Shown here: positions 1 to 64,000 of the stretch, in pieces | How positions within the stretch are numbered: the first letter of the stretch is position 1 | Layout of the letters: every line of letters begins with the position of its first letter | NCBI RefSeq assembly: GCF_001447355.1 | Contig: NZ_JXBW01000001.1 | Coordinates: forward strand, 62,001-126,000 | DNA length: 64,000 bases | Direction of reading: 5' to 3' | Source: Alicyclobacillus tolerans | Lineage (GTDB): Bacteria > Bacillota > Bacilli > Alicyclobacillales > Alicyclobacillaceae | Notes under the pieces: generated by a model | What the model was told of the DNA's origin: nothing | Database searches by the model: none | The model's input: the letters and a program-made list of their open reading frames with translations, nothing else | Program-made: the position numbers and the translations under genes

Positions 1-18
1 CTCAGCATCCACCCGCAT
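1..18 (-). CDS. Start of an unidentified gene, cut by the window edge
   Basis: Reading leftwards, an ATG at position 18 follows a strong GAGGAGG ribosome site at about 20-26. Only six codons (MRVDAE) lie inside the window, so the product cannot be named. It follows the terminator at 102-130, so it probably has its own promoter in the roughly 80 bases between. In Bacillus the genes after bofC are csbX and ruvA, but six residues do not discriminate. Confidence 0.4.
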
Positions 19-101
19 GCCTCCTCTTGTTCGTTTAGACATTCGTCGCTTCTCGCAGATCTCCTACCCAATGTGCGAGTGAAAAAAGTTCTAGGTACGA
101 A

Positions 102-130
102 GAAAAAGGGAGCGTTGCGTGACGCTCCCA
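102..130 (-). terminator. Intrinsic terminator after bofC
   Basis: On the minus strand GGGAGCGT pairs with ACGCTCCC (8 bp, 6-base loop, positions 108-129), followed by five T residues (103-107). It lies 17 bases after the bofC stop and ends the leftward nad-yebC-bofC transcript. Confidence 0.85.
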
Positions 131-146
131 GACGATGCCCTTCCAT

Positions 147-560
147 TTATATCGCCAACTCGCGCTGCTCTGCGCCTTGCGCCGCATGGCGTTCATAAAC
201 AGGCTCCATAAAGTACCAAGACAAAGGTACATTTAACCGCCAAGCTGGATGTTCCGCAACAAACGCGACAATGGCATCGTCGCGCACCCCATGTTCTTCC
301 CAAGCAACAGTACCCTCGTCACTTTCTGTCACAAACAGTGCACTGTGCAGGTGTCTTTGCGCGTGCAACGGTACATCGCGCTGACCAAAGTCGGTCAACG
401 ACGGGGTATCCGCCCGTACCACAGCCGGTGCGGCAACACTCCATATCACCGGGAATAAGACGGCTAACGTATAAGCACACGTATTTGCGATCCGGCGGCG
501 CTTGTGAGCCTGGCGTCTGGTGGTCAAAGCCCTCACCTCTCCGGCTGTTTGCACAGCCAT
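147..560 (-). CDS. bofC: BofC-like forespore regulator, short form
   Basis: 137 residues. A basic N-terminus is followed by a hydrophobic segment (about 26-50) that looks like a secretion signal or anchor ending near AVVRA. The mature part, roughly residues 72-125, resembles the BofC N-terminal domain: an acidic strand, a DGTV-like turn, then a conserved 'PAWRL...YF' stretch. B. subtilis BofC (about 170 residues) also has a C-terminal domain that is absent here. BofC acts in the forespore intermembrane space to restrain SpoIVB, which controls pro-sigma-K processing. The start is fixed by GGCGAGGAG just before ATG 560. It follows yebC, a neighbour also seen in Bacillus. Assignment rests on local similarity and context; a lineage-specific secreted protein is the alternative. 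Confidence 0.6.
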   Translation of the reverse strand: MAVQTAGEVRALTTRRQAHKRRRIANTCAYTLAVLFPVIWSVAAPAVVRADTPSLTDFGQRDVPLHAQRHLHSALFVTESDEGTVAWEEHGVRDDAIVAFVAEHPAWRLNVPLSWYFMEPVYERHAAQGAEQRELAI

Positions 561-606
561 TGCTCCTCGCCGTTAATGTGTGCGTCAGTAAACAAGTTAT
601 GCAAGA

Positions 607-1347
607 TTAGTCCGTTTCCTCTTCGTCGCCCATATTGACGTTCGTGTACACGGTCTGCACGTCATCACAGTCCTCCAAGGCTTCGACAAGTTCATAGACC
701 TCTTCCAACGCCTCGTCCGACAATTCGATTTTCGTCGCAGGTTCATACACAAGCTCGGCATCGTCGTATTTCACGCCAGCCTCCTCGAGCGCCACACGCA
801 CCTGCTTAAAATCTTCGGGGGCGGTCACGACAACGAACGCGTTCTCCTGCTCGATCACGTCTTCGGCCCCAGCTTCCAGCGCGAGCATCATCAGTTCGTC
901 TCCGTCAACGCCCGCTTTTGGCAGCTCAATTTGGCCCTGGCGTTTAAACATCCAGGCAACGGCGCCTGATTCCGCCAAACTGCCGCCCCGCTTGCGAAAA
1001 ATATGACGAACCTCGGCGGCCGTGCGGTTTCGGTTATCTGTGACAATCTCGATCAGCAATGCAACCCCGTGAGGTCCATAGCCCTCGTACAGAAGTTCCT
1101 CGTACGTCACGCCCTCCAACGTCCCGGTCGCCTTCGCAATGGTACGCGAGATGTTTTCGGCCGGAAGATTATTCGCCTTTGCCCGCTCAATGGCGACTTT
1201 CAAGCGAAAATTGGTGTCCGGATTGCCGCCGCCCTCGCGCGCCGCTTGGTAAATATCCTTAGACAGTTTGGTAAAAAGCTGACCGCGAATTGCATCTTGC
1301 TTGCCTTTACGCCGCTGTATGTTATGCCACTTCGAATGTCCTGACAT
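607..1347 (-). CDS. yebC: YebC/PmpR family protein
   Basis: 246 residues, the usual family length. It opens with the signature MSGHSKWHNIQRRKG and keeps the three-domain alpha/beta pattern, with a GYGPHGVA loop near residue 90 and an acidic C-terminus. Family members act as DNA-binding regulators or, as shown for some, as translation factors that relieve stalling at proline-rich motifs. I start at ATG 1347, not GTG 1356, because AAGGGTGAG sits 6-7 bases before that ATG and MSGHSK is the conserved N-terminus. It lies 21 bases after nadE and 46 before bofC, probably one transcript. Confidence 0.93.
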   Translation of the reverse strand: MSGHSKWHNIQRRKGKQDAIRGQLFTKLSKDIYQAAREGGGNPDTNFRLKVAIERAKANNLPAENISRTIAKATGTLEGVTYEELLYEGYGPHGVALLIEIVTDNRNRTAAEVRHIFRKRGGSLAESGAVAWMFKRQGQIELPKAGVDGDELMMLALEAGAEDVIEQENAFVVVTAPEDFKQVRVALEEAGVKYDDAELVYEPATKIELSDEALEEVYELVEALEDCDDVQTVYTNVNMGDEEETD

Positions 1348-1368
1348 GCTACTCACCCTTTTGCGAAA

Positions 1369-2220
1369 TCAATGTCCCCAGTCGCGAAGATAGCGAAAAT
1401 CGATACCAATCGTGCGCCCCGAAAGCTTCGCAATGATAGGCGGCTTACGCTTGTATTGATTGCGCGCAACGCGCTGAACGATATGGCGCACGAGCGATGC
1501 GTCGTAGCCGCGCTCGATAATTTCATCGGGCGTCAAACGGAGATCGACCCACTGATACAGAATCTCATCTGCATCGTCGTAGGTAAAACCGAGCTCTTTT
1601 TCATCCGTTTGATCTGCCCACAAATCGGCACTCGGCGCCTTCTTCAGAATGCTTTGCGGGACACCGACGTATGCCGATAACTGACGAACCTGACACTTGT
1701 ATAGATCCCCAATCGGATTGAGCGCGCTCGCCATATCGCCAAACTGAGTACCGTAGCCGAGCAACAGCTCCGTTTTATTGCTCGTACCGACAACGAGTGC
1801 ATTCATCGCTGCTGACAAGTCGTACAAGGTCACCATCCGCTCGCGTGCCATGCGGTTACCCCGTCGCAATGGCGACGCCTGTTCACCCAACAGCTTGTCC
1901 ATCTGTTCAAAATAGGCGTCAACCGGCCCTGTGATTTCGACCACCGTATGTGGAATGTCGAGATCGCGCACAACTTCCATGGCATCCGCGAGACTGGAGG
2001 GACTGCTGCTGCGATACGGCATGAGCACGGCGTGCACGTGTTCGCGGCCAAGGGCACGCGTGGCAAGATACGCGGAAAGGGCTGAATCGATCCCGCCCGA
2101 CAAGCCGAATACGACGCGCTCAAAGCCAACTTTGCGCACCTCGTCGCGCAAAAAACCTTCCAGCACCGATGTGGTCAATTCTTCACGCAAACGCAATGCC
2201 TGTTCAATGTCCGGGCGCAC
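1369..2220 (-). CDS. nadE: NAD+ synthetase, synthetase subunit
   Basis: 283 residues. The ATP-pyrophosphatase P-loop SGGIDSAL is at 41-48; further conserved blocks are the GTSNKTE and YGTQFGD stretches and KKAPSADLW, typical of NadE. It makes NAD+ from deamido-NAD+, ATP and ammonia, the last step of NAD biosynthesis. Start GTG 2220 has AGAGGGGGG six bases upstream. The first 17 bases overlap the end of the nitrilase-type gene, in the same order as the two halves of fused glutamine-dependent synthetases. I infer that the neighbour supplies ammonia. The length matches stand-alone NadE, so it may also use free ammonia. Confidence 0.92.
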
Positions 2221-3085
2221 CGAAATCCCCCCTCTGCAACAAGGCTTGTAGCTGCGAAGCCACCAAATGGACGCGTTCGTCGCGGACCAGTGGCGTCGTG
2301 TAACGCGTACGACGCGTCAAGCGGCGGTCGATCTCGGCGACGATCAGTTCGCTTTCACCGGTTCCGGCCTCGACCAACCAACTGCCATTGGGTGCGACAA
2401 TCCCGCTCCCACCATAAAAGTGCACGCCGTCCTCGTAGCCGACGCGGTTGGCAAAGACGATGTGCACGCCAAGCAACTGTGCATACATCTGCAACAGATG
2501 CCGCCAAAAGGCATGCGAACCGAATTCCGCTGCCGCCATCGTATTTCGCCATGGACTTGAAGCTGGCACCAAGAGAAGCGTCGCCTTCTGCATCGCAAGC
2601 AGGTACGGTGCAGACAGGTGCCACGCGTCTTCGCAGATCAGGACGCCGAGCGTCCCGAGCGAACTGTTCAATACGTCAAACCGGTCGCCAGGTGCAAAAT
2701 ACCTGCGCTCGTCGAACATACCATACGTCGGCAGGTACACTTTACGATGCTTATGTACAATCTCGCCTTTTGAGGCGTAAAGTGCGGTCACGTAGAATCG
2801 ATGATCGTCCGTTTCTTCCACAAATGAAAATAAGACGTCGATCTCCATGCTCATGCCGACAATGGATTGAATTTCTGGACTCGCCGCCGAGCGAGCCACC
2901 TCCAACGTCAAATCCTGAGTCTGATAGCCGGTCAGTCCGAGCTCCGGAAACACAATCAAATGAGCGCCCTGCGCCGACGCCTCGCGTATGTATTCGTGAT
3001 GACGCTCTAAATTCGCGCCAATATCGCCCAATCTGGGCGCCATCTGCGCGATCGCCACGCGTTGTATGTCGAAAGCCACGGCCAT
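2204..3085 (-). CDS. Nitrilase-superfamily glutaminase, probable partner of NadE
   Basis: 293 residues from ATG 3085, forming one CN-hydrolase domain. The catalytic triad is visible: Glu48 in FPELGLTGY, Lys115 in [10 protein letters not shown] and Cys151 in LICEDAWH. This resembles the N-terminal glutaminase half of glutamine-dependent NAD synthetases. The gene overlaps nadE by 17 bases, so translation is likely coupled; I infer it feeds glutamine-derived ammonia to NadE. A longer reading from 3202 would run back into the upstream gene and its hairpin, and a GGGGGA site sits at ATG 3085. The alternative is an unrelated omega-amidase-like enzyme, but context argues against it. Confidence 0.8.
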
Positions 3086-3142
3086 TCCCCCAGTACCGTT
3101 GATACCCAAACAGTATACATGCGCTGGCTGACAAACGGAAGA

Positions 3143-3178
3143 AAGGCGCAGGCTCGAGGCGCCATCACGCCTCGAGCC
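3143..3178 (-). terminator. Strong hairpin after the CotS-like gene, possible weak terminator
   Basis: Positions 3151-3161 and 3168-3178 form a perfect 11-bp stem with a 6-base loop; the stop codon of the upstream gene lies in the loop region. On the minus strand it is followed only by TGCGCCTTTCTT, a poor U-tract, so it may attenuate transcription or stabilise the mRNA without fully terminating. Confidence 0.5.
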
Positions 3179-4157
3179 GCAATTTGGCGAGCACGGCCGC
3201 ATTCAGCTCGGATCGCCGCCGCTCGCACGCGACCGCGTATTGTACCTTTGCAACCGCAAGATGCCGATCCTCGGCCTCAGCCTTGCCCCATTCGGCGAGG
3301 GCGCGTACCCAGATATCTGGCCATTGGGCCAAACCGAGCAAGATCGCCAATTCGTTGCGCCTTAAGGCCGCGTGCTCCGCATAGACTTCCCACATTTCCT
3401 GGTACTCAGGCACTCGAAGTTCGTTTAAGAACAGCGTATGGCTGATGAATTGCACAGGATCGGCATACATGTCGTCGTAGCCGGCGTGGTCAAAGTCGAT
3501 CAAGGCGATATTTCCATCGCCATCAATCAGCACGTTGTGCGGGGCGAGATCGCGGTGGCACAAGGTCGCCCGCTTGCGCCACTGCGACCGCGTCTGCTCC
3601 AGATTTGCTCGATACAGCGCAATGGTGCGCTCCGCCCGCGCCTGCACCTCGACTGCAAACGGTGCAAACTGTGACAACACGCGAGCGGCTTGCGGCCATA
3701 GTTTGGCGATCGCGTTTGCCTTGATCCGCAATTTACCGTACAGCGACCCGCGTCGCAGTGTCCGATGTTCAGGGTACCCGGCCGCTTGCACCGCCCGCTG
3801 TACTCTTGCGACGGCGGCAATTGCCCGCAGTCGTTCATCGCGGCTCGCAGTCTGAACGTGCCGCCCGGGTAGCCAAGGCTGCAAGTATCCGCGGGTGCCA
3901 TCTTTGCATTCTGCGAGCATGCGCCCGTCTCGCTTGGGCAAGGGGGCGGCCGCTCGCACATCGGCGCGATCGTAAGCCTTTAAGGCTCGCGCCAGCGCCT
4001 GCAAACGTTCGTCCGTATCGCCGAAGGCCGCCTGTTTCCAGATGTATCGCCGTCCGTCTGCCGCGACAATACCATATACTGTACGCTTACGCACAATACA
4101 TTCGGCGCAAATGCCGTACGCGTTCTTCGCGACTGACGCCACATCCGGTGCGTCCAT
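3165..4157 (-). CDS. CotS-like spore coat kinase-fold protein
   Basis: 330 residues with an aminoglycoside-phosphotransferase/CotS fold. The catalytic-loop motif CHRDLAPHNVL (about residues 207-217) and the metal-binding segment LIDFDHAGYDD follow a variable lobe containing a GYLQPWLPG strand. B. subtilis homologues (CotS, CotI, YtaA) are spore coat or coat-assembly proteins. Start ATG 4157 lies two bases after the stop of the LysM gene, so the two are co-transcribed and probably coupled. Coat function is inferred from family and from the SafA-like neighbour; its substrate, if any, is unknown. It ends in the hairpin at 3151-3178. Confidence 0.75.
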   Translation of the reverse strand: MDAPDVASVAKNAYGICAECIVRKRTVYGIVAADGRRYIWKQAAFGDTDERLQALARALKAYDRADVRAAAPLPKRDGRMLAECKDGTRGYLQPWLPGRHVQTASRDERLRAIAAVARVQRAVQAAGYPEHRTLRRGSLYGKLRIKANAIAKLWPQAARVLSQFAPFAVEVQARAERTIALYRANLEQTRSQWRKRATLCHRDLAPHNVLIDGDGNIALIDFDHAGYDDMYADPVQFISHTLFLNELRVPEYQEMWEVYAEHAALRRNELAILLGLAQWPDIWVRALAEWGKAEAEDRHLAVAKVQYAVACERRRSELNAAVLAKLRLEA

Positions 4158-4159
4158 AC

Positions 4160-5176
4160 CTACTCATCCTCGCGCAGGCGAATGGTGAAAGGCTTTGACC
4201 ATCCGTCGTCGTCCGTCTGCGGCACTTCGCCGTCGGCCCACGCCTTCGCTTCCTCCTTTGGCGGAGCAGATGGCGTTTCGTACGATCGCCACTCGTCGCT
4301 CTGAACCGAATCGATCGCTCGCAAATGAGGCTCATCCGGATCGGCCGGGGCAAACCACGCATCAGTGGACAAGCGATACGGATTATGCGTATGCGGACCG
4401 ACTTCACCGGGCACCCCATCTTGTGGCGTCGGTTCGGGCTGTTGCATGGAAGGCGCCACAGGCGTCACACTGGCCGTCGTGTCCGTCGTCAATCCCGGGG
4501 CCATAGGCGTCTCTCCGAGAGGCGCTGCACCCTGTGCGGGCGCGGCAGAACCGGGACCATGTGCATGGCCCGGGACATAGCCTGACGCTGGCCCTGCGTA
4601 ACCCGCTGCCTGCGGATACCCCGGTGCGTAACTTGGCGTGGGAGTTGCGTAGCCCGGTGCCTGCGGATAACCCGGCGCGTAGCCTGGCATGGGCGCTGCG
4701 TAACCCGGTGCCTGCGGATAACCCGGCGCGTAGCCTGGCATGGGCGCTGCGTAACCCGGTGCTTGCGGATAGCCTGTGGACGAAGTGGCGTGAGACAGCG
4801 GCACATACACAATCGTGCCGGGCTGCAACGGTTGCCCTGCAACAGTCGGATTGAGATGCTCTACTTGAGCGACCGAAACGCCATAGCGGGCAGCGATCTC
4901 TGCCCACGTCTCGCCGGCCTGCACATGGTGCGGCCAGACGAACCCGAAGTAGGGTTTGGCTTTGATCTGTTTGGTCGTTTTGGCAGCCGACGCTTTCTTC
5001 GCTTTTCCGGACTTAACGGGTTTTCCGAGCTCCGGAATGACAATGGTCATTCCTGGTACGATGTCGTTAGCGTTCTGAATCTGCGGGTTAGCTGCCAGCA
5101 ATAAAGGCAAGCGAACGCCGGTCTTGCGGCTAATTTGATATAGAGATTCACCTGGTTTCACGACATACTTCTTCAT
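4160..5176 (-). CDS. safA: SafA-like spore protein with two LysM domains and a Gly-Tyr-Pro repeat region
   Basis: 338 residues, no signal peptide. LysM 1 spans about residues 2-48 (starting KYVVKPGESLYQIS) and LysM 2 about 84-128 (HHVQAGETWAEIA). A Lys/Ala linker lies between. Residues 130-215 are tandem 17-residue units rich in Gly, Tyr, Pro and Ala. The acidic C-terminus ends RLREDE. SafA-type proteins have an N-terminal LysM that localises them to cortex peptidoglycan and recruit inner-coat proteins; two LysM domains plus this repeat make an unusual layout. Its closeness to yebC and bofC matches the Bacillus neighbourhood. ATG 5176 is preceded by CCTAGGAGG, part of an inverted repeat. Repeat length may vary between strains. 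Confidence 0.72.
   Translation of the reverse strand: MKKYVVKPGESLYQISRKTGVRLPLLLAANPQIQNANDIVPGMTIVIPELGKPVKSGKAKKASAAKTTKQIKAKPYFGFVWPHHVQAGETWAEIAARYGVSVAQVEHLNPTVAGQPLQPGTIVYVPLSHATSSTGYPQAPGYAAPMPGYAPGYPQAPGYAAPMPGYAPGYPQAPGYATPTPSYAPGYPQAAGYAGPASGYVPGHAHGPGSAAPAQGAAPLGETPMAPGLTTDTTASVTPVAPSMQQPEPTPQDGVPGEVGPHTHNPYRLSTDAWFAPADPDEPHLRAIDSVQSDEWRSYETPSAPPKEEAKAWADGEVPQTDDDGWSKPFTIRLREDE
4564..4780 (-). repeat. 51-bp tandem repeat inside the LysM gene
   Basis: Positions 4681-4731 and 4732 onward are near-identical 51-bp units, with more diverged copies toward 4564. Each encodes a 17-residue unit built on GYPQAPGY and PMPGY. Units nearest the LysM domains are best conserved, and drift grows toward the C-terminus, as expected from slippage at one end. 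Confidence 0.85.
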
Positions 5177-5187
5177 CTACAAAACCT

Positions 5188-5239
5188 CCTAGGCGAAAGG
5201 GCAGTCGCATCACTGCAGCAGTATATGCACTCGCCTAGG
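5188..5239. promoter_or_regulatory. Inverted repeat around the putative safA promoter
   Basis: CCTAGGCGA (5188-5196) is repeated in inverse as TCGCCTAGG (5231-5239), 9 of 9 bases, 34 bases apart. The promoter-proximal arm overlaps the AGGAGG ribosome site of the LysM gene. A TATACT-like -10 (minus strand, 5220-5225) lies between the arms, and CATA at 5224-5227 gives a partial sigma-K-type -10. The repeat could be an operator or, if transcription starts further upstream, a hairpin hiding the ribosome site. Function is inferred. Confidence 0.45.
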
Positions 5240-5267
5240 AAGTGGCACTCGCCCACACGTCGACGCG

Positions 5268-5987
5268 TCATCGCAGAGGAACGGCCGGTGAACCTTGGTA
5301 ATACGCGTTTGGCACCGGTCCTGTCATAACAAGGTACACAACCGGTGCCCTCGTCTGTACCGTGGTAGGAACATGAACCAAAGGCGTAATCACCATGACG
5401 TTGGCGGTCAGTTCGAGGTACACGACGTGAACCACCTGGTTTACGCCCTTCGACTCAATATCCGTTTGCAAATTGGAATGGACGGTTCCCATCAAGGAAA
5501 AGCGAACAGGCACCGTCAAGGCATAACCGGAGAGAAGAGAACCACTGAGCAATTGCAGCACCGGCAACCGCAAGTGTTGATGGGACAACTCGCGCAAGCG
5601 AGTTTGCGCATCGCGCGTGGCAACCCCTTGAAGCGCTGCTAATTTAGCCATATCCAGACTCGTGACCGCCAGAGACGTACCGCCCGCCCCGCGTTCGATC
5701 TCGCTGTTGACCAGCGACTGTGCATCCGGATAATCCGAAATGGCATCGACAAGCGCTTCGTTTAACGCCTCGCTGCCAATGCGCTGCGCAAGTGCTGAAG
5801 ATGTGTTTATGACAATGGGGCGCAAGCGATAATCAATCAAGAAAATGAGCCCGACAAAGACGAGGATGGCGCAGGCTACAGGCCAAAACCAAGCGGGTAA
5901 GCGCGGATGTGAAGAACGGTTGGAAACATGTATCGCGTCACGCCGACTGGCGGATCGGACAGGGCGCGCAACAAAACGCCGTGGCAC
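5268..5987 (-). CDS. yunB: Sporulation protein YunB
   Basis: 239 residues from GTG 5987. A basic N-terminus is followed by one membrane segment (about residues 31-50, ending FLIDYRLRP), then a long extracytoplasmic part. The C-terminal half has the family block GTVHSNLQTDIESKGVNQ and a 'VYLELTANVMVITPL' strand, matching YunB. B. subtilis yunB is made in the mother cell; the mutant forms spores with coat/germination defects, but the molecular role is unknown. I prefer GTG 5987 because GAGGGGGA lies six bases upstream, while ATG 6008 has no ribosome site. It sits between tyrS and the LysM gene. Confidence 0.75.
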   Translation of the reverse strand: MPRRFVARPVRSASRRDAIHVSNRSSHPRLPAWFWPVACAILVFVGLIFLIDYRLRPIVINTSSALAQRIGSEALNEALVDAISDYPDAQSLVNSEIERGAGGTSLAVTSLDMAKLAALQGVATRDAQTRLRELSHQHLRLPVLQLLSGSLLSGYALTVPVRFSLMGTVHSNLQTDIESKGVNQVVHVVYLELTANVMVITPLVHVPTTVQTRAPVVYLVMTGPVPNAYYQGSPAVPLR

Positions 5988-5989
5988 AC

Positions 5990-6025
5990 AAATTCCCCCT
6001 CGTCCCATCGTACGCGGGGGAATTT
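5990..6025 (-). promoter_or_regulatory. Leader hairpin covering the yunB ribosome site
   Basis: AAATTCCCCC (5990-5999) and GGGGGAATTT (6016-6025) form a perfect 10-bp stem with a 16-base loop. On the minus-strand RNA the 3' arm contains the GAGGGGGA ribosome site for yunB. It could lower read-through translation from tyrS, or act as a weak terminator. Structure is seen; role is inferred. Confidence 0.45.
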
Positions 6026-6054
6026 CAGATCATGCCGCAGCCTCCAACAGACTC

Positions 6055-7287
6055 TCACACACGAAGGCGCCGGAACTGCCGCTTGCCACGCTGCAAAACG
6101 TCGCCGTCGTGCGGTTCGTATTGCAGATCGACGTCGAGCACTTTTTCTCCGTTGAGTCGCCCAGAACCTTCGGCAATGGCTCGCCGAGCCTCACTGTTGC
6201 TATTGGCCAGACCGAGATCCGTGAGCAGTTTGACAATCCAAATCGGCTCTCCCGGAACAGTTACCTCTTCCATGTCTTCTGGCAATGCCCCTGCCTGAAA
6301 GACTTTGTGCCAATGATCAACGGCTTCGACAGCCGCTTCTTCGCCGAGAAAGCGAGTGACCAACTCCTTGGCAAGTTCCATTTTGGCATCGCGCGGATTC
6401 ATTTGCCCGGCGTCGACGGCCTGTCTCATCCGTTCGATGTCTGCCGCCTCGCGCAACGACAATAGATCATAGTACTTGAACAACAAGGAATCTGGAATCG
6501 ACATCAGCTTCCCGAACATGTCGTTTGGCGCTTCGTCGATCCCGATATAGTTACCCAAGCTCTTTGACATCTTGTGAACGCCGTCCAAGCCTTCGAGCAG
6601 CGGCATCATGACCGCAATCTGCATCGGTTGTCCGAATTCGCGCTGCAAAGTGCGCCCCATGAGCAGATTGAACTTTTGATCCGTTCCACCCAACTCGACG
6701 TCGGTCTCAAGATGCACGGAATCGTACGCCTGCATCAGCGGATAGAAAAACTCATGAATGTGAATCGGTCGATTGTCGCGGAAACGTTTCGTAAAGTCTT
6801 CGCGCTCCAGCATCCTCGCTACGGTGACCGTCGATGCAAGCCGGATGACATCCGCAAAATCAAGCGGAGCGAGCCAATCGGCGTTGTAGACAATTTCGGT
6901 CTTCGCAGGGTCCAGCACTTTGTAGACCTGGCGCACATAGGTCTTCGCGTTTTCGGCCACTTCTTCCGCACTTAGTTGTTTGCGTGTCTCCGACTTATCC
7001 GTCGGATCGCCAATGCGACCCGTGAAGTTTCCGATCACGAGATGCGCACGATGTCCTAGTTCCTGGAATTGGCGAACCTTGTGCAGTACAACCGTGTGTC
7101 CCAGATGGATGTCAGCGGCCGTCGGATCCATGCCAAGTTTCACCCGCAACGGTTTGCCTGTGGCCACCGACATGCGTATCTTCTCGACCAGTTCCTGCTC
7201 TGGAACAATTTCAGCGACACCGCGGCGAATCCACACGAGCTGGCGCTCGACTTCCGCCTCTTGCGCCGGCGTGAGCTGCCACTCCAT
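6055..7287 (-). CDS. tyrS: Tyrosyl-tRNA synthetase
   Basis: 410 residues, class I synthetase. The HIGH signature appears as HLGH at 61-64 and the KMSKS loop as KMSKSLGN in the middle. A C-terminal S4-like RNA-binding domain covers the last 60 or so residues. The sequence and the long MxxDPTAxDIHLGH block suggest the TyrZ subtype, not the B. subtilis TyrS type. It charges tRNA-Tyr with tyrosine in the cytoplasm. Start ATG 7287 has AGAGAGG nine bases upstream; ATG 7296 would touch it. A good sigma-A promoter lies at 7402-7430. No T-box precedes it: the leader is only about 110 bases and no T-box motif is visible. Confidence 0.95.
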   Translation of the reverse strand: MEWQLTPAQEAEVERQLVWIRRGVAEIVPEQELVEKIRMSVATGKPLRVKLGMDPTAADIHLGHTVVLHKVRQFQELGHRAHLVIGNFTGRIGDPTDKSETRKQLSAEEVAENAKTYVRQVYKVLDPAKTEIVYNADWLAPLDFADVIRLASTVTVARMLEREDFTKRFRDNRPIHIHEFFYPLMQAYDSVHLETDVELGGTDQKFNLLMGRTLQREFGQPMQIAVMMPLLEGLDGVHKMSKSLGNYIGIDEAPNDMFGKLMSIPDSLLFKYYDLLSLREAADIERMRQAVDAGQMNPRDAKMELAKELVTRFLGEEAAVEAVDHWHKVFQAGALPEDMEEVTVPGEPIWIVKLLTDLGLANSNSEARRAIAEGSGRLNGEKVLDVDLQYEPHDGDVLQRGKRQFRRLRV

Positions 7288-7401
7288 GTAAACCATCCTC
7301 TCTAGCCGTTTGAATCGGTCCCATTTTGCAAATAAGGAGCCAGTATACACAAAAAGCCCAGCCAAGGCCAAAGGCGCGTATGCGTATGGCAATTTTACTC
7401 A

Positions 7402-7430
7402 ATATAACTATAAGCCATTTGCACTGTCAA
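7402..7430 (-). promoter_or_regulatory. Sigma-A promoter of tyrS
   Basis: Minus strand: TTGACA (7425-7430), 17-base spacer, TTATAT (7402-7407). The -35 is a perfect consensus. Expected start is near 7395, giving a leader of about 110 bases before tyrS. Confidence 0.85.
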
Positions 7431-7499
7431 CGCAGGACTTTCAATCATCCGTGCACGAATCATAGCGAAAAACTTACCATGATGTCCAATTTTGTCGTG

Positions 7500-7508
7500 T
7501 GATATAAT
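7500..7508 (+). promoter_or_regulatory. Extended -10 promoter of the penicillin-binding protein gene
   Basis: TGATATAAT is a perfect extended -10 element (TGnTATAAT). No good -35 is visible 16-18 bases upstream, as is usual for extended -10 promoters. The predicted start near 7515 rules out the ATG at 7492 as the initiation codon. Confidence 0.75.
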
Positions 7509-7533
7509 CTTGGCAACGAAGGGAGGGGCGCCC

Positions 7534-10446
7534 GTGAAGAAGCGACGCAACCGTGTCGGTCAGGAAACCATCGTCGTCCGCGACCCTCGTGCAACTGCGC
7601 GCAAGCGTGAACAAAAGGCCTCGCGGTTTTGGGTTGCAATGCGGGTCAGCCTGTTCTCTTTGGGTAGCCTCGGCGTCTTAGGTAGCGCTGCGGGCGCTGG
7701 ATATGTCGCATCATTGTTAAAAGGCCTGCCCAAAGTGAATGCAGCGACGTTTGTCAACAACAGCGCTGCATCTGTCGTGTATGATTGCCACGGCAAAGTC
7801 ATTGGACGGTTCACAGGCGATGGCGACCGTCAACCCATCACGTCCATCTCACAGGTATCCCCTTATTTGGTCAACGCGTTTGTCGCAGCGGAAGACAAGA
7901 CGTTCTTTACGAATATTGGAATAAACCCTTTATCCATGGCTCCTGCCCTCGTACAGGATCTCGCAGGTCACAGCATCGAGAGCGGTGCCAGCACCATCAC
8001 GCAGCAGACCGTCAAACTTGCCGTGTTTCCAGAGCAACAACGGACAATGCGGCGCAAAATCCAAGAGATTGCCTTGGCCATCCAAGTCAATCATGTTCTC
8101 ACAAAAGATGAAATCTTGACCGACTATATGAATTGGGTATACATGGGGCGCATGGGCACCGACACGGTATATGGTGTCAGACGCGCATCCGAAATTCTGT
8201 TTGGCAAAAATCCAAAGGATTTAAATTTGCCCGAAGCGGCTTTTCTGGCAGCTTTGCCAAATAACCCGTCGTATTTTTCACCCTATGAATTTCCTCAACA
8301 CACATTGCAACGTCAGCACTACATCTTGGATCAAATGCTGGCGGACAAGCTCATTAGTCGTGCCGAATACGACCAAGCGTATCACTACGATGTGCTCAAA
8401 CATATTCATCCCGCTCCAGAGAGCGGTCTGCCCGCCCATCCATACTTAATGCTCGACGAGATTAAACCCCGCGTCATTCAGGCGCTTGTACAAGCAGGCG
8501 TGTATGAAAACGCGGTCCAAGCCGAGTCGGCTTTGCCGGTGGCGGGGTTGAAAATTTACACCACCATCGATTTGACCAAGCAGAATCAAGTTGAAGAAGT
8601 TCTGTCTAACGATGCTTTGTTCGCGGGCACCGACAAAACATATAAACTTGCTGGCGGCAAAACGGCGACGGATTTGTACGAAGCAGGCTTTACGCTCATC
8701 GACAACCAGACCGGTGGCATTCTTGCGGTCGGCGGTGGCCGGGACTACCTAAAAGACGCTATCGATCACGCCGACATCGCTCGGCAACCGGGCTCCTCCA
8801 TCAAACCTTTGCTTGACTACGGTCCAGCCATCGACCGCGGACTGATCACAGCTGGTACTGTGCTATATGATGCGCCTACCTTGTTTCCAGGCAGCGGCGG
8901 GGAACCAGCGTACGAACCACACGACGACGAACCAGACTTTGCAGGTTTGATGTCGGCTCGGCAGGCACTCTACGAATCGCGCAACGTACCGGCCATCGAC
9001 ATTCTCGCTGAGCTGACGCCCCAGGTTGGGTTTAGCTACTTAAGCAAGATGGGACTAGGTACGAACGCCAAAACACTCGATGGCGAACCGACCATCGTCG
9101 CCGACGACGAAAATCACTTGGCGGCGGCCATTGGTGGCCTGGACAATGGCGCGACAGTCGAACAGATGACAAGTGCGTATACAACCCTGGCCAATCAAGG
9201 CGTATGGCACGAGAGCTATATGATTAGCCAGATTGAGGACAATACCGGGAGGGTCTTATATCAAGCAGATCCACTGACACATCAGGTGTTTTCTCCAGCA
9301 ACAGCCTATATCGTGACTGACATGTTGCACGACGTTTTATATCACTCCGGGGGCACGGCGACGATGATTGGCGCGCATTTCCCTGGTCAGTATATTTCCG
9401 GGAAGACAGGCACGACAGATGCTCTTGGCGACGGCTGGTTCATCGGCTACACACAGCAATACACCGCAGGCATCTGGATGGGATATAACAATCATGAACT
9501 GATTTCGCCAGGCGCGGAGTACAACTTGAAGTTCACATTGTGGAATGACATCATGACGCCCATTCTCGCAGCCGCCCCGGCCAAGAAGCCCTGGCCAAAA
9601 CCGGCCAACGTGATTAGCAAAGCGGTGAGCAGCACCAGCGGGTTGTTGCCGACGCCTTTGTCGACCGCGCATGGTGAGATCACAACGGAACCGTTCGTGC
9701 AGGGTACGGAACCGACGCAATATGACGACGTGGACGTCGAAGTCAAATACGTCGTGATCCGTGGCAAGAAGTATTTGGCCACGAGCCATACACCTTTGTC
9801 CGAAGTGCGCACAGGCGTTTTTATGAAGCTCCCGGAAAACAGAATCCTCGATTGGGAGCACAAGGTTCCAGGCGGCATAACGGACGACACGCCATACTTG
9901 GCGCCGACCCAGCCGGATCCACGCGGTGGTATAGTGCTCGATGCGGGGAGCGTGCCCACTGTCACAAATCCGTCGCAAATGGCGGCACCAACAGGTTTAA
10001 CCGGAACCTTTGACGGCACGGATGTTACATTGAGCTGGAAACCCGTTACAGGGGCAAACCAGTATGACGTGTATCGCGCGAGTGATCCGAATGGCCCATA
10101 CACACAAATCGGAACAAACGTCGTGCCATGGTATGTCGATACGGCTGTACCGTCTGGCCAAACCACGTTGTATTACAAAGTGTTTGCCGAGTCCAGCATC
10201 GCGCTTTCCCAGGCGTCACAAACCATTGCCGTTCAGGTTGAACAGAGCGGCGGATCGAATGGCAGCGCCAACAACACGGCAAACGGCAGCACGGGTGCAC
10301 CTGCCGATACCCTCAACAGCACCACTCCTGCGACAAACGAGAGCAACCGCGAGGGAGACAGCTCAGATAACAGCGGCAATACAAATGACACAACGCGGCA
10401 GCCGAGAGCAACGCAGCACTGGCTCCCAGGCCTTGGGGGCCAGTGA
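7534..10446 (+). CDS. Class A penicillin-binding protein (PBP1A type) with FnIII domain
   Basis: 970 residues from GTG 7534, preceded by GAAGGGAGGGG. Cytoplasmic basic N-terminus, one membrane anchor (about 33-58), glycosyltransferase family 51 domain (about 90-270: AAEDKTFF, ASTITQQT, KDEILTDYMN), then a transpeptidase domain with the active-site SSIK (Ser422, Lys424), a 'YESRN' motif and KTGTTD near 624. A fibronectin type III domain (about 805-900) and a Ser/Thr/Asn/Gly-rich tail follow. It polymerises and cross-links peptidoglycan at the outer membrane face. The FnIII and the low-complexity tail, typical of some Bacillales PBPs, may contact wall polymers. It diverges from tyrS and converges on mutS2, eight bases apart. 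Confidence 0.93.
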   Translation: MKKRRNRVGQETIVVRDPRATARKREQKASRFWVAMRVSLFSLGSLGVLGSAAGAGYVASLLKGLPKVNAATFVNNSAASVVYDCHGKVIGRFTGDGDRQPITSISQVSPYLVNAFVAAEDKTFFTNIGINPLSMAPALVQDLAGHSIESGASTITQQTVKLAVFPEQQRTMRRKIQEIALAIQVNHVLTKDEILTDYMNWVYMGRMGTDTVYGVRRASEILFGKNPKDLNLPEAAFLAALPNNPSYFSPYEFPQHTLQRQHYILDQMLADKLISRAEYDQAYHYDVLKHIHPAPESGLPAHPYLMLDEIKPRVIQALVQAGVYENAVQAESALPVAGLKIYTTIDLTKQNQVEEVLSNDALFAGTDKTYKLAGGKTATDLYEAGFTLIDNQTGGILAVGGGRDYLKDAIDHADIARQPGSSIKPLLDYGPAIDRGLITAGTVLYDAPTLFPGSGGEPAYEPHDDEPDFAGLMSARQALYESRNVPAIDILAELTPQVGFSYLSKMGLGTNAKTLDGEPTIVADDENHLAAAIGGLDNGATVEQMTSAYTTLANQGVWHESYMISQIEDNTGRVLYQADPLTHQVFSPATAYIVTDMLHDVLYHSGGTATMIGAHFPGQYISGKTGTTDALGDGWFIGYTQQYTAGIWMGYNNHELISPGAEYNLKFTLWNDIMTPILAAAPAKKPWPKPANVISKAVSSTSGLLPTPLSTAHGEITTEPFVQGTEPTQYDDVDVEVKYVVIRGKKYLATSHTPLSEVRTGVFMKLPENRILDWEHKVPGGITDDTPYLAPTQPDPRGGIVLDAGSVPTVTNPSQMAAPTGLTGTFDGTDVTLSWKPVTGANQYDVYRASDPNGPYTQIGTNVVPWYVDTAVPSGQTTLYYKVFAESSIALSQASQTIAVQVEQSGGSNGSANNTANGSTGAPADTLNSTTPATNESNREGDSSDNSGNTNDTTRQPRATQHWLPGLGGQ

Positions 10447-10454
10447 CGCCGACA

Positions 10455-12788
10455 CTAGATGCGTACCGAGACGACGGTGGCACCATCCCCACCTTCGCTT
10501 TGCGCAGCCGGCTCGCTCGTCTTCACCTGCGGATGCCCCTGTAGGTGGCGTCGAATGGCCGTTTTCAGGGCACCGGTACCTTTACCATGAATAATGACGA
10601 TGCGGGCTAAGCCAGCTACCACCGCATCGTCCAAGTATTTGTCGATCCGCATCAAGGCGTCCTCCACCGTCTCTCCACGCACGTCGAGCTGCATGCGGAC
10701 ATCCTTGTTGCCCACCCTCTTTTTCGAGTGCGAGATAGCCACCGGCTCAACCGCCTCGGCGAGAACCGCCAAATCGTTTGCCGCCACTTTCATACGCATG
10801 GCCCCGAGTTGGATCAGCGCACTCTTGGAATCCGGCGCCACTTCGACAACGTCGCCTTTTTGTCCCAGTGAAATGACACGCACACGCTGACCGACGGAAA
10901 GCTTAGGACTCACCTTGCCCGAGCGCCTGGATGACGCCTTGCGTTCTGGCACAAGCCCTTCCAACCCTTTGCGCAGCTCGACCAATTCGTGATCCTTGAC
11001 CGTCGTATGGCGCATTTGCCGGAGTTCCCGAATGATTCGCTCCGCTTCCTGCTGCGCTTTCTCCACGATGGAGGCCGCTTCGTTTCGCGCTCGCTCGCGC
11101 ACATCGGCCAATTCCTTATCCAACGCCGATTCGCGTGCGTCGAGTTGCTCCATTTGGGCTCGTGCGTCCGCCCATGCTCGCACCGCCTCATCGCGCAGCC
11201 GCTCTGCCTCGCGGTTGGCGGCCTCAAGTTTCCCAATGAGTTCCTCGACATGAACATCCGTTTCGGCGACATGTTCCCGCGCCGCGGCCAGAATATCATC
11301 AGGCAACCCCAGCCTTTGCGCAATGGCGAGCGCATTGGATCGCCCTGGAACGCCCATCAAGAGTCGATATGTCGGGCGCAGACTCGCCAGATCAAACTCC
11401 ATGCTCGCGTTCATGGCATGCGGATTGTGAAAAGCATAACCTTTCAATTCTGCGTAGTGCGTCGTCGCCATCACGCGAGCCCCCACCTGCGTCAAGCGGT
11501 CCAAGATCGCGATCGCCAACGCTGATCCCTCTGCTGGATCTGTACCCGCGCCCAGCTCGTCCAACAGTACGAGACTCTTTTCGTCGACTTGTTGAAGCAT
11601 GCGAATGATGTTTTTCATGTGGGAAGAAAATGTCGAAAGGCTTTGTTCAATACTCTGCTCGTCGCCAATATCGACGAACACGTCGCCACAAAAACCAATC
11701 TCACTCTCCCTGCGCGTCGGCAAAAACAGTCCCGACATCGCCATTAAAGTGAGTAAACCAACCGTTTTCAAGGTGACCGTTTTACCACCCGTGTTGGGTC
11801 CCGTGATGATCAACAGGCGGAAATCAGCACCAAGTTCGACGTCGATGGGCACACCTGTCGGGTGGAGCTGCGGATGGCGAGCGCCATGAAGGCGCCAAAC
11901 ACCGTCTGTCAGCTGCGGCCGTTTTCCGTCGATCCGCCGCGCGTAGCCGGCCTTCGCAAAGATCAGGTCTGCCTGCTCGAGCAGTTCTACATTATTTTCC
12001 AGATCTTCAGAGACCGCCGCAATCACGGCGCTGATTTGCTGCAAGATGCGCTCGATCTCGCGCTCTTCCAAGACTTCGATCTCGCGAATACGCTCGCCGA
12101 TTTCTGATACTGCACGCGGTTCAATAAAAACCGTTGAGCCAGATGAAGACACGTCGCGCACGATGCCGCGAAGCTGATTTTTGTGTTCGACGCGCACAGG
12201 CAGGCAGTAATACGGTCCGCGCATCGCGACAATGGGCTCCTGTAGCAGCTTTTGATGGGTGCGTAACAACCTGTCCAGGGTCGTCCGTACCTCGCCTTCC
12301 CGGCGGCGCCGCTCCGACCTCAACTGTAGTAGCACATCGCTGGCGTGATCGAGCACTTGTCCGTCATCGCTGACAACTTGCCGAATCTCTTGTTCGGTGC
12401 GCCGCAAGTCGGCCATTGGTGCGACCAATTCGCTGAGCAGAGGCAGATCGATTTCCGTGGCAGCGTGTTCGATGAACTGCCGAAATGCTCGTCCTCCAGC
12501 GATAAACTGCGCTATGGCAAGCACCTGATCGGCTCCGAGCACACCGCCCACCTTGGCGCGAGACAGTGCCGGACGAATATCTGTAACACCTGCAAAGGGC
12601 GGGGATCCGGCACGTAGCAGACAGCGATAGGCTTCGTCGACTTTTGCCAAGGCGCTCTCTGCCTCAGCGCGAAAAGAAAATGGCGACATCGTCTGCGCCA
12701 ATTGTTTACCAAGACTGGACATGGCTTCGTCACCCACGCGTTGACGAACCCAATCGTATTCCAAGGCCTCAAGCGACCGTATGATCAT
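10455..12788 (-). CDS. mutS2: MutS2 ATPase/endonuclease
   Basis: 777 residues. Core and lever domains come first, then the MutS ATPase with Walker A GPNTGGKT, a DELGAGTDP Walker B/signature, a long coiled coil (about 510-630) and a C-terminal Smr domain (LDVRGETVEDA, IHGKGTGAL). MutS2 lacks the mismatch-recognition domain. In Bacillus it rescues collided ribosomes and restricts homeologous recombination. Start ATG 12788 has GGAGTG seven to eight bases upstream; the in-frame GTG nine bases earlier overlaps that site. It closes the pheST-zapA-cvpA group, though polX, usually upstream in Bacillus, is absent. Confidence 0.94.
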   Translation of the reverse strand: MIIRSLEALEYDWVRQRVGDEAMSSLGKQLAQTMSPFSFRAEAESALAKVDEAYRCLLRAGSPPFAGVTDIRPALSRAKVGGVLGADQVLAIAQFIAGGRAFRQFIEHAATEIDLPLLSELVAPMADLRRTEQEIRQVVSDDGQVLDHASDVLLQLRSERRRREGEVRTTLDRLLRTHQKLLQEPIVAMRGPYYCLPVRVEHKNQLRGIVRDVSSSGSTVFIEPRAVSEIGERIREIEVLEEREIERILQQISAVIAAVSEDLENNVELLEQADLIFAKAGYARRIDGKRPQLTDGVWRLHGARHPQLHPTGVPIDVELGADFRLLIITGPNTGGKTVTLKTVGLLTLMAMSGLFLPTRRESEIGFCGDVFVDIGDEQSIEQSLSTFSSHMKNIIRMLQQVDEKSLVLLDELGAGTDPAEGSALAIAILDRLTQVGARVMATTHYAELKGYAFHNPHAMNASMEFDLASLRPTYRLLMGVPGRSNALAIAQRLGLPDDILAAAREHVAETDVHVEELIGKLEAANREAERLRDEAVRAWADARAQMEQLDARESALDKELADVRERARNEAASIVEKAQQEAERIIRELRQMRHTTVKDHELVELRKGLEGLVPERKASSRRSGKVSPKLSVGQRVRVISLGQKGDVVEVAPDSKSALIQLGAMRMKVAANDLAVLAEAVEPVAISHSKKRVGNKDVRMQLDVRGETVEDALMRIDKYLDDAVVAGLARIVIIHGKGTGALKTAIRRHLQGHPQVKTSEPAAQSEGGDGATVVSVRI

Positions 12789-12898
12789 GTATCGCACTCC
12801 ATTGCATCAAACTCCAGAAATCCCATTCATTTTACCACATCGTCCGATGAGTGTCCGGCAACCATATCAGCAAGACACGTCAGGAGGGAGGCAGACAT

Positions 12899-13252
12899 AT
12901 GCACATTCTAGGCCATATTGTCCGCTTTGTTGTATCCGCACTGGTGCTGATGTTTGTCGGATACGTCGTTCCTGGTTTTGGCGTGATGGGATTTTGGTCA
13001 GCGATTTTGGCCGCCATCGTGATCACGCTTCTGGGACTCGCCATGGAGGCGCTGTTCGGCCGCCGTATTTCACCGTATGGGCGCGGCATTGTCGGCTTCA
13101 TATCGGGTGCGATTGTGATTTACGTCGCCCAACTGTTTGTTCCTGGCCTACACGCGAGCATCTTAGGAGCATTGCTCGCATCATTGGTCATCGGTATCAT
13201 CGACCTGTTCATTCCGACAAACCTGCGTCGTACACATGGCAACGAGCATTGA
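12899..13252 (+). CDS. Small four-helix membrane protein, phage-holin-4-like (YvlD family)
   Basis: 117 residues, almost entirely hydrophobic, with four predicted membrane helices (about 5-27, 30-50, 60-82, 85-107) and a short basic/His-rich tail. It matches the 'mycobacterial four-TM holin' family that includes Bacillus YvlD, a general membrane protein probably not a real phage holin. Start ATG 12899 follows GGAGGGAGG. It is monocistronic: its own terminator follows at 13266-13293, and it lies on the plus strand between two minus-strand genes that are normally neighbours. Function is unknown. Confidence 0.7.
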   Translation: MHILGHIVRFVVSALVLMFVGYVVPGFGVMGFWSAILAAIVITLLGLAMEALFGRRISPYGRGIVGFISGAIVIYVAQLFVPGLHASILGALLASLVIGIIDLFIPTNLRRTHGNEH

Positions 13253-13265
13253 CGCGGGCAAGCTA

Positions 13266-13293
13266 CGCCGGGGATACCCCCGGCGATTTTTTT
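13266..13293 (+). terminator. Intrinsic terminator of the holin-like gene
   Basis: CGCCGGGG (13266-13273) pairs with CCCCGGCG (13278-13285) over a 4-base loop, followed by seven T residues (13287-13293). Textbook terminator 14 bases after the stop codon. Confidence 0.93.
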
Positions 13294-13322
13294 GATCAAT
13301 CAAGAGGGGATCACGGTATGGT

Positions 13323-13874
13323 CTACAGGGATTGTGTACCCATGGCGTGCGCTTTGCCTTTGCCAAGCCTTGAGACGGCTTGATTGAAGGAAGGGCTGTT
13401 TAACCAGTGAACAATGGCGGAATGGTTGACCTGATGTTGAATGGAGGGTGTATTGACATAGTGCAAGATGAGGCCTATCACGTACACGAAAATGATGGCC
13501 AAAGCCACGCCAGCAATTAATCCTGCCAAACGGTTGACAAACGATAACACAGGCAAACTGAATAGAGCGTCCAGCAAACCAGCTGCATATCGCAACAATA
13601 AAAAGGTCACAATAAACACCAAACCGAAGGCAATGGCTCCTGACAGGTTGCTGAATAACAGGGAAGCGATTCCGCCTTTTTCCTGAACCTGCGTACCAAT
13701 ATGTAAGTGGGCAATGACAGGTGCCACGTACGGCCGAAGCCAGTATGACACAAAGTACGCGATAATGGCACCAAACAGGCGCGTCACCTGGCGGATGAGA
13801 CCAAGACGATAGCCGTTGATGGCTCCTAACACGATGATGGCCGCGAAAATCAGGTCAAGCACGTCTCCATTCAC
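13323..13874 (-). CDS. cvpA: CvpA family membrane protein
   Basis: 183 residues with four membrane segments (about 4-22, 30-48, 80-105, 115-140), the CvpA pattern including the N-terminal GAINGYRLGLIRQ loop. CvpA is named for colicin V production in E. coli; in Firmicutes it sits beside zapA and is linked to envelope integrity, with no defined activity. Start GTG 13874 overlaps the zapA stop (GTGA), so translation is coupled. Confidence 0.82.
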   Translation of the reverse strand: MNGDVLDLIFAAIIVLGAINGYRLGLIRQVTRLFGAIIAYFVSYWLRPYVAPVIAHLHIGTQVQEKGGIASLLFSNLSGAIAFGLVFIVTFLLLRYAAGLLDALFSLPVLSFVNRLAGLIAGVALAIIFVYVIGLILHYVNTPSIQHQVNHSAIVHWLNSPSFNQAVSRLGKGKAHAMGTQSL

Positions 13875-14146
13875 GATTGCGACGTGCCCCCCGTCTGTTC
13901 TTCCAACAAATTCACCAGCTCTTGGTATTCCCGCTGTAATTGATGCAACTGTTCGGCTAGGTTAAGTGCAGCTAAGACGGCAACGCGCCGCTCGTCCATA
14001 TACGAAGCTGTAGCAGCAATCTCCGCCATGCACCTATCGACCATCCTGGCGACTTCTTGAATATGTTGCTCGGAACTGGTCCCGCGCAAAGTATATTCGA
14101 TACCATGGATGACGACTTTCACACGATTCACCGACTTGTTGTCCAT
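13871..14146 (-). CDS. zapA: Cell division protein ZapA
   Basis: 91 residues. An N-terminal beta-rich head (KVVIHGIEYTLRG) and C-terminal coiled coil (about 55-85) match ZapA, which cross-links FtsZ protofilaments at the division ring. Met-Asp-Asn start at ATG 14146. It overlaps cvpA by four bases and lies about 100 bases after pheT, with a 10-bp hairpin (14165-14188) between. Confidence 0.88.
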   Translation of the reverse strand: MDNKSVNRVKVVIHGIEYTLRGTSSEQHIQEVARMVDRCMAEIAATASYMDERRVAVLAALNLAEQLHQLQREYQELVNLLEEQTGGTSQS

Positions 14147-14164
14147 CCATGTCCCGCCTTTCTA

Positions 14165-14188
14165 CACGGCGAACGCTTGTTCGCCGTG
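14165..14188. other. Perfect hairpin between pheT and zapA
   Basis: CACGGCGAAC (14165-14174), loop GCTT, GTTCGCCGTG (14179-14188). No T-run follows on either strand, so it is not a standard terminator. It may mark an RNA processing or attenuation point between the synthetase and the division genes. Confidence 0.5.
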
Positions 14189-14247
14189 ACATCCTTTCGT
14201 TATTTCCTACAAGATTCAGCATACCCATCTGAATCTCCTGCAATCGG

Positions 14248-16662
14248 TCATGACCGTAACTGTGCATTGTGATTGACGTGCAACGCGTCAATGGCCGTCG
14301 CAACAAGCTGCTCGATTTCGTCGTCTGTCAACGTGCGCTCCGCATCCTGGAAAAACATCGTGATCGCAACACTCTTCTTGCCTTCTGGCACACCTTCTCC
14401 GACATAGACGTCGAACGCCTTCAGGTCTTGCAGCAATCCTGACGTAGCGAGACGTTTATTCACCGTACGCAATAGATCCCCGACCAACGTCTCGCGGTCG
14501 ACGACGATCGCGATATCGCGGCGGCTTCCAGGAAACTTAGGGAGTGCCTTGGCCTGCATGTCGCTCTCGCGAGTGGCGAGCAAACTCGCAACATCGATTT
14601 CCGCATATATAGCCCGGTCGATTCCAAATGCTTTCGCCGTTTCCGGATGCAGTTCACCGACAACGCCAATCGTTTCCCCGCTTGCCACGACGTCGGCAGA
14701 ACGCCCTGGGTGTAGCCACGGTATGGCGGATCGAACATACGACGCATCGGCACCTAATGCAGCAAGGAGATTTTCCAGCACACCTTTGGCGTCGTAGAAA
14801 TCGTACCGACGAGCCTTTTCATATAAGGTTCCTTCAGTCTCTCCAAACCATAGCATCGCAATCACTTCCCGTTCCTGCGGCTGTGCGCAGAGAGGCAGTT
14901 CCGAAGTCAAGTACGACTTGCCGATTTCAAATATAGCTCCTCCCGACACTTGGTGCGCCAAGTTGTGCACCGCCACTTCGGCAAGGCTCGGCAACAGGTG
15001 TGTTCGCAATACACGACGTTCATCAGACATCGGCAACAGCAGCGGAATCGGCCGATAAGGTGACGAAAGCGGAGCCAACGCATCCGGGGACGTCAACGCA
15101 TAGGTGCGAACTTCGAACATTCCCATGTTCACAAGCAAGTCCCGAGCCTTCGCCAACATCGCTTGCCGACGATCTCGCATACCTGGCGTGACAGGAAGTA
15201 CCGTCACTGTCGACGGTATGTTGTCGTAACCGTGTAAGCGGGCGATTTCTTCATACAAGTCAGCCGTCAGCGCAACATCAGCGCGACGTGACGGCACCTC
15301 GACCAGCCACTTATCCTCCTGCCTGTGCACGCCAAAGCCAAGCGCATGAAAGATGGCTTCCATCTCGTCATTTGAAATCGCAAAACCAAGCGCTTCGCGG
15401 CACTGCTCTGGCACAAAGGGGACTTGCCGTGAATCGCCTGCTTGGCGCTCCTGATGCACAGCGACCGACGGTCCAATGGGCCTTGCACCACCCAGCTCGA
15501 CCAACAAAGCCGTCGCGCGTGCCAGTGCTGGGGAAATAGCGGCCGGATCGACGCCCTTCTCAAAGCGCTGCTGTGCTTCCGAGCGCAGCCCCAGACGCTG
15601 CCCTGTGCGGCGGACGGAGCTGCCGTCAAAGCGCGCCGACTCTAGGGCAATCCGCCTCGTCGACGCCGTGATCTCGCTGTTTTCGCCACCCATGACACCA
15701 GCCAAGCCAATGGCCTTTTCAGGATCCGAAATGACAATCATGTCACGCGTCAACGTTCGCTTCTGACCATCGAGCGTCACGAGCTCTTCGCCATCATGCG
15801 CCTGACGCACGACAATCTGCGATTGGGCAATGCTGTCTGCGTCGAAAGCGTGCAACGGCTGCCCCCATTCGAGCATGACATAGTTTGTCACATCGACCAC
15901 CAGATCGATGGTGCGAATCCCCATCGCCATCAGGCGCATCTGCATCCAAAGCGGCGACGACGTCTGGTTGATACCATCAAGCACCTGGGCCTCGTAGCGC
16001 GGGCAACGCTCTGTGGCGAGATCGATGGCGATAGGCGACTCTCCCACGCCCTTTGGCGCCTCAATGTGCTCTGGAAAAGAATGCCCAGACCGCAAAATGG
16101 CGGCCACTTCGTGAACAAGGCCGCGAATCGAAAAGCAGTCGCTGCGATTGGGCGTGAGATCGATGTCGAGCACTACGTCGTCCAGGCATAGTACCTTGAC
16201 AATATCCTCACCAATCGGTGTCTCCTCGGGCAACACGAACAGCCCGGTGGCCTGAGCACTGGGCAACAAACGCGTTTCCAAGCCAATTTCCGCCGCCGAG
16301 CAAAGCATGCCGTTCGATTCGACACCGCGCAATGTTGTGCGCCGAATCTGCACTCCACCAGGCAACGTTGCGCCGGGCAACGCTACAGGCACGCGCAACC
16401 CCGGATTTGCATTGGATGCACCACAGACGATTTGCAGAGGCTCACCGGTACCGACATTCACCATGCAGACGCGCAACCTGTCCGCATCCGGGTGCTGCCG
16501 AGCCGAGACGATCTCGCCAACCACCACGCCAGAGACTCCTTTATTGCGCGGTTCGACCGCGTCGACGGCGAGCCCTGCGCTGGTCAGCTTGTCCGCAAGT
16601 GCCTCCGGCGACAAATCCGCGAGATCGACATATTCACGCAACCATTGGTATGAGACTTTCAC
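14248..16662 (-). CDS. pheT: Phenylalanyl-tRNA synthetase beta subunit
   Basis: 804 residues, full length. Domains in order: an EMAP-type tRNA-binding domain (about 40-155), B3/B4 editing domain (about 210-390), B5 domain (about 405-475), a catalytic-like core and the C-terminal FDX-ACB domain (about 710-803, with FPGSRRDIAIVVD). It binds and edits tRNA-Phe as the beta half of the alpha2-beta2 enzyme. Start GTG 16662 has GAGGAGTGGAAGC before it. It lies 27 bases after pheS in the T-box-controlled operon. Confidence 0.96.
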   Translation of the reverse strand: MKVSYQWLREYVDLADLSPEALADKLTSAGLAVDAVEPRNKGVSGVVVGEIVSARQHPDADRLRVCMVNVGTGEPLQIVCGASNANPGLRVPVALPGATLPGGVQIRRTTLRGVESNGMLCSAAEIGLETRLLPSAQATGLFVLPEETPIGEDIVKVLCLDDVVLDIDLTPNRSDCFSIRGLVHEVAAILRSGHSFPEHIEAPKGVGESPIAIDLATERCPRYEAQVLDGINQTSSPLWMQMRLMAMGIRTIDLVVDVTNYVMLEWGQPLHAFDADSIAQSQIVVRQAHDGEELVTLDGQKRTLTRDMIVISDPEKAIGLAGVMGGENSEITASTRRIALESARFDGSSVRRTGQRLGLRSEAQQRFEKGVDPAAISPALARATALLVELGGARPIGPSVAVHQERQAGDSRQVPFVPEQCREALGFAISNDEMEAIFHALGFGVHRQEDKWLVEVPSRRADVALTADLYEEIARLHGYDNIPSTVTVLPVTPGMRDRRQAMLAKARDLLVNMGMFEVRTYALTSPDALAPLSSPYRPIPLLLPMSDERRVLRTHLLPSLAEVAVHNLAHQVSGGAIFEIGKSYLTSELPLCAQPQEREVIAMLWFGETEGTLYEKARRYDFYDAKGVLENLLAALGADASYVRSAIPWLHPGRSADVVASGETIGVVGELHPETAKAFGIDRAIYAEIDVASLLATRESDMQAKALPKFPGSRRDIAIVVDRETLVGDLLRTVNKRLATSGLLQDLKAFDVYVGEGVPEGKKSVAITMFFQDAERTLTDDEIEQLVATAIDALHVNHNAQLRS

Positions 16663-16689
16663 GCTTCCACTCCTCTTCGACGTATTTGA

Positions 16690-17739
16690 TTATGCTCGAG
16701 CAAACTGCGCCAGAAAGCGCAAGTCATTTTGATACAACAAGCGAATATCTGAGATTCCGTAGCGCAACATGGCGATGCGTTCTGGACCCATACCGAAGGC
16801 AAAACCACTATAGCGTGTGCTGTCGTAGCCAGACATGTCGAGGACGCGGGGATGAACCATGCCTGCGCCAAGAATCTCTATCCAACCCGTGCCCTTACAC
16901 ACGCGACAGCCTTCCCCATGACAGTGCACGCACAAAAGATCCACCTCAGCGCTTGGTTCGGTGAACGGAAAGTAACTGGGTCGCAATCGCACACGCTGCT
17001 CGGGTCCGAACAAAGCTTTGGCAAACGATTCGAGCGTGCCTTTTAAATCACTCATCCGAATTCCTTCGCCCACAACCAGGCCTTCGATCTGAGTGAATTG
17101 ATGTGAGTGTGTCGCGTCATCCTCATCCCGACGGTACACTCTCCCAGGAACGATCACCTTAATGGGAATGTCACCTTGCATACGTTCCATCGTGCGCACC
17201 TGCATCGGCGACGTGTGCGTGCGAAGCAAGAGTTCGTCACTTAGATAAAACGTATCCTGCATATCGCGCGCCGGATGATCTTTGGGCAGGTTCAGCAACT
17301 CGAAATTGTAATGGTCGGTTTCGATCTCGGGACCATCGACAATGGAAAAGCCCATACCGAGAAAGATATTCTCAATCTCTTGAATCACGCGCGAAATGGG
17401 GTGGATGGCCCCCCTGCCGATTGCCCTTCCCGGCAACGTGATATCGATGGTCTCTTGGGCGAGACGAAGGGCTTGCTCGGCAGCTGCCAAGGCCGTTTGC
17501 CGTTCCAGATACGCGTCTTCGAACGCCTTACGCACCTCATTCACCCGCTCACCAAATAGCGGGCGTTCCTCCTGCCCAAGACTCCCCATTTGCTTCGACA
17601 GTGCATTCAACTCGCTCTTTTTTCCGAGATATTGCACACGCCAATTCGTCAAATCCCTGGTCGCCGAGATCTCCGTCAGTTTCGCCAGTGCGGTTTCCTG
17701 TAAACGCCGCAACTGGACGATCAACGCTTCCATATCCAC
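16690..17739 (-). CDS. pheS: Phenylalanyl-tRNA synthetase alpha subunit
   Basis: About 349 residues. An N-terminal coiled-coil arm (1-85) is followed by the class II catalytic domain with motif 2 ([18 protein letters not shown]), [12 protein letters not shown] and motif 3 ([14 protein letters not shown]). It activates phenylalanine and charges tRNA-Phe with PheT. The start is GTG 17739 or ATG 17733: AAGGGGG lies eight bases before the GTG, so I chose it. Upstream is a Phe-specific T-box leader. Confidence 0.94.
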
Positions 17740-17808
17740 AAGTCCTGCCCCCTTCGACTTCTTCTGCACATCCAACCTGCACGTACAAGTTGACTTTCTG
17801 GCACAATG

Positions 17809-18105
17809 AAAAAGCAACTCCCCCCAGCTAGGGACGAGTTGCTCGCGATACCACCCTAATTGACGGCAAAGTGCCGTCCGCCTTCATTTCCATAACGGAT
17901 CTTCCCGGAGTACAATCCAAAGGGCGTTTCGATCCGGTGAGGCCTACTTAAATATGGCGAACCCCGCCGCCATAACGTTCAGCCTCACAGCTCCAAGGTG
18001 AACTTCAATCGCTCGCATTCAGCACACTTCCAGTCTTGGTGTGCCTCCCTGGAGAACGCAAGACGATTTACTCTCCTCATCATCGCCGCAACTATTCCGA
18101 TGTCA
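17809..18105 (-). ncRNA. T-box riboswitch, tRNA-Phe responsive
   Basis: The leader carries the T-box core AGGGTGGTATCGCG (minus strand, 17844-17857), then an intrinsic terminator with stem arms at 17814-17820 and 17836-17842 and a T-run at 17809-17813. In stem I, GATTGAAGTTCACC places a TTC phenylalanine specifier codon at 18000-18002, and an AG-rich GATGATGAGGAGAGTA block starts the leader. Uncharged tRNA-Phe pairing with TTC and the T-box bulge should favour the antiterminator and allow pheST expression. Confidence 0.95.
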
Positions 18106-18111
18106 CCAACG

Positions 18112-18140
18112 AGTATACGCAATGCTGTACCAGGCCGCAA
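18112..18140 (-). promoter_or_regulatory. Promoter of the T-box-pheST operon
   Basis: Minus strand: TTGCGG (18135-18140), 17-base spacer, TATACT (18112-18117). The -10 matches five of six bases; the -35 is weak. It places the start near 18105, just before stem I. Confidence 0.7.
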
Positions 18141-18288
18141 CCAGCCTGGCACAAAACGAACCTGACTTCGCCAAGTTCCACACATCTAGGTGAATGTCGT
18201 GGTCCCGGCAACGGCTTTCGCAATAACGTAGAAGTGTGACCGGCAGTCAAAACCGGTTGCCGTAATAGCATTTGAAGGAGGCGTTTCT

Positions 18289-18423
18289 ATGTACGGCGTT
18301 TTCGGTGGTTACACACAATGGGCGGTCGTCTTTTTGATCATCTTCGTGCTGTTCTTCCTGTTAGTACCCGCATACGGTGCCGTTGCAGGTACGGCTCCAG
18401 CCGCTCCCGGCGTCGTGTACTAA
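18289..18423 (+). CDS. 44-residue single-helix membrane peptide, YjcZ-like sporulation type
   Basis: ATG 18289 follows GAAGGAGG by seven bases. The peptide has a Gly/Tyr N-terminus (MYGVFGGYTQW), one very hydrophobic helix of about 20 residues and a short Ala/Pro/Gly tail ending VVY. Short proteins of this design (YjcZ and relatives) are common in spore formers and several are made during sporulation; the assignment is by shape only. It has no operon partner: a 7-bp leader hairpin (CGGCAAC/GTTGCCG) precedes it and a terminator follows at 18446-18483. Confidence 0.7.
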   Translation: MYGVFGGYTQWAVVFLIIFVLFFLLVPAYGAVAGTAPAAPGVVY

Positions 18424-18445
18424 CCGGCGAGCCAACCATAGACGC

Positions 18446-18483
18446 AACCAGGGAAGTCGCCACAGCGGCCGGCTTCCCTGGTT
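18446..18483. terminator. Two-way hairpin between the YjcZ-like gene and purK
   Basis: AACCAGGGAAG (18446-18456) and CTTCCCTGGTT (18473-18483) form an 11-bp stem with a GC-rich 16-base loop. It lies between two converging genes and could serve both; the plus side has only a short TTT tail. Confidence 0.6.
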
Positions 18484-18500
18484 TCGCGTCGCCCATCCCC

Positions 18501-19691
18501 TTACGTGTCAACTTGCCAAATACCGAGATCTCGCTTCACCTGCAAAGCCTGCTCCACATCGGAAGCGAGGATATTTATATGACCCATTTTGCGATCGCGC
18601 TTGACCTCTGCCTTGCCATACAAATGGACCTTGACCTGCCCCGGCAAAGACGGCATCGCGCGCAACAGCGGATCGACATCTTGCCCAAGAACGTTAACCA
18701 TGACAACAGGCGTCAACAGCGAAACGTCGCCGAGCGGTAAGTTGCAAATGGCACGCACATGCTGTTCAAACTGACTCGTCGAGCAAGCATCCATCGTGTA
18801 ATGACCACTGTTGTGTGGACGCGGTGCCAGTTCGTTGATGTAGAGTTGTCCGCCCTCCGCGACGAAAAACTCGACGGCAATCAGCCCGACCACATCCAAC
18901 TTACGCGCCACATCGCACGCAATCGACCTAGCCTTGGCGAGCACCTCTTCAGGAAAACGCGCAGGTACAATAGACATGTGCAGAATGTGATTCATATGCA
19001 CATTCTCGGCAACTGGAAAGGCGGCCGTCTCTCCTCGTGGACTACGTGCCACAATCACAGAGCACTCGCCGACAAAGGGAATGTACTGTTCTGCGATGAG
19101 CGGTTCGTCGTCTGCGCCGGAACGTGCATGCGTCTCGATGATGGATTGCCATTGCGGCAAGAAGCGATCGACATCAGACGGCTCCCGAACCATCCACTGC
19201 CCCTTCCCATCGTAACCACCGCGGCACGTCTTAACGACCAGGCGTTCGCCCAGCTGTGCGAAAGCACTTTGGATGTCTTCCAGATTGGCAATGGGCACAA
19301 ATGGAGTTACAGGCAAACCAGCTTTGGCCAACGTCGACTTTTCGCGCACCCTGTGTTGCGTCGTTGCCAACAATCGGCTGCCCTGCGGGACGTGCGCAGA
19401 ATGTTCGAGTGCGGCCGCGACATCGGCGTCGACGTTTTCAAACTCATACGTGATTACGTCACAACGATGCGAAAGGAGTTTTGCCGCCTCGACATCGTCG
19501 TACTTCGCAACCACTTGGCCATCGCTCACCTGCGCGGCGGGACAATCCGGTGTCGGATCGAGCACCTGAAAGCGATAGCCCATGCGGCGACCGTCTAATG
19601 CCATCATCCGGCCAAGCTGACCACCACCGAGGATGCCGATGACTGCAGGAGGCAGGATGGACGCCGCAGGCAAGTACTCATTTCGCGGCAC
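18501..19691 (-). CDS. purK: N5-carboxyaminoimidazole ribonucleotide synthetase
   Basis: 396 residues from GTG 19691. ATP-grasp enzyme: pre-ATP-grasp motif [15 protein letters not shown]-grasp strand [13 protein letters not shown], and the C-terminal [14 protein letters not shown] block of PurK. It carboxylates AIR to N5-CAIR in purine synthesis. The GTG is chosen because AAGGAGGGG sits seven bases upstream and it overlaps the purE stop by 14 bases, as expected for coupled purEK. A longer frame upstream would run through purE. No other purine genes follow; the operon ends at a hairpin. Confidence 0.93.
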
Positions 19692-20175
19692 CCGGGTCCC
19701 CTCCTTCCAGTACTCGATCGCGAATGTCATCGGCTCGGCGAGCGAGTTGGTCCGCCAAATCGGGATCGAAAGCCGCCAAAATACGAGCGGCAAACAGCCC
19801 TGCATTCACCGCACCAGCTCGTCCAATGGCCATCGTGGCAACGGGAACCCCGCCTGGCATCTGCACGATGGACAGGAGCGAATCGAGCCCTTGCAAGGTC
19901 GACGTCTGTACAGGCACGCCAATCACCGGCAAAGTTGTCTTGGCGGCGACCATGCCAGGCAAATGGGCGGCCCCACCCGCCCCTGCGACAATCACAGCGA
20001 GGCCCCGGTCCCGGGCGCTCGCAGCATATTCGAACATGTAATCGGGTGTGCGGTGGGCGGAAACCACCTTCCGTTCGTAGGGAATGGATAACTCATCCAG
20101 GACGGTACAGGTGTGTTGCATCGTCTCCCAGTCGCTCTGACTGCCCATTATGACACCCACGCGCGGTGTCGACAT
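19678..20175 (-). CDS. purE: N5-carboxyaminoimidazole ribonucleotide mutase
   Basis: 165 residues, normal for class I PurE. Conserved [11 protein letters not shown] (substrate phosphate loop), SAHRTPD with the catalytic His, and [10 protein letters not shown] are present. It moves the carboxylate of N5-CAIR to make CAIR after PurK. ATG 20175 follows AAGGAGG by ten bases. The gap to the upstream aldolase gene is only about 35 bases, so purEK could be read with the glycolytic genes. Confidence 0.95.
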
Positions 20176-20210
20176 GAATGGTCATCCTCCTTACGCTATT
20201 CCACGATGGT

Positions 20211-21287
20211 TTACGCCAGCGTGACTTCTTTGCACAAATAGACATCCTGAATTGCGTTGAGAAGTTGCACACCCTCGGCCATGGGACGTTGGAACGCCTT
20301 GCGCCCCGAAATCAAGCCCATGCCACCAGCCCGCTTGTTGATTACCGCGGTCTTCACAGCTTCGGCAAAATCGTTTTCACCTGAAGCGCCACCCGAGCTG
20401 ATAAGGCCAATCTTACCCATATAGCAGTTGGCCACTTGATAACGAGTCAAGTCAATTGGATGATCCGTGGTCAATTCCGTGTAGACCCGCTTGTCGATCT
20501 TGCCATAGCTGCTTTCTCCCATGTTCAACGCCGTATAGCCGCCGTTGACAGTCGGCAGTTTTTGCTTGATGATGTCCGCCTCAATGGTCACACCAAGGTG
20601 ATTCGCCTGACCCGTCAAATCTGCGGCCGTATGATAATCGACGCCACCTTGAACAAAGGCAGGATTGCGCAAATAGCACCAAAGAATTGTGAACATGCCC
20701 AGCTCGTGAGCGTGTTGGAATGCCTCGCTCACTTCTTGCAACTGGCGGGTAGATTCCGGCGAACCGAAATAGATGGTTGCGCCAATACCTGCCGCCCCCA
20801 TGTCCCAAGCTTGTTTCACGGATGCAAACATGACCTGGTCGTATTTATTCGGATAGGTCAACATCTCATTGTGGTTGATTTTCACGATGTACGGGATTTT
20901 GTGTGCATATTTGCGACTAGTCAGCGCAAGTACGCCGAGCGTCGAGGCAACGCCGTTGCAGCCACCCTCGATAGCGAGTTTGACGATATTTTCTGCGTCG
21001 AAGTAGGCCGGATTTTTTGCAAATGATGCCCCGGCTGAGTGTTCGATGCCTTGGTCGACAGGCAAAATGGACAGGTAACCCGTGTTCGCCAGTCGTCCGC
21101 TGCTGAACATCCACTGTAGGGAGCGCAGCACTTGATTATTGCGGTTGGTCAAAGTGAAAATATCGTCCAAGTATGTAGGGGAAGGCGCCGTTATGGATGC
21201 AGCGGGAATTGTCGTCGTCTTGTGTTCGAGCAGATTGTCTGCTTCAGCACCCAAATATTCACGAATCTTATCAATCACGGATGTCAT
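20211..21287 (-). CDS. fbaB: Class I fructose-bisphosphate aldolase, DhnA/FbaB type
   Basis: 358 residues of a TIM barrel. Conserved segments include [19 protein letters not shown] (the K bears the likely Schiff-base neighbourhood), IGATIYFGS and a C-terminal [11 protein letters not shown] phosphate-binding loop. This is the archaeal-type/DhnA family, unrelated in sequence to the class II aldolase common in Bacillus. It splits fructose-1,6-bisphosphate into two triose phosphates or works in gluconeogenesis. The ATG at 21287 has AAAGGAG only two bases away; GTG 21278 is an alternative start. It follows pfkA by 33 bases. Confidence 0.88.
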
Positions 21288-21320
21288 CTCTCCTTTGTGT
21301 ACTGGCTTCCTGGCAATCGG

Positions 21321-22358
<1,038 letters not shown>

Positions 22359-25073
22359 TCAGCCCGTGTTGCGCAACCCTGCCGCAATGCCGTTAATCGT
22401 CTGCAACGCATCGGCGAGCAATGCGTCCCGCTCTGCTTCATCCGTCGTTTCGCGCAGCTGCTGCAGCAGGCGAACTTGGAAGAACGAGAGCGGATCGACA
22501 TACGGATTGCGAAGGGCGATAGACTCCTGGATCACGGAGCGATTGTCCAGAAGATGATCGTACTCCGTGATGAGGAGTACCACGGTCCGACTCCGGTCAT
22601 ACTCCGCTTCAATTTCCGGGAAAATACGTTCGCCCGCTTCACCGGCAAGCAGGGCATATTCCCGCGCCACCAGCATGTCGGCCTTCGCCAATGCCATTTG
22701 CAAGTTGTCAATAAGCGTTCGGAAAAACGGCCAGTGACGATACATCGCCCGGAAAGCATGCAGACTCTCAACGTCTTCCTGCAACACATGCTGCATCGCC
22801 GTGCCGAAACCGTACCACGCCGGCAGCAAGTGGCGGCTCTGCGTCCACGAAAACACCCAAGGAATAGCTCGGAGATCCTGGATTTGCGCCGAGTTGGTGC
22901 GCTTTGCCGGACGCGAGCCGATATTCATTTTGCCGATCTCGTCGATGGGCGTCGCCTGGTGAAAATACTGCAGGAAATCTGGATGCTCGAACACCAGCTT
23001 GCGATACGCACGAAAGCTCTGTTCGGAAGCGCGATCGAGCAATGCAAACCAACGCTCGTGCGCGGCTTGCCATTCCGGGCTATTTTGCCGCGTAGCGCCA
23101 ATGAGCACGGCTGCGGTTGCCGACTCCAGCGAACGCTCGGCAATCCCTGGGTGACCATACCGCTGCGAGATCACTTCACCCTGCTCAGTGATTTTGACGT
23201 GACCGCGCAACGCTTCAGTTGGCTGTGCCAAAATGCTCTGTTCGACCGGACCGCCCCCCCGTCCTAAAGCACCGCCGCGACCGTGGAAAAACTTAATTTT
23301 GACGTCTTGTTCCTTGGCAATGGCAAGCAGCCTGCGCTGGGCGGTATAAAGCGACCAGTTTGCCGTCAAGTACCCTCCGTCCTTGTTGCTGTCCGAATAT
23401 CCCAACATGATTTCTTGGCGGTGATCATGGGCAGCCAGATGACGCCTGTACACGTCATTGGCAAACAACGATTCCATGATAGCCGGTGCTGCTTCCAAAT
23501 CTTCGATGGTCTCGAAAAGCGGTACAACGTTGATATCACTGCGAGGTGGTTCACTCGGACCTTCTGGCCAACCGAAAAGTCCGGACTCCTTGGCCAGAAG
23601 CAATACTTCAAGTAGGTCACTGGCACCTTGTGTCATCGAAATCAGATAGTCACGGACGCAGTCGCGCCCATAAATCTCGTGTCCGCGACGTACACAGTCG
23701 AAAACGGCCAAGGCCTCCGTCGTCACATCAGAATACGTGTGATATGGGTTTCGAATCGGCCGCGGCGACGCTAGGCACTCAGACAACAACCGCACGCGTT
23801 TTGCCTCATCGCACGCCATGTAGTCAGGCAACCCGGCAGTCTGAAAGAGCTCAGCCACCGCCTGTTCGTGAATGCCGCTGTGCTGGCGAATGTCCAGCGT
23901 GACCATATGGAAGCCAAACAGCTGTAATTGCAACATAAAGGGTCGCAGATATGCGTCGACCAAGCGTTCTCCACGATGATTGGCGAGCGATCGCGCCATC
24001 AATTCGACGTCTGCCATCATGTCGGCTGGAGTCGCGTAAAAATCGCCTTGTGGCAATTCCCCATGGATCCGGCGGCGCGTGTTTTGCAATCGCTCTATCA
24101 TTTGATTGACCTTGGCCCGATATGGCTCGTCCGAAACCGTGTCGAGCGACCGCAATAACGCGTCATCAGCGCCGACACGTTCGACCGACGAACTGAGATC
24201 CCGCCCAAGTTCGCGCAGGCGCGAGGCATACTTATTGAGGGCGAGATCGCAGTGCAGAAGCAATGTCTGCTCCGTGATCTGCGCGGTGACATTCGGGTTG
24301 CCATCGCGATCTCCCCCCATCCAGGAGCCAAAGCGGATAACCGACGGCAGATCGATCGACTGCGCCCCGAATTGGTCGCGCACTGCGGCCTCCAGCTTTT
24401 GATGGACATGTGGGAGAACGTCGAACAGGATTTGGTCGAGAAAGTACAATCCGTTGCGCACTTCATCCAAAACTGTGATCCGCTGCTTGCGCACCGAGCG
24501 AGTCTGCCACAAAGCGACGATTTCGGTGCGAATTTGCTCGTGAATCGCGGTCAACTCGCGTGGCGTCTTGCGCGGATCGTCCATTTCTTCGAGAAGAGCG
24601 GCAATTTTGGTGTGTTTGTCGAGGACGCTTCGGCGCAACGCTTCGGTTGGATGCGCCGTGAGCACGAGTTCAATCCCGACTTCCTCCAGAAGACGGTTGA
24701 CGTCATCTTCTTTCATACCGCGGTTGGCGAGCGTCGTCATCGCATCGCGAAACGAGCCTCGTAACACCTGCTGCGACCTATCATAATCCCGATGGCGGCG
24801 CAGGCGATGATTTTGCTCCGCCAAGTTCACCAATTGGAAATATACTGAAAACGCGCGAATCGTGTCATTGCGCAGTTCCGCTGGCACCGCGGCGACCGCG
24901 TCGGTCAAAGCCTGCCGCGTAGCCGGCGATGGATCCGCGCGAAATGTCTTCGCAGCAAGGCGAATGCGTTCGACCTGCGAAAAGACCTCGGCGCCACACT
25001 GCTCCACCAAGACCTCACCCAGCAAATCGCCCAGCACGCGTATATCCCGATGTAGCGGTGCATCGTTTGCCAC
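22359..25073 (-). CDS. ppc: Phosphoenolpyruvate carboxylase
   Basis: 904 residues from GTG 25073, which has AGGAGG eight bases upstream. Signature segments: VLTAHPTEALRR with the catalytic His, GSWMGGDRDGNP, LGYSDSNKDGG, FHGRGGALGRGGGP and the C-terminal IAAGLRNTG. It fixes bicarbonate onto PEP to make oxaloacetate, feeding the TCA cycle. It probably starts a ppc-pfkA-fba unit, with a weak candidate promoter at 25146-25174. Many Bacillus species use pyruvate carboxylase instead; I cannot see whether that gene is also present in this genome. Confidence 0.95.
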   Translation of the reverse strand: MANDAPLHRDIRVLGDLLGEVLVEQCGAEVFSQVERIRLAAKTFRADPSPATRQALTDAVAAVPAELRNDTIRAFSVYFQLVNLAEQNHRLRRHRDYDRSQQVLRGSFRDAMTTLANRGMKEDDVNRLLEEVGIELVLTAHPTEALRRSVLDKHTKIAALLEEMDDPRKTPRELTAIHEQIRTEIVALWQTRSVRKQRITVLDEVRNGLYFLDQILFDVLPHVHQKLEAAVRDQFGAQSIDLPSVIRFGSWMGGDRDGNPNVTAQITEQTLLLHCDLALNKYASRLRELGRDLSSSVERVGADDALLRSLDTVSDEPYRAKVNQMIERLQNTRRRIHGELPQGDFYATPADMMADVELMARSLANHRGERLVDAYLRPFMLQLQLFGFHMVTLDIRQHSGIHEQAVAELFQTAGLPDYMACDEAKRVRLLSECLASPRPIRNPYHTYSDVTTEALAVFDCVRRGHEIYGRDCVRDYLISMTQGASDLLEVLLLAKESGLFGWPEGPSEPPRSDINVVPLFETIEDLEAAPAIMESLFANDVYRRHLAAHDHRQEIMLGYSDSNKDGGYLTANWSLYTAQRRLLAIAKEQDVKIKFFHGRGGALGRGGGPVEQSILAQPTEALRGHVKITEQGEVISQRYGHPGIAERSLESATAAVLIGATRQNSPEWQAAHERWFALLDRASEQSFRAYRKLVFEHPDFLQYFHQATPIDEIGKMNIGSRPAKRTNSAQIQDLRAIPWVFSWTQSRHLLPAWYGFGTAMQHVLQEDVESLHAFRAMYRHWPFFRTLIDNLQMALAKADMLVAREYALLAGEAGERIFPEIEAEYDRSRTVVLLITEYDHLLDNRSVIQESIALRNPYVDPLSFFQVRLLQQLRETTDEAERDALLADALQTINGIAAGLRNTG

Positions 25074-25145
25074 TAGGCATTCCTCCTGATCTCCCCACTC
25101 AGCGCGAGGGCGTACCAATCTCGCGCCTCTCGTATCTCTCGTTCA

Positions 25146-25174
25146 AGCGTACACTGCGAAGCGATAACGTGCAA
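25146..25174 (-). promoter_or_regulatory. Candidate promoter of the ppc unit
   Basis: Minus strand: TTGCAC (25169-25174), 17-base spacer, TACGCT (25146-25151). Spacing is ideal but each hexamer matches consensus at only about half its positions. No better pair is visible upstream of ppc. Confidence 0.35.
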
Positions 25175-25208
25175 TGAGTGTGAACAAACAGAATTGCGAA
25201 ATACGCGT

Positions 25209-26969
25209 TTACATTTGGAAGCGCCCGATGAGTCCCTGCAGTTCTTGCGCGCGTTCGCTCAACGATCCCGCAGTCGCCGCAATTTCCTCCATGGATCCCG
25301 ATTGAGTCTGCGAGGCCGCGACAACGCTTTGCGAATTTGCGGCTGCAGTTTGCGCGAGATGCACGACAACCTCCATATACTTCGCCATATCGACAGCTCG
25401 ATCCGCAATGGTGCGCGTCGCCTCCGTCACGACATCCACGCGCTCTCCGACCGCGTCCATCGATTGCCGGATACGCGCAAAGGTCTCCTTAGTGTGACCC
25501 GCCAGTACCGTGCCCTCCTGTACCTCCGAGGTGACGTCGTTAATGGAGCGCACCGTTTCCTCTGTTGCCTCCATCAGGCTGTTGATGATGTGGTCAATCT
25601 CGCGGGCCGCAGCCGCACTGCCCTGAGCAAGGTTGCGCACCTCCTCGGCGACGACACCGAAGCCGCGGCCGTGCTCACCCGCCCTGGCCGCTTCGATCGC
25701 GGCATTTAGCGCAAGTAGGTTGGTCTGATCAGCAATATTTGCAATGGTCTCAACAATATGGCGGATGTCTGCCGACTTCTCTGCCAGCCGCGCAATGAGT
25801 TCCGCGGCGCGATCCGCCCGCAAGCGGATGGTATCCATCTGATGTGTCATCGACTCCATCATGCCAGCACCTGTGCCCGCTTGCTCCTGCGTGGCCTCGG
25901 CAGTGGTGTGCAATTCGCCGGCCAGTTCCGACACCTTGTCGATCTCGTGAATCACCGTCTGCACCGAACCCGAAGTCTGATTGATCTCGTCCATCTGTTT
26001 CACCGCGCCAGCGGCAACTTGCTCAATGGATTGTGCGATTTCTTCCGTCGCGTGCATCATCTCGTCCGAACTAGCCGACAATTCCTCGGACGAGGCCGCG
26101 ACGTGTTCCGAAGCTTCCGCAATTCCTAGAATCAGCGTGCGCAAGTTCGCCGCAAGCGTATTGAGCACATTGGACAAGTCCGCCAATTCATCGCGCGACG
26201 CCAACTTCAGTTCTTCGACCTTCAAGTTTCCTTTTGAAAGTTCAAACGCCAATTTGCGCATGCGCAGAATCGGCTTGGTGATGACGACGGACAAAATCCA
26301 ACTCCCACCAAAAGCGATAACGATAGCGATGACTGCGATCAGCACGTTCCACAGCACAGTCTGTTTGAGCAGTGCATCGACCTGACTACTAGCGCTATCT
26401 TTAATAGCTTGCTCGTCATTCGTAAACTGCAACAAACTCTGAATCAATGGTTGGATAGTATTGGTTGTAAAGTAAGTCTGAGCTTGGGACAAATCTGTGT
26501 TCGCTTCTTGGAACGCGGTCTTATTTTGGGATAGAATCGGCTGCCATTCGGATTCGAACAAATTCAAAATCGCTTCATCCTGAGAACTCACGTGCATCTT
26601 TTGCAGTGAATTTAAATCGGCCTCCACTTGGGCCGCATCTGCGTTGTATGCCTGCAGTTGAAACTGCGCTTCTGGCCCGTTCGGTGCCAACAAATAAATC
26701 GCTGCGTCACTATCGGCGCTGCGAATGTCGTAGTCAAATTGACGGATCATGTTCAGAACCTTCTCAGCATTCTCCATCTTTTGAATCGACCTATGAATTT
26801 TCTGTACAATTACCCAGTTTGCTACGCCAATTGCGACAATCAACACCGTCAGCAGTGCCGTATTGACCATGAATTTTTGCCGAATGCGCAAGCGTGGAAT
26901 GAAGCGTGTCAACTGTGCCCCCACGTTGCTCCATAACGACACGATGCGACCCCCTGTTTGTCTGTTCAT
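25209..26969 (-). CDS. Methyl-accepting chemotaxis protein
   Basis: 586 residues from ATG 26969 (GGAGTG six bases before). TM1 about 31-53, an extracellular four-helix-bundle sensor of about 150 residues, TM2 about 208-233, a HAMP domain, then the long cytoplasmic signalling coiled coil. The hairpin tip AIEAARAGEHGRGFGVVAEEVRNLA is the conserved CheA/CheW contact site. It senses an unknown ligand and controls CheA. No che genes are adjacent. No clear sigma-D promoter was found. Confidence 0.93.
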   Translation of the reverse strand: MNRQTGGRIVSLWSNVGAQLTRFIPRLRIRQKFMVNTALLTVLIVAIGVANWVIVQKIHRSIQKMENAEKVLNMIRQFDYDIRSADSDAAIYLLAPNGPEAQFQLQAYNADAAQVEADLNSLQKMHVSSQDEAILNLFESEWQPILSQNKTAFQEANTDLSQAQTYFTTNTIQPLIQSLLQFTNDEQAIKDSASSQVDALLKQTVLWNVLIAVIAIVIAFGGSWILSVVITKPILRMRKLAFELSKGNLKVEELKLASRDELADLSNVLNTLAANLRTLILGIAEASEHVAASSEELSASSDEMMHATEEIAQSIEQVAAGAVKQMDEINQTSGSVQTVIHEIDKVSELAGELHTTAEATQEQAGTGAGMMESMTHQMDTIRLRADRAAELIARLAEKSADIRHIVETIANIADQTNLLALNAAIEAARAGEHGRGFGVVAEEVRNLAQGSAAAAREIDHIINSLMEATEETVRSINDVTSEVQEGTVLAGHTKETFARIRQSMDAVGERVDVVTEATRTIADRAVDMAKYMEVVVHLAQTAAANSQSVVAASQTQSGSMEEIAATAGSLSERAQELQGLIGRFQM

Positions 26970-27306
26970 GCGATCCACTCCAATGACTAGGTGTACTGAT
27001 GCACGCCATTACAGCGTATAGGCATCACCGCACTCTAAGGTAATCGGTTTCAACCCATACCTTGCTTTATTCGCGCTGTCGATACGTTTCCCTGCTTGGC
27101 GACGCAAGTCGAATCAACCTTTTTCGCGATGGCGATGACGTAGGGGCTATGTAAAAAAAGGCTTCGGAACAGCGTGTTGCAATTCCACGTTAGATACTCA
27201 GACCTGCACTGAGACCGTCGTATAATTATACAACTCAAACAGGTTATCAAGGAGAATTCTTCTGTCGCTAACGCCCCCGTTAGCGCAACAAGACCTCATA
27301 AATGTT
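26970..27306. other. Intergenic stretch between the chemoreceptor and the Map gene
   Basis: 337 bases, more AT-rich than flanking genes and without a convincing reading frame. It holds an 8-bp hairpin (CGCTAACG at 27266-27273 and CGTTAGCG at 27278-27285) with no T-tract, a TATAATTATA palindrome near 27221, and a smaller CTCAG/CTGAG hairpin. A TATAAT on the minus strand could serve the chemoreceptor gene, but no well-spaced -35 supports it. Confidence 0.5.
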
Positions 27307-28053
27307 TCATGCTACAGTTACGATAATGGGTTGGTCCTTTGTGATAATTATCGTGTGTTCATGTTGTGCCGCAAAACCGCCGCCTGGTAAACGTTGAGTC
27401 CATCCGTCTGGCTGTTCAACAACATATCCCGCTCCTGTTGATAAAAAAGGTTCGATTGTGATGACCATCCCATCTTTCAATACACGTTTATCATACTTGT
27501 TGAAAACGGGTAGAATTTCTGTCGGAGCTTCGTGTAATGACTTCCCAACACCGTGACTGCAAAGGTTTTGAATAACGTTATAACCGCCTGCTGCGGCGTA
27601 AAATTGAATCAGACGTCCAATTTCGTTCAACTTCACTCCATGTTTTAGAGACGAGATGACCCCCATCATGGTGTTGTGTGTATATTCACAGAGGCGTACT
27701 AAGGAAGTGTTGTACGGAGGGATCTGAAACGATTGTCCCGCATCCGCATAATAGCCTCCCATTTCGGCGGACACATCGATATTGACCAAATCCCCTGGCT
27801 TGATTTTTCGATTACTCGGTATGCCATGAGCGACATCGCTATTAACACTAATACATGTGTGTCCAGGGAATTTGTAAACTTTTTTAGGTGCAGATACTGC
27901 CCCGTACCTTTCCAAAAATGCCGCACCTATATCATCCAGTTCCTTCGTTGTTATTCCGACTCGTGTATGACGTTTCATTTCCTGAATTGTCAATGCAACG
28001 ATTTTTCCGATCTCCTTGAGACCATCAATGTCCCTCTGACCACTGATTGTCAT
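27307..28053 (-). CDS. map: Type I methionine aminopeptidase
   Basis: 248 residues. Metal ligands are all visible: Asp in VNIDVSAE, Asp in YYADAGQSF, His in SHGVGKSLHEAP, Glu in ITIEPF and Glu in QHEHTII; the substrate His in VAHGIPS is present. It removes the initiator methionine from nascent proteins. ATG 28053 follows GGGAGGAACGT. It stands alone, away from the adk-map-infA ribosomal cluster where the main gene usually lies, and its base composition is lower in GC than neighbours, so I infer a second, possibly acquired, copy. Confidence 0.9.
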   Translation of the reverse strand: MTISGQRDIDGLKEIGKIVALTIQEMKRHTRVGITTKELDDIGAAFLERYGAVSAPKKVYKFPGHTCISVNSDVAHGIPSNRKIKPGDLVNIDVSAEMGGYYADAGQSFQIPPYNTSLVRLCEYTHNTMMGVISSLKHGVKLNEIGRLIQFYAAAGGYNVIQNLCSHGVGKSLHEAPTEILPVFNKYDKRVLKDGMVITIEPFLSTGAGYVVEQPDGWTQRLPGGGFAAQHEHTIIITKDQPIIVTVA

Positions 28054-28210
28054 ATACGTTCCTCCCTATTTCGTTATCCTGCCCGTTAGCTGAAATACTA
28101 GTACAAGGAGTAATTCGGATAAATATTCAATAACGCACATACGCATGAAAAATCATGCCACATCTGTAAATATGTATATTTTAACATTTCAACACGATAA
28201 TCCGGATACC

Positions 28211-28246
28211 AAAAAGAAAAAAACTGCCCAGGCAAGCCTGAGCAGT
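28211..28246 (-). terminator. Terminator after the Crh gene
   Basis: On the minus strand an 11-bp stem (28223-28233 with 28236-28246, one G-U type mismatch) is followed by a T-rich run (28211-28222). It lies eight bases after the crh stop and ends the msmX-crh transcript. Confidence 0.88.
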
Positions 28247-28254
28247 TATTCGAC

Positions 28255-28515
28255 TTATAAACTTTCTCTCCCCAGCAGATCCGCAAGTGCAGCTACAGCT
28301 TCCGCTTCGTCGCTGCCTTCTGCTTGCAGCGTCACTGTCTCACCGTGCGCGATGGCCATCGACATCACACCAAGTACGCTCTTGGCGTCAACGAATTGAT
28401 CGTGCTTGCCAACGCGAACGCTGCTCGCGAACGACGATGCAAGTTTGACGAACTCCGCCGCAGGCCGGGCGGCCAGCCCCTGGGCCAAGGTAACCGTCAA
28501 AACCTTCTCCACCAT
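28255..28515 (-). CDS. crh: Crh-type HPr paralogue lacking the active-site histidine
   Basis: 86 residues from ATG 28515 (GAGGTG six bases before). It is HPr-fold, but the phosphorylated His15 is Ala15 (GLAARPA), while the regulatory Ser46 is kept (DAKSVLGVMS). That is the Crh pattern: it cannot pass phosphate in the PTS, but HPrK can phosphorylate Ser46 and the product can act as CcpA co-repressor. B. subtilis Crh has Gln15 and sits in the yvcIJKL operon; here it follows msmX by 15 bases. Ala15 is my reading from the sequence; function is inferred from family. Confidence 0.85.
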   Translation of the reverse strand: MVEKVLTVTLAQGLAARPAAEFVKLASSFASSVRVGKHDQFVDAKSVLGVMSMAIAHGETVTLQAEGSDEAEAVAALADLLGRESL

Positions 28516-28530
28516 GGACAACACCTCGAT

Positions 28531-29676
28531 TTAGACCAATGCCTCTTGTTTTGCAGGCGCCGCAAAACCGATGGACACCTCGGTCTCCGCGTCGAAGATG
28601 TGAATCTTGTTCAAATCGACGGCAAGCTTCACAGAGCTGCCAACATGGTACATGTGACGCGGATTGACACGAGCGATGAACGTGTTTTCGCCGACGCTGC
28701 AGTGCAAATACAACTCAGAACCCATGTGCTCGACGACCTCGACCTGTGACTGCAGAACCGTATCCGGATACGTCGTCATAAACACTTCTTCGTCGTGCAG
28801 GTCCTCTGGGCGCACACCAAGTACAACCGGCTTGCCGATCACGCCAGAACTCTTCAACACGCCATAACGCCCTTCAGGCAGGCGCAGTGAGATTGCCGGC
28901 GCGCGGAAGTAGAATGCATCGCCATCGGCGACGATTTCGCCGCGAATGAAATTCATGGCCGGAGATCCGATAAAACCTGCGACAAACATGTTCTTCGGTT
29001 GCGAGTAAACCACTTGCGGCGTATCCGCCTGTTGAATGATGCCATCCCGCATCACACAGATGCGATCGCCCATCGTCATGGCTTCCGTCTGATCATGTGT
29101 AACGTAAATCATCGTCGTTTGCAACCGCTGATGCAATTTACGAATCTCCGCGCGCATCTGCACACGCAGTTTTGCGTCCAAGTTGGAGAGCGGTTCGTCC
29201 ATCAGGAACACCTGTGGTTCGCGGACGATAGCGCGGCCCAAGGCAACGCGCTGGCGCTGACCACCTGACAGCGCTTTCGGCTTGCGGTCCAAAAGATGCG
29301 CAATATCCAGGATCTTCGCGGCTTCCTGTACGCGTTTGTCGATCTCGGCCTTTGGCACCTTGCGCAACTTCAAGCCGAACGCCATGTTCTGATAAACGGA
29401 CATGTGCGGATACAGAGCATAGTTTTGAAACACCATGGCGATGTCGCGATCTTTCGGTGCGACGTCATTTACGCGGCGTTCCCCGATGTACAAGTTGCCA
29501 TCCGTAATGTCTTCGAGCCCTGCAATCATGCGCAATGTCGTCGTTTTACCACAACCGGACGGTCCGACGAACACAACAAATTCCTTGTCCTGGATGTCGA
29601 GATTAAAGTCCTTGACCGTCGGTTCCGATGCACCACTGTATGTCTTGTAAATATGTTCGAGCAACACGCGTGCCAC
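28531..29676 (-). CDS. msmX: Sugar ABC transporter ATPase, MsmX/UgpC type
   Basis: 381 residues from GTG 29676 (GGGAGG nine bases before). Walker A GPSGCGKTT, Q-loop FQNYALYPHM, ABC signature LSGGQRQR, Walker B VFLMDEP, the 'H-loop' VTHDQTE and a C-terminal regulatory TOBE-like domain (about 240-375) with GFIGSPAMNF. In B. subtilis MsmX energises several sugar importers that lack their own ATPase. It probably powers the permease pair at 57.8-59.6 kb. It is coupled with crh. Confidence 0.92.
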   Translation of the reverse strand: MARVLLEHIYKTYSGASEPTVKDFNLDIQDKEFVVFVGPSGCGKTTTLRMIAGLEDITDGNLYIGERRVNDVAPKDRDIAMVFQNYALYPHMSVYQNMAFGLKLRKVPKAEIDKRVQEAAKILDIAHLLDRKPKALSGGQRQRVALGRAIVREPQVFLMDEPLSNLDAKLRVQMRAEIRKLHQRLQTTMIYVTHDQTEAMTMGDRICVMRDGIIQQADTPQVVYSQPKNMFVAGFIGSPAMNFIRGEIVADGDAFYFRAPAISLRLPEGRYGVLKSSGVIGKPVVLGVRPEDLHDEEVFMTTYPDTVLQSQVEVVEHMGSELYLHCSVGENTFIARVNPRHMYHVGSSVKLAVDLNKIHIFDAETEVSIGFAAPAKQEALV

Positions 29677-29767
29677 GTTGGTCAACCTCCCATGTCTAGC
29701 TGCTATGGTGCCAGTCTAGCAAAGAGTACACAGAAGGCCTATGTGCAGATTGTACGGAATCGCCTCG

Positions 29768-30871
29768 TCAAGTTGAAGCAACTTGTTGTGGCATAAAACG
29801 GGCAGCAAGGTACAGCGCAATGGCGTCCTCGCCGCGGCGCACGTCAAATCCACTCGACTCGTACAACCTTTCGATCCGCGCAAGCAACGTGTTCCGATGC
29901 ACGTAGAGCGATCGCGCAGCTTCACTGGCGTTGAGATTGGCCTTTATCATGGCCTCCGTCAGTTCTCGCCAGCCGTCCGGCCAATCTCGCAAAGGCTGCG
30001 CCGCTCGCGCCGTCAACATCGCCTGTAGCACTTTCCATTGCGCAGAGCCGCCGATACTAAGCAGATAGAGTGCGGGATCCTCCCCAAACACGCCGTGCGT
30101 ACGGTTGTACCGATCGCCCATGCGTGCCGTCAACTGCAAGGACGCAAGTGCCGAAAAGACCATATGCGGGCTCACGATAGGCATAGAGACCCAAACCTTG
30201 GCATCCACGAAGGCCTCCGCCCGTACCGCTGCCGCCAATTGTTCTGCAATCGCCAGCAATTTGCTAAACGATTGGTCACCGACGCACGCAGGTTCATCGC
30301 CGTCACGTTCGATCCCGGCCAAATCGTCCTGCGCAAGAAATACCAGCAAACAAGGGCCGTTTGCATCGAACTCTGTCCATCCATGCCCGAACATCGCCTC
30401 GATCACATGTCTTGCAATATCGGCATCCTCCGCCACTTGCCGTTCGCTGTTGGCGTGTTTGGCAGTCCATTCGATAGCGATCAGATAGCCAGGGAACTTC
30501 TTTTGAGCAAGCGTCCCCCAGTCGCGTGGTTCGCCGTGTCCGTCGACGCCCGCAACTACAGCGGTCAGCTCCGCAAACGTCATGTCGCGACAGCCTGCAT
30601 AGGCCTGTCCCACTGGTCGTCCGCCGCTAAACCGTTGCTCGTGCGCCAGCTGGCGCAAAGTCCAGGCAAGGGCGCACCTCACTTGCTCAGACGTATCCCA
30701 GTTGGGAAATCGGATGGCCCTGCCCTCATCTAGACGTAGCAACCAAGCTTCATCGCGGTTGCACCAGCCAAACCTCGGAACATCTGGTACACTGTTCGGC
30801 CATTCGACAAGCATCCATTCGATCCCGAAAGCTTTTGTCCAGTGTTCTAACGCATCACGCCACCAGTCCAT
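29768..30871 (-). CDS. PucR-family transcriptional regulator
   Basis: About 367 residues. The C-terminal helix-turn-helix (ANLNASEAARSLYVHRNTLLARIERL) is the PucR/CdaR HTH_30 type. The N-terminal 280 residues look like a GGDEF-like or sensory domain but lack recognisable catalytic motifs. Members often respond to purines, sugars or diacids. Start is ATG 30871, after AGGGGCGG. It is between msmX and the malic enzyme gene, which is divergently transcribed, so it is a candidate regulator of the latter; nothing in the sequence proves this. Confidence 0.78.
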   Translation of the reverse strand: MDWWRDALEHWTKAFGIEWMLVEWPNSVPDVPRFGWCNRDEAWLLRLDEGRAIRFPNWDTSEQVRCALAWTLRQLAHEQRFSGGRPVGQAYAGCRDMTFAELTAVVAGVDGHGEPRDWGTLAQKKFPGYLIAIEWTAKHANSERQVAEDADIARHVIEAMFGHGWTEFDANGPCLLVFLAQDDLAGIERDGDEPACVGDQSFSKLLAIAEQLAAAVRAEAFVDAKVWVSMPIVSPHMVFSALASLQLTARMGDRYNRTHGVFGEDPALYLLSIGGSAQWKVLQAMLTARAAQPLRDWPDGWRELTEAMIKANLNASEAARSLYVHRNTLLARIERLYESSGFDVRRGEDAIALYLAARFMPQQVAST

Positions 30872-30926
30872 CGATTCCGCCCCTGTCGATGATCTCAAAT
30901 TCGCCTACAGCGCAAGTTTAACCTCA

Positions 30927-30956
30927 TTGTAACTGCGACGACACGTTTGTTACACT
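30927..30956 (+). promoter_or_regulatory. Promoter of the malic enzyme gene
   Basis: TTGTAA (30927-30932), 18-base spacer, TACACT (30951-30956), with a GAAGGAGG site shortly downstream. Each hexamer matches four of six consensus bases. Confidence 0.55.
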
Positions 30957-30991
30957 GAGTCCAGGGTGGGGTAACGCGAAGGAGGCTCTTC

Positions 30992-32416
30992 ATGGAACTG
31001 CAGCGAACTGGAATCAGCTTAATTTACCGTTTAGAACTCACGAATCAGGGTACCACTTTTGCAAAAGTTGCCAGCCTTGTCGGCGATGCTGGCGGTGACA
31101 TCGCAGCTGTGGACGTCATCCGCGTAACGCCAGACATGGTGGTACGCGATATCACCATCAATGTCAGCAGCCGGGAACACGGTCGGCAAATTGCGGATAT
31201 CCTTGATCGGGAACCAGGCATTCATGTCGTCGCCGTGTCGGATCGTACATTTCTCGTACACCTCGGCGGAAAACTGGAAGTCGCACCAAAGTTACAGGTT
31301 AAAAACCGCGAGGATCTTTCGCGAGTCTATACGCCTCACGTCGCACGCGTGTGTGAAGCGATCCACGAAGATCCCTCGAAAGCGTTTCAATTGACAATCA
31401 AGCGCAACACAGTCGCTGTTGTGTCTGACGGGACGGCGGTTTTGGGACTTGGCGATATCGGCCCTTATGCGGCTATACCCGTTATGGAAGGCAAAGCGAT
31501 GCTGTTCAAGCAATTTGCAGGCGTTGACGCATTCCCTATCTGCCTTGACACCAAAGATCCGGATCAAATTGTCGAGACAGTCAAGCAAATTGCTCCGGCG
31601 TTTGGTGGAATTAATTTGGAAGACATCTCGTCACCTCGTTGCTTTTACATTGAAGAACGCTTGCGCGAGGAACTGGATATCCCCGTCTTTCACGACGACC
31701 AGCACGGCACCGCGGTCGTCATGCTCGCAGGTCTATTAAACGCCGCAAAGTTGGTCGGTAAACCGCTGCCGAGCTTGAAAGTCGTCGTCGTCGGCATCGG
31801 TGCCGCCGGTGTCGCGTGCACGAAAATGTTGCTTAAAGCGGGCGTAACCAACATTCTGGGCGTCACCTTGGAGGGCATTATTCACCGTGGTGCGACCTAT
31901 GAGAACGAGATGTGGAATTGGTACAAGGAGCACACGAATCCGGATAATGTCACGGGCACACTGGACGATGCTATCGTCGGCGCAGACGTGTTCATCGGGG
32001 TCTCCGGTCCCGGCGTCCTCACGGTGGATCACATTCGCAAAATGGCGCCCGATCCCATAGTCTTTGCCATGGCAAATCCTAATCCGGAGATCGAGCCCGA
32101 ACTCGCCGCTCCACACGTACGGGTCCTGGCGACTGGCCGCTCCGATTATCCGAATCAGATCAATAACGTGCTTTGTTTCCCTGGCATTTTCAAGGGTGCG
32201 CTCGCGGCCCGTGCGTACACCATTAACGAAGATATGAAGTTGGCGGCGGCCGAGGCTATCGCTTCCTCGATTCGCGATCACGAACTGCGCGAGGACTACA
32301 TCATTCCGTCGGTGTTCAACCAATCCGTCGTACAGCGCGTTGCGGACGCGGTCGCCGAGGCGGCGCGCAAGTCTGGCGTCGCAAGGCGTGAAGTGCCACC
32401 GACCAACAATTTTTGA
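30992..32416 (+). CDS. NAD(P)-dependent malic enzyme with N-terminal ACT domain
   Basis: 474 residues. An ACT-like regulatory domain fills residues 1-85; the malic enzyme N-domain follows, with VYTPHVARVCE and the catalytic NLEDISSPRCF and FHDDQHGTAVV blocks. The NAD-binding domain has VVGIGAAGVACTKML. It decarboxylates malate to pyruvate. The ACT domain suggests allosteric control by an amino acid or similar ligand. Start ATG 30992 follows GAAGGAGG. With PEP carboxylase it could form a C3/C4 cycle. Cofactor preference cannot be read safely. Confidence 0.92.
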   Translation: MELQRTGISLIYRLELTNQGTTFAKVASLVGDAGGDIAAVDVIRVTPDMVVRDITINVSSREHGRQIADILDREPGIHVVAVSDRTFLVHLGGKLEVAPKLQVKNREDLSRVYTPHVARVCEAIHEDPSKAFQLTIKRNTVAVVSDGTAVLGLGDIGPYAAIPVMEGKAMLFKQFAGVDAFPICLDTKDPDQIVETVKQIAPAFGGINLEDISSPRCFYIEERLREELDIPVFHDDQHGTAVVMLAGLLNAAKLVGKPLPSLKVVVVGIGAAGVACTKMLLKAGVTNILGVTLEGIIHRGATYENEMWNWYKEHTNPDNVTGTLDDAIVGADVFIGVSGPGVLTVDHIRKMAPDPIVFAMANPNPEIEPELAAPHVRVLATGRSDYPNQINNVLCFPGIFKGALAARAYTINEDMKLAAAEAIASSIRDHELREDYIIPSVFNQSVVQRVADAVAEAARKSGVARREVPPTNNF

Positions 32417-32539
32417 CACGTAATTTAGGCCTGTCAAGATTCTCCGCTTGTCGGCATGTCCGTCGTTTCGTAGTGTTATCGATGTAAGGTCGGCTTGCCG
32501 ACGCCATCGGACTACGTACGGAAAGGACTCGCGCCGCTG

Positions 32540-34066
32540 ATGCAGAAATTCAATCGTCGCAACGCAGGCGTCGGCTTTGTGGCCGCCGCCTGCTCCGCAC
32601 TGGCACTCGCCGCTTTCCCACACTTCGAACATGCAGCATCGGCGCAGCCTGCATTGCATTATTCGCCTGCCACCATCAACTATGACGGTCATAGTGCGCA
32701 TGTATACAAAATCGTCCAGGGCGGGACGGCATACATGCCTGTGTACTATGTCATGCAGGCTCTGAACGAGTTTGGATGCACAAACCAATGGAACGGATCC
32801 TCTTGGCTGTTCTCGGTAAGCAATTCACAGGCGATAGACTGGAACAATCTTTCTATTGGCACAGGCAAAGTGGCTCTGTACCTCAACCAGCGTCTCGTCT
32901 CGATGGTCAATCCGATCGTCGCGATCGACCCAAACAGTGGTAAACCGACCACCTACATGCCGGTATGGTACGTCATGCAAATGCTCCAACGCGCTGGTAT
33001 TGCCTGCTCGTGGAACGGCAGCCAGTGGTCCCTAGCCAATCAACCGAATTTGCCACAGCCGGCACAAGCGGGGCTATGGAACAGTGCGTTTATAAACGGG
33101 GATGCGACATCCGTGAGCGATTTACAGATGTACCGGCACCATGTCAATGTTCTCTTTGTGAACGCGTTCGATTTGCACACAAACGGGACTCTGACACAGG
33201 ATGAAGGCCAAGTGGCTTTTAGCTATGCACATCAAAATGGCATGCTTGCCATCGCCCGCATCGACAGTTTCGATGGTTCTTCACTTGCCAACCTCCTGGC
33301 CAATCCGCAGAACGCTTTAGCCCTGGCACAGCGCATTGTACAGGCCGTTGTAGCGGGAGGATATGATGGCGTAAACATCGATTTTGAGTTTCTCCCGGCC
33401 ACTGCCCAAGTTTCGTTTTTGTCATTCCTACAGCAATTGCACGTCCTACTCGCCAATCAGGACAAATGGCTAACCATCGATGTTCCGGCCATCGATGACC
33501 CAGCATCCGACACCTGGGATAGAGCATACAACCTGCAGCAAATCGGTGAGATCGCTGATAAAGAGGTGCTCATGAGCTACGACTATAGTTATCCCGGCAG
33601 CCCGCCAGGGCCCATCGCACCGTTGCCCTGGGTCGTGAACACGATTAGCTACACAGTATCCCAAACGCCATCGGCAAAAGTCCTGCTCGGTATGGACACG
33701 TACGCATACGACTGGGGCAACAGCGACAATCCGGCGGTGCTGACCCTGCAGCAGGTAGACAATCTCGCGTCCCAGCCCGGAACCACAGTATCGTACAATG
33801 CGTCGACCGCAACACCCAAGCTCACCTATTCGCAAAACGGCATCACGCACACGGTATATTACGAAACACCTGCGAGCCTGGCGTCCCGGATCACGGAAGT
33901 CGGAGCATTTGCGCTAGGTGGCATCGCACAGTGGCGGATCGGCCTTGAGGACCCGGCGACGGACCAAGTGCTCGACAGTCTCGTTCCTGCCGAAACGGGT
34001 GGCAGCACTGCACCCCCGGTAGCCAACGCAACAACCACTGTGGTCACAAACAACACCACAGGCTGA
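32540..34066 (+). CDS. Secreted GH18-family glycoside hydrolase with two N-terminal stalk repeats
   Basis: 508 residues from ATG 32540. Signal peptide about 1-35 (hydrophobic core then SAxA-like site AASAQP). Two related modules follow (about 40-115 and 116-180), each with a YMPV-YVMQ helix and a WNGS-W turn, like copper-amine-oxidase-N-type stalk domains. The C-terminal GH18 barrel has the DGVNIDFEF motif with catalytic Glu and the SYDYSYPG segment. Family members such as SleL/YaaH cleave cortex or wall peptidoglycan; others are chitinases. The tail is Thr/Asn-rich. Secretion and hydrolase fold are clear; substrate is not. Confidence 0.82.
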   Translation: MQKFNRRNAGVGFVAAACSALALAAFPHFEHAASAQPALHYSPATINYDGHSAHVYKIVQGGTAYMPVYYVMQALNEFGCTNQWNGSSWLFSVSNSQAIDWNNLSIGTGKVALYLNQRLVSMVNPIVAIDPNSGKPTTYMPVWYVMQMLQRAGIACSWNGSQWSLANQPNLPQPAQAGLWNSAFINGDATSVSDLQMYRHHVNVLFVNAFDLHTNGTLTQDEGQVAFSYAHQNGMLAIARIDSFDGSSLANLLANPQNALALAQRIVQAVVAGGYDGVNIDFEFLPATAQVSFLSFLQQLHVLLANQDKWLTIDVPAIDDPASDTWDRAYNLQQIGEIADKEVLMSYDYSYPGSPPGPIAPLPWVVNTISYTVSQTPSAKVLLGMDTYAYDWGNSDNPAVLTLQQVDNLASQPGTTVSYNASTATPKLTYSQNGITHTVYYETPASLASRITEVGAFALGGIAQWRIGLEDPATDQVLDSLVPAETGGSTAPPVANATTTVVTNNTTG

Positions 34067-34085
34067 CGAATCTCGAAATACAACA

Positions 34086-34132
34086 AATAAGGCTGCCGAC
34101 TTCCGCGCCATCCGGAATTCGACAGCCTTATT
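34086..34132. terminator. Two-way terminator between GH18 and odhB
   Basis: AATAAGGCTG (34086-34095) pairs with CAGCCTTATT (34123-34132), 10 bp extended by a further few pairs. It separates converging genes; both flanks are AT-rich (TTATTTGTTG on the minus side, ATTGTATATC on the plus side). Confidence 0.75.
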
Positions 34133-34173
34133 GTATATCGTCGAATGACGGGTAAGGCTCACTTACCTTGCCA

Positions 34174-35418
34174 TCAACCTTCAATGAGCAGAGATTCAGG
34201 ATCCTCAATCATTCGCTTGACGGCGACGAGGAAGCGCACCGCTTCACTACCGTCGACGATTCGGTGATCATACGACAGCGCAATGTACATCATCGGCCGG
34301 ATTTCGACCTGGCCATTCACAGCAACCGGTCGTTGCACGATATTGTGCATGCCGAGAATGCCGACCTGCGGCGCGTTCAAAATCGGCGTCGAAAGCAATG
34401 ATCCAAATGTACCACCGTTTGTGATGGTAAACGTGCCACCCTGCAGGTCTTCCAACCCGAGTTTATTGGAACGGGCCTTTACGGCCAAATCCGCAATTTC
34501 ACGTTCGATATCGGCGAATGTCAGCCTATCCGCATTGCGCACGACGGGCACCACCAAACCGCCTTCCGTGGCAACCGCGATGCCAATATCGTAGTGATGC
34601 TTGATAATCATGTCTTCGCCTTGAATTTCGGCGTTCAAACGCGGGAACTGCTTTAACGCGCCAACAACCGCTTTGGTGAAGAAAGACATGAAACCGAGAC
34701 CCACGCCATACTTTTCCTTGAAGTTGTCCTTGCGGCGCTTGCGGACATCCATTACTGCACTCATATCAACCTCGTTGAACGTGGTCAACATGGCTGCCGT
34801 ATGTTGCGCTTCGACCAAACGCTTGGCAATCGTAACGCGCCGACGCGACATCCGAACCCGCTCTTCGTCAGGACGAACAGCCGACGCCGGTGTCGCCGTA
34901 GGCTGTGGCGCAGATGCTGGAGCAGATGGCACAGCCGAGGCACGAGCCAAATCCGCGATTTCAATCCGCCCAGTCTGCACCTGTCCCAAGTCTACGCCCT
35001 GCTCGAGTGCAGCGCGGCGCACCGAAGGCGTTGCCCGGACCGTCGACGGCGCTGCAGAAGGCACAGTTTGTGCAGAAGACTGTGCAACAGGCGCAGTCTG
35101 AGCAGGAGCCTGCGCAGCTGGAGCTGGCGCCGCTTGTGCCGGTTGCGCAGCCGATGCCTGAGGCTGTGCCGCAGGTGCCGCTGCCCCTTCGCTAATGACC
35201 GCGATCACGTCGCCAATCCCGACTATCTCACCGGCTTGCTTCAGGATGGAGCTTAGAACACCCGCCTCTTCCGCGATGACTTCGACATTGACCTTGTCCG
35301 TCTCCAGCTCGGCGATGGTTTCTCCCGACTCGACGGCGTCTCCCTCGCGCTTAAGCCACTGACCGATGGTCGCTTCCACAATCGATTCGCCCAGAGAAGG
35401 TACTTTTACCTCTGCCAC
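34174..35418 (-). CDS. odhB: 2-oxoglutarate dehydrogenase E2 (dihydrolipoyl succinyltransferase)
   Basis: 414 residues. Lipoyl domain 1-78 with lipoylated Lys42 (ELETDKVN), a long Ala/Pro/Gln linker, a peripheral-subunit-binding domain (about 122-158) and the catalytic domain ending [13 protein letters not shown]. It transfers succinyl groups to CoA in the TCA cycle. Start is GTG 35418 after GGGGAGGAAACAAAC. It follows odhA by 23 bases. The shared E3 (lipoamide dehydrogenase) is not in the window. Confidence 0.95.
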
Positions 35419-35441
35419 GTTTGTTTCCTCCCCAATCGCAC

Positions 35442-38261
35442 TCAGTTGATGTCATTCGCCAAAGCAGCTTGCAAAATTTCTGCCTGCACCCGGTTATGAA
35501 CGTCTGGTGAACTTTCGGCGACAAACCCCTGCTCAGGCCGCCCGATATACCGCAGACGCACGCCCTCCGGCAACAAATCTTGCAAGTGCGGCCGCATATA
35601 TGCCCAAGGTCCTTGATTCTGGGGTTCTTCTTGCAACCAAACGACTTCTTTAAGGTTCTCGTACGCCACTAGAACTTCCTGCAACTGCGAGCTCGGCAGT
35701 GGGTACAACGGCTCAACGCGAGCCGTCGCGATATGAGCCGTTTCACTTGCCTCGCGCTTTCCGATCTCGGCCGTCAGTTCAACGCCGACTTTGCCGCTCG
35801 ACAAGACGAGTCGACGCACCTTTTTTGCGGCCGTTTTCGCAAGCGCCTTATGCAATACGGGTTGGAAGCGCCCTTCGCAAAAGTCCGCCGCCTTGGACGC
35901 CGCGGCAGCGCTACGCAACAAGCTCTTCGGCGTCATCACGACGAGTGGCCGAGCATCGGTACCCAAGCGAGCCGCCTGCCGACGCAGCAGGTGGAAATAC
36001 TGTGCCGACGTCGTGACATTCGCAACGACGATATTGTTGCGGGCAGCCAGCTGAAGGAAACGTTCCACACGCGCACTCGAGTGCTCGGACGCCTGACCTT
36101 CGAAACCGTGTGGCAAAAGCAATACCAATCCGGACGCTTCGCCCCACTTCGATCGCGCCGCTGCGAGGAACTGGTCAAACATTGGCTGGCCGACATTCGC
36201 GAAGTCGCCAAACTGGGCTTCCCACAAGACAAGCGTCTCTGGTGCCTCGATGTTGTACCCGTACTCAAAACCAATGACGGAGATTTCCGAGAGCGGGCTG
36301 TTATAGACCACAAAGCTCGCTTGAGCACCCGGCAAATGCTGTAGCGGCGTGTATTTATGGCCGTTGTTCACATCGTGCAAAACGAGATGGCGCTGCCCGA
36401 AGGTTCCTCGTTCAGAATCCTGCCCCGTCAAACGGATGGGCGTGCCTTCACGCAAAATGCTACCAAACGCCAGGGCCTCCGCATGTGCCCAGTCGATGTC
36501 CCCACTATCTACCGCATCGCGGCGCCGCTCCAGAATGCGACGCAACTTCGGATAAACCGTAAAGTTCGGCGGCGTGTCGAGCAGAGAGCGATTGATCTCG
36601 CGCAGATCGTCGATCGAGACCGGCGAAGCTTCCTCTGTTTGCTCCGAGAAATCCTCCACCTTGGCCGTAACGTGGACCTCTGGATACTTCTTGTAGGCTT
36701 CCAGCAGTTGTTCATCGATTTCTTGGTCGATCCGCGCAATTTCCGCCGCGTCAATGGCTCCGCGCGACTGCAATTCCGTCGCATACAACTCCTTGACCGT
36801 CGGATGCGACGCAACCTTCGTATAGAGTACGGGTTGTGTCATGCTCGGATCGTCCGACTCGTTATGACCCCAGCGGCGATAGCCGACGAGATCGATCACG
36901 ACATCTTTGTGGAAGGTCTCGCGGAATGCGAACGCGAGCCGAATGGCGCAGATACAGGCCTCCGGATTATCCGCCGAGACATGCACGACGGGCATGTCGT
37001 AGCCCTTGGCGATATCGCTGGCGTAGCGGGTCGAGCGGCCCTGATCCGGATCAGCCGTGAAACCGACGTGGTTGTTGGCGATAATGTGCACGGTGCCCCC
37101 GGTGTAGTAGCCAGGAATTTGCGAGAAGTTGAGCGTCTCGGCAACAACACCTTCGCCCGGAAATGCCGCGTCGCCGTGAACGAGAATCGGAAACGCCTTG
37201 TGCACGTCTTGAATTGGTTGCCCTGGACGCGTCCGATCCTCCTGCGCGGCGCGCGCCATTCCTTCGATCACAGGGTTGACCACTTCCAGGTGGCTTGGAT
37301 TGTTGGCCAGCACATAGCGAGCCTTGCGCCCATTGGCATCGGTGAAGACGCGCGTCCAACCCTGATGGTATTTGACGTCGCCGCCCCAGCCGCGCTCATA
37401 CTCAGCTAACTCTTCGTCACTGGCGAGTTCGTTGCCCGTGTGGAATTCTGCAAAAATCCGCTCGTAAGGCTTTTTCAACACATGCGCAAGTATGTTGAGA
37501 CGACCGCGGTGTGCCATGCCGACGATCACGTTGGGACAGCCTGCATCGACAGCCAGCGTTGCAAGCGCATCCACCATTGGCACGAGCGCATCCAGGCCTT
37601 CGACAGAAAAGCGCTTTTGTCCAGCAAAGCGCCTGTGCATAAACCGTTCAAACATTTCCGCCTGCGCTAGCTGGCGGTACAACTGCTTCTGCTCTTCCAC
37701 GCTGAGCTGCGTGTGAAAGCGGCGGCTCTCGACTTGCTCGGCCAGCCATTCGCGTTCCTGGCGATTCGCCAAGTGCGCAAATTCGTAACCGAGATCGCGA
37801 CAATATACGGCCTTCAGTGCCTCTACGGCCGCACGTGCATCGCGTGCCTGCCCGGCGACCGGACCGCCGACGATGGAAGCTGGCAATTGAGACAGGTCAG
37901 ACTCGATAATTCCATAGGTGGACGGTTCCAACTCAGGGGAGGACTCGGCAGGAAACATAGGATCTGTGTCGGCAGCGAGGTGTCCGTATGTACGGATGCT
38001 ACGCACATATTCTGCAACGCGTGCAACGGCGTCCGGCGACACACCTACCCCGCCAACCGCGGTGTGGACTTCACGCGTTTCTAGCGAAGTGGCGACAGCT
38101 TGCCCCGGATCTCCATAGCGATTAAACATCTCGCGCGTTTCTGCGCTCACAGCGTTCGGATCGCGCTTGTACTCCTCATACAGTTCCAGCAAGTACCCAA
38201 AATTCGGCCCGAAGAATTGTTGCCAGAATGATTGCAACGGTACAGGCTGCTCGTTCTCCAT
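35442..38261 (-). CDS. odhA: 2-oxoglutarate dehydrogenase E1
   Basis: 939 residues, typical length. The thiamine-diphosphate region holds GMAHRGRLN and [13 protein letters not shown], with NNHVGFT and the HVSADNPEA stretch, then a transketolase-like pyrimidine domain and C-terminal domain ending HNRVQAE. It decarboxylates 2-oxoglutarate and succinylates the E2 lipoyl arm. Start ATG 38261 is preceded by GAGGGG at six bases; earlier in-frame ATGs lack good sites. It starts the odhAB operon; I found no convincing promoter in the roughly 225 bases to the diverging gene at 38487. Confidence 0.95.
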
Positions 38262-38486
38262 CGTAAACCCCTCTTCCATATCTCTGGGCGCACCAAGAGA
38301 TACAATACTCCTTTTTCGGGAATATTGCATGGACAACACGGAAAATTTCCAAGCAGGAATTCGACCATGATGTCAGAGAATGAATAGATCGGGACAGTCG
38401 CGTTCCCATTTCCGTTTTCTATGTATACCACACTCGGAATTTACACGCAAAACCTGAGACACCTACCGAGAGAACGGAGACAGAAG

Positions 38487-39650
38487 ATGTTCAACAGCGC
38501 TCGCGTGCGCCATCTGGCCACCGCCGCCGCCGCCCATTACGCCGTGATCTTCGCTGGTATCTTCGCGCCTGTTGGCGACGCGGCCAGCCGCATTCACATG
38601 ACGGGCACTTTTGCGGACAACTTTATCCAATGGGACAGCCAATGGTTTGTCGATATCGCCAGATACGGGTATCTGTTGCCCCTTGCCGTACAAAGGACGT
38701 TCATTCCTACGGGCAACGTCGTGCCTTTCACGCCTGCCTTCAAAGGAGCGGCCTTTTTGCCAGGGCTACCCGTGGTCTTGCGCATCCTCGGCCCTATTTT
38801 AGCGCTCGTGTTGGTCAATCTCTTATTTCTATGCGCTTTGGCTCTCATGTACAGAATCGTGGAGAACGAGCGGCCTGCTCGAGCTTTTCCAACCGTCCTG
38901 TTGTTCGCGGTCGGGCCGTGCGCCATCATCTTTAGTTCTCTATACACAGAATCCTTCACGTTGTTCGCCGTATTGCTCATCATGTACGGCTTGCAAAACC
39001 CAATGTCCTCGCGGCGATACTGGATCGCCTGCGTCGGCGCGTGCATGGCAACCGCATTTCACGATCTCGGCGCCTTTGCTGCCCTCTTTGCCATCCGCCT
39101 GTTCCGCCTCCGTATGCCGGTTCGGGGCTTGTTCTTTCTCGCGTGCTTGGTCCTCGTCCCAGCTTGTTACGAGTGGTACTTATGGAGCCATTTCCACACG
39201 CCGTTCGCGCTTTTGACGGCCGAAGACAGTTGGCATCGGCACTGGAGTGCCCCGCTCGCCAACGCGCTCGACGCCATCGTCGGCGGTCAGTTTACCACCA
39301 TCACGGCGGTCACGCTCGCCGTCGCCTGCCTTGTAGCTTGCCAGGCGTACGTGGCGCTTCGTTGCGACTTGCGCCTGTGGGCCACACCGGGCCAAGGTAT
39401 CGTCTGCAGTCTTGAGACCTGTCTTTGGATGGCCGCCATTCTGTTCTTAGGGTTGTGTGCCAACATGCCGAATAATCCGCTGGAGAGCGTGCTCCGCTTC
39501 TACGCTATCCTCTGGCCTGCCAGCCTTCCTGTCGCGCGCTGGCCACAAGCGGACCGTGCCACACCGGCTTTTTGGCTAGCACTCATCGGCTTTGCTGCAA
39601 CGGCGACACTCGGATCGGCACTGTTTAGTCACGGCTGGTTCTTCCAGTAA
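38487..39650 (+). CDS. Multi-pass membrane mannosyltransferase-like protein (PIG-V type)
   Basis: 387 residues, about 9-10 membrane helices. An early loop, FIQWDSQWFVDIARYGY, matches the WD-x-W-Y-xx-IA-xxGY motif of GT-C glycosyltransferases of the PIG-V/GPI mannosyltransferase 2 family, which use polyprenyl-linked sugars. It probably glycosylates an exported lipid or protein; the target is unknown. ATG 38487 follows GGAG by seven bases. It is read away from odhA and followed by the MoxR gene after 58 bases. Confidence 0.68.
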   Translation: MFNSARVRHLATAAAAHYAVIFAGIFAPVGDAASRIHMTGTFADNFIQWDSQWFVDIARYGYLLPLAVQRTFIPTGNVVPFTPAFKGAAFLPGLPVVLRILGPILALVLVNLLFLCALALMYRIVENERPARAFPTVLLFAVGPCAIIFSSLYTESFTLFAVLLIMYGLQNPMSSRRYWIACVGACMATAFHDLGAFAALFAIRLFRLRMPVRGLFFLACLVLVPACYEWYLWSHFHTPFALLTAEDSWHRHWSAPLANALDAIVGGQFTTITAVTLAVACLVACQAYVALRCDLRLWATPGQGIVCSLETCLWMAAILFLGLCANMPNNPLESVLRFYAILWPASLPVARWPQADRATPAFWLALIGFAATATLGSALFSHGWFFQ

Positions 39651-39708
39651 ACATTTTACGGTACAATTCAATGCAAGAGCTGTCGACTGCGGAAATGAGG
39701 TATTCAAT

Positions 39709-40683
39709 ATGGCGGAAACCATGCAATCACATGCATCCACCGAGGCATTGCAAGAGGAATTGAAATCTGTGGTGGAAGGTTTAAACCAAGTGGTCATCGG
39801 CCAACGCGAAGCAATTGAGCTGCTGCTCGCCGCATGCCTGGCCGGTGGTCACGCGCTGTTGCAGGACGTGCCTGGTACCGGCAAGACAAGGCTGGCGTCG
39901 TCACTTGCCACGGCCCTGGGCCTGTCGTTTCATCGCGTCCAAGGCACACCCGATCTCTTGCCCGCAGACGTCGTCGGAACCACCATCTATCACCCAGCGG
40001 ATGAGCAATTCCGCTTTCATCCAGGCCCTATCTTCACCAACGTCCTACTGATGGATGAAATCAACCGCGCCACACCCAGGACGCAATCGGCACTGTTGGA
40101 GGCGATGGCGGAAGGACAGGTTTCGGCGGATGGCCAAACCATGACATTACCGCGGCCCTTCTTCGTGATCGCAACCGCCAACCCCGTCGAGTCGCAGGGC
40201 GTGTTCCCACTTCCCGAAGCCCAACTCGATCGATTCCTCGTCCAAATTCGCCTTGGCTATCTCGACGCCGATCTCGAACTGGCCATGGTCAAGCGCGTCG
40301 CGTTCGGTCACGATGCGCCTGTCGCTCAGCTGCTTGCGCCCGAAAAGGTAGTTGCTGCCCAGGAAGCCGTCCGTCAGGTCTACATCAGCGAAGATGTGCT
40401 GCGCTATCTCATCAATCTTTGCCGGGCCACGCGCAGCCACGATCAAATTATCCTTGGTGCGAGTCCGCGTGCCATTGTGCTATTGACCCGCCTGACACAG
40501 GCTATCGCATTTCTGGCCGGGCGCTCGTTCGTCACGCCAGACGACGTCCAACGCGCATTCCCAGCCGTGATGTCGCATCGCCTGCAACTCGATATTGGCT
40601 GGATGGACAGCGCTGCTAGCGAGCGCGTTCTAAGCGAGATCGTCGCATCTGTCCCAGTGCCGCACGAGCGGGAAGAAGGTTAA
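39709..40683 (+). CDS. MoxR-family AAA+ ATPase
   Basis: 324 residues. AAA_3 domain with Walker A DVPGTGKT, Walker B LLMDEINRA, the ATANPVESQG sensor and LPEAQLDRF, and a lid with the 'GASPRA' stretch. MoxR ATPases act as chaperones for partner VWA, DUF58 or metal-centre proteins. ATG 39709 follows GAGG. The next gene, DUF58, starts five bases after the stop: the conserved MoxR-DUF58 pair. A longer in-frame reading from 39592 would overlap the upstream gene. Confidence 0.9.
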   Translation: MAETMQSHASTEALQEELKSVVEGLNQVVIGQREAIELLLAACLAGGHALLQDVPGTGKTRLASSLATALGLSFHRVQGTPDLLPADVVGTTIYHPADEQFRFHPGPIFTNVLLMDEINRATPRTQSALLEAMAEGQVSADGQTMTLPRPFFVIATANPVESQGVFPLPEAQLDRFLVQIRLGYLDADLELAMVKRVAFGHDAPVAQLLAPEKVVAAQEAVRQVYISEDVLRYLINLCRATRSHDQIILGASPRAIVLLTRLTQAIAFLAGRSFVTPDDVQRAFPAVMSHRLQLDIGWMDSAASERVLSEIVASVPVPHEREEG

Positions 40684-40687
40684 ACCG

Positions 40688-41767
40688 ATGCTTGCACTGT
40701 TGTGGATTCCCATACTGCTTATCCTGGCTGTATGGGCATGGCCGCGCGCCTTTACGGCCGGTGTAGAAGGTAAAGTGACCACTGCGCTCGCATGTGACCG
40801 ACATGAATGTGATATCGGCGAGCCTGTGCGGTTGCAGATTACACTGGTCAATCGTTCGTTTTTACCCATTCCGTTTGCGGAAATACGCATCACATTGCCA
40901 CCGCAACTGTCGTTTGACGACACCGGAGAACGAAGTCGTATGACCTTTGGGACGTATATCCTCTCGCGCAGCCGGGTGGACATGACCATCACAGTATACG
41001 GGTTGCGGCGAGGCCCCGCGACCGTCGCCGACGTCGCCGTGCACATGCACGAAGGTTTTGGGATTTCCAAGGTTTATATCAACATGCCAGAGCCCGTACG
41101 CATCGCCGTACGGCCCAACCCGTTGCCAATGCCAGGCCTGCGACCGCCAATCGCGATTCACGGCAGACACCCGCTGGAACGTCCGTTATTTCCCGATGAG
41201 ACGCTTATCAAAGGTGTCCGCCCGTACGAGTATCGCGATCCTGCACACGCCATCCACTGGCGCGCCAGCGCTCGACTCGGCCAGCTTGTTGCAAAACAAT
41301 ACTTTAGTTCGACCGAGCCCAGCATCGCCATCCTGCTAAATGCCCAAACGGGTGATCCGTTTTGGATAAGTGCCGACAGCGACGCATTTGAGCCGCTCTG
41401 CGGTTACGCACTGCACGCCGCCCGTGAAACGGATCGCGCAGGGGGACGCATCCTGTTTGCCACGAACGCAGCTTGTGGCGCACGCACGCGCCTCGTCATC
41501 GACACCATGCCGACCGTTCGCATTGCATCGCTGCTGGCACATGCGCAGCCCCTTGCAGCGGCGGACTTTGGTGAGCTGTTGCGCGCCCTGGCTTCGCGAC
41601 GAGCGGATCTGCCAGATCACATACTCGTTTTAAGCGCTTACGAATCGCCCGTCCACGGTCATCTTCTCGAGCTGTTGCGTAGGCAAGGCAAGCGCATCGA
41701 GATCGTCCGAGCGCGATGGGAACAACCGTCAGGCACTGAAGAAAGGGAAGAGGTGAGTGGAGAGTGA
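40688..41767 (+). CDS. DUF58 domain membrane protein
   Basis: 359 residues. One or two N-terminal membrane helices (about 3-22), an Ig-like extracellular or periplasmic-type beta domain (about 28-130), then the DUF58 block GVRPYEYRDPAHAIHWRAS. Members pair with MoxR ATPases and transglutaminase-like proteins; a role in envelope assembly or stress is suggested but not proven. It overlaps the next gene by four bases (GTGA), so the three genes form an operon. Confidence 0.82.
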   Translation: MLALLWIPILLILAVWAWPRAFTAGVEGKVTTALACDRHECDIGEPVRLQITLVNRSFLPIPFAEIRITLPPQLSFDDTGERSRMTFGTYILSRSRVDMTITVYGLRRGPATVADVAVHMHEGFGISKVYINMPEPVRIAVRPNPLPMPGLRPPIAIHGRHPLERPLFPDETLIKGVRPYEYRDPAHAIHWRASARLGQLVAKQYFSSTEPSIAILLNAQTGDPFWISADSDAFEPLCGYALHAARETDRAGGRILFATNAACGARTRLVIDTMPTVRIASLLAHAQPLAAADFGELLRALASRRADLPDHILVLSAYESPVHGHLLELLRRQGKRIEIVRARWEQPSGTEEREEVSGE

Positions 41768-42966
41768 ACAATGCGCAAATGGGTCAGGTTGTAAACCTAG
41801 GCGAAGGAGGCTACTTGCCCTGGCAGCATGTTTCGCGTGGCCTGCGCGTCTCTGTGAGCCTGCTCCATGGATGTGCCGGAACGCTACTCGCGGCGACACT
41901 GGCCTGGGACCACAAATCGGCGACGCTCGCACTTGTCTTCGCATGGCTTGCCTGTACGACCGCAAGTCTGACGACAGCTGGTCTGATGCACAGACTGCGG
42001 CCGCCGGTGAGCTTACTTGTGGGACTCGCCACAGCCACTGCCCTTTGCGTCGCACTTGTCGTCCCGACGCGTGCGGGCACGGGATGGATGGCGGCGATTA
42101 TCGTCTCCGCCCTGCTCGCAAGTGGCCTCAATATGACTTATATGTTCGAGGGAGATGCCGTGCACGCAGGCGCCCGCAATTTGCGATGGATAACAGGCAT
42201 CGCGGCATTTGGAGCGGTTTTCTACGCACTTGTTCAGGCGCGCGATCCAGCGGCACGAAATGCCGGCGCGGTCGGATTTACCTTCATCTTCACCATGGGC
42301 CTGGTCATCGCCCAGATGATGATCATTCGCCGAGCACAGGCGGAAGCGACGAAACTGTCCCAACGTGCGATCCTCTACGCGCCGCTCGGGCTGGCCGAAC
42401 TCCCGCGCGCGCTCAAGCATCTGCGCCCCATCGTCCGCTATCTGCTGACAGGATTGGCCATCGCGCTCGGCATGCTCGGGTTGGCTTCCTTACTTATGCA
42501 CTTTGTCAGCCGTTTGCACCTCGCTGGCCGCAGTTCACAAGTCACGCCCAAGCCCCCGTTGCACAGCCATCTGCCGCAGCGGCTGCCGCCTGTACACGCA
42601 TGGGCCGGCGGTACTTCGTGGCTGCTTTGGAGCGCAGTCGCGATTTGTGTGGCGATTGCCATACTGTGGCTTTTGCGCCAGCAAAGGCGACTGGCAAGTG
42701 ATGTGAACGAGCCCACCGCCGTTGCGATCACGATTGTCCGCCGCTCGGCAAGCGAGGCATTTCGCTTGCAGGCAACAGGGGATCCAACGCGTAAAGCGTA
42801 CCAGGCGCGTTTACGAACCTGGCACGCTCACGGACATACCATCGGACGAGCGGATACGCCGCGAGCGTTTGCTATGCGCCTGCCCACGGATGAGCAGCAG
42901 ACGACCGACGCCGATCTGTTGCAACGATACGAACGCGTTCGTTACGGCCGTCCCGGCGAACCATAA
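41764..42966 (+). CDS. Multi-pass membrane protein of the MoxR/DUF58 operon, DUF4129-like tail
   Basis: 400 residues from GTG 41764 (GAGGTGA seven bases upstream), overlapping DUF58 by four bases. Hydrophobic helices about 28-50, 53-75, 80-100, 103-125, 145-165, 172-192, 225-250 and 290-310. The C-terminal 75 residues, with a conserved GDP-K-AY-LR pattern and a PRAFAMRLP segment, resemble DUF4129. In comparable operons this place is filled by a transglutaminase-like membrane protein; here no transglutaminase Cys-His-Asp set is visible. Its last 25 bases overlap manA tail-to-tail. Confidence 0.6.
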   Translation: MNNAQMGQVVNLGEGGYLPWQHVSRGLRVSVSLLHGCAGTLLAATLAWDHKSATLALVFAWLACTTASLTTAGLMHRLRPPVSLLVGLATATALCVALVVPTRAGTGWMAAIIVSALLASGLNMTYMFEGDAVHAGARNLRWITGIAAFGAVFYALVQARDPAARNAGAVGFTFIFTMGLVIAQMMIIRRAQAEATKLSQRAILYAPLGLAELPRALKHLRPIVRYLLTGLAIALGMLGLASLLMHFVSRLHLAGRSSQVTPKPPLHSHLPQRLPPVHAWAGGTSWLLWSAVAICVAIAILWLLRQQRRLASDVNEPTAVAITIVRRSASEAFRLQATGDPTRKAYQARLRTWHAHGHTIGRADTPRAFAMRLPTDEQQTTDADLLQRYERVRYGRPGEP

Positions 42967-43937
42967 AACGTGCGGATCGCAAGGAAATCTCCGGTACAAG
43001 CTAATGTATACCCTTGCAGGTCAGACGGAATCAACACTGTATCCCCTGGGACAAGAGACATCGCACGTTCCGTACCATCCCCTGGGTCAAAGCGGAGTTC
43101 GCCCTTCCCCTCGACCGCGATCACGACGTCCGGATTCCCAGGCACGCCGTGCGTAACTCCCGCAGAACGTCCGCGTAGCAGGACGCGATCAATCGTGAAG
43201 TAAGGACATTCCGCCAATCGGGTCAGCGCGAAGTCCACTTCTTCGTGCAAGATCCGTGGTTGGTCCATGGGCTGCGCGAGTGCACCGTAGACCAGCACGT
43301 CGGCCGCCTTGTCGACGTGTAACTCGCGCGGCTTCCCGCTTGCGTCCACCCGATCCCAATCATACACGCGGTACGTGACGTCCGACGTCTGCTGAATCTC
43401 GAGGACCTTTGTGCCAGCCAAGAGCGCGTGTAACGTTCGCGCCGGGACAAACACTAAATCCCCCTTCTGAATCGGTAGGTAGTTCAGGTAGTGGCGCACC
43501 TGGCCTTCTGCAACCGCTCGCAGATAGGTTTCGCGATCAGGGAAGGTGTGTCCGTAATTCACCTTTCCATCCGACTTAGCATCAAGAACGTACCAAGCCT
43601 CTGTCTTCCCGAAATCCCCCTCATGCTCTCTGGCATACGCATCATCGGGATGGATCTGCACAGACAAATCGCTCTCGGCCTCCAGATACTTGATAAGGAG
43701 TGGAAAGCGCCCTTGCGGGGAGCGTCCCAAGTACGCACCTGGATGCTCCTCGGTCAACTCCGCAAGCGTCCGCCCTGCAAGCGGGCCATCCGCGACGACG
43801 CTCATGCCGTTGGGATGACCAGACAGCACCCAGTACTCCCCAATAGGTTCGTCCACTTGCACCCCAAACGTCGATTTCAGCGCGTGCCCGCCCCAGATAC
43901 GCGGCATTGGCACGGGTTTAAACTTCACTGGCCACAA
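42942..43937 (-). CDS. manA: Mannose-6-phosphate isomerase, type I
   Basis: 331 residues. Zinc-site block VQIHPDDAYAREHE, then FVPARTLHALLAG with the Glu/His ligands nearby and a C-terminal cupin half. It interconverts fructose-6-phosphate and mannose-6-phosphate. The start is TTG 43937, overlapping the end of the dehydrogenase gene, with AAGGAG about eleven bases upstream. The 3' end overlaps the converging membrane gene by 25 bases. It gives a source of mannose precursors, relevant to the mannosyltransferase-like protein at 38.5 kb. Confidence 0.92.
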   Translation of the reverse strand: MWPVKFKPVPMPRIWGGHALKSTFGVQVDEPIGEYWVLSGHPNGMSVVADGPLAGRTLAELTEEHPGAYLGRSPQGRFPLLIKYLEAESDLSVQIHPDDAYAREHEGDFGKTEAWYVLDAKSDGKVNYGHTFPDRETYLRAVAEGQVRHYLNYLPIQKGDLVFVPARTLHALLAGTKVLEIQQTSDVTYRVYDWDRVDASGKPRELHVDKAADVLVYGALAQPMDQPRILHEEVDFALTRLAECPYFTIDRVLLRGRSAGVTHGVPGNPDVVIAVEGKGELRFDPGDGTERAMSLVPGDTVLIPSDLQGYTLACTGDFLAIRTFYGSPGRP

Positions 43938-44935
43938 GACTGCGACAACTCCTTTGCGAGATCCTGAAGCTCAGGCACAATTTTGGCGTCCTGAATGCGC
44001 CCTTCAATCACGGCGATCAGGTTGTCGATAGCCAGTTGACGCATCGCGTCCCGCGTCGCATGCGTCGCCGAACCGATATGTGGCAATGCGACGACGTTAG
44101 GCAGCTTGAGAAGTGGGTGATCATGTGGCACAGGCTCCTGCTCGAAAACATCGAGTCCTGCGGCGCGGATGCCGCCGCTCGTGAGCGCCTCATATAACGC
44201 TGTCTCATCGACGGTTTTACCGCGTGAAATGTTGATGAAGATGGCCGAAGGCTGCATCTTGGCGAACATCTGGCGGTTCATCAAACCGACCGTCTCTTTC
44301 GTGAGCGGCGTAAGAAGCACGACAAAGTCAGATGCCGCGAGCAGATCCGGTAAGTCGAGGTACACGGCCTGTAATTCCTGCTCCACGCTTTCATGGCGAG
44401 AGCGACTGTTGTAGAGCACATTCATGCCAAATCCGAGGCGCGCCCGGCGCGCTACGGCATGCCCAATCCGTCCCATCCCCACAATCCCCAAGGTCCTGTG
44501 GTGCACATCGACGCCGTACAACACTTCGTCGTCTCCGCGCTGCCAGTGGCCCTGCCGTACATAGGCATCAAGTTCAACCACTCTGCGAGCGGTCGCAAGC
44601 ATCAGAGCAAAAGCGAGATCGGCCACCGTTTCATCGAGGACGCCAGGCGTGTGGGCTCCAAGCACGCGGTGCTTGCGCATGGCTGGGATGTCAAAGTGGT
44701 CGTATCCGACCGAAGAGGTGCTTACAACGCGTAGACGCGGGGCTGCCGAAAGCAAGGTCTCATCGACGCGCGTGCCACTGGTAAGCAGCGCGTCCGCCTT
44801 GGCAATGGCGTCAAATAAGAACGATTTAGCAAGCGGTCCTTCGCCTTCCCAAGCAACGACCTCGCCCATGGTGGCCAGCCTGGCTCGTTCGGCAGCGCGA
44901 AGCGGTTTCGTCGAAAGTATACGAACCACATACAT
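43925..44935 (-). CDS. D-isomer-specific 2-hydroxyacid dehydrogenase
   Basis: 336 residues. NAD-binding GMGRIGHAVA, catalytic Arg in NISRGKTVDE, Glu in DVFEQEP and His in LPHIGSAT are all present. This set fits glyoxylate/hydroxypyruvate reductase-like (GyaR) or 2-ketogluconate reductase enzymes. GTG 44929 (GGGGG six bases upstream) is a good alternative to ATG 44935. Overlap with manA by 13 bases points to an operon. Substrate is not determined. Confidence 0.85.
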   Translation of the reverse strand: MYVVRILSTKPLRAAERARLATMGEVVAWEGEGPLAKSFLFDAIAKADALLTSGTRVDETLLSAAPRLRVVSTSSVGYDHFDIPAMRKHRVLGAHTPGVLDETVADLAFALMLATARRVVELDAYVRQGHWQRGDDEVLYGVDVHHRTLGIVGMGRIGHAVARRARLGFGMNVLYNSRSRHESVEQELQAVYLDLPDLLAASDFVVLLTPLTKETVGLMNRQMFAKMQPSAIFINISRGKTVDETALYEALTSGGIRAAGLDVFEQEPVPHDHPLLKLPNVVALPHIGSATHATRDAMRQLAIDNLIAVIEGRIQDAKIVPELQDLAKELSQSCGQ

Positions 44936-45080
44936 CCCCCCACATATACTTTTCTCAATGCCACTCTACACCTTCCCTCGAGGTGAAGAAAGGGGCTTCT
45001 CAACAAGCGCATTTCGTGGTTTACTGAGACCAATGGCAGTATCGGGACGTTGTACACATTTTGAAAAAGGTGGGAATCGG

Positions 45081-45551
45081 TTGGACAACCCATCCATCTG
45101 TTCGCTGTGTGTCGATTATGCGTTGGGAGAATTGTCAGATGAACTTCTGAAGAAGCGGTTTGAGCGTCATCTCGGCCACTGTCACACTTGCCAGCGCGAC
45201 GTACTGGAATACCGCGAATTGATTGATATGTTCGAGCCTCGGTCGGAAGCGGAATTGCATGCTCAACAGCAGCGGAAATTGGCTGAAGTCATACCATTCC
45301 CCAGTCCCTCGCGAGCCGACATCCGGACTCGCGCGGTCAGGTATGCCCGACGTAGACATCTCACGGCGTTGACACTGTCGGCGGCGCTTTTATTGATGAG
45401 CTTTTTAAGCATCACGGGAGATCACGGTAAATACAGCCGTGCCATCGGTTTTGCCATCACGTGGCATCGCATTTCGCACGTTTCCCGCACGCTCATGGCA
45501 AAGGGCGAACAGCTCACGGACAAAATTCATATCAAGCATGGTCTGCTTTAA
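45081..45551 (+). CDS. Zinc-finger (zf-HC2) anti-sigma-like membrane protein
   Basis: 156 residues from TTG 45081, which follows AAGGTGGG by six bases. The N-terminal domain has the zinc-binding pattern: CSLC early, then HLGHCHTC, as in anti-sigma factor N-termini. A membrane helix spans about 98-118 and a short outer tail follows. Such proteins hold an ECF sigma factor at the membrane, but no sigma-factor gene is next to this one. It could be an orphan anti-sigma factor or a structural sporulation protein. Confidence 0.65.
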   Translation: MDNPSICSLCVDYALGELSDELLKKRFERHLGHCHTCQRDVLEYRELIDMFEPRSEAELHAQQQRKLAEVIPFPSPSRADIRTRAVRYARRRHLTALTLSAALLLMSFLSITGDHGKYSRAIGFAITWHRISHVSRTLMAKGEQLTDKIHIKHGLL

Positions 45552-45586
45552 AAGGGTCAATCGACGTGTGTCGATTGACCCTTTTT
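45550..45586. terminator. Strong two-way terminator
   Basis: A 16-bp stem (AAAAGGGTCAATCGAC at 45550-45565 with its inverse at 45570-45585), 4-base GTGT loop, and A/T tails on both sides (TTTTT on the plus strand). It ends both the zinc-finger gene and the leftward Gfo/Idh operon. Confidence 0.92.
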
Positions 45587-45680
45587 AACGTCCACTTGAC
45601 TCAGAGGCGCGATGCCGGAGGACGCACCACATCATGCCAAGCCTGTTCCTATCCGAACGACAACCGTCGACTCAGGAACA

Positions 45681-46844
45681 TCACCGATACTCGACCGTTT
45701 CCCACTTTTTTGTTGCGGCGGATTGCTCCACCGTGTGCAGAATACATTGGTTACGAACGCCGTCTTCAAAATCTGGCTTGCACGGCGAACCATCCACCAA
45801 ACTCTTAAAGAAGGTCGCAAACAGGTTCATAAAGGTGTGTTCGTAGCCAATAATGTGCCCGGCGGGCCAATATTTGTCTGCAAACGGATGTACTGGCTCC
45901 GTGCAATTGATGGTCCGGAAGCCCTGCAATCCAGGTTCGTCGTCCTCCAAATACACGTGCAAAAGATTCATATTTTCCAAATCCCAACGCAGGGATCCGC
46001 GCTCACCGTTGATTTCGAAGCGATTGCCATTACGGTTACCCGCCGCAAAACGCGTCGCCTCGAACACACCTAGCGCGCCGTTGTCAAAATGCGTCAGAAA
46101 TGCGACCGCATCGTCGACATCCACGTTTCCCGTCTGCGAGCGATCCGCACGTGCCTCCAAGCCGCCAGCCATCTCGCCGAGCGGCCGCTCTTTGATGAAA
46201 GTCTCCATGGTCGCCGCGAGATCGCGTACTTCCCCGACTAAAAACCGCGCAAGATCGAGAATATGTGCGCCGATATCGCCAAGCGCCCCAGACCCTGTGA
46301 CTTCTTTGCGCAAGCGCCACACGAGGGGGAAGTTCGGATCCATGATCCAATCCTGCAAATACTGAGCACGGACGTGATAAATCCTGCCAAGTCGTTCATC
46401 GTCGATGAGCCGTTTCGCCAACTGCACCGCTGGGGCGTAGCGATAATTGTGACACAGCAACGCGCGCACACCGCTTTTTTCAACGGCTTCACGCATACGC
46501 ACCGCTTCCTCGACGGTCATCGCCAAAGGCTTCTCACAAATCACATGCTTGCCTGCCTGCGCCGCCGCAATCGCCATCTCGGCATGGGCGACGTTGGGCG
46601 TCACGATGTCGATCACGTCGATGTCGTCGCGCTCAATGAGCCGACGCCAGTCCGTATCGTAAGAGGCAAAGCCATATTGCTCTGCCGCTTGGCGAACCGC
46701 CTCTTCATTGCGGCCCGCGATTGCCTGTAACACAGGTGTCACAGGCAAATCGAAGAAAAAATCGAGATCGCGAAACGCATGGCTGTGTGCCTTCCCCATA
46801 AACTGATAGCCAATCATGCCGATTCTCAGTGCCCGTTTCGACAT
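45681..46844 (-). CDS. Gfo/Idh/MocA family oxidoreductase (first of two)
   Basis: 387 residues. Rossmann N-terminus IGMIGYQFMGKAH, catalytic-site CEKPLAMT, and a D-G-A-H substrate motif GALGDIGAHILDL. This family oxidises or reduces sugars, inositols or glycosides with NAD(P). ATG 46844 follows GAAGGAGG. Last gene of a six-gene minus-strand operon. With the second copy next to it and three TIM-barrel isomerases, a pathway that oxidises a sugar-like substrate and then epimerises or breaks it is likely. Exact substrate unknown. Confidence 0.85.
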   Translation of the reverse strand: MSKRALRIGMIGYQFMGKAHSHAFRDLDFFFDLPVTPVLQAIAGRNEEAVRQAAEQYGFASYDTDWRRLIERDDIDVIDIVTPNVAHAEMAIAAAQAGKHVICEKPLAMTVEEAVRMREAVEKSGVRALLCHNYRYAPAVQLAKRLIDDERLGRIYHVRAQYLQDWIMDPNFPLVWRLRKEVTGSGALGDIGAHILDLARFLVGEVRDLAATMETFIKERPLGEMAGGLEARADRSQTGNVDVDDAVAFLTHFDNGALGVFEATRFAAGNRNGNRFEINGERGSLRWDLENMNLLHVYLEDDEPGLQGFRTINCTEPVHPFADKYWPAGHIIGYEHTFMNLFATFFKSLVDGSPCKPDFEDGVRNQCILHTVEQSAATKKWETVEYR

Positions 46845-46875
46845 GCCGATCCTCCTTCAATACCCCTGGGCCAAC

Positions 46876-47919
46876 TTACAGCCGCACGGCTTTTCCGAGT
46901 TCAGCGGATCGATACAGACCATTGAGAATCCGCTGCAGTTTCACGCCCTGTTCCGGCGTCGAAAGCGGTGGTTCGCCACCCAAACATGCGTCGACGAACC
47001 GTTTGATCTCGCGCTCATAAGGCGAAATATCCGGAAGGAATGTTGGGCTGACATCGATGAGCGCACCGTGCTTTTCCTGATAAATCTCCAGTGGGAAGAC
47101 GTTGGCTCCGCCAGCGTCACCCATCAGCTTGACGTTCATCTCGTCACGGATTTTGACATTGGCTGCAAACGCCGACTCCAGGACGAGCGTCGCGCCGTTG
47201 GCAAACTGGACGAAACCGCGCGCCATGTCCTCGACCGTAAAGTTTTCATAGTCCCAGTCGCCAAGCAAGCCAACGCCCTTGCGCGTACCCAGCTTCTGAT
47301 ATGTCGCGCCAAAGACCATCGTCGGTTCTGGATAGCCCATCAAGAACAGCGCCGCATCGAGCATATGGCAACCGATGTCGATGAGTGGACCGCCGCCTTG
47401 CAGTGCCTTGTTGGTAAACACACCCCACCCCGGAATGCCGCGTCGGCGCATCGCGATGGCTGTCGCCGCGTAGATGTCGCCAAGCTCTCCTGCATCGATA
47501 AAGCGCTTTAAAGTATCGACTTCTTTCGAATGGCGGTAGTGAAATCCATACGAGAGAAATTTCCCGGCCCGCTTCGCGGCATCTGCCATCTCCTGAGCCT
47601 CTTCCACCGTCATCGCCGGTGGCTTTTCACACAAGACGTGGCACCCTGCATTCAGGGCCGCGATCGACGCATCTTTGTGGAACTTGTTCGGTGTGCACAC
47701 GCTCACGACATCGAGCTTGGTCCCTGCCAGCATCTCATCGACCGTGTGGTACACGTTCGGGATCGAAAATTTTTCTGCAGCTTCCTGGGCTTTCTCGAAT
47801 GCGACGTCGCAAATCGCTACAATTTCAACTTTATCTCCGCACTTCAGGTAGTTCGGAATGTGCACCTGTTGTGCGATCCCACCGGCACCCACAATACCTA
47901 CGCGCAATGTGTCCGCCAT
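46876..47919 (-). CDS. Gfo/Idh/MocA family oxidoreductase (second of two)
   Basis: 347 residues. GIVGAGGIAQQVH NAD-binding start, CEKPPAMT catalytic lysine block, GPLIDIGCHMLDA substrate site. It differs from its neighbour in the EKP loop (CEKPP), so the two are not recent duplicates and may act at different carbons or steps. ATG 47919 follows AAGGAGG. It is 31 bases upstream of the previous gene and 13 downstream of the next, within one operon. Confidence 0.85.
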   Translation of the reverse strand: MADTLRVGIVGAGGIAQQVHIPNYLKCGDKVEIVAICDVAFEKAQEAAEKFSIPNVYHTVDEMLAGTKLDVVSVCTPNKFHKDASIAALNAGCHVLCEKPPAMTVEEAQEMADAAKRAGKFLSYGFHYRHSKEVDTLKRFIDAGELGDIYAATAIAMRRRGIPGWGVFTNKALQGGGPLIDIGCHMLDAALFLMGYPEPTMVFGATYQKLGTRKGVGLLGDWDYENFTVEDMARGFVQFANGATLVLESAFAANVKIRDEMNVKLMGDAGGANVFPLEIYQEKHGALIDVSPTFLPDISPYEREIKRFVDACLGGEPPLSTPEQGVKLQRILNGLYRSAELGKAVRL

Positions 47920-47932
47920 CTGACGCTCCTCC

Positions 47933-48901
47933 TTATGCCCACCACATCTGTTGCAATTTTTCGCGAATGATCAGCGGCTTTAAAAAGTCGACCGCCTTCT
48001 GGAACCCCTCTTCAATCGACATCAGGCTGTCCTCATGTTCAATGGAGACAGCGCCTTCATAACCCGCGAGTTGCAAGGCACTGATGATGTCCACCCAGGT
48101 CTGGCTGTCGTGACCATAGCCCACAGTGCGGAAGATCCAGGAACGCTCCTTCTCTTTGGCGTACGGCTTGGTATCCAGTACCCCGTTGACGGCGACGTTG
48201 TGACGATTGAAACCAGTATCCTTGGCGTGTACGTGGAAAATGGCGTTATGTTGAGCAAGGGCATGAATCGCCTCAACAGGGTCAATGCCTTGCCAAAACA
48301 TGTGGCTCGGGTCAAAGTTCACGCCAATCTGCTCACCGCAAGCCTGCCGCAACCGAATCATCGTCTCCGCATTATAGACCACAAAACCAGGATGCGCTTC
48401 GATCGCGACGCGTACACCGCACTCTTTCAGAAAGGCATTCATCTCGGTCCAGTACGGAATGACCTTTTCGTTCCACTGCCAGTCTAGTACCTGAGAAAAC
48501 TCCTCCGGCCACGGGCAGGTAACCCACACAGGATTTTGCGAGTGTTCCGACTCACCCGGGCAACCCGAGAAGGTGTTCACCGTGTCGACGCCAAGCAGTG
48601 CAGCCAGTTCGATGGTCTCCCGCAGCTCGCGCTGTGCTAGTTCCCGCTTCGTCGCGTCCGGGTGCAGAGGATTGCAGTGACAGCTAAGCGCGCTGATGGA
48701 AAGTCCCCGCGACGAAATCTCGTCCAGAAACGCCTTGCGCTTATCGGGGCTGGCGAGCAGCCCTGCGCGATCGCAATGTGCACCGCCCGGATAGCCGCCT
48801 GTCCCGATCTCGACCGTATCGACACCGGCCTTGGCAACGTGATCAAGCATCTCAGAAAACGACATATTGCCAAACAGTACGGTAAAAACGCCAAGTTTCA
48901 T
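47933..48901 (-). CDS. Xylose-isomerase-like TIM-barrel protein (sugar phosphate isomerase/epimerase family)
   Basis: 322 residues from ATG 48901 (AAGGAGG six bases before). AP_endonuc_2 fold with metal ligands suggested by EAHPGF, NFDPSHMFWQG and HVHAKDT. Similar proteins act as epimerases, isomerases or dehydratases of keto-sugars or inositols (IolE, IolI, YcjR are relatives). Directly upstream of the Gfo/Idh pair. It is the largest of the three family members in this operon. Confidence 0.82.
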   Translation of the reverse strand: MKLGVFTVLFGNMSFSEMLDHVAKAGVDTVEIGTGGYPGGAHCDRAGLLASPDKRKAFLDEISSRGLSISALSCHCNPLHPDATKRELAQRELRETIELAALLGVDTVNTFSGCPGESEHSQNPVWVTCPWPEEFSQVLDWQWNEKVIPYWTEMNAFLKECGVRVAIEAHPGFVVYNAETMIRLRQACGEQIGVNFDPSHMFWQGIDPVEAIHALAQHNAIFHVHAKDTGFNRHNVAVNGVLDTKPYAKEKERSWIFRTVGYGHDSQTWVDIISALQLAGYEGAVSIEHEDSLMSIEEGFQKAVDFLKPLIIREKLQQMWWA

Positions 48902-48938
48902 ACGCATCCTCCTTCAAGCAGGAAACTACATCGAGTGG

Positions 48939-49688
48939 TTACGCTTTCACGCGCGACTGTAAAAACGCGAGGGACGACTGAATCGCTGCAAGCGGATCCC
49001 CCGGACACACATCTTGTTCGACGATATAATAGCGAACACCTGCCGCTTCGGCCGCCGCGATGATGGCAGACCAGTCGAGCACGCCCGATCCGACTTCTGC
49101 AAACGCGCCCGTTTCACCGTCGGCATCCTTCATGTGTAACAAATCGGCACGCCCACGATAACGCTGCAGATATTCGACAGGGTTATATCCCGCACGATGT
49201 GCCCAGTAGACGTCCAGTTCCATCTGTACCCCATCTTCGGTAAGCCCACTTAACAGGGTATCGAGCGCGGTTGAGCCGTCGAATACCTGAAACTCAAAAT
49301 CGTGGTTATGGTAAGCCAGACGAAGTCCTGCCTCATGCAGCGTCGACGCTGCGCGACGCAAAATGTCAAATAATTGGTCGTAATCCGCCTTCGTTTGTCG
49401 GCGTTCCGGAGGCAACCACGGGCAAACGACATAATCGAGCCCTATCTGCTTTGCTTCCTCGACCACCTTGTCCAACTCGCTTTCCAAGCGGACAAGCGGA
49501 ACATGGCAAGACACAGCACGAATGCCCAAATCGTCGAGCAACTCACGCAGCTTGGCAGGCGTATAGTCGCCGTAGGTGTGGAGTTCAACTACGCGATAAC
49601 CGATATCGCGAACCTTATTCAGCGTGCCCGCAAAGTCCGATGCGAGCAAGTCGCGCAATGTGTACAGTTGCAGTCCGATTTCAGTCAA
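48939..49688 (-). CDS. Xylose-isomerase-like TIM-barrel protein
   Basis: 249 residues from TTG 49688 (AAAGGGG nine bases before; TTG 49697 also possible). Ligands visible in AYHNHDFEF, ELDVYWAHRAG and LLHMKDAD, the pattern of inosose/keto-sugar isomerases. A short family member that also fits a 2-keto-myo-inositol isomerase. It follows the next gene by an overlap or close spacing, so translation is coupled. Confidence 0.8.
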   Translation of the reverse strand: MTEIGLQLYTLRDLLASDFAGTLNKVRDIGYRVVELHTYGDYTPAKLRELLDDLGIRAVSCHVPLVRLESELDKVVEEAKQIGLDYVVCPWLPPERRQTKADYDQLFDILRRAASTLHEAGLRLAYHNHDFEFQVFDGSTALDTLLSGLTEDGVQMELDVYWAHRAGYNPVEYLQRYRGRADLLHMKDADGETGAFAEVGSGVLDWSAIIAAAEAAGVRYYIVEQDVCPGDPLAAIQSSLAFLQSRVKA

Positions 49689-49690
49689 AC

Positions 49691-50533
49691 TCAACAATCC
49701 CCTTTCACATTTGCAATCATCTGCGTCAGGCGTTCAAACGCAGCCTGTGCCCGTTCTTCATTCGATCCGGCAAGTGGCTCCTGATGCAACACTTCGGTTG
49801 ATACCGGTCCGCGATAGCCGGCTTCATACAGCGCTCGCAGGAACGGAGCGAGTGGAATTCTTCCGTCTCCCGGCAGACACCGCCGCTGATCATGCGCCAG
49901 TGATGGCTCTTCGATCGCATCATTTACATGCACATGCACAATCTGTTCCGGTTTTAGAGCAACGAGATCGTCCGTCGACTCTTCGGCGGTGTACCAGTGG
50001 AAACTGTCGATCAAAAAGCCGACATTGGGAGCACCGACAGCTTCTAAAAATATAGCGAGTTCCGCGAGATTCTGGACAAAGGGATACGCTCGATTCCGCA
50101 AATGATGCGGACCGACGTATTCCAAGCCCATACGCACCCCATGCGGCATCAAGGCGACGGCACACTGGCGCAGGCGACGAGCCAAGCGCGAAGCATACGG
50201 GACGGGTCGCTCGTCGATCGATGGCCACAGAAATGTGGTGCAGCGAACGGCGCCAAGGCCCACGGCAAAAGCCACCCGTTCCGGCAGCAGAGCGAGATCG
50301 CGCACATAGTCGGCCTCATCGGCGTACAGGTCGACCGGCAAGCCAAAGCTTGCAAGCCTTAGGCGACGCGATTGAAACATCACTTCGACACGGGAAGGAG
50401 TGGTCTTCTCGACTTCCTGGTGAAGCCAATGGAGTGGAACGTCCACCCATTCATAACCGCACTGTACCGCGAGATCCAAATAGGCCTCCAACTCGTTTGT
50501 GTCGACGAGCGACGGATGTAGACAAGGTTTCAT
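49691..50533 (-). CDS. Xylose-isomerase-like TIM-barrel protein
   Basis: 280 residues. Ligand-bearing strands GLEYVGPHH, FLIDSFHWYTA, HVHVNDA and STEVLHQE match the family. ATG 50533 follows GGTGAGG, overlapping the stop of the VOC gene by four bases (ATGA). It diverges from its two neighbours in sequence, arguing for separate substrates or steps and not simple gene duplication. Confidence 0.8.
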   Translation of the reverse strand: MKPCLHPSLVDTNELEAYLDLAVQCGYEWVDVPLHWLHQEVEKTTPSRVEVMFQSRRLRLASFGLPVDLYADEADYVRDLALLPERVAFAVGLGAVRCTTFLWPSIDERPVPYASRLARRLRQCAVALMPHGVRMGLEYVGPHHLRNRAYPFVQNLAELAIFLEAVGAPNVGFLIDSFHWYTAEESTDDLVALKPEQIVHVHVNDAIEEPSLAHDQRRCLPGDGRIPLAPFLRALYEAGYRGPVSTEVLHQEPLAGSNEERAQAAFERLTQMIANVKGDC

Positions 50534-50967
50534 ACGCGGGCCTCACCTGCCAAAGCTGCTCGAGCAGCCGCCTGCGGGGATGCCGGATCCAGTTGCATGA
50601 ATTCAATTGGATTACCGTCCGGATCGTGCGACCAACATTGCCAGTTCTTGTCCAGGCCTTGTTTGGGCGCGACGTCTAGGGGTGCACCTTTGTCACGCAG
50701 GGCTTCGGCAACTTGCTGGATATCGTCGACTTCAAAGCAAAGGTGTGCAAACCCGATGCGATCCGGCGCCGAATGCGTTTTCACCGAACCGCCATAAAAT
50801 AACTCGATGAAACGCCCATCGGGACAGCGCAAATAGACAATCCACGGCGTTCCATCTTCACGATGGATGTCAAATGCCCGATGGCAACCGAGAACATCGC
50901 AATAAAAGCGCAACGATGCCTCCATATCTTCAACCGTTAACGCCACATGCCCGATTCCTTGAATCAT
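50530..50967 (-). CDS. VOC-family metalloenzyme (glyoxalase-like)
   Basis: 145 residues, two beta-alpha-beta modules. GHVALTVEDMEASLRFY start, HLCFEVDD and DPDGNPIEFMQ with the typical metal-binding His/Glu. VOC proteins include glyoxalase I, dioxygenases and epimerases; a lyase or isomerase of a keto-sugar is possible here. ATG 50967 follows GAGGAGG. It is the first gene of the six-gene operon. Confidence 0.8.
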   Translation of the reverse strand: MIQGIGHVALTVEDMEASLRFYCDVLGCHRAFDIHREDGTPWIVYLRCPDGRFIELFYGGSVKTHSAPDRIGFAHLCFEVDDIQQVAEALRDKGAPLDVAPKQGLDKNWQCWSHDPDGNPIEFMQLDPASPQAAARAALAGEARV

Positions 50968-51103
50968 GGCTTGCCTCCTCGGACTCCTCTTCGAGCGTGC
51001 AGCCTTGTGATACGCTCACCGCATGCTGCTGCCCAGATCCCATTGAACCATATCACCTAGGCAAGCCGCCATCACCTATGTGGTCGTCTTATTGCGGATT
51101 TGG

Positions 51104-51655
51104 CTACCTCCCCCGCGATTTTGCCTCAATGGAGAGCAACCTCTGCACGCCCCACTTTGCGCCGCTGGCCAATAGGATGTAGATGGGAATGGAATATAGC
51201 GGACTCCAGTGGTACGACTGATACATATCCAGCCATGTAAACAGAGGTTCGACCGACGAAGCCAGAATTCCTATGATGGCGACAACAGCCACAAATTTCG
51301 GCCAGGTCGGGCACAGCTGATATACGAGCGTAAACGTGACCGGAATAATGGACAAGTCGATGGGCAGCAAAGGAGGATACATAAACCAGACAAGCCGCTG
51401 TTGATATCCCCAGAGCACCAAGTTGGTGCCGATCACGTCCAGAATGCTGGCGACAACGCCAATGCAAGAGGCGTATACGAGCATCTCAAACAAACGACGG
51501 AGATCCATAAAACGGATCCATACCAGCCATGGTACAAACAATAATGCAACGGACAGCCACCATTGCCAGCGAAACAGTTCATGGCTCACCCAGTACTCGT
51601 ACAGCAAATGGGATAAGGCTGTGCGGGTCGTTTCGATATCGGCAAAGGAAGGCAC
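51104..51655 (-). CDS. CBO0543-like integral membrane protein
   Basis: 183 residues from GTG 51655 (AAAGGAG 11 bases before). Five or more membrane segments with a conserved WQWW, GTNLVLWGYQQ and FTWLDMYQSYHWSPL pattern, matching the CBO0543 family of Firmicutes membrane proteins of unknown function. A candidate promoter (51688-51717) is placed just before the GTG, so the longer frame to 51703 is unlikely. It sits between the sugar operon and a decayed region. Confidence 0.7.
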   Translation of the reverse strand: MPSFADIETTRTALSHLLYEYWVSHELFRWQWWLSVALLFVPWLVWIRFMDLRRLFEMLVYASCIGVVASILDVIGTNLVLWGYQQRLVWFMYPPLLPIDLSIIPVTFTLVYQLCPTWPKFVAVVAIIGILASSVEPLFTWLDMYQSYHWSPLYSIPIYILLASGAKWGVQRLLSIEAKSRGR

Positions 51656-51687
51656 CAGTGAATAAACTCCTTTTCGTTTGGATCTGG

Positions 51688-51717
51688 AGTGTAGTATGTC
51701 CAATTTTGCATCGTAAA
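51688..51717 (-). promoter_or_regulatory. Candidate promoter of the CBO0543-like gene
   Basis: Minus strand: TTTACG (51712-51717), 18-base spacer, TACACT (51688-51693). Both hexamers match consensus at about four of six positions. It supports the downstream GTG start. Confidence 0.5.
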
Positions 51718-51864
51718 CTTTTCCTCGGAGTCATTGGCGACACCCTCCAGTTGTGGGCAGCGTCAGACCTGTTCCTTACTTCCAAGCATTGCAAATCAAC
51801 GCCATGCACATGCCTCTATCAAGCAATTGAACTCTGCCCACCAGCGCGTTTGGAGGAATGAATT

Positions 51865-52463
51865 ATGGGGCTCTGCGAGATATTTCAACAGCAGATTATC
51901 GAGGCGATGAATCCGGTCACCAATCTACTGCAAACCGTGGAACACGCGCATCATCGCAGAATTCTTGAAAACTATCGACGTCATGTTTACTTTGGAAATG
52001 AAGGGTGAATTTGGGTAAATTGTCGCACCTGATATGATGGTCGAGGAACCTGTATATCGGATCAACTGGGGCACTCCCATCGTTTTACGAGGCAAGCAAG
52101 CTGTTGTCGATTTCTATACGAGTGCGCAACAGTTCGTCATGTGGAACTCCGACAATCAAATCGCAGTTGCCGACTGGGGACTTGCGGATGAGTTAACATT
52201 CCACTTCATTGCGACGGGTCACATTCTACGCGACGGGTCACATTCTACGCGACTTCGGCGTGCAAACAGAAGATCCCGATGTCTTTTATCACTATACAAC
52301 CAAGCAAGCCTTTATCTGGCCGTACGACGAACAAGCGCGCTTGATTGGGGAACATCTGTATGTCGATATGACAAGTGCCAAGGTCGAGAGACTGAACACA
52401 GATGATGTCGTTACAACCGATTGGGTTCAGCAAACAGCAAAAGCATTACTCAGAACACTTTAA
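51865..52463 (+). pseudogene. Broken SnoaL/NTF2-like protein gene
   Basis: A GGAGG site precedes ATG 51865. The product is readable across three frames: an N-terminal helix ending in an 'ENYRRHV' stretch (frame 1), a middle part with MVEEPVYRINWG (frame 2) and a C-terminal part with TGHILRDFGV through TDWVQQTAKALL (frame 3). Three lesions separate them: a shift near 51985-51990, an in-frame TAA at 52016-52018, and a 19-bp tandem duplication at 52211-52248. Taking out one duplicate copy rejoins frames 2 and 3 exactly. The intact ancestor would have been about 190 residues of the NTF2/SnoaL fold, a small ligand-binding or isomerase fold. The original role is unknown. Confidence 0.8.
52211..52253 (+). 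repeat. 19-bp exact tandem duplication inactivating the SnoaL-like gene
   Basis: GCGACGGGTCACATTCTAC occurs at 52211-52229 and again at 52230-52248, followed by GCGAC. Because 19 is not a multiple of three, the duplication shifts the frame; deleting one copy restores it. Confidence 0.95.
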
Positions 52464-52540
52464 GCAGCGTACGCAAAATAACGGTTTAAACACCATGCTA
52501 TAACCTCTTGAAGTACAGTGCCCACTATCACCTGTACCCC

Positions 52541-52570
52541 GGCTGTCTGTACCAAACAAAGCAGACAGCC
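52541..52570 (+). terminator. Hairpin downstream of the SnoaL-like pseudogene
   Basis: GGCTGTCTG (52541-52549) pairs with CAGACAGCC (52562-52570), 9 bp and a 12-base loop, followed by TTCGTTCTTCC. A weak U-tract suggests a functional or decayed terminator. Confidence 0.6.
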
Positions 52571-52617
52571 TTCGTTCTTCCACAGGTCATTCGCTTCCCC
52601 GATAAGCATCCTTTCAG

Positions 52618-52623
52618 TATAAT
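52618..52623 (+). promoter_or_regulatory. -10 element upstream of the YdeI-like gene
   Basis: Perfect TATAAT 40 bases before the start codon. No good -35 is visible 16-18 bases upstream (best TTCCCC). Confidence 0.5.
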
Positions 52624-52662
52624 GAACTCACTCAAGATGTCCCTTACCGAGAAGGAGAATTC

Positions 52663-53259
52663 ATGACGGACCAACGCATAACCAATCCGAAGGTAGACTC
52701 CTTTTTTCAAAGGCTGACGACCTGGAAAGAAGAGTTCACCGCAATGCGATCCATCGCCCTAGATTGTGGTCTATCCGAAGAACTCAAATGGGGCTGGCCT
52801 TGCTATACCAAACAAGGAAAGAACATCGTGCTCATGCATGGGTTTAAAGAGTATTGCGCGTTTTTGTTTTTTAAAGGAGCGCTACTGCCTGATCCCAATC
52901 AGATTCTCGTGCAGCAAACCGAAAACGAACAATCGACACGACAAGTTCGTTTTACGACCATTCAAGATATCAGGGCCATGGAAGACGTGCTCAAAGATTA
53001 TATTCAAAGAGCTATCGAAGTGGAGAAGGCTGGTCTTCAAGTCGAGCGCAAAAAAACCGAGGACTTCCCAATCCCTGAGGAACTCCAAGCCAAGTTTGAG
53101 GAGTGTCCTGAACTGAAAGATGCCTTTGGGAACCTGACCCCAGGTCGCCAACGTGCCTATCTGCTCTATTTTGCACAACCCAAACAGTCGAAGACGCGCA
53201 CCTCTAGAATTGAGAAGTATGTAGATAAGATACTGGAGGGAAAGGGCATGAATGACTAA
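52663..53259 (+). CDS. YdeI/OmdA-like protein with DUF1801 domain
   Basis: 198 residues. The N-terminal half has the DUF1801-type pattern (ELKWGWPCYT, VLMHGFKEYCAFLFFKG), and the C-terminal half the YdeI/OmdA pattern (TPGRQRAYLLYF, KTRTSRIEKYVDKIL). Bacillus YdeI is linked with resistance to cell-envelope or antimicrobial stress, but no mechanism is established. GAGAAGGAG precedes ATG 52663. It is more AT-rich than its neighbours and lies between two decayed genes, but its own frame is intact. Confidence 0.78.
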   Translation: MTDQRITNPKVDSFFQRLTTWKEEFTAMRSIALDCGLSEELKWGWPCYTKQGKNIVLMHGFKEYCAFLFFKGALLPDPNQILVQQTENEQSTRQVRFTTIQDIRAMEDVLKDYIQRAIEVEKAGLQVERKKTEDFPIPEELQAKFEECPELKDAFGNLTPGRQRAYLLYFAQPKQSKTRTSRIEKYVDKILEGKGMND

Positions 53260-53292
53260 GCCGCCCCTACTTCGCGCAAAATCCGGGGCGGC
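53260..53292 (+). other. GC-rich hairpin after the YdeI-like gene
   Basis: GCCGCCCC (53260-53267) pairs with GGGGCGGC (53285-53292), an 8-bp stem that starts just at the stop codon. It lacks a T-run, so it is at best a weak terminator. Confidence 0.5.
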
Positions 53293-53422
53293 TCTAGGAT
53301 TGATCTAATAAACGGGAAGTCAACAGTGAATCTTGGGGGTGAAATGGGGTTTTATGGTATATAAAATCTGAATTTGATATGCGAATAATGCGATTTCACC
53401 GGTTCCATTCCCCACCACTGTC

Positions 53423-53785
53423 CTAAGACGAAGACGCTCGATCCGCGTAAGCGACGATATGAAGGTCGTCGAATGCTGCCCGATTAAGGACATAGGCAAT
53501 GGGTCGATGCGTAAAAAGCAAACCTCCCCCCCCCCGATTTATTGACTGCCCCATGACAATCTGCGAAATTTGCCCGCTTGTCGCTGTTTCGACAATGACC
53601 TGCCCTACCGACTTATTCAAAGCAGGACGAATTAGAAATGTTGCACCAAACTGCTAAGCAAGCTCCCGCACTGCGGCAAAATCGCGCTCATTCTGACTTG
53701 ACAGGGGAAATTCAGTTTGCACAGTCAATACGTAGAGTTGCGCTTGAAGGCGATCAGCAATGCGCCAGCCACGCCGATCCCGCCG
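53423..53785 (-). pseudogene. KdpD/UspA-like sensor gene fragment
   Basis: Read on the minus strand, one frame gives RRGWRIADRLQAQLYVLTV, then an in-frame TAG, then QFGATF, SQIVMGQS and a HIVAY end at 53423. This is the universal-stress-protein domain found in KdpD-type potassium sensors. The KdpD N-terminus (P-loop domain) is missing: similarity stops near 53785, just before the lacI-type gene begins its unrelated, GC-rich sequence. A C10 run at 53526-53535 lies in the open frame; it may be a true homopolymer or a sequencing weak spot. Likely broken by the event that brought in the sugar operon. Confidence 0.7.
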
Positions 53786-53803
53786 ATCCCGCCGCCGCCC
53801 TCG

Positions 53804-54823
53804 TCACCGCGCCGTCGATCCGCGCACGTGCAGCGCCGACGGCACCTTGATGCGCTTCGGTTTCCCCTTCGCCCCCATGATGCGCGCGACCAGGCGTTTG
53901 GCGGCCAGGGAACCGACCTGGTACGTCGGGTGATCGATGGTGGTGATGCCCGGGCCAATCAACGCCGCCCACGCCCAATCGTCGTAGCCACAGAGCCCGA
54001 TGTCCGCTGGAATGCGAACGCCTAGTGCGGCGGCGCTTTTCAGGATGGCCAGCGTCGTCACACCGTTGACGGAAAAGATGGAACGGCTGCGCCCCTGCGA
54101 AGCGGCGAGAAACGCCTGCAAGTCCCGCTGAACGTCGGATGTCGGCGACTCGAACACGTACGCGTCGCCCGTCCGGTTGGCCCGCCAGAAATCCAGGTAC
54201 GCCTGCAGCCGATTGCGCCGGGCGCTGTTTCGGCCAATCGGCTGTGTGAAAAACGCGATGGCGTCGAAGCTCGCCTGATCCATGTGCCGCATCGCTTCCA
54301 TCGTCATCGAGTAGCTGTCGCTGACAACCGTGTCGAAGACGAGTGTCTCCATTTCGCGTTCGACGATCACGATGGGACAGTGCTTCCCTAACTCCACCAA
54401 GGTGTCATCGTTGTAGCCGGTGGTGTTGACAATCAGCCCTTCCACCCGTTCGTCGCCGACGAGCGATTCGAGCGCTTCCCGCTCTTTGGCAGGATTCTCA
54501 TCGGCATCGGCGATGATCATGTGAAAGCCAAGCTCGTTGCAGAGATCGCCGATGGCCTTGACGAGAATGGAGGAAAACGGGCTGCCGATATCCGCGACGA
54601 TCACGCCAATGAGCCCGCTTCGCTTCGACTTCAGACTGCGGGCCGATTGGCTCGGACGATAGTTCAGTTCGTCCACCACCCGCTGAATCCGCCTGCGCGT
54701 CTCCTCCGACATGAACTCAAATTTCCCGTTCAAAAACCGCGAAACGGTTGTCTTCGAAACGTTTGCCTGGCGCGCGACCAAATCGATAGTCGGTCTCTGA
54801 TGTCCCTCCGGCATCGCTATCAC
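53804..54823 (-). CDS. LacI-family transcriptional regulator
   Basis: 339 residues. N-terminal HTH (IDLVARQANVSKTTVSRFLNG), hinge, then a periplasmic-binding-protein-like sensor with LIGVIVADIGSPF, FSVNGVTTLAIL and DIGLCGYDDW. It probably represses the adjacent sugar operon and releases on binding a sugar or sugar-phosphate. Last gene of the seven-gene minus-strand cluster; start ATG 54814 or GTG 54823, neither with a strong ribosome site. A cre-like site at 61158-61171 upstream of the operon may be its target or that of CcpA. Confidence 0.88.
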   Translation of the reverse strand: MIAMPEGHQRPTIDLVARQANVSKTTVSRFLNGKFEFMSEETRRRIQRVVDELNYRPSQSARSLKSKRSGLIGVIVADIGSPFSSILVKAIGDLCNELGFHMIIADADENPAKEREALESLVGDERVEGLIVNTTGYNDDTLVELGKHCPIVIVEREMETLVFDTVVSDSYSMTMEAMRHMDQASFDAIAFFTQPIGRNSARRNRLQAYLDFWRANRTGDAYVFESPTSDVQRDLQAFLAASQGRSRSIFSVNGVTTLAILKSAAALGVRIPADIGLCGYDDWAWAALIGPGITTIDHPTYQVGSLAAKRLVARIMGAKGKPKRIKVPSALHVRGSTAR

Positions 54824-54836
54824 ACAGACTTTCGGC

Positions 54837-56030
54837 CTAGACGTTGAAGGAATCGCTCATGTTCAAAACCGCGTTCTCCGCAGTCTGCTTCACAAATTTC
54901 GAATTCTTGATGAGCTCCTGAAGAATGCCTTCGTACTCGTCCGCGTCAAACGGCACATCGATCATTTGCTTTTTGAACGACGACAGCATAATGCCGTTCG
55001 CGAGAATCAGCCCGTTCAACCCTTCCGGCCCGTGGGCAATCAACTCGCTGGATCCGCCGAGGATCGCGTCGATGAACCGCTCGGCGACGACGTGGTGGCC
55101 GGTCGGCGTTTTCACGTCCACCGGAATCTCCGTGTACCAATTCTCCACATGCGCAAACCCTTGTTTCGACTCGGCCGAAAATTTGAACATGGATTCGCGG
55201 TTTCGATAGAAGACGATCTTCGAATCTTCGTAGACGACCTTCCCGTATTCGCCGGCAATTTCCAGCCGATTGGTCCCAGGCGATTCGCCCGTCGTGACAA
55301 TAAAGTGGCCAATCATCCCGTTGTCGTGCTCGAAGTATGCCGTCACTTCGTCCTCGACTTCGATGTTGTGGTATTTGCCGATGTGTGCAAAGCCGCTGAT
55401 CCGCGCCGGCAATCCAAACAACCACTGGTACATGTCGAGATTGTGCGGGCACTGGTTGGTCAGGATGCCGCCGCCCTCGCCAGCCCACGTGGCGCGCCAA
55501 CTGCCGCTGTCGTAGTAAGCCTGGGTGCGGAACCAGGTCGTGTTGATCCAGGTGACGCGGGTGAGACGGCCGAGATCGCCGTGATCGAGCAGATCTTTCA
55601 ATTTCCGATAGAATGGATAGGTGCGCTCCTGAAACATGATGCCAAACTGCAAGTCCGGCTTGTTCCGCTTCGCCTCCTCGCAGGCGGCAATCATCTTCTT
55701 GGCGTCGTTGACGTGCACCGCCAGCGGTTTTTCGCAGAGCACGTGGATGCCTCGGGCAAACGCGTCCATCGCGACCGTCACGTGCGAGTAATGCGGCACG
55801 GCGACGATCACGGCGTCGAGGCCGCTGTGCTCAAGCAGATCGATGTGTTCGTAGTAAGGCGTCGTGCCATAGCGCTCGGCGAACGCGTCCGCGCTCTCCC
55901 GGACGACGTCGCACACCCCGACGACTTCGACATTGTCCATCTGCGACAAGTACGACATGTGCGTCTTGCCGATGTTGCCAAGGCCGACGAGGCCCACTTT
56001 CACTTTCGCGTTTCCATTGGATGTTCCCAT
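54837..56030 (-). CDS. Gfo/Idh/MocA family oxidoreductase
   Basis: 397 residues. NAD-binding GLVGLGNIGKTH, CEKPLAV catalytic loop and ILTNQCPHNLD substrate motif. The NQxPHxLD version is the class seen in several keto-glycoside and inositol dehydrogenases, unlike the DIGxH version in the other operon. It probably oxidises the imported sugar or glycoside to a keto form. ATG 56030 is five bases before the stop of the next TIM-barrel gene. It follows the frameshifted epimerase in the operon. Confidence 0.87.
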   Translation of the reverse strand: MGTSNGNAKVKVGLVGLGNIGKTHMSYLSQMDNVEVVGVCDVVRESADAFAERYGTTPYYEHIDLLEHSGLDAVIVAVPHYSHVTVAMDAFARGIHVLCEKPLAVHVNDAKKMIAACEEAKRNKPDLQFGIMFQERTYPFYRKLKDLLDHGDLGRLTRVTWINTTWFRTQAYYDSGSWRATWAGEGGGILTNQCPHNLDMYQWLFGLPARISGFAHIGKYHNIEVEDEVTAYFEHDNGMIGHFIVTTGESPGTNRLEIAGEYGKVVYEDSKIVFYRNRESMFKFSAESKQGFAHVENWYTEIPVDVKTPTGHHVVAERFIDAILGGSSELIAHGPEGLNGLILANGIMLSSFKKQMIDVPFDADEYEGILQELIKNSKFVKQTAENAVLNMSDSFNV

Positions 56031-56035
56031 GTCGC

Positions 56036-56864
56036 TTATCTCTCCTTCTGTTCGGCGCTCGCCAGGTAGTTGCGCAAAATCGACAGGTGTTTCGGCAGTG
56101 CCGTCTCGGCGGCTTCAATCTCCGGATGCCACTTGCGCTCCCACTCGATGCAGAAGGCGCCGTTGTAGCCGTGATCGACCAGCGTCCGCACGATGTCGCG
56201 GACGGGCACCTCGCCTTCATCGAAGACAACCAGTTCCCAACCGTCGCCCGCCCGGCGCGCATCCTTGAGGTGTACATGGCGTAGGCCGGCTTGCAGATTG
56301 TCGAACGTCTCCTCGACGGTCTCGCCCATGCTGTACGGGTGATGCGTGTCCCAGAGGGCGCCAATCGCCGGGCTCCCGACCTGTGACACCACATCGCGCA
56401 CGAGGGCCGAGTGGGAGAAGTCGTCGTGCGTCTCGAGCAGGACGGCAATACCCAAGGCCTCCGCCCTCGGCGCCACCTGCGCAAGCGAATCGGCGACATA
56501 GGCGACCGCCTGGCGCGCGTCGAGATGTTCTGCGGCAAACGTGCCGCCAAAGGTTCGCACCATCGGCACTTCCATCCGCGCCGCCAGTTCGACGTACCGC
56601 AGCAAATCTTCCACGTTCCGCTGCCGATCCGCTTCGTCATGGGAAGCAAACTTCGTCGACGCGCCGATCCCGACGATATCCACGCCGCTCTCCTTCGACA
56701 GTGTGACAATCCGCCGCTCGACGTCCGCGCTGAGCTCGGACGGAATGACTTCACCGTCCACGAGCCGAATTTTCGACGGCGTCGAAACCAAACTGAACGG
56801 CCTTCGCGAACACCTCTTCCATCGACCACTCCGGACACGCCAGATTGGAGTACGCGATCTTCAT
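56036..56864 (-). pseudogene. Xylose-isomerase-like TIM-barrel gene with a one-base frameshift
   Basis: ATG 56864 (GGGAGGAAGTGAA before it) starts a good frame, MKIAYSNLACPEW... FGFDAVE, for about 30 residues. One extra base in an AAAA run (56770-56773, TTTT on the plus strand) then moves into the frame that carries the rest of the protein (IRLVDGEVIPSEL through the metal-ligand strands to the stop at 56036). Removing one A gives a normal 275-residue AP_endonuc_2-family sugar isomerase/epimerase. It may be a true mutation, an assembly error or transcriptional slippage. All other genes in this operon look intact. Confidence 0.85.
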
Positions 56865-56906
56865 TTCACTTCCTCCCTATGGGCGAATTTCAACGATTGA
56901 CGAATT

Positions 56907-57734
56907 TCAACGCCATTCTTTGCCCAGCTCTGCGAGCATGGATTTGAGCGCCCGCGCCGCCACGCGGAACAAATCAGGCCCGCTGAACCCTTGAAACGCC
57001 GAGGCGTTCGCCAAATGCGGTTCAATCGACAAAAACCCGCTGTAACCGCCTTCAAAGAGCGTACGAAGAACGTCGCGAACCTCGCCGTCGCCTTCCCCAA
57101 CCGGCACGACCCGCTTTCCGTCGAACAGGGCGTCCTTGATATGGACATACGTCACATGCGGTCGCAGAAGGGGAAACGCCTCCTGGAAAGGCTTCACGCC
57201 GCACTGGACAAAATTCGCCGGATCGAACGCGGCCTGCAAGGCAGGGGAAGGACAACTGGAGAAGAGATCGAGGCAGCGCTTGGGCGTGTCGCCGTAAATG
57301 TCCTTCTCATTTTCGTGCAGCAGGATGACACCCGCAGCCTCCGCCCGGCGCACGAGTTCGCCGATCCGCCGCAGCACCTCGTCGCGATAACCGTCCGCCG
57401 CTGCGCCATCCGGGATGAAGAAGGAAAAAATCCGAATGTACGACGTGTCAAACGCCTTGGCGACGGCGATTGCCCGCTCAAAGCGGCGCAGATGTTCGTC
57501 GAAATCGTCTTCGATGGAAATCTTCCCGATGGGAGAGCCTACCGCTGATACTCGAAACCCCCGCGCCCGCAGTTGATTCCGGACCGTCTGCAACTCGTCG
57601 TCGGACAGATCCAGCACGTTTTTGTTCCAAACTCCGCGAAACTCGATATGACGGATCCCCTCGCTCTCGAGGACATCCAACTGTTCGATTAAATCTGGTG
57701 AAATTTCGTCCGCGAACGCGGAAATCGTCACCAT
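56907..57734 (-). CDS. Xylose-isomerase-like TIM-barrel protein
   Basis: 275 residues from ATG 57734 (GGAGGGG five bases upstream). Conserved strands VILLHENEKDIYG, AAFDPANFVQCG, VHIKDA and LSIEPHL hold probable metal ligands. Same family as 56036-56864 but divergent, so the two probably handle successive sugars or steps. Within the ABC transporter/Gfo/Idh/LacI operon. Confidence 0.85.
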   Translation of the reverse strand: MVTISAFADEISPDLIEQLDVLESEGIRHIEFRGVWNKNVLDLSDDELQTVRNQLRARGFRVSAVGSPIGKISIEDDFDEHLRRFERAIAVAKAFDTSYIRIFSFFIPDGAAADGYRDEVLRRIGELVRRAEAAGVILLHENEKDIYGDTPKRCLDLFSSCPSPALQAAFDPANFVQCGVKPFQEAFPLLRPHVTYVHIKDALFDGKRVVPVGEGDGEVRDVLRTLFEGGYSGFLSIEPHLANASAFQGFSGPDLFRVAARALKSMLAELGKEWR

Positions 57735-57809
57735 AGCAGCCCCTCCATTCATGCCGTGGCTCGATGTTGGCCGATGTTGACCGTTGCCCACTCGCCGGAA
57801 ATCGCCTGA

Positions 57810-58676
57810 TTACCCCTTGACCGCGCCGTTGGCCAATCCTCCAATGATAAACTTTTGAAAGAACAGGAAGATGACGACCACCGGAATGCCGCTGGTGAGA
57901 CTTGCCGCCATCAGTTGTCCCCAGAACACCGATCCGCCGGACTCACCTGTCGCGATATACGATTGCAGACCCACGGCGACCGTTTGCGTCGACGGCGTCG
58001 TCAGCACGCTCGCGAAAAGGACGTCGCTCCATCCCAGCAGGAACGAGAAGACGAACGTCACGACCATGCCAGGCAGAATCAGCGGCAGGACGATGCGTGT
58101 AAGAACCTGCCAGCGAGTACAGCCGTCCATCTGCGCGGCCTCTTCCAATTCTATCGGAATATTCGCCATATAGGAAAGCAACAACCAGCAAGCGAACGGC
58201 AGCGCGAAGGTCAGATACGTCACGATGATGGTGACGTATTGCCCAACCAGATGGACGCGCAAGGCGTTTTGGATGATCACGAGAATGACAAACAACGGAA
58301 GAAGCATCATCACCTGCGGAATGGTCTGCATCGTGATCAGCGACACCATAAACGGTTTGCGGCCACGAAAGCGAAAGCGCGAGAGCACGTACGACGCAAG
58401 CAGTGCCACCAGCGTCGCCAGGACGCCTGTGCATCCGGAGATGAGCACGCTGTTGCCGATGTCATGGGCCAGGTGGACCGTCGACCACATGAGTCGGTAA
58501 TTGTCCCAGGCGATGTGGGTTGGAAAGATCGATCCGTCACCCACTTCCGTATCCGGCGTCAGCGACACGAGGACGACGTACGTGATGGGCAGCAGGATAG
58601 CGAGACCAAACACAATCAACAGGACAATCCGCAGTCGCTGCCAGAACCTTCGCTCCAAACTCATGCTGTGTGTCAC
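57810..58676 (-). CDS. Sugar ABC transporter permease, MalG type
   Basis: 288 residues from GTG 58676 (GGGGAGG seven bases before). Six membrane helices and the cytoplasmic EAAxxDGxxxxxxxxxILP loop (EEAAQMDGCTRWQVLTRIVLP) that docks the ATPase, characteristic of MalG/MsmG-type permeases. It overlaps the upstream permease stop by four bases. No ATPase gene is in the operon. Confidence 0.92.
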   Translation of the reverse strand: MTHSMSLERRFWQRLRIVLLIVFGLAILLPITYVVLVSLTPDTEVGDGSIFPTHIAWDNYRLMWSTVHLAHDIGNSVLISGCTGVLATLVALLASYVLSRFRFRGRKPFMVSLITMQTIPQVMMLLPLFVILVIIQNALRVHLVGQYVTIIVTYLTFALPFACWLLLSYMANIPIELEEAAQMDGCTRWQVLTRIVLPLILPGMVVTFVFSFLLGWSDVLFASVLTTPSTQTVAVGLQSYIATGESGGSVFWGQLMAASLTSGIPVVVIFLFFQKFIIGGLANGAVKG

Positions 58677-59629
58677 GTCGTCGCCTCCCCGAGCCGCAGC
58701 ATGCGGATGTAAAAATAGGCTGGGATCATCATCAATACGAGCGTGATCAAGGACATCGCAGCGCCCAGTCCGAAGTTGAACGTTTGAAACGACGTCACGT
58801 AGACGTTCAACGGCAGCACGTCCGCCTGCGGCGACGGCGGCGTGCCGAACATGATGAACGGCAGCGTGAAGTTGTTGAAGTGGTTGAGTGTGGACAGCAG
58901 CAGGGCCAGGCTGAGAATCGGGCGAAGCGAGGGCAGCGTGATCGAGAAGAAGCATCTGACCTGTGTCGCCCCGTCCATGTACGCCGATTCGTAGAGATCG
59001 TTCGGAATGCCTTGCAAGCCGGCCAAAACCATCAGGTAGATGAACGGCCAGGACGACCAGACGTCGGCAATCACCATCGCCCAGAAGCTGTTGGGCCCAA
59101 TGAGCCAGAACGTGTTGACGCTCGCCAGGTGGAGCCACGCTAACACCTTGTCGACAAGCCCCCAGCCGTTCATGAACAGGAGACGCCACGTGATGGCGTT
59201 GACGAACACCGGCATGACGTATGGAATCAGGAACAGTGCCCGCACCCAGGAGCGCCCGCGAAAGGGCGTATTCACCAGCAAGGCGGCCACGATGCCAATC
59301 GGCGTGATGCAAAGCGTCGTGAGCAGCGAAAACGCCACGCTGACCCAGAGACTTTGCAGGGCGGAGGCGCCGATGGCGCTCCCCTGCGTAAACGCGCTGA
59401 TGTAATTTCTCAACCCAACGAACGGCGCGTGCAGCCAGTTTCCGATGGAGTACTGATTCAGACTCGTGAAACTCGTGTAGATACTCACCAAAAACGGCGC
59501 TGCGACAATGACCGCGAGCAGAAACACAGCAGGCGCAATCATCCAGTAGGGAGGCCGGTTGCGCGTTCGCCGATCCCGCCGCACCGAAATGGATTGAGCC
59601 GATATGGAAACGTTCGATTGATCGACCAT
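58673..59629 (-). CDS. Sugar ABC transporter permease, MalF type
   Basis: 318 residues. Six membrane helices with the MalF-type signature AYMDGATQVRCFFSITLPSL. A basic, disordered N-terminus precedes helix 1. ATG 59629 follows GAGGGATGTGAGAGC. It pairs with the MalG-type permease to form the membrane channel for the solute delivered by the binding protein at 59697-61070. Confidence 0.92.
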   Translation of the reverse strand: MVDQSNVSISAQSISVRRDRRTRNRPPYWMIAPAVFLLAVIVAAPFLVSIYTSFTSLNQYSIGNWLHAPFVGLRNYISAFTQGSAIGASALQSLWVSVAFSLLTTLCITPIGIVAALLVNTPFRGRSWVRALFLIPYVMPVFVNAITWRLLFMNGWGLVDKVLAWLHLASVNTFWLIGPNSFWAMVIADVWSSWPFIYLMVLAGLQGIPNDLYESAYMDGATQVRCFFSITLPSLRPILSLALLLSTLNHFNNFTLPFIMFGTPPSPQADVLPLNVYVTSFQTFNFGLGAAMSLITLVLMMIPAYFYIRMLRLGEATT

Positions 59630-59696
59630 GCTCTCACATCCCTCGTGTCACCAAGGGGAGAGACCCTAAGAGATCCCCTCCCCCGTTCGACCATCC

Positions 59697-61070
59697 CTAT
59701 TGCAGCGACTGTTGAACCTGCGCGTTCGCAGCCTGAAGCTGGCTGGCGATATCCGCGGGCTTGAACGTATTGGTCGCCAATTCGTCGGCCAGCTTGTTGG
59801 TCACGCCCGCGAAAATCGTCTCAAGATTTCCCCAATCGCCGGAGAACGGCGTCGGACTCGCGTGCTCCTCCGACTGGACAAACGCCTTCATCATCGGCGT
59901 GTTCAACGCCGCGTCGCCTTTGTAGGCCTGTTGGTTGACGGGGAGATCGCCATAGACGTTGAACAACTCCTGCTGCTGCTTGGGATCCGTGATGAACTTG
60001 ATCCACTTCAACGCAGCCTGATAGGTCGCGCCGGTGGTGTAGGACGGAATCGCCAAGTCCTGCCCCGACACGATGGTCTGCGTCGGCGTGCCGCCTTTCG
60101 GGCGCGATGTCATTCCGTACGGGACGGTGGGAAGCGGCGCAAACGCGTACTCGCCCTTCACCGCCGACTGGTTGAGCGACGGGATCAACGACGGTCCCTG
60201 GAACACCCACATGCCGATGTGGCCATTCTCAAACTGCTGCAGCGCGTCCGAGTTCTTGTAGGTTAAATCGTTCGCGGAGACGATTTTGTATTTCGTCAGC
60301 CAGTCGAACCAGAACGTCATCGCGTTGACCACCTGCGGCGAGTCGAGTGTCGCCTTCTTCAAGTTCGGACTGAGGAAGTCCGACCCGAGCTGTTTCGAAT
60401 AGGCCCAGACAATTTTCCAGGGATCGTAGGAATCTTCGGGATCGATCACGGTCCCCCACTGCCCCTTGCTCGCATTGGTCATCTTCTTCGCGTCGTTCAC
60501 AAACTGCGTCCACGTCGTCGGCGGCTTGGAAATACCGGCCGCCTTGAGCAGCTTCGTGTTGTAGACCATCGCGAAGGGCAGCATCATCTCAGGCACGCCG
60601 ATGTAGTTGTTGGGATTCGGTCCGGACATGGTCAACTGCGGCCCGAAAAACTTGGCTTTGCCGCCAATCGCCTTCCAGTCCGCGGCGGACAGCACGTGGA
60701 ACGACTTCGTCGCATAGGCGGTTGGAATGAACGTCGTCCCAAGCTCGAAGACGTTCGGCCCCTGGTGCGTCGCGACCGCCGTCTGCAGTTCCGTGTTTTC
60801 CTGTGTCGACGATGAATAGTAGGACCAGGTGACCTTGATTCCTGGATTCTCCTTCTCAAACAGCGGAATCAGCGTCTTGTTGTAGAGGTTGGCCTGCGCC
60901 TGCGGATTGTTGGCGTCATAGCCAATGTACACGCTCAATGTGACCGTGGACGGCGTTCCCGCGTACACCGCGAACGGAATGCCAGCCGTGGCGGTCAACA
61001 CTGCGGCTGATACCAAAAGCGGCTTCTTGTTCAACCACTTTTTGTTCAACCACTTCTTTGGGCTTCCCAT
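59697..61070 (-). CDS. ABC transporter sugar-binding protein
   Basis: 457 residues. A basic N-terminus with a duplicated KKWLN unit precedes a signal peptide core (about 15-35, AxA-like site AVYAGT), so it is secreted; no lipobox Cys is visible, which is unusual for Gram-positive binding proteins and suggests another anchor or release. The mature part is a cluster B/D type sugar-binding fold (YIGYDANNPQ, VPEMMLPFAMVYN, GNLETIFAG). ATG 61070 follows GAGGAGG. First gene of the operon. Ligand unknown. Confidence 0.88.
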   Translation of the reverse strand: MGSPKKWLNKKWLNKKPLLVSAAVLTATAGIPFAVYAGTPSTVTLSVYIGYDANNPQAQANLYNKTLIPLFEKENPGIKVTWSYYSSSTQENTELQTAVATHQGPNVFELGTTFIPTAYATKSFHVLSAADWKAIGGKAKFFGPQLTMSGPNPNNYIGVPEMMLPFAMVYNTKLLKAAGISKPPTTWTQFVNDAKKMTNASKGQWGTVIDPEDSYDPWKIVWAYSKQLGSDFLSPNLKKATLDSPQVVNAMTFWFDWLTKYKIVSANDLTYKNSDALQQFENGHIGMWVFQGPSLIPSLNQSAVKGEYAFAPLPTVPYGMTSRPKGGTPTQTIVSGQDLAIPSYTTGATYQAALKWIKFITDPKQQQELFNVYGDLPVNQQAYKGDAALNTPMMKAFVQSEEHASPTPFSGDWGNLETIFAGVTNKLADELATNTFKPADIASQLQAANAQVQQSLQ

Positions 61071-61386
61071 ACGATACGTTCCTCCTCTATCACCAGGTTT
61101 CATATGGATGTAATACGCCAAGGGCGTTTCGCGACATATCGTAAACGCGCCGCACAAAGTAAGCGCTTTCAATAAATCTTCGTCGAAGCCCGGTTCGCCC
61201 GTTCTCCAAAGCTCTTGCGCGGCGAACCTTCAGCCCGGCATCCCCCTTTTCCGCCCAAACAGGCATTTTCAACAACCCGCTTGGAAACCATGAACGAAAT
61301 CGGTACACAACGGCCGTTTGCTGAAAGACATATGACTTCGACATCTCGTTTATTCGCAAATCTCTCAGAATGGACGCAGGGTGAGG
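61071..61386 (-). promoter_or_regulatory. Upstream region of the sugar operon with a cre-like site
   Basis: 316 bases without a gene. At 61158-61171 the minus strand reads TGAAAGCGCTTACT, which matches the CcpA cre consensus TGWAANCGNTNWCA at 13 of 14 positions and also resembles a LacI-family operator. A GGTTCGCC/GGCGAACC inverted repeat lies at about 61190-61222. I could not place a clear -35/-10 pair. Catabolite control of this operon is therefore likely; the promoter is not located. Confidence 0.6.
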
Positions 61387-63096
61387 TTATTGTAGATGGA
61401 GCGACCTCAACTCATCGCGAAAAGCCGGTCTGCGAGGGTACGTCCGCATCATTTCCGCGACGATGTCCTTTGCCGCCTCTGTCCCACCCGCCTTGTGAAG
61501 CAGTTGGATAATCCGGCACACGCCGCGGTATTCGGCCCGATTGCTCGATTGTTCCGCCAATTGACGAATGTGTTTCAGGAATATCTCCGTGACCTCCGCC
61601 AAATGATGCGGCACCAGGTGCATGTAGTACCGCTTAATCGCGGATGGCCTTTGCGAGAGATAAGCTAACAGGCGCTTCCAATCGCGCTCTTCCACGAGAA
61701 TTTGCGGATACGCTTCCGTGAAACCGAAGTCTCTCTGTTCAAAGTGCTGAATCAGAGACTCGTACACAGGTGCCCATTCCGAAGGCGCGTAGGTCATCTT
61801 GGTCAACGCGTAGTATTGGAAGTCCCCGCCGAGTACCAGTTGGAGGCCAAGCCGTCGCTGATCGTCCACCCGACCCGCACGCCTGTACGCCTCAAAACGC
61901 AATTCTCGCCACGCATCCGCCAAACTTCGCCGTCCACTGGTTCCTTCCTGTTGTTCTCCATCCAAGGCAAGTTGAATCGCTTCGTCGAATTTCCCCCGCT
62001 CGATGGCATGCCGAATCGCCAGCGTTCGCATTTTGCCAATATGGACGTTCGCCAGCGCGTAAGCCGCCGCCTCGGCCTCGCCGTCCTGCTCGAGAAGCAG
62101 ATTGTATCGGATCAGCGCCATCTCCGCGCTCACATAGTCTCTATCCCACGCAGACTCCTCGGCCTCGCGTACGACGCCATCCACACAATCTTCCCACTTG
62201 CGCAGCCGCTCCGGCGTAGTCGCCAGCTTGCCCGCAGCAGCAATCAGCTTCAATTGCCACGACTTCCAGCCCTGAAGCTTGCGATGCCGCGATTCCTTCA
62301 CCAGCAACGCAAACACCGTGTCGATCACGCCCGCCTCACTCCACTTCACCGCATCCGCGACGGCCATGACACAACCCAGCGCAAAGTCGATCATCAATCC
62401 GACGTCCCCGCCGGAGTCATCCACCGACGCCATCAAATGAATCATTTCCTCGATCACGCAGAATGAAAGCTTGAGCGCACGCACATATTCGCGTTGCTCA
62501 AGTGCCTTCTTCGCCCGTTCAACCACTTCATTCGCGCCACCCATAGCCTTGCTAGCTTTCCGATACGAAATAAACCCCTGTCTGTCCGTGAATGATTTCG
62601 CGTAGTCCCGAATGAATTTGCGGCATTCTTTCACTTCCGCATCGGCATCCGGCGTCGAGACGTGGAAACGAATTTGCCGCTCCACCAAGGAAGACGTCTC
62701 CGCCAGCGAGAGAAGCAAATCGATGAGGTCATCTTTACGCTTTGCATCGAGGAGAGCCCGCAGATCCGTCGACGAATCCGGTTCCAAGGCAGCAGCGGCC
62801 ATGTTCATTCCATCGGGATTGACCAGTTCACGCTGTCCGGCAATTCGAAGAAGAACCGCAGCCTCGTGCTTGCATACCGGGCCGAGGTCATACGGGCAAT
62901 TGCAATCAAGTTTGATAAGTTCGCCATCGCCGCCAATCTCGATGTCAACTCGATACGATTCCGAGCCTTGCACGATAGCATGATAGACGCCGTCGGTATC
63001 CTGTTCCAGCAAGCGGATTCGCCCTTCGTCAAGGTAATCCCGTCCGCGCATCAGAATATCCGCATCGACTTCGTCCAGAAAGGCAGATAGGTTCAT
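61387..63096 (-). CDS. SWIM zinc-finger protein
   Basis: 569 residues. The SWIM motif CxC...CxH appears early (CNCPYDLGPVCKHEAAVL, about residues 64-82). The rest is helical, with TPR-like segments but no recognised catalytic domain. SWIM proteins bind DNA or protein; related Firmicute proteins are linked to SNF2 helicases or unknown functions. ATG 63096. It is set apart from the sugar operon and from the mobile remnants on its left-hand side. Confidence 0.8.
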   Translation of the reverse strand: MNLSAFLDEVDADILMRGRDYLDEGRIRLLEQDTDGVYHAIVQGSESYRVDIEIGGDGELIKLDCNCPYDLGPVCKHEAAVLLRIAGQRELVNPDGMNMAAAALEPDSSTDLRALLDAKRKDDLIDLLLSLAETSSLVERQIRFHVSTPDADAEVKECRKFIRDYAKSFTDRQGFISYRKASKAMGGANEVVERAKKALEQREYVRALKLSFCVIEEMIHLMASVDDSGGDVGLMIDFALGCVMAVADAVKWSEAGVIDTVFALLVKESRHRKLQGWKSWQLKLIAAAGKLATTPERLRKWEDCVDGVVREAEESAWDRDYVSAEMALIRYNLLLEQDGEAEAAAYALANVHIGKMRTLAIRHAIERGKFDEAIQLALDGEQQEGTSGRRSLADAWRELRFEAYRRAGRVDDQRRLGLQLVLGGDFQYYALTKMTYAPSEWAPVYESLIQHFEQRDFGFTEAYPQILVEERDWKRLLAYLSQRPSAIKRYYMHLVPHHLAEVTEIFLKHIRQLAEQSSNRAEYRGVCRIIQLLHKAGGTEAAKDIVAEMMRTYPRRPAFRDELRSLHLQ

Positions 63097-63248
63097 GGAT
63101 GTTCAAACTCCCTTTTGAGTGAATGCGCATCGAAACACACAAAGACTGAGTACCAAATCCGATAACCGAATAGGGAAATTCTCAGGGCGCTGGAGCTTCG
63201 CAAGAGAATTCCCGCAGTTTGAATTGTGAAAGCTCTCCGCAAGAATTG

Positions 63249-63371
63249 TAACGAAAACGTTACAGGGAGTGCACCCAAGGGTGGTTAGTGAACGGCTTGG
63301 ACATGCCAATATCGGAATTACGCTGGATACATACAGCCATGTGATTCCAGGACTCCGGAAGCCGCAGTAAC
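63249..63371 (+). pseudogene. C-terminal fragment of a tyrosine recombinase (integrase)
   Basis: The plus strand reads ...LQGVHPRVVSERLGHANI, then GITLDTYSHVIPGL and a TAA stop. LGHANI and the DTYSH tyrosine are the box II His and catalytic Tyr of phage-type integrases. No upstream catalytic domain is present: the reading frame is lost before about 63249. It lies near the tRNA-like sequence at 63511-63572, as integrase genes often do beside att sites. Confidence 0.8.
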
Positions 63372-63510
63372 ACAATTCGGAGAGATGCTCTTCGCGCAAA
63401 AATCGGAGGAAAAAATAGGAATACAAATACTGGATGTGACCAAATGTGACCACGGCATACGAGTGGCGCAACTTCGCATTCCCAAAAAGCCGCGCCACTG
63501 CTAGATTTTC

Positions 63511-63572
63511 TGGCGCACCCGGAGGGACTCGACCCCCCGCAAGACGCGGTTTAGGAATTCCTCTCCGGGTGT
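63511..63572 (-). tRNA. Shrunken tRNA-like sequence, possible attachment-site remnant
   Basis: On the minus strand the 3' end reads GGGTCGAGTCCCTCCGGG then TGCGCCA: a T-arm, acceptor strand and CCA typical of a bacterial tRNA. The 5' side (CACCCGG at 63565-63571) can pair with the 3' acceptor strand. The 62 bases between are too short for a whole tRNA, with no normal anticodon arm and only a trace of a D-arm. The T-arm and acceptor resemble a leucine-type class II tRNA. It may be the att remnant of the integrase at 63249-63371. Confidence 0.5.
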
Positions 63573-63810
63573 GTCGTGGGGTGACGGACGGTGCCGTTTC
63601 TCCTTATTTGGCGCGGTATTTTAAGTGCTGGTGTGTTACCTGGTACCGGCGACTATCAACATGAGTTATGCAGTTGATGTATAAATTCGGTTTTCATGCA
63701 CGATGAAAATTTTATAAAAACACCGACAAGCACTTGACTTTTTGAAAGCACCCCAACAATCGCCGAGAAGGCACCTAACTGCCTATCTCTTAGCGATGTG
63801 GGTGGGAATC
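63573..63810. other. Gap before the transposase gene
   Basis: About 240 bases with no credible gene. The last 150 are AT-rich and include TTGACT (63733-63738), a weak -35. An insertion-sequence left end must lie in here, but I could not identify terminal repeats without the far end, which is outside the window. Confidence 0.4.
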
Positions 63811-64000
63811 ATGGCTCGTTTATGTAAACCGGAGTTTAAGGAACTCTTTACTTTCAGTAATGTCGGTGGTACGCCTGTACTGCGTGCGCTGTGGGATCGT
63901 TTTGACTTCTCTCTTTTGTTGTCTCAGTCAGGCATATTTAAGGTTCGGGGCATAGCCACCTGGGTTCTCGCTTTTGTATATGTGGTTGGACTGATTCAAC
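63811..64000 (+). CDS. Transposase, N-terminal part, cut by the window edge
   Basis: ATG 63811 follows a GGGTGG site. The 63 visible residues (LRALWDRFDFSLLLSQSG, then a hydrophobic AFVYVVGLIQ) look like the start of an IS4-group DDE transposase. The catalytic residues would be further right, outside the window. Family assignment is tentative. Confidence 0.5.
   Translation, partial: MARLCKPEFKELFTFSNVGGTPVLRALWDRFDFSLLLSQSGIFKVRGIATWVLAFVYVVGLIQ

Follow-up and report, generated by a model that had tools for sequence, protein, structure and literature searches.

Six tightly packed genes on the minus strand of the analysed window, a stretch of 64,000 nucleotides from Alicyclobacillus tolerans, form one real operon, which probably encodes a cytoplasmic non-hydrolytic pathway freeing glucose from a glucoside or an anhydro-glucoside. 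Cleavage of glycosides via 3-keto intermediates has recently been recognised as a non-hydrolytic alternative to glycoside hydrolases; its chemistry is known from other bacteria, and the genes for the barrel protein TIM1 and the VOC-family protein are two beyond the known route. In the proposed pathway the dehydrogenase GFO_A would use NAD+ to oxidise the C3 hydroxyl to a 3-keto-glycoside, from which TIM2, a putative divalent-metal enzyme, would β-eliminate the aglycone with formation of 2-hydroxy-3-keto-glucal. TIM3 would hydrate this compound to 3-keto-glucose, and GFO_C would reduce the latter with NADH to glucose, regenerating NAD+; free glucose would enter metabolism via a kinase putatively encoded elsewhere. 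An accessory function is ascribed to both TIM1 and the VOC protein: the first is probably an isomerase or epimerase of a keto-sugar intermediate and may in this way widen the substrate range or rescue side products, and the second probably acts on a keto-sugar or on the aglycone. The assignment of the elimination and hydration steps draws on homology together with the conservation of AtOGE residues (TIM2) or 55% identity (TIM3), and that of the oxidation and reduction steps on homology to LGDH, YcjS and DgpA, so that the roles of GFO_A and GFO_C could be swapped.

Organization of the operon and its surroundings

An ORF check of the window returned six open reading frames occupying exactly 45681-50967 (Table 1), in agreement with the first-pass annotation, which had described two Gfo/Idh dehydrogenases, three xylose-isomerase-type proteins and one VOC protein packed together with overlaps. 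Domains were called with Pfam; both dehydrogenases belong to Gfo/Idh/MocA and the three barrels to PF01261. In operon order the junctions are overlaps of 4 and 7 bases followed by gaps of 31, 13 and 31 bases.

Table 1 Features of the six-gene operon and its downstream flank (coordinates of the window)
Feature	Coordinates	Strand	Length	Basis or remark
VOC-family protein	50530..50967	-	145 aa	Pfam Glyoxalase PF00903, 77 bits
TIM1, PF01261 barrel, 3u0h/IolI-like	49691..50533	-	280 aa	PDB 3u0h, 370 bits
TIM2, PF01261 barrel, AtOGE type (predicted)	48939..49697	-	252 aa	PDB 8bvk, 145 bits
TIM3, PF01261 barrel, LgdB2 type (predicted)	47933..48907	-	324 aa	54.6% identity to LgdB2 of G326
GFO_C, Gfo/Idh	46876..47919	-	347 aa	45.5% identity to E. 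coli YcjS
GFO_A, Gfo/Idh	45681..46844	-	387 aa	NCBIfam LevoglcsnDh, 413 bits
Perfect inverted repeat flanked by runs of A and T	45550..45585			~100 bases downstream of GFO_A

All six genes are under purifying selection when compared with genome G011 (dN/dS 0.026-0.113). The order and strand of TIM1-TIM2-TIM3-GFO_C-GFO_A are conserved in 14 of 15 genomes of the same genus, which argues against a chance assembly of the gene set, and TIM1-TIM2-TIM3-GFO_C is present in 15/15. As the exact set of six first described, with VOC leading, the operon is found in only seven of the 15. Nine of the 14 Alicyclobacillus genomes with the five-gene operon are only 2.8-3.2 Mb in size; the retention of the operon in 14/15 genomes, nine of them small, suggests that the glycoside route belongs to the core traits of the genus.

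The inverted repeat downstream of GFO_A is likely to be a terminator usable from either strand; folding of the surrounding 60 bases gives -28.3 kcal/mol. A simple terminator scan did not list it and yielded 2 terminator-like sites where 5.9 were expected. A promoter scan gave three sites (3.5 expected), all on the opposite strand.

The view that no regulator or transporter lies beside the operon holds for its direct neighbours, but starting 2.8 kb upstream there are genes for a LacI protein (53804-54823), a third Gfo/Idh protein, another barrel of the PF01261 family, an ABC permease and a sugar-binding protein. This block belongs to a segment of roughly 13 kb that A. hesperidum and A. sacchari do not have at the corresponding position, and it was rejected on these grounds as an ancestral transporter/regulator partner. 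No conserved transporter adjoining the operon was found across the genus. The lack of a kinase, pointed out in the first-pass annotation, is to be expected of pathways that yield free glucose: with this product none would be required in the operon. A search of the genome for a glucokinase above the ROK cut-off gave none (best score 255.6 against 260.35 bits).

Predicted activities of the encoded proteins

TIM2 is predicted to be a 3-keto-O-glycoside β-eliminase of the AtOGE type; its PDB match 8bvk is, we assume, AtOGE itself. The residues named for AtOGE in section 8 of PMC10628242 are metal ligands and the catalytic His. All eight align with TIM2, E39, H66 and E161 with E38, H65 and E160, and H132, H134, D163, H189 and E233 with H130, H132, D162, H188 and E227, and all are invariant across 12 aligned sequences.

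TIM3, similar to LgdB2 of the lgd cluster of genome G326 over 324 aa, is a candidate 2-hydroxy-3-keto-glucal hydratase of the LgdB2 type. It also matches weakly (46 bits, residues 127-315) the PDB entry 8ro4, '2-hydroxy-3-keto-glucal hydratase'. Since the Bacillus smithii LgdB2, according to PMC7676230, hydrates 2-hydroxy-3-keto-glucal and has eliminase activity as well, TIM3 might also carry out elimination and TIM2 do something else. The TIM3 tree, with its weakly supported root (65/85), was left out of the evidence.

GFO_C, which aligns with YcjS over 343 aa, has the DgpA proteins as its best PDB matches (9m3d, 266 bits; 7xr9, 248 bits) and is predicted to be a D-glucoside 3-dehydrogenase working as a 3-keto-glucose reductase. 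DgpA alone is reported to be able both to oxidise a glycoside and to reduce 3-oxo-glucose. The PDB entries 8tcd and 8tdi are presumably linked to a gut Bacteroides pathway.

For GFO_A the PDB matches are 4h3v (429 bits) and 6a3f (LGDH, 334 bits), and the protein is predicted to be an NAD-dependent glycoside C3-dehydrogenase; because its score on the LevoglcsnDh model falls below the cut-off for LGDH (650 bits), we infer its substrate and even the carbon oxidised.

TIM1 is 60% identical to 3u0h, a xylose-isomerase-domain protein of Alicyclobacillus acidocaldarius and its orthologue, whose title names no function. The AlphaFold model of TIM1 (pLDDT 94.9) has VIA Z scores of 43.6 to 3u0h and 30.3 to IolI, the 2-keto-myo-inositol isomerase, and a profile of 15 TIM1 sequences matches IolI (1i60) with 121 bits, the E, D, H, E positions of IolI, which we take to be its metal positions, being aligned. 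Among the best 50 fold matches listed for TIM1 there is YcjR (6wn6; Z 23.7, rank 40) and neither 8bvk nor 8ro4, an absence that excludes nothing. A keto-sugar isomerase or epimerase is the predicted function. The best-ranked place in a plasmid search for TIM1 context was a Streptomyces cluster of only 31.8% identity. In the VOC protein H7, E55, H75 and E122, presumably metal positions, are invariant in 10 aligned sequences, and the protein is predicted to be a metal enzyme accessory to the operon; its gene adjoins the operon in G015 in addition to the seven genomes of the genus, and lies beside a TIM2 homologue in G017.

Gene neighbourhoods of GFO_A in the order

GFO_A was found in 29 of 59 genomes of the order. 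Counting genes on the same strand within 7 kb of GFO_A (E <= 1e-15; HADH and MPI were left out of the counts of operon parts), TIM3 is present in 22/29 and GFO_C or GFO_D in 25/29. The position of the eliminase is taken by TIM2 in 16 genomes, ThuA in four and an LgdB1-like barrel in three, no two of them together, an exclusivity that is based on related genomes. These counts include genome G005, in which ThuA and GFO_D lie 6.8 kb and 5.7 kb from GFO_A, and TIM2 elsewhere in the genome. The exclusivity is further qualified by G050, whose ThuA operon has a TIM2-TIM1 pair next to it on the other strand. Smaller sets also occur: among the genes searched for, TIM3 and GFO_A are the only ones in G017 and G019, and GFO_A the only one in G054 and G055, so that the six-gene set is not obligatory. 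TIM2, TIM3, GFO_C and GFO_A stand together without TIM1 in G015, from whose operon it is absent, and in G032, where the run TIM2-GFO_C-TIM3-GFO_A adjoins a GH1 glycosidase, a LacI-type gene and ABC-ATPase-like ORFs.

In a variant that shares ground with the glucose-freeing pathway, the operon would consist of two modules stacked together, one made up of TIM1, TIM2 and GFO_C and the other of GFO_A with TIM3. They would handle different substrates, each with its own dehydrogenase for the initial oxidation as well as the closing reduction. The dual activity of DgpA would be in keeping with it, as would the pairing of TIM3 and GFO_A in G017, G019 and G070, a TIM2-TIM1 pair in G050 that adjoins the ThuA operon on the strand opposite to GFO_A-TIM3, and the genomes G040 and G026, which have TIM2, GFO_C-like and TIM1-like genes with an ABC transporter and no GFO_A match at E 1e-60. 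In the last two, however, the relatives of GFO_C and TIM1 are just 35-39% identical, and both the single operon of five genes in almost the whole genus and the joint retention of four genes without TIM1 in G015 and G032 speak against the division, which we consider possible but doubtful.

Relation to known pathways and alternative readings

The interpretation given in the first-pass annotation is partly supported, but the most relevant relatives, lgd and the Agrobacterium tumefaciens glycoside operon, are missing from those it named. It was mistaken in crediting known relatives with a single dehydrogenase and a single isomerase, the comparison from which its surprise arose: the operon lgdA-lgdB1-lgdB2-lgdC of Bacillus smithii S-2701M comprises two dehydrogenases and two barrels (PMC7676230), and E. 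coli ycj, with gene products taken as annotated in RefSeq, two dehydrogenases and one barrel. A long chain of keto intermediates, which it had also suggested, fits the 3-keto-glycoside, 2-hydroxy-3-keto-glucal and 3-keto-glucose of the closest characterised pathways.

With the B. smithii lgd system (PMC7676230), compared here through the cluster of G326 and not the S-2701M sequences, the operon shares two Gfo/Idh proteins, PF01261 barrels, an LgdB2-type hydratase (TIM3) and a predicted course of oxidation, elimination, hydration and reduction ending in free glucose. That it is itself a levoglucosan-utilisation operon, as the score of GFO_A on LevoglcsnDh and the likeness of TIM3 to LgdB2 might suggest, is very unlikely. 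On that model LgdA from the lgd clusters of G326 and G006 reaches 759 and 737 bits, above the cut-off that GFO_A misses, and in a 54-row LgdA tree (drawn with a midpoint root, seven rows on long branches being unsure in placement) the six-row LGDH clade with 6a3f excludes GFO_A with a support of 100/96, the GFO_A clade being adjacent. No LgdB1 orthologue was found in the operon (39 bits at best, for a barrel outside it; 29 bits for TIM2), nor an LgdC orthologue (only 29% identity for both Gfo/Idh proteins), and G006 carries its own copy of the operon besides a separate complete lgd cluster. The levoglucosan identity was rejected on these four grounds. The operon differs from lgd in GFO_A, in an AtOGE-type eliminase in place of LgdB1, in the additional TIM1 and VOC genes and in having no conserved adjoining transporter.

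The A. tumefaciens AtOGE/AtHYD operon (PMC10628242; 8bvk, 8ro4) has an eliminase in which the metal site and the catalytic residues are the same, a barrel of the hydratase type and a Gfo/Idh protein for the final reduction. Its first oxidation is carried out by GlycDH, called a GMC-family enzyme in PMC11239390, whereas both dehydrogenases of the present operon are Gfo/Idh proteins, with no GMC first oxidase, and TIM1 and VOC are extra. Further literature is PMC10066097, PMC11543891 and PMC12724307.

The similarity of GFO_C to YcjS is shared with E. coli ycjQRS, which interconverts D-gulosides and D-glucosides. By analogy, the two dehydrogenases could oxidise C3 and re-reduce the product after TIM1, which resembles isomerases and epimerases and has YcjR among its listed fold matches, had epimerised a neighbouring carbon, the glycosidic bond staying intact. 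We hold this to be highly improbable: by sequence YcjQ is matched by none of the operon proteins and YcjR by none of TIM1, TIM2 and TIM3 (<=23 bits), and no role would be left for the eliminase-type TIM2 and the hydratase-type TIM3. Kojibiose phosphorylase and phosphoglucomutase are also missing from the operon. The Ycj pathway as a whole was set aside, YcjS excepted. Catabolism of inositol or another cyclitol, in which TIM1 would be an IolI-like isomerase and both Gfo/Idh proteins inositol dehydrogenases, deserves hardly any weight and inositol breakdown is unsupported as a relative, since the profile and fold matches of TIM1 to IolI and the 209 bits of GFO_A to the scyllo-inositol/L-glucose dehydrogenase 5ya8 are set against scores of 124-126 bits for IolG (cut-off 355) and at most 50 for IolE (cut-off 290), no IolD match above 715 bits in this genome (G000; best 199.5), and IolD above its cut-off in only four of the 15 genus genomes, all of which have TIM1-TIM2-TIM3-GFO_C.

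ThuA/ThuB-type systems serve trehalose and maltitol utilisation in rhizobia. ThuA is missing from the present operon, but GFO_A relatives in Priestia, G028, G037, G050 and several others adjoin a ThuA-type protein and another Gfo/Idh protein. The apparent exchange of TIM2, ThuA and the LgdB1-like barrel in one slot allows an activity to be predicted for ThuA. As an extension of the glucose-freeing pathway, we tentatively suggest that the Alicyclobacillus operon might represent a distinct branch of the non-hydrolytic route with interchangeable slots for the eliminase (TIM2, ThuA or LgdB1-like) and the reductase (GFO_C or GFO_D), in which ThuA would be a 3-keto-glycoside lyase and TIM1 (3u0h family) and VOC would add undescribed steps, e.g. 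a 3-keto-hexose isomerase or epimerase admitting glycosides of sugars besides glucose or repairing 3-keto-glucose isomers. An uncharacterised VOC protein and the orphan crystal structure 3u0h, released in 2011, both gain a testable context from the operon.

Layout and conservation of the operon

The six open reading frames reported in the first-pass annotation occupy precisely 45681-50967, all on the minus strand, and they are considered to be one operon since the gene junctions consist of overlaps of 4 and 7 bases followed by gaps of 31, 13 and 31 bases. The three barrels and the two Gfo/Idh/MocA dehydrogenases had been described as unlike, rightly so because the barrels match each other pairwise with at most 38 bits and the dehydrogenases are 30% identical.

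Genes of the operon in order of transcription (window coordinates)
Gene	Position	Strand	Pfam assignment
VOC	50530-50967	-	Glyoxalase
TIM1	49691-50533	-	PF01261 barrel
TIM2	48939-49697	-	PF01261 barrel
TIM3	47933-48907	-	PF01261 barrel
GFO_C	46876-47919	-	Gfo/Idh/MocA
GFO_A	45681-46844	-	Gfo/Idh/MocA

A scan of named genomes matched TIM1 in Alicyclobacillus hesperidum (96% identity) and A. sacchari (84%). The genes TIM1-TIM2-TIM3-GFO_C-GFO_A occur in the same order on a single strand in 14 of 15 genomes of the genus, the exception (G005) having TIM1-TIM2-TIM3-GFO_C together and GFO_A at another place. VOC lies directly ahead of TIM1 in 7 of the 15. The dN/dS values for the six genes range from 0.026 to 0.113 (against G011, taken as A. 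sacchari). From this conservation and these values it follows that the core of five genes is ancient and has been maintained; exactly this set of six occurs in 7/15 genomes, about half of the genus.

A strong hairpin is located approximately 100 bases past the GFO_A stop codon. Behind it (window 42942-44935) the operon is followed by a D-2-hydroxyacid dehydrogenase (GhrB-like) and a class I mannose-6-phosphate isomerase, homologs of which come after the operon in 13 of the 15 genus genomes.

The first-pass annotation had seen no transporter or regulator beside the operon, which holds for the direct neighbors but not for the region from 53.8 kb on, where a LacI gene, a third Gfo/Idh, a further PF01261 barrel, an ABC permease and a sugar-binding protein are encoded. 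These genes were not counted in the system because neither A. hesperidum nor A. sacchari has, at the corresponding place, the stretch of approximately 13.3 kb on which they lie (window 53295 to about 128576 of G000:C1 in the source genome). In locus L191 the stretch runs up to 4577; a second barrel-like ORF and, at the far end, ORFs resembling IstA and IstB were recognized by eye.

A predicted oxidation-elimination-hydration-reduction cycle

Four proteins of the operon probably form a closed cycle, in which GFO_A with NAD+ would oxidize a glucoside at C3, TIM2 would catalyze β-elimination, TIM3 hydration, and GFO_C with NADH reduction. The net outcome would probably be the conversion of a glucoside to glucose and aglycone, i.e. 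hydrolysis without a glycosidase, and the pathway requires no kinase within the operon. We infer every reaction from homology, residue conservation and synteny. Such a route has been established for levoglucosan in Bacillus smithii (PMC7676230), and net hydrolysis of this kind is predicted for A. tumefaciens and gut PUE operons by the authors of PMC10628242. The earlier statement that known relatives use a single dehydrogenase together with a single isomerase is incorrect. Both the chemistry and four of the six genes are already known in kind; what is new is the variant, a set that includes TIM1 and VOC and is conserved genus-wide, and our literature search found no paper tying Alicyclobacillus to non-hydrolytic glycoside chemistry.

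TIM2 matches PDB 8bvk, which we take to be the Agrobacterium tumefaciens 3-keto-O-glycoside eliminase AtOGE, with 145 bits. AtOGE is described as performing Mn2+-dependent β-elimination of the aglycone from a 3-keto-O-glucoside, and the TIM2/8bvk alignment agrees with the residue numbers given for it (PMC10628242). In this alignment AtOGE H132, H134, D163, H189 and E233 correspond to TIM2 H130, H132, D162, H188 and E227, and AtOGE E39, H66 and E161, reported to hold the metal in the other subunit (PMC10628242), to TIM2 E38, H65 and E160. All eight equivalent residues are invariant in 12 aligned sequences.

The top PDB matches of GFO_C are DgpA proteins (266 and 248 bits), described as oxidizing glycosides at C3 and as also able to reduce 3-oxo-glucose (PMC11239390). 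GFO_C shares 45.5% identity over 343 residues with E. coli YcjS, annotated as D-glucoside 3-dehydrogenase.

Over 324 residues TIM3 shares 54.6% identity with LgdB2 from the levoglucosan (lgd) cluster of G326, and it matches the solved hydratase 8ro4 weakly (46 bits). LgdB2 of B. smithii with Mn2+ hydrates 2-hydroxy-3-keto-glucal to 3-keto-glucose and is reported to have some eliminase activity too (PMC7676230). The top PDB matches of GFO_A are 4h3v (429 bits), titled only 'Oxidoreductase domain protein', and then 6a3f (334 bits), a solved levoglucosan dehydrogenase for which the paper names 6A3I, an entry of identical sequence (PMC10066097). The operon is nevertheless not regarded as a levoglucosan operon because GFO_A reaches 413 bits with the levoglucosan dehydrogenase model, where 650 are required, and falls outside the levoglucosan dehydrogenase clade, the LgdB1 and LgdC tests fail, and the Alicyclobacillus genome G006 carries both systems: in addition to the window operon it has a distinct full cluster of LgdC, LgdB2, LgdB1 and LgdA (737 bits; L183 4798-9137). 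In a tree of 54 sequences the levoglucosan dehydrogenase clade (support 100/96) comprises 6a3f, LgdA of G326 and G006, one Deinococcus and two Sinorhizobium proteins, and GFO_A belongs to its own clade of 25 rows (support 100/100); as the root is a midpoint one, the two clades are called neighbors, not sisters.

Inositol catabolism is unlikely since the operon fails the IolG and IolE cut-offs and IolD exceeds its cut-off in just 4 of the 15 genus genomes, that of A. tolerans not among them. The E. coli ycjQRS pathway was rejected, with no match by sequence to YcjR or YcjQ.

GFO_A neighborhoods across the order

GFO_A is present (E 1e-60 or better) in 29 of 59 genomes of the order, and all 29 neighborhoods were examined by counting genes on the same strand within 7 kb. 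The counts do not represent independent events because the genomes are related. TIM3 is found near GFO_A in 22/29, GFO_C in 19/29 and another Gfo/Idh protein, GFO_D, in 7/29; GFO_C or GFO_D is there in 25/29, G028 alone having both. The place of the eliminase is taken by TIM2 in 16/29, a ThuA-like protein in 4/29 and an LgdB1-like barrel in 3/29, all three being absent in 6/29. In none of the 29 do two of them occur together within 7 kb on the strand of GFO_A. G050 carries a TIM2-TIM1 pair on the strand opposite GFO_A, and G005 a ThuA-like gene 6.8 kb from GFO_A with TIM2 elsewhere in the genome. Pfam assigns ThuA to the ThuA-like protein of G050, the one of the four that was scanned, and to the G450 protein used as query. 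G032 has TIM2-GFO_C-TIM3-GFO_A adjoining a GH1 glycosidase (Pfam), a LacI-type gene and, by eye, ABC transporter ATPase-like ORFs.

ThuA-domain or ThuA-like proteins fill the place that TIM2 has in other genomes, and ThuA may act as a 3-keto-glycoside lyase. GFO_A relatives stand beside such proteins and a further Gfo/Idh at loci L115, L179, L180, L080, L082-L084, L087 and L110, the ThuA contexts in L080 and L082-L084 being judged by eye. A single run in G026 (L095 215-10262) contains genes for a GH125 mannosidase, ABC-transporter-like ORFs, TIM2, GFO_C-like and TIM1-like proteins, a hint that the substrate of the TIM2/TIM1 module may be a glycan.

TIM1 and VOC

TIM1 is an ortholog of PDB 3u0h from A. 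acidocaldarius, an entry whose title says nothing more about function than 'xylose isomerase domain protein'. After 3u0h, the TIM1 profile (15 sequences) matched IolI at 121 bits, in an alignment that spans positions 11-275 of the 281 in the profile and includes the E, D, H and E positions; ketose 3-epimerases, among others, ranked below. The AlphaFold model (pLDDT 94.9) matched 3u0h with Z 43.6, IolI with 30.3 and the rest of the best 50 entries with at most 27.8. From profile and modeled fold we read TIM1 as a predicted keto-sugar isomerase or epimerase. The operon of G015 is devoid of TIM1, which is therefore dispensable in that genome.

In VOC the residues H7, E55, H75 and E122, presumably the metal positions, are kept in 10/10 aligned sequences, and this set fits a glyoxalase-type metal enzyme. 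VOC and TIM2 homologs form a stand-alone pair in G017 (L184 6251-7551), the best hint that VOC works with the eliminase.

A distant TIM1 relative (32%) is encoded on a plasmid of Streptomyces sp. NBC_00015 (L109 5738-12371), together with Gfo/Idh, methionine adenosyltransferase, glycosyltransferase and carbamoyltransferase genes, in what looks like a biosynthetic cluster.
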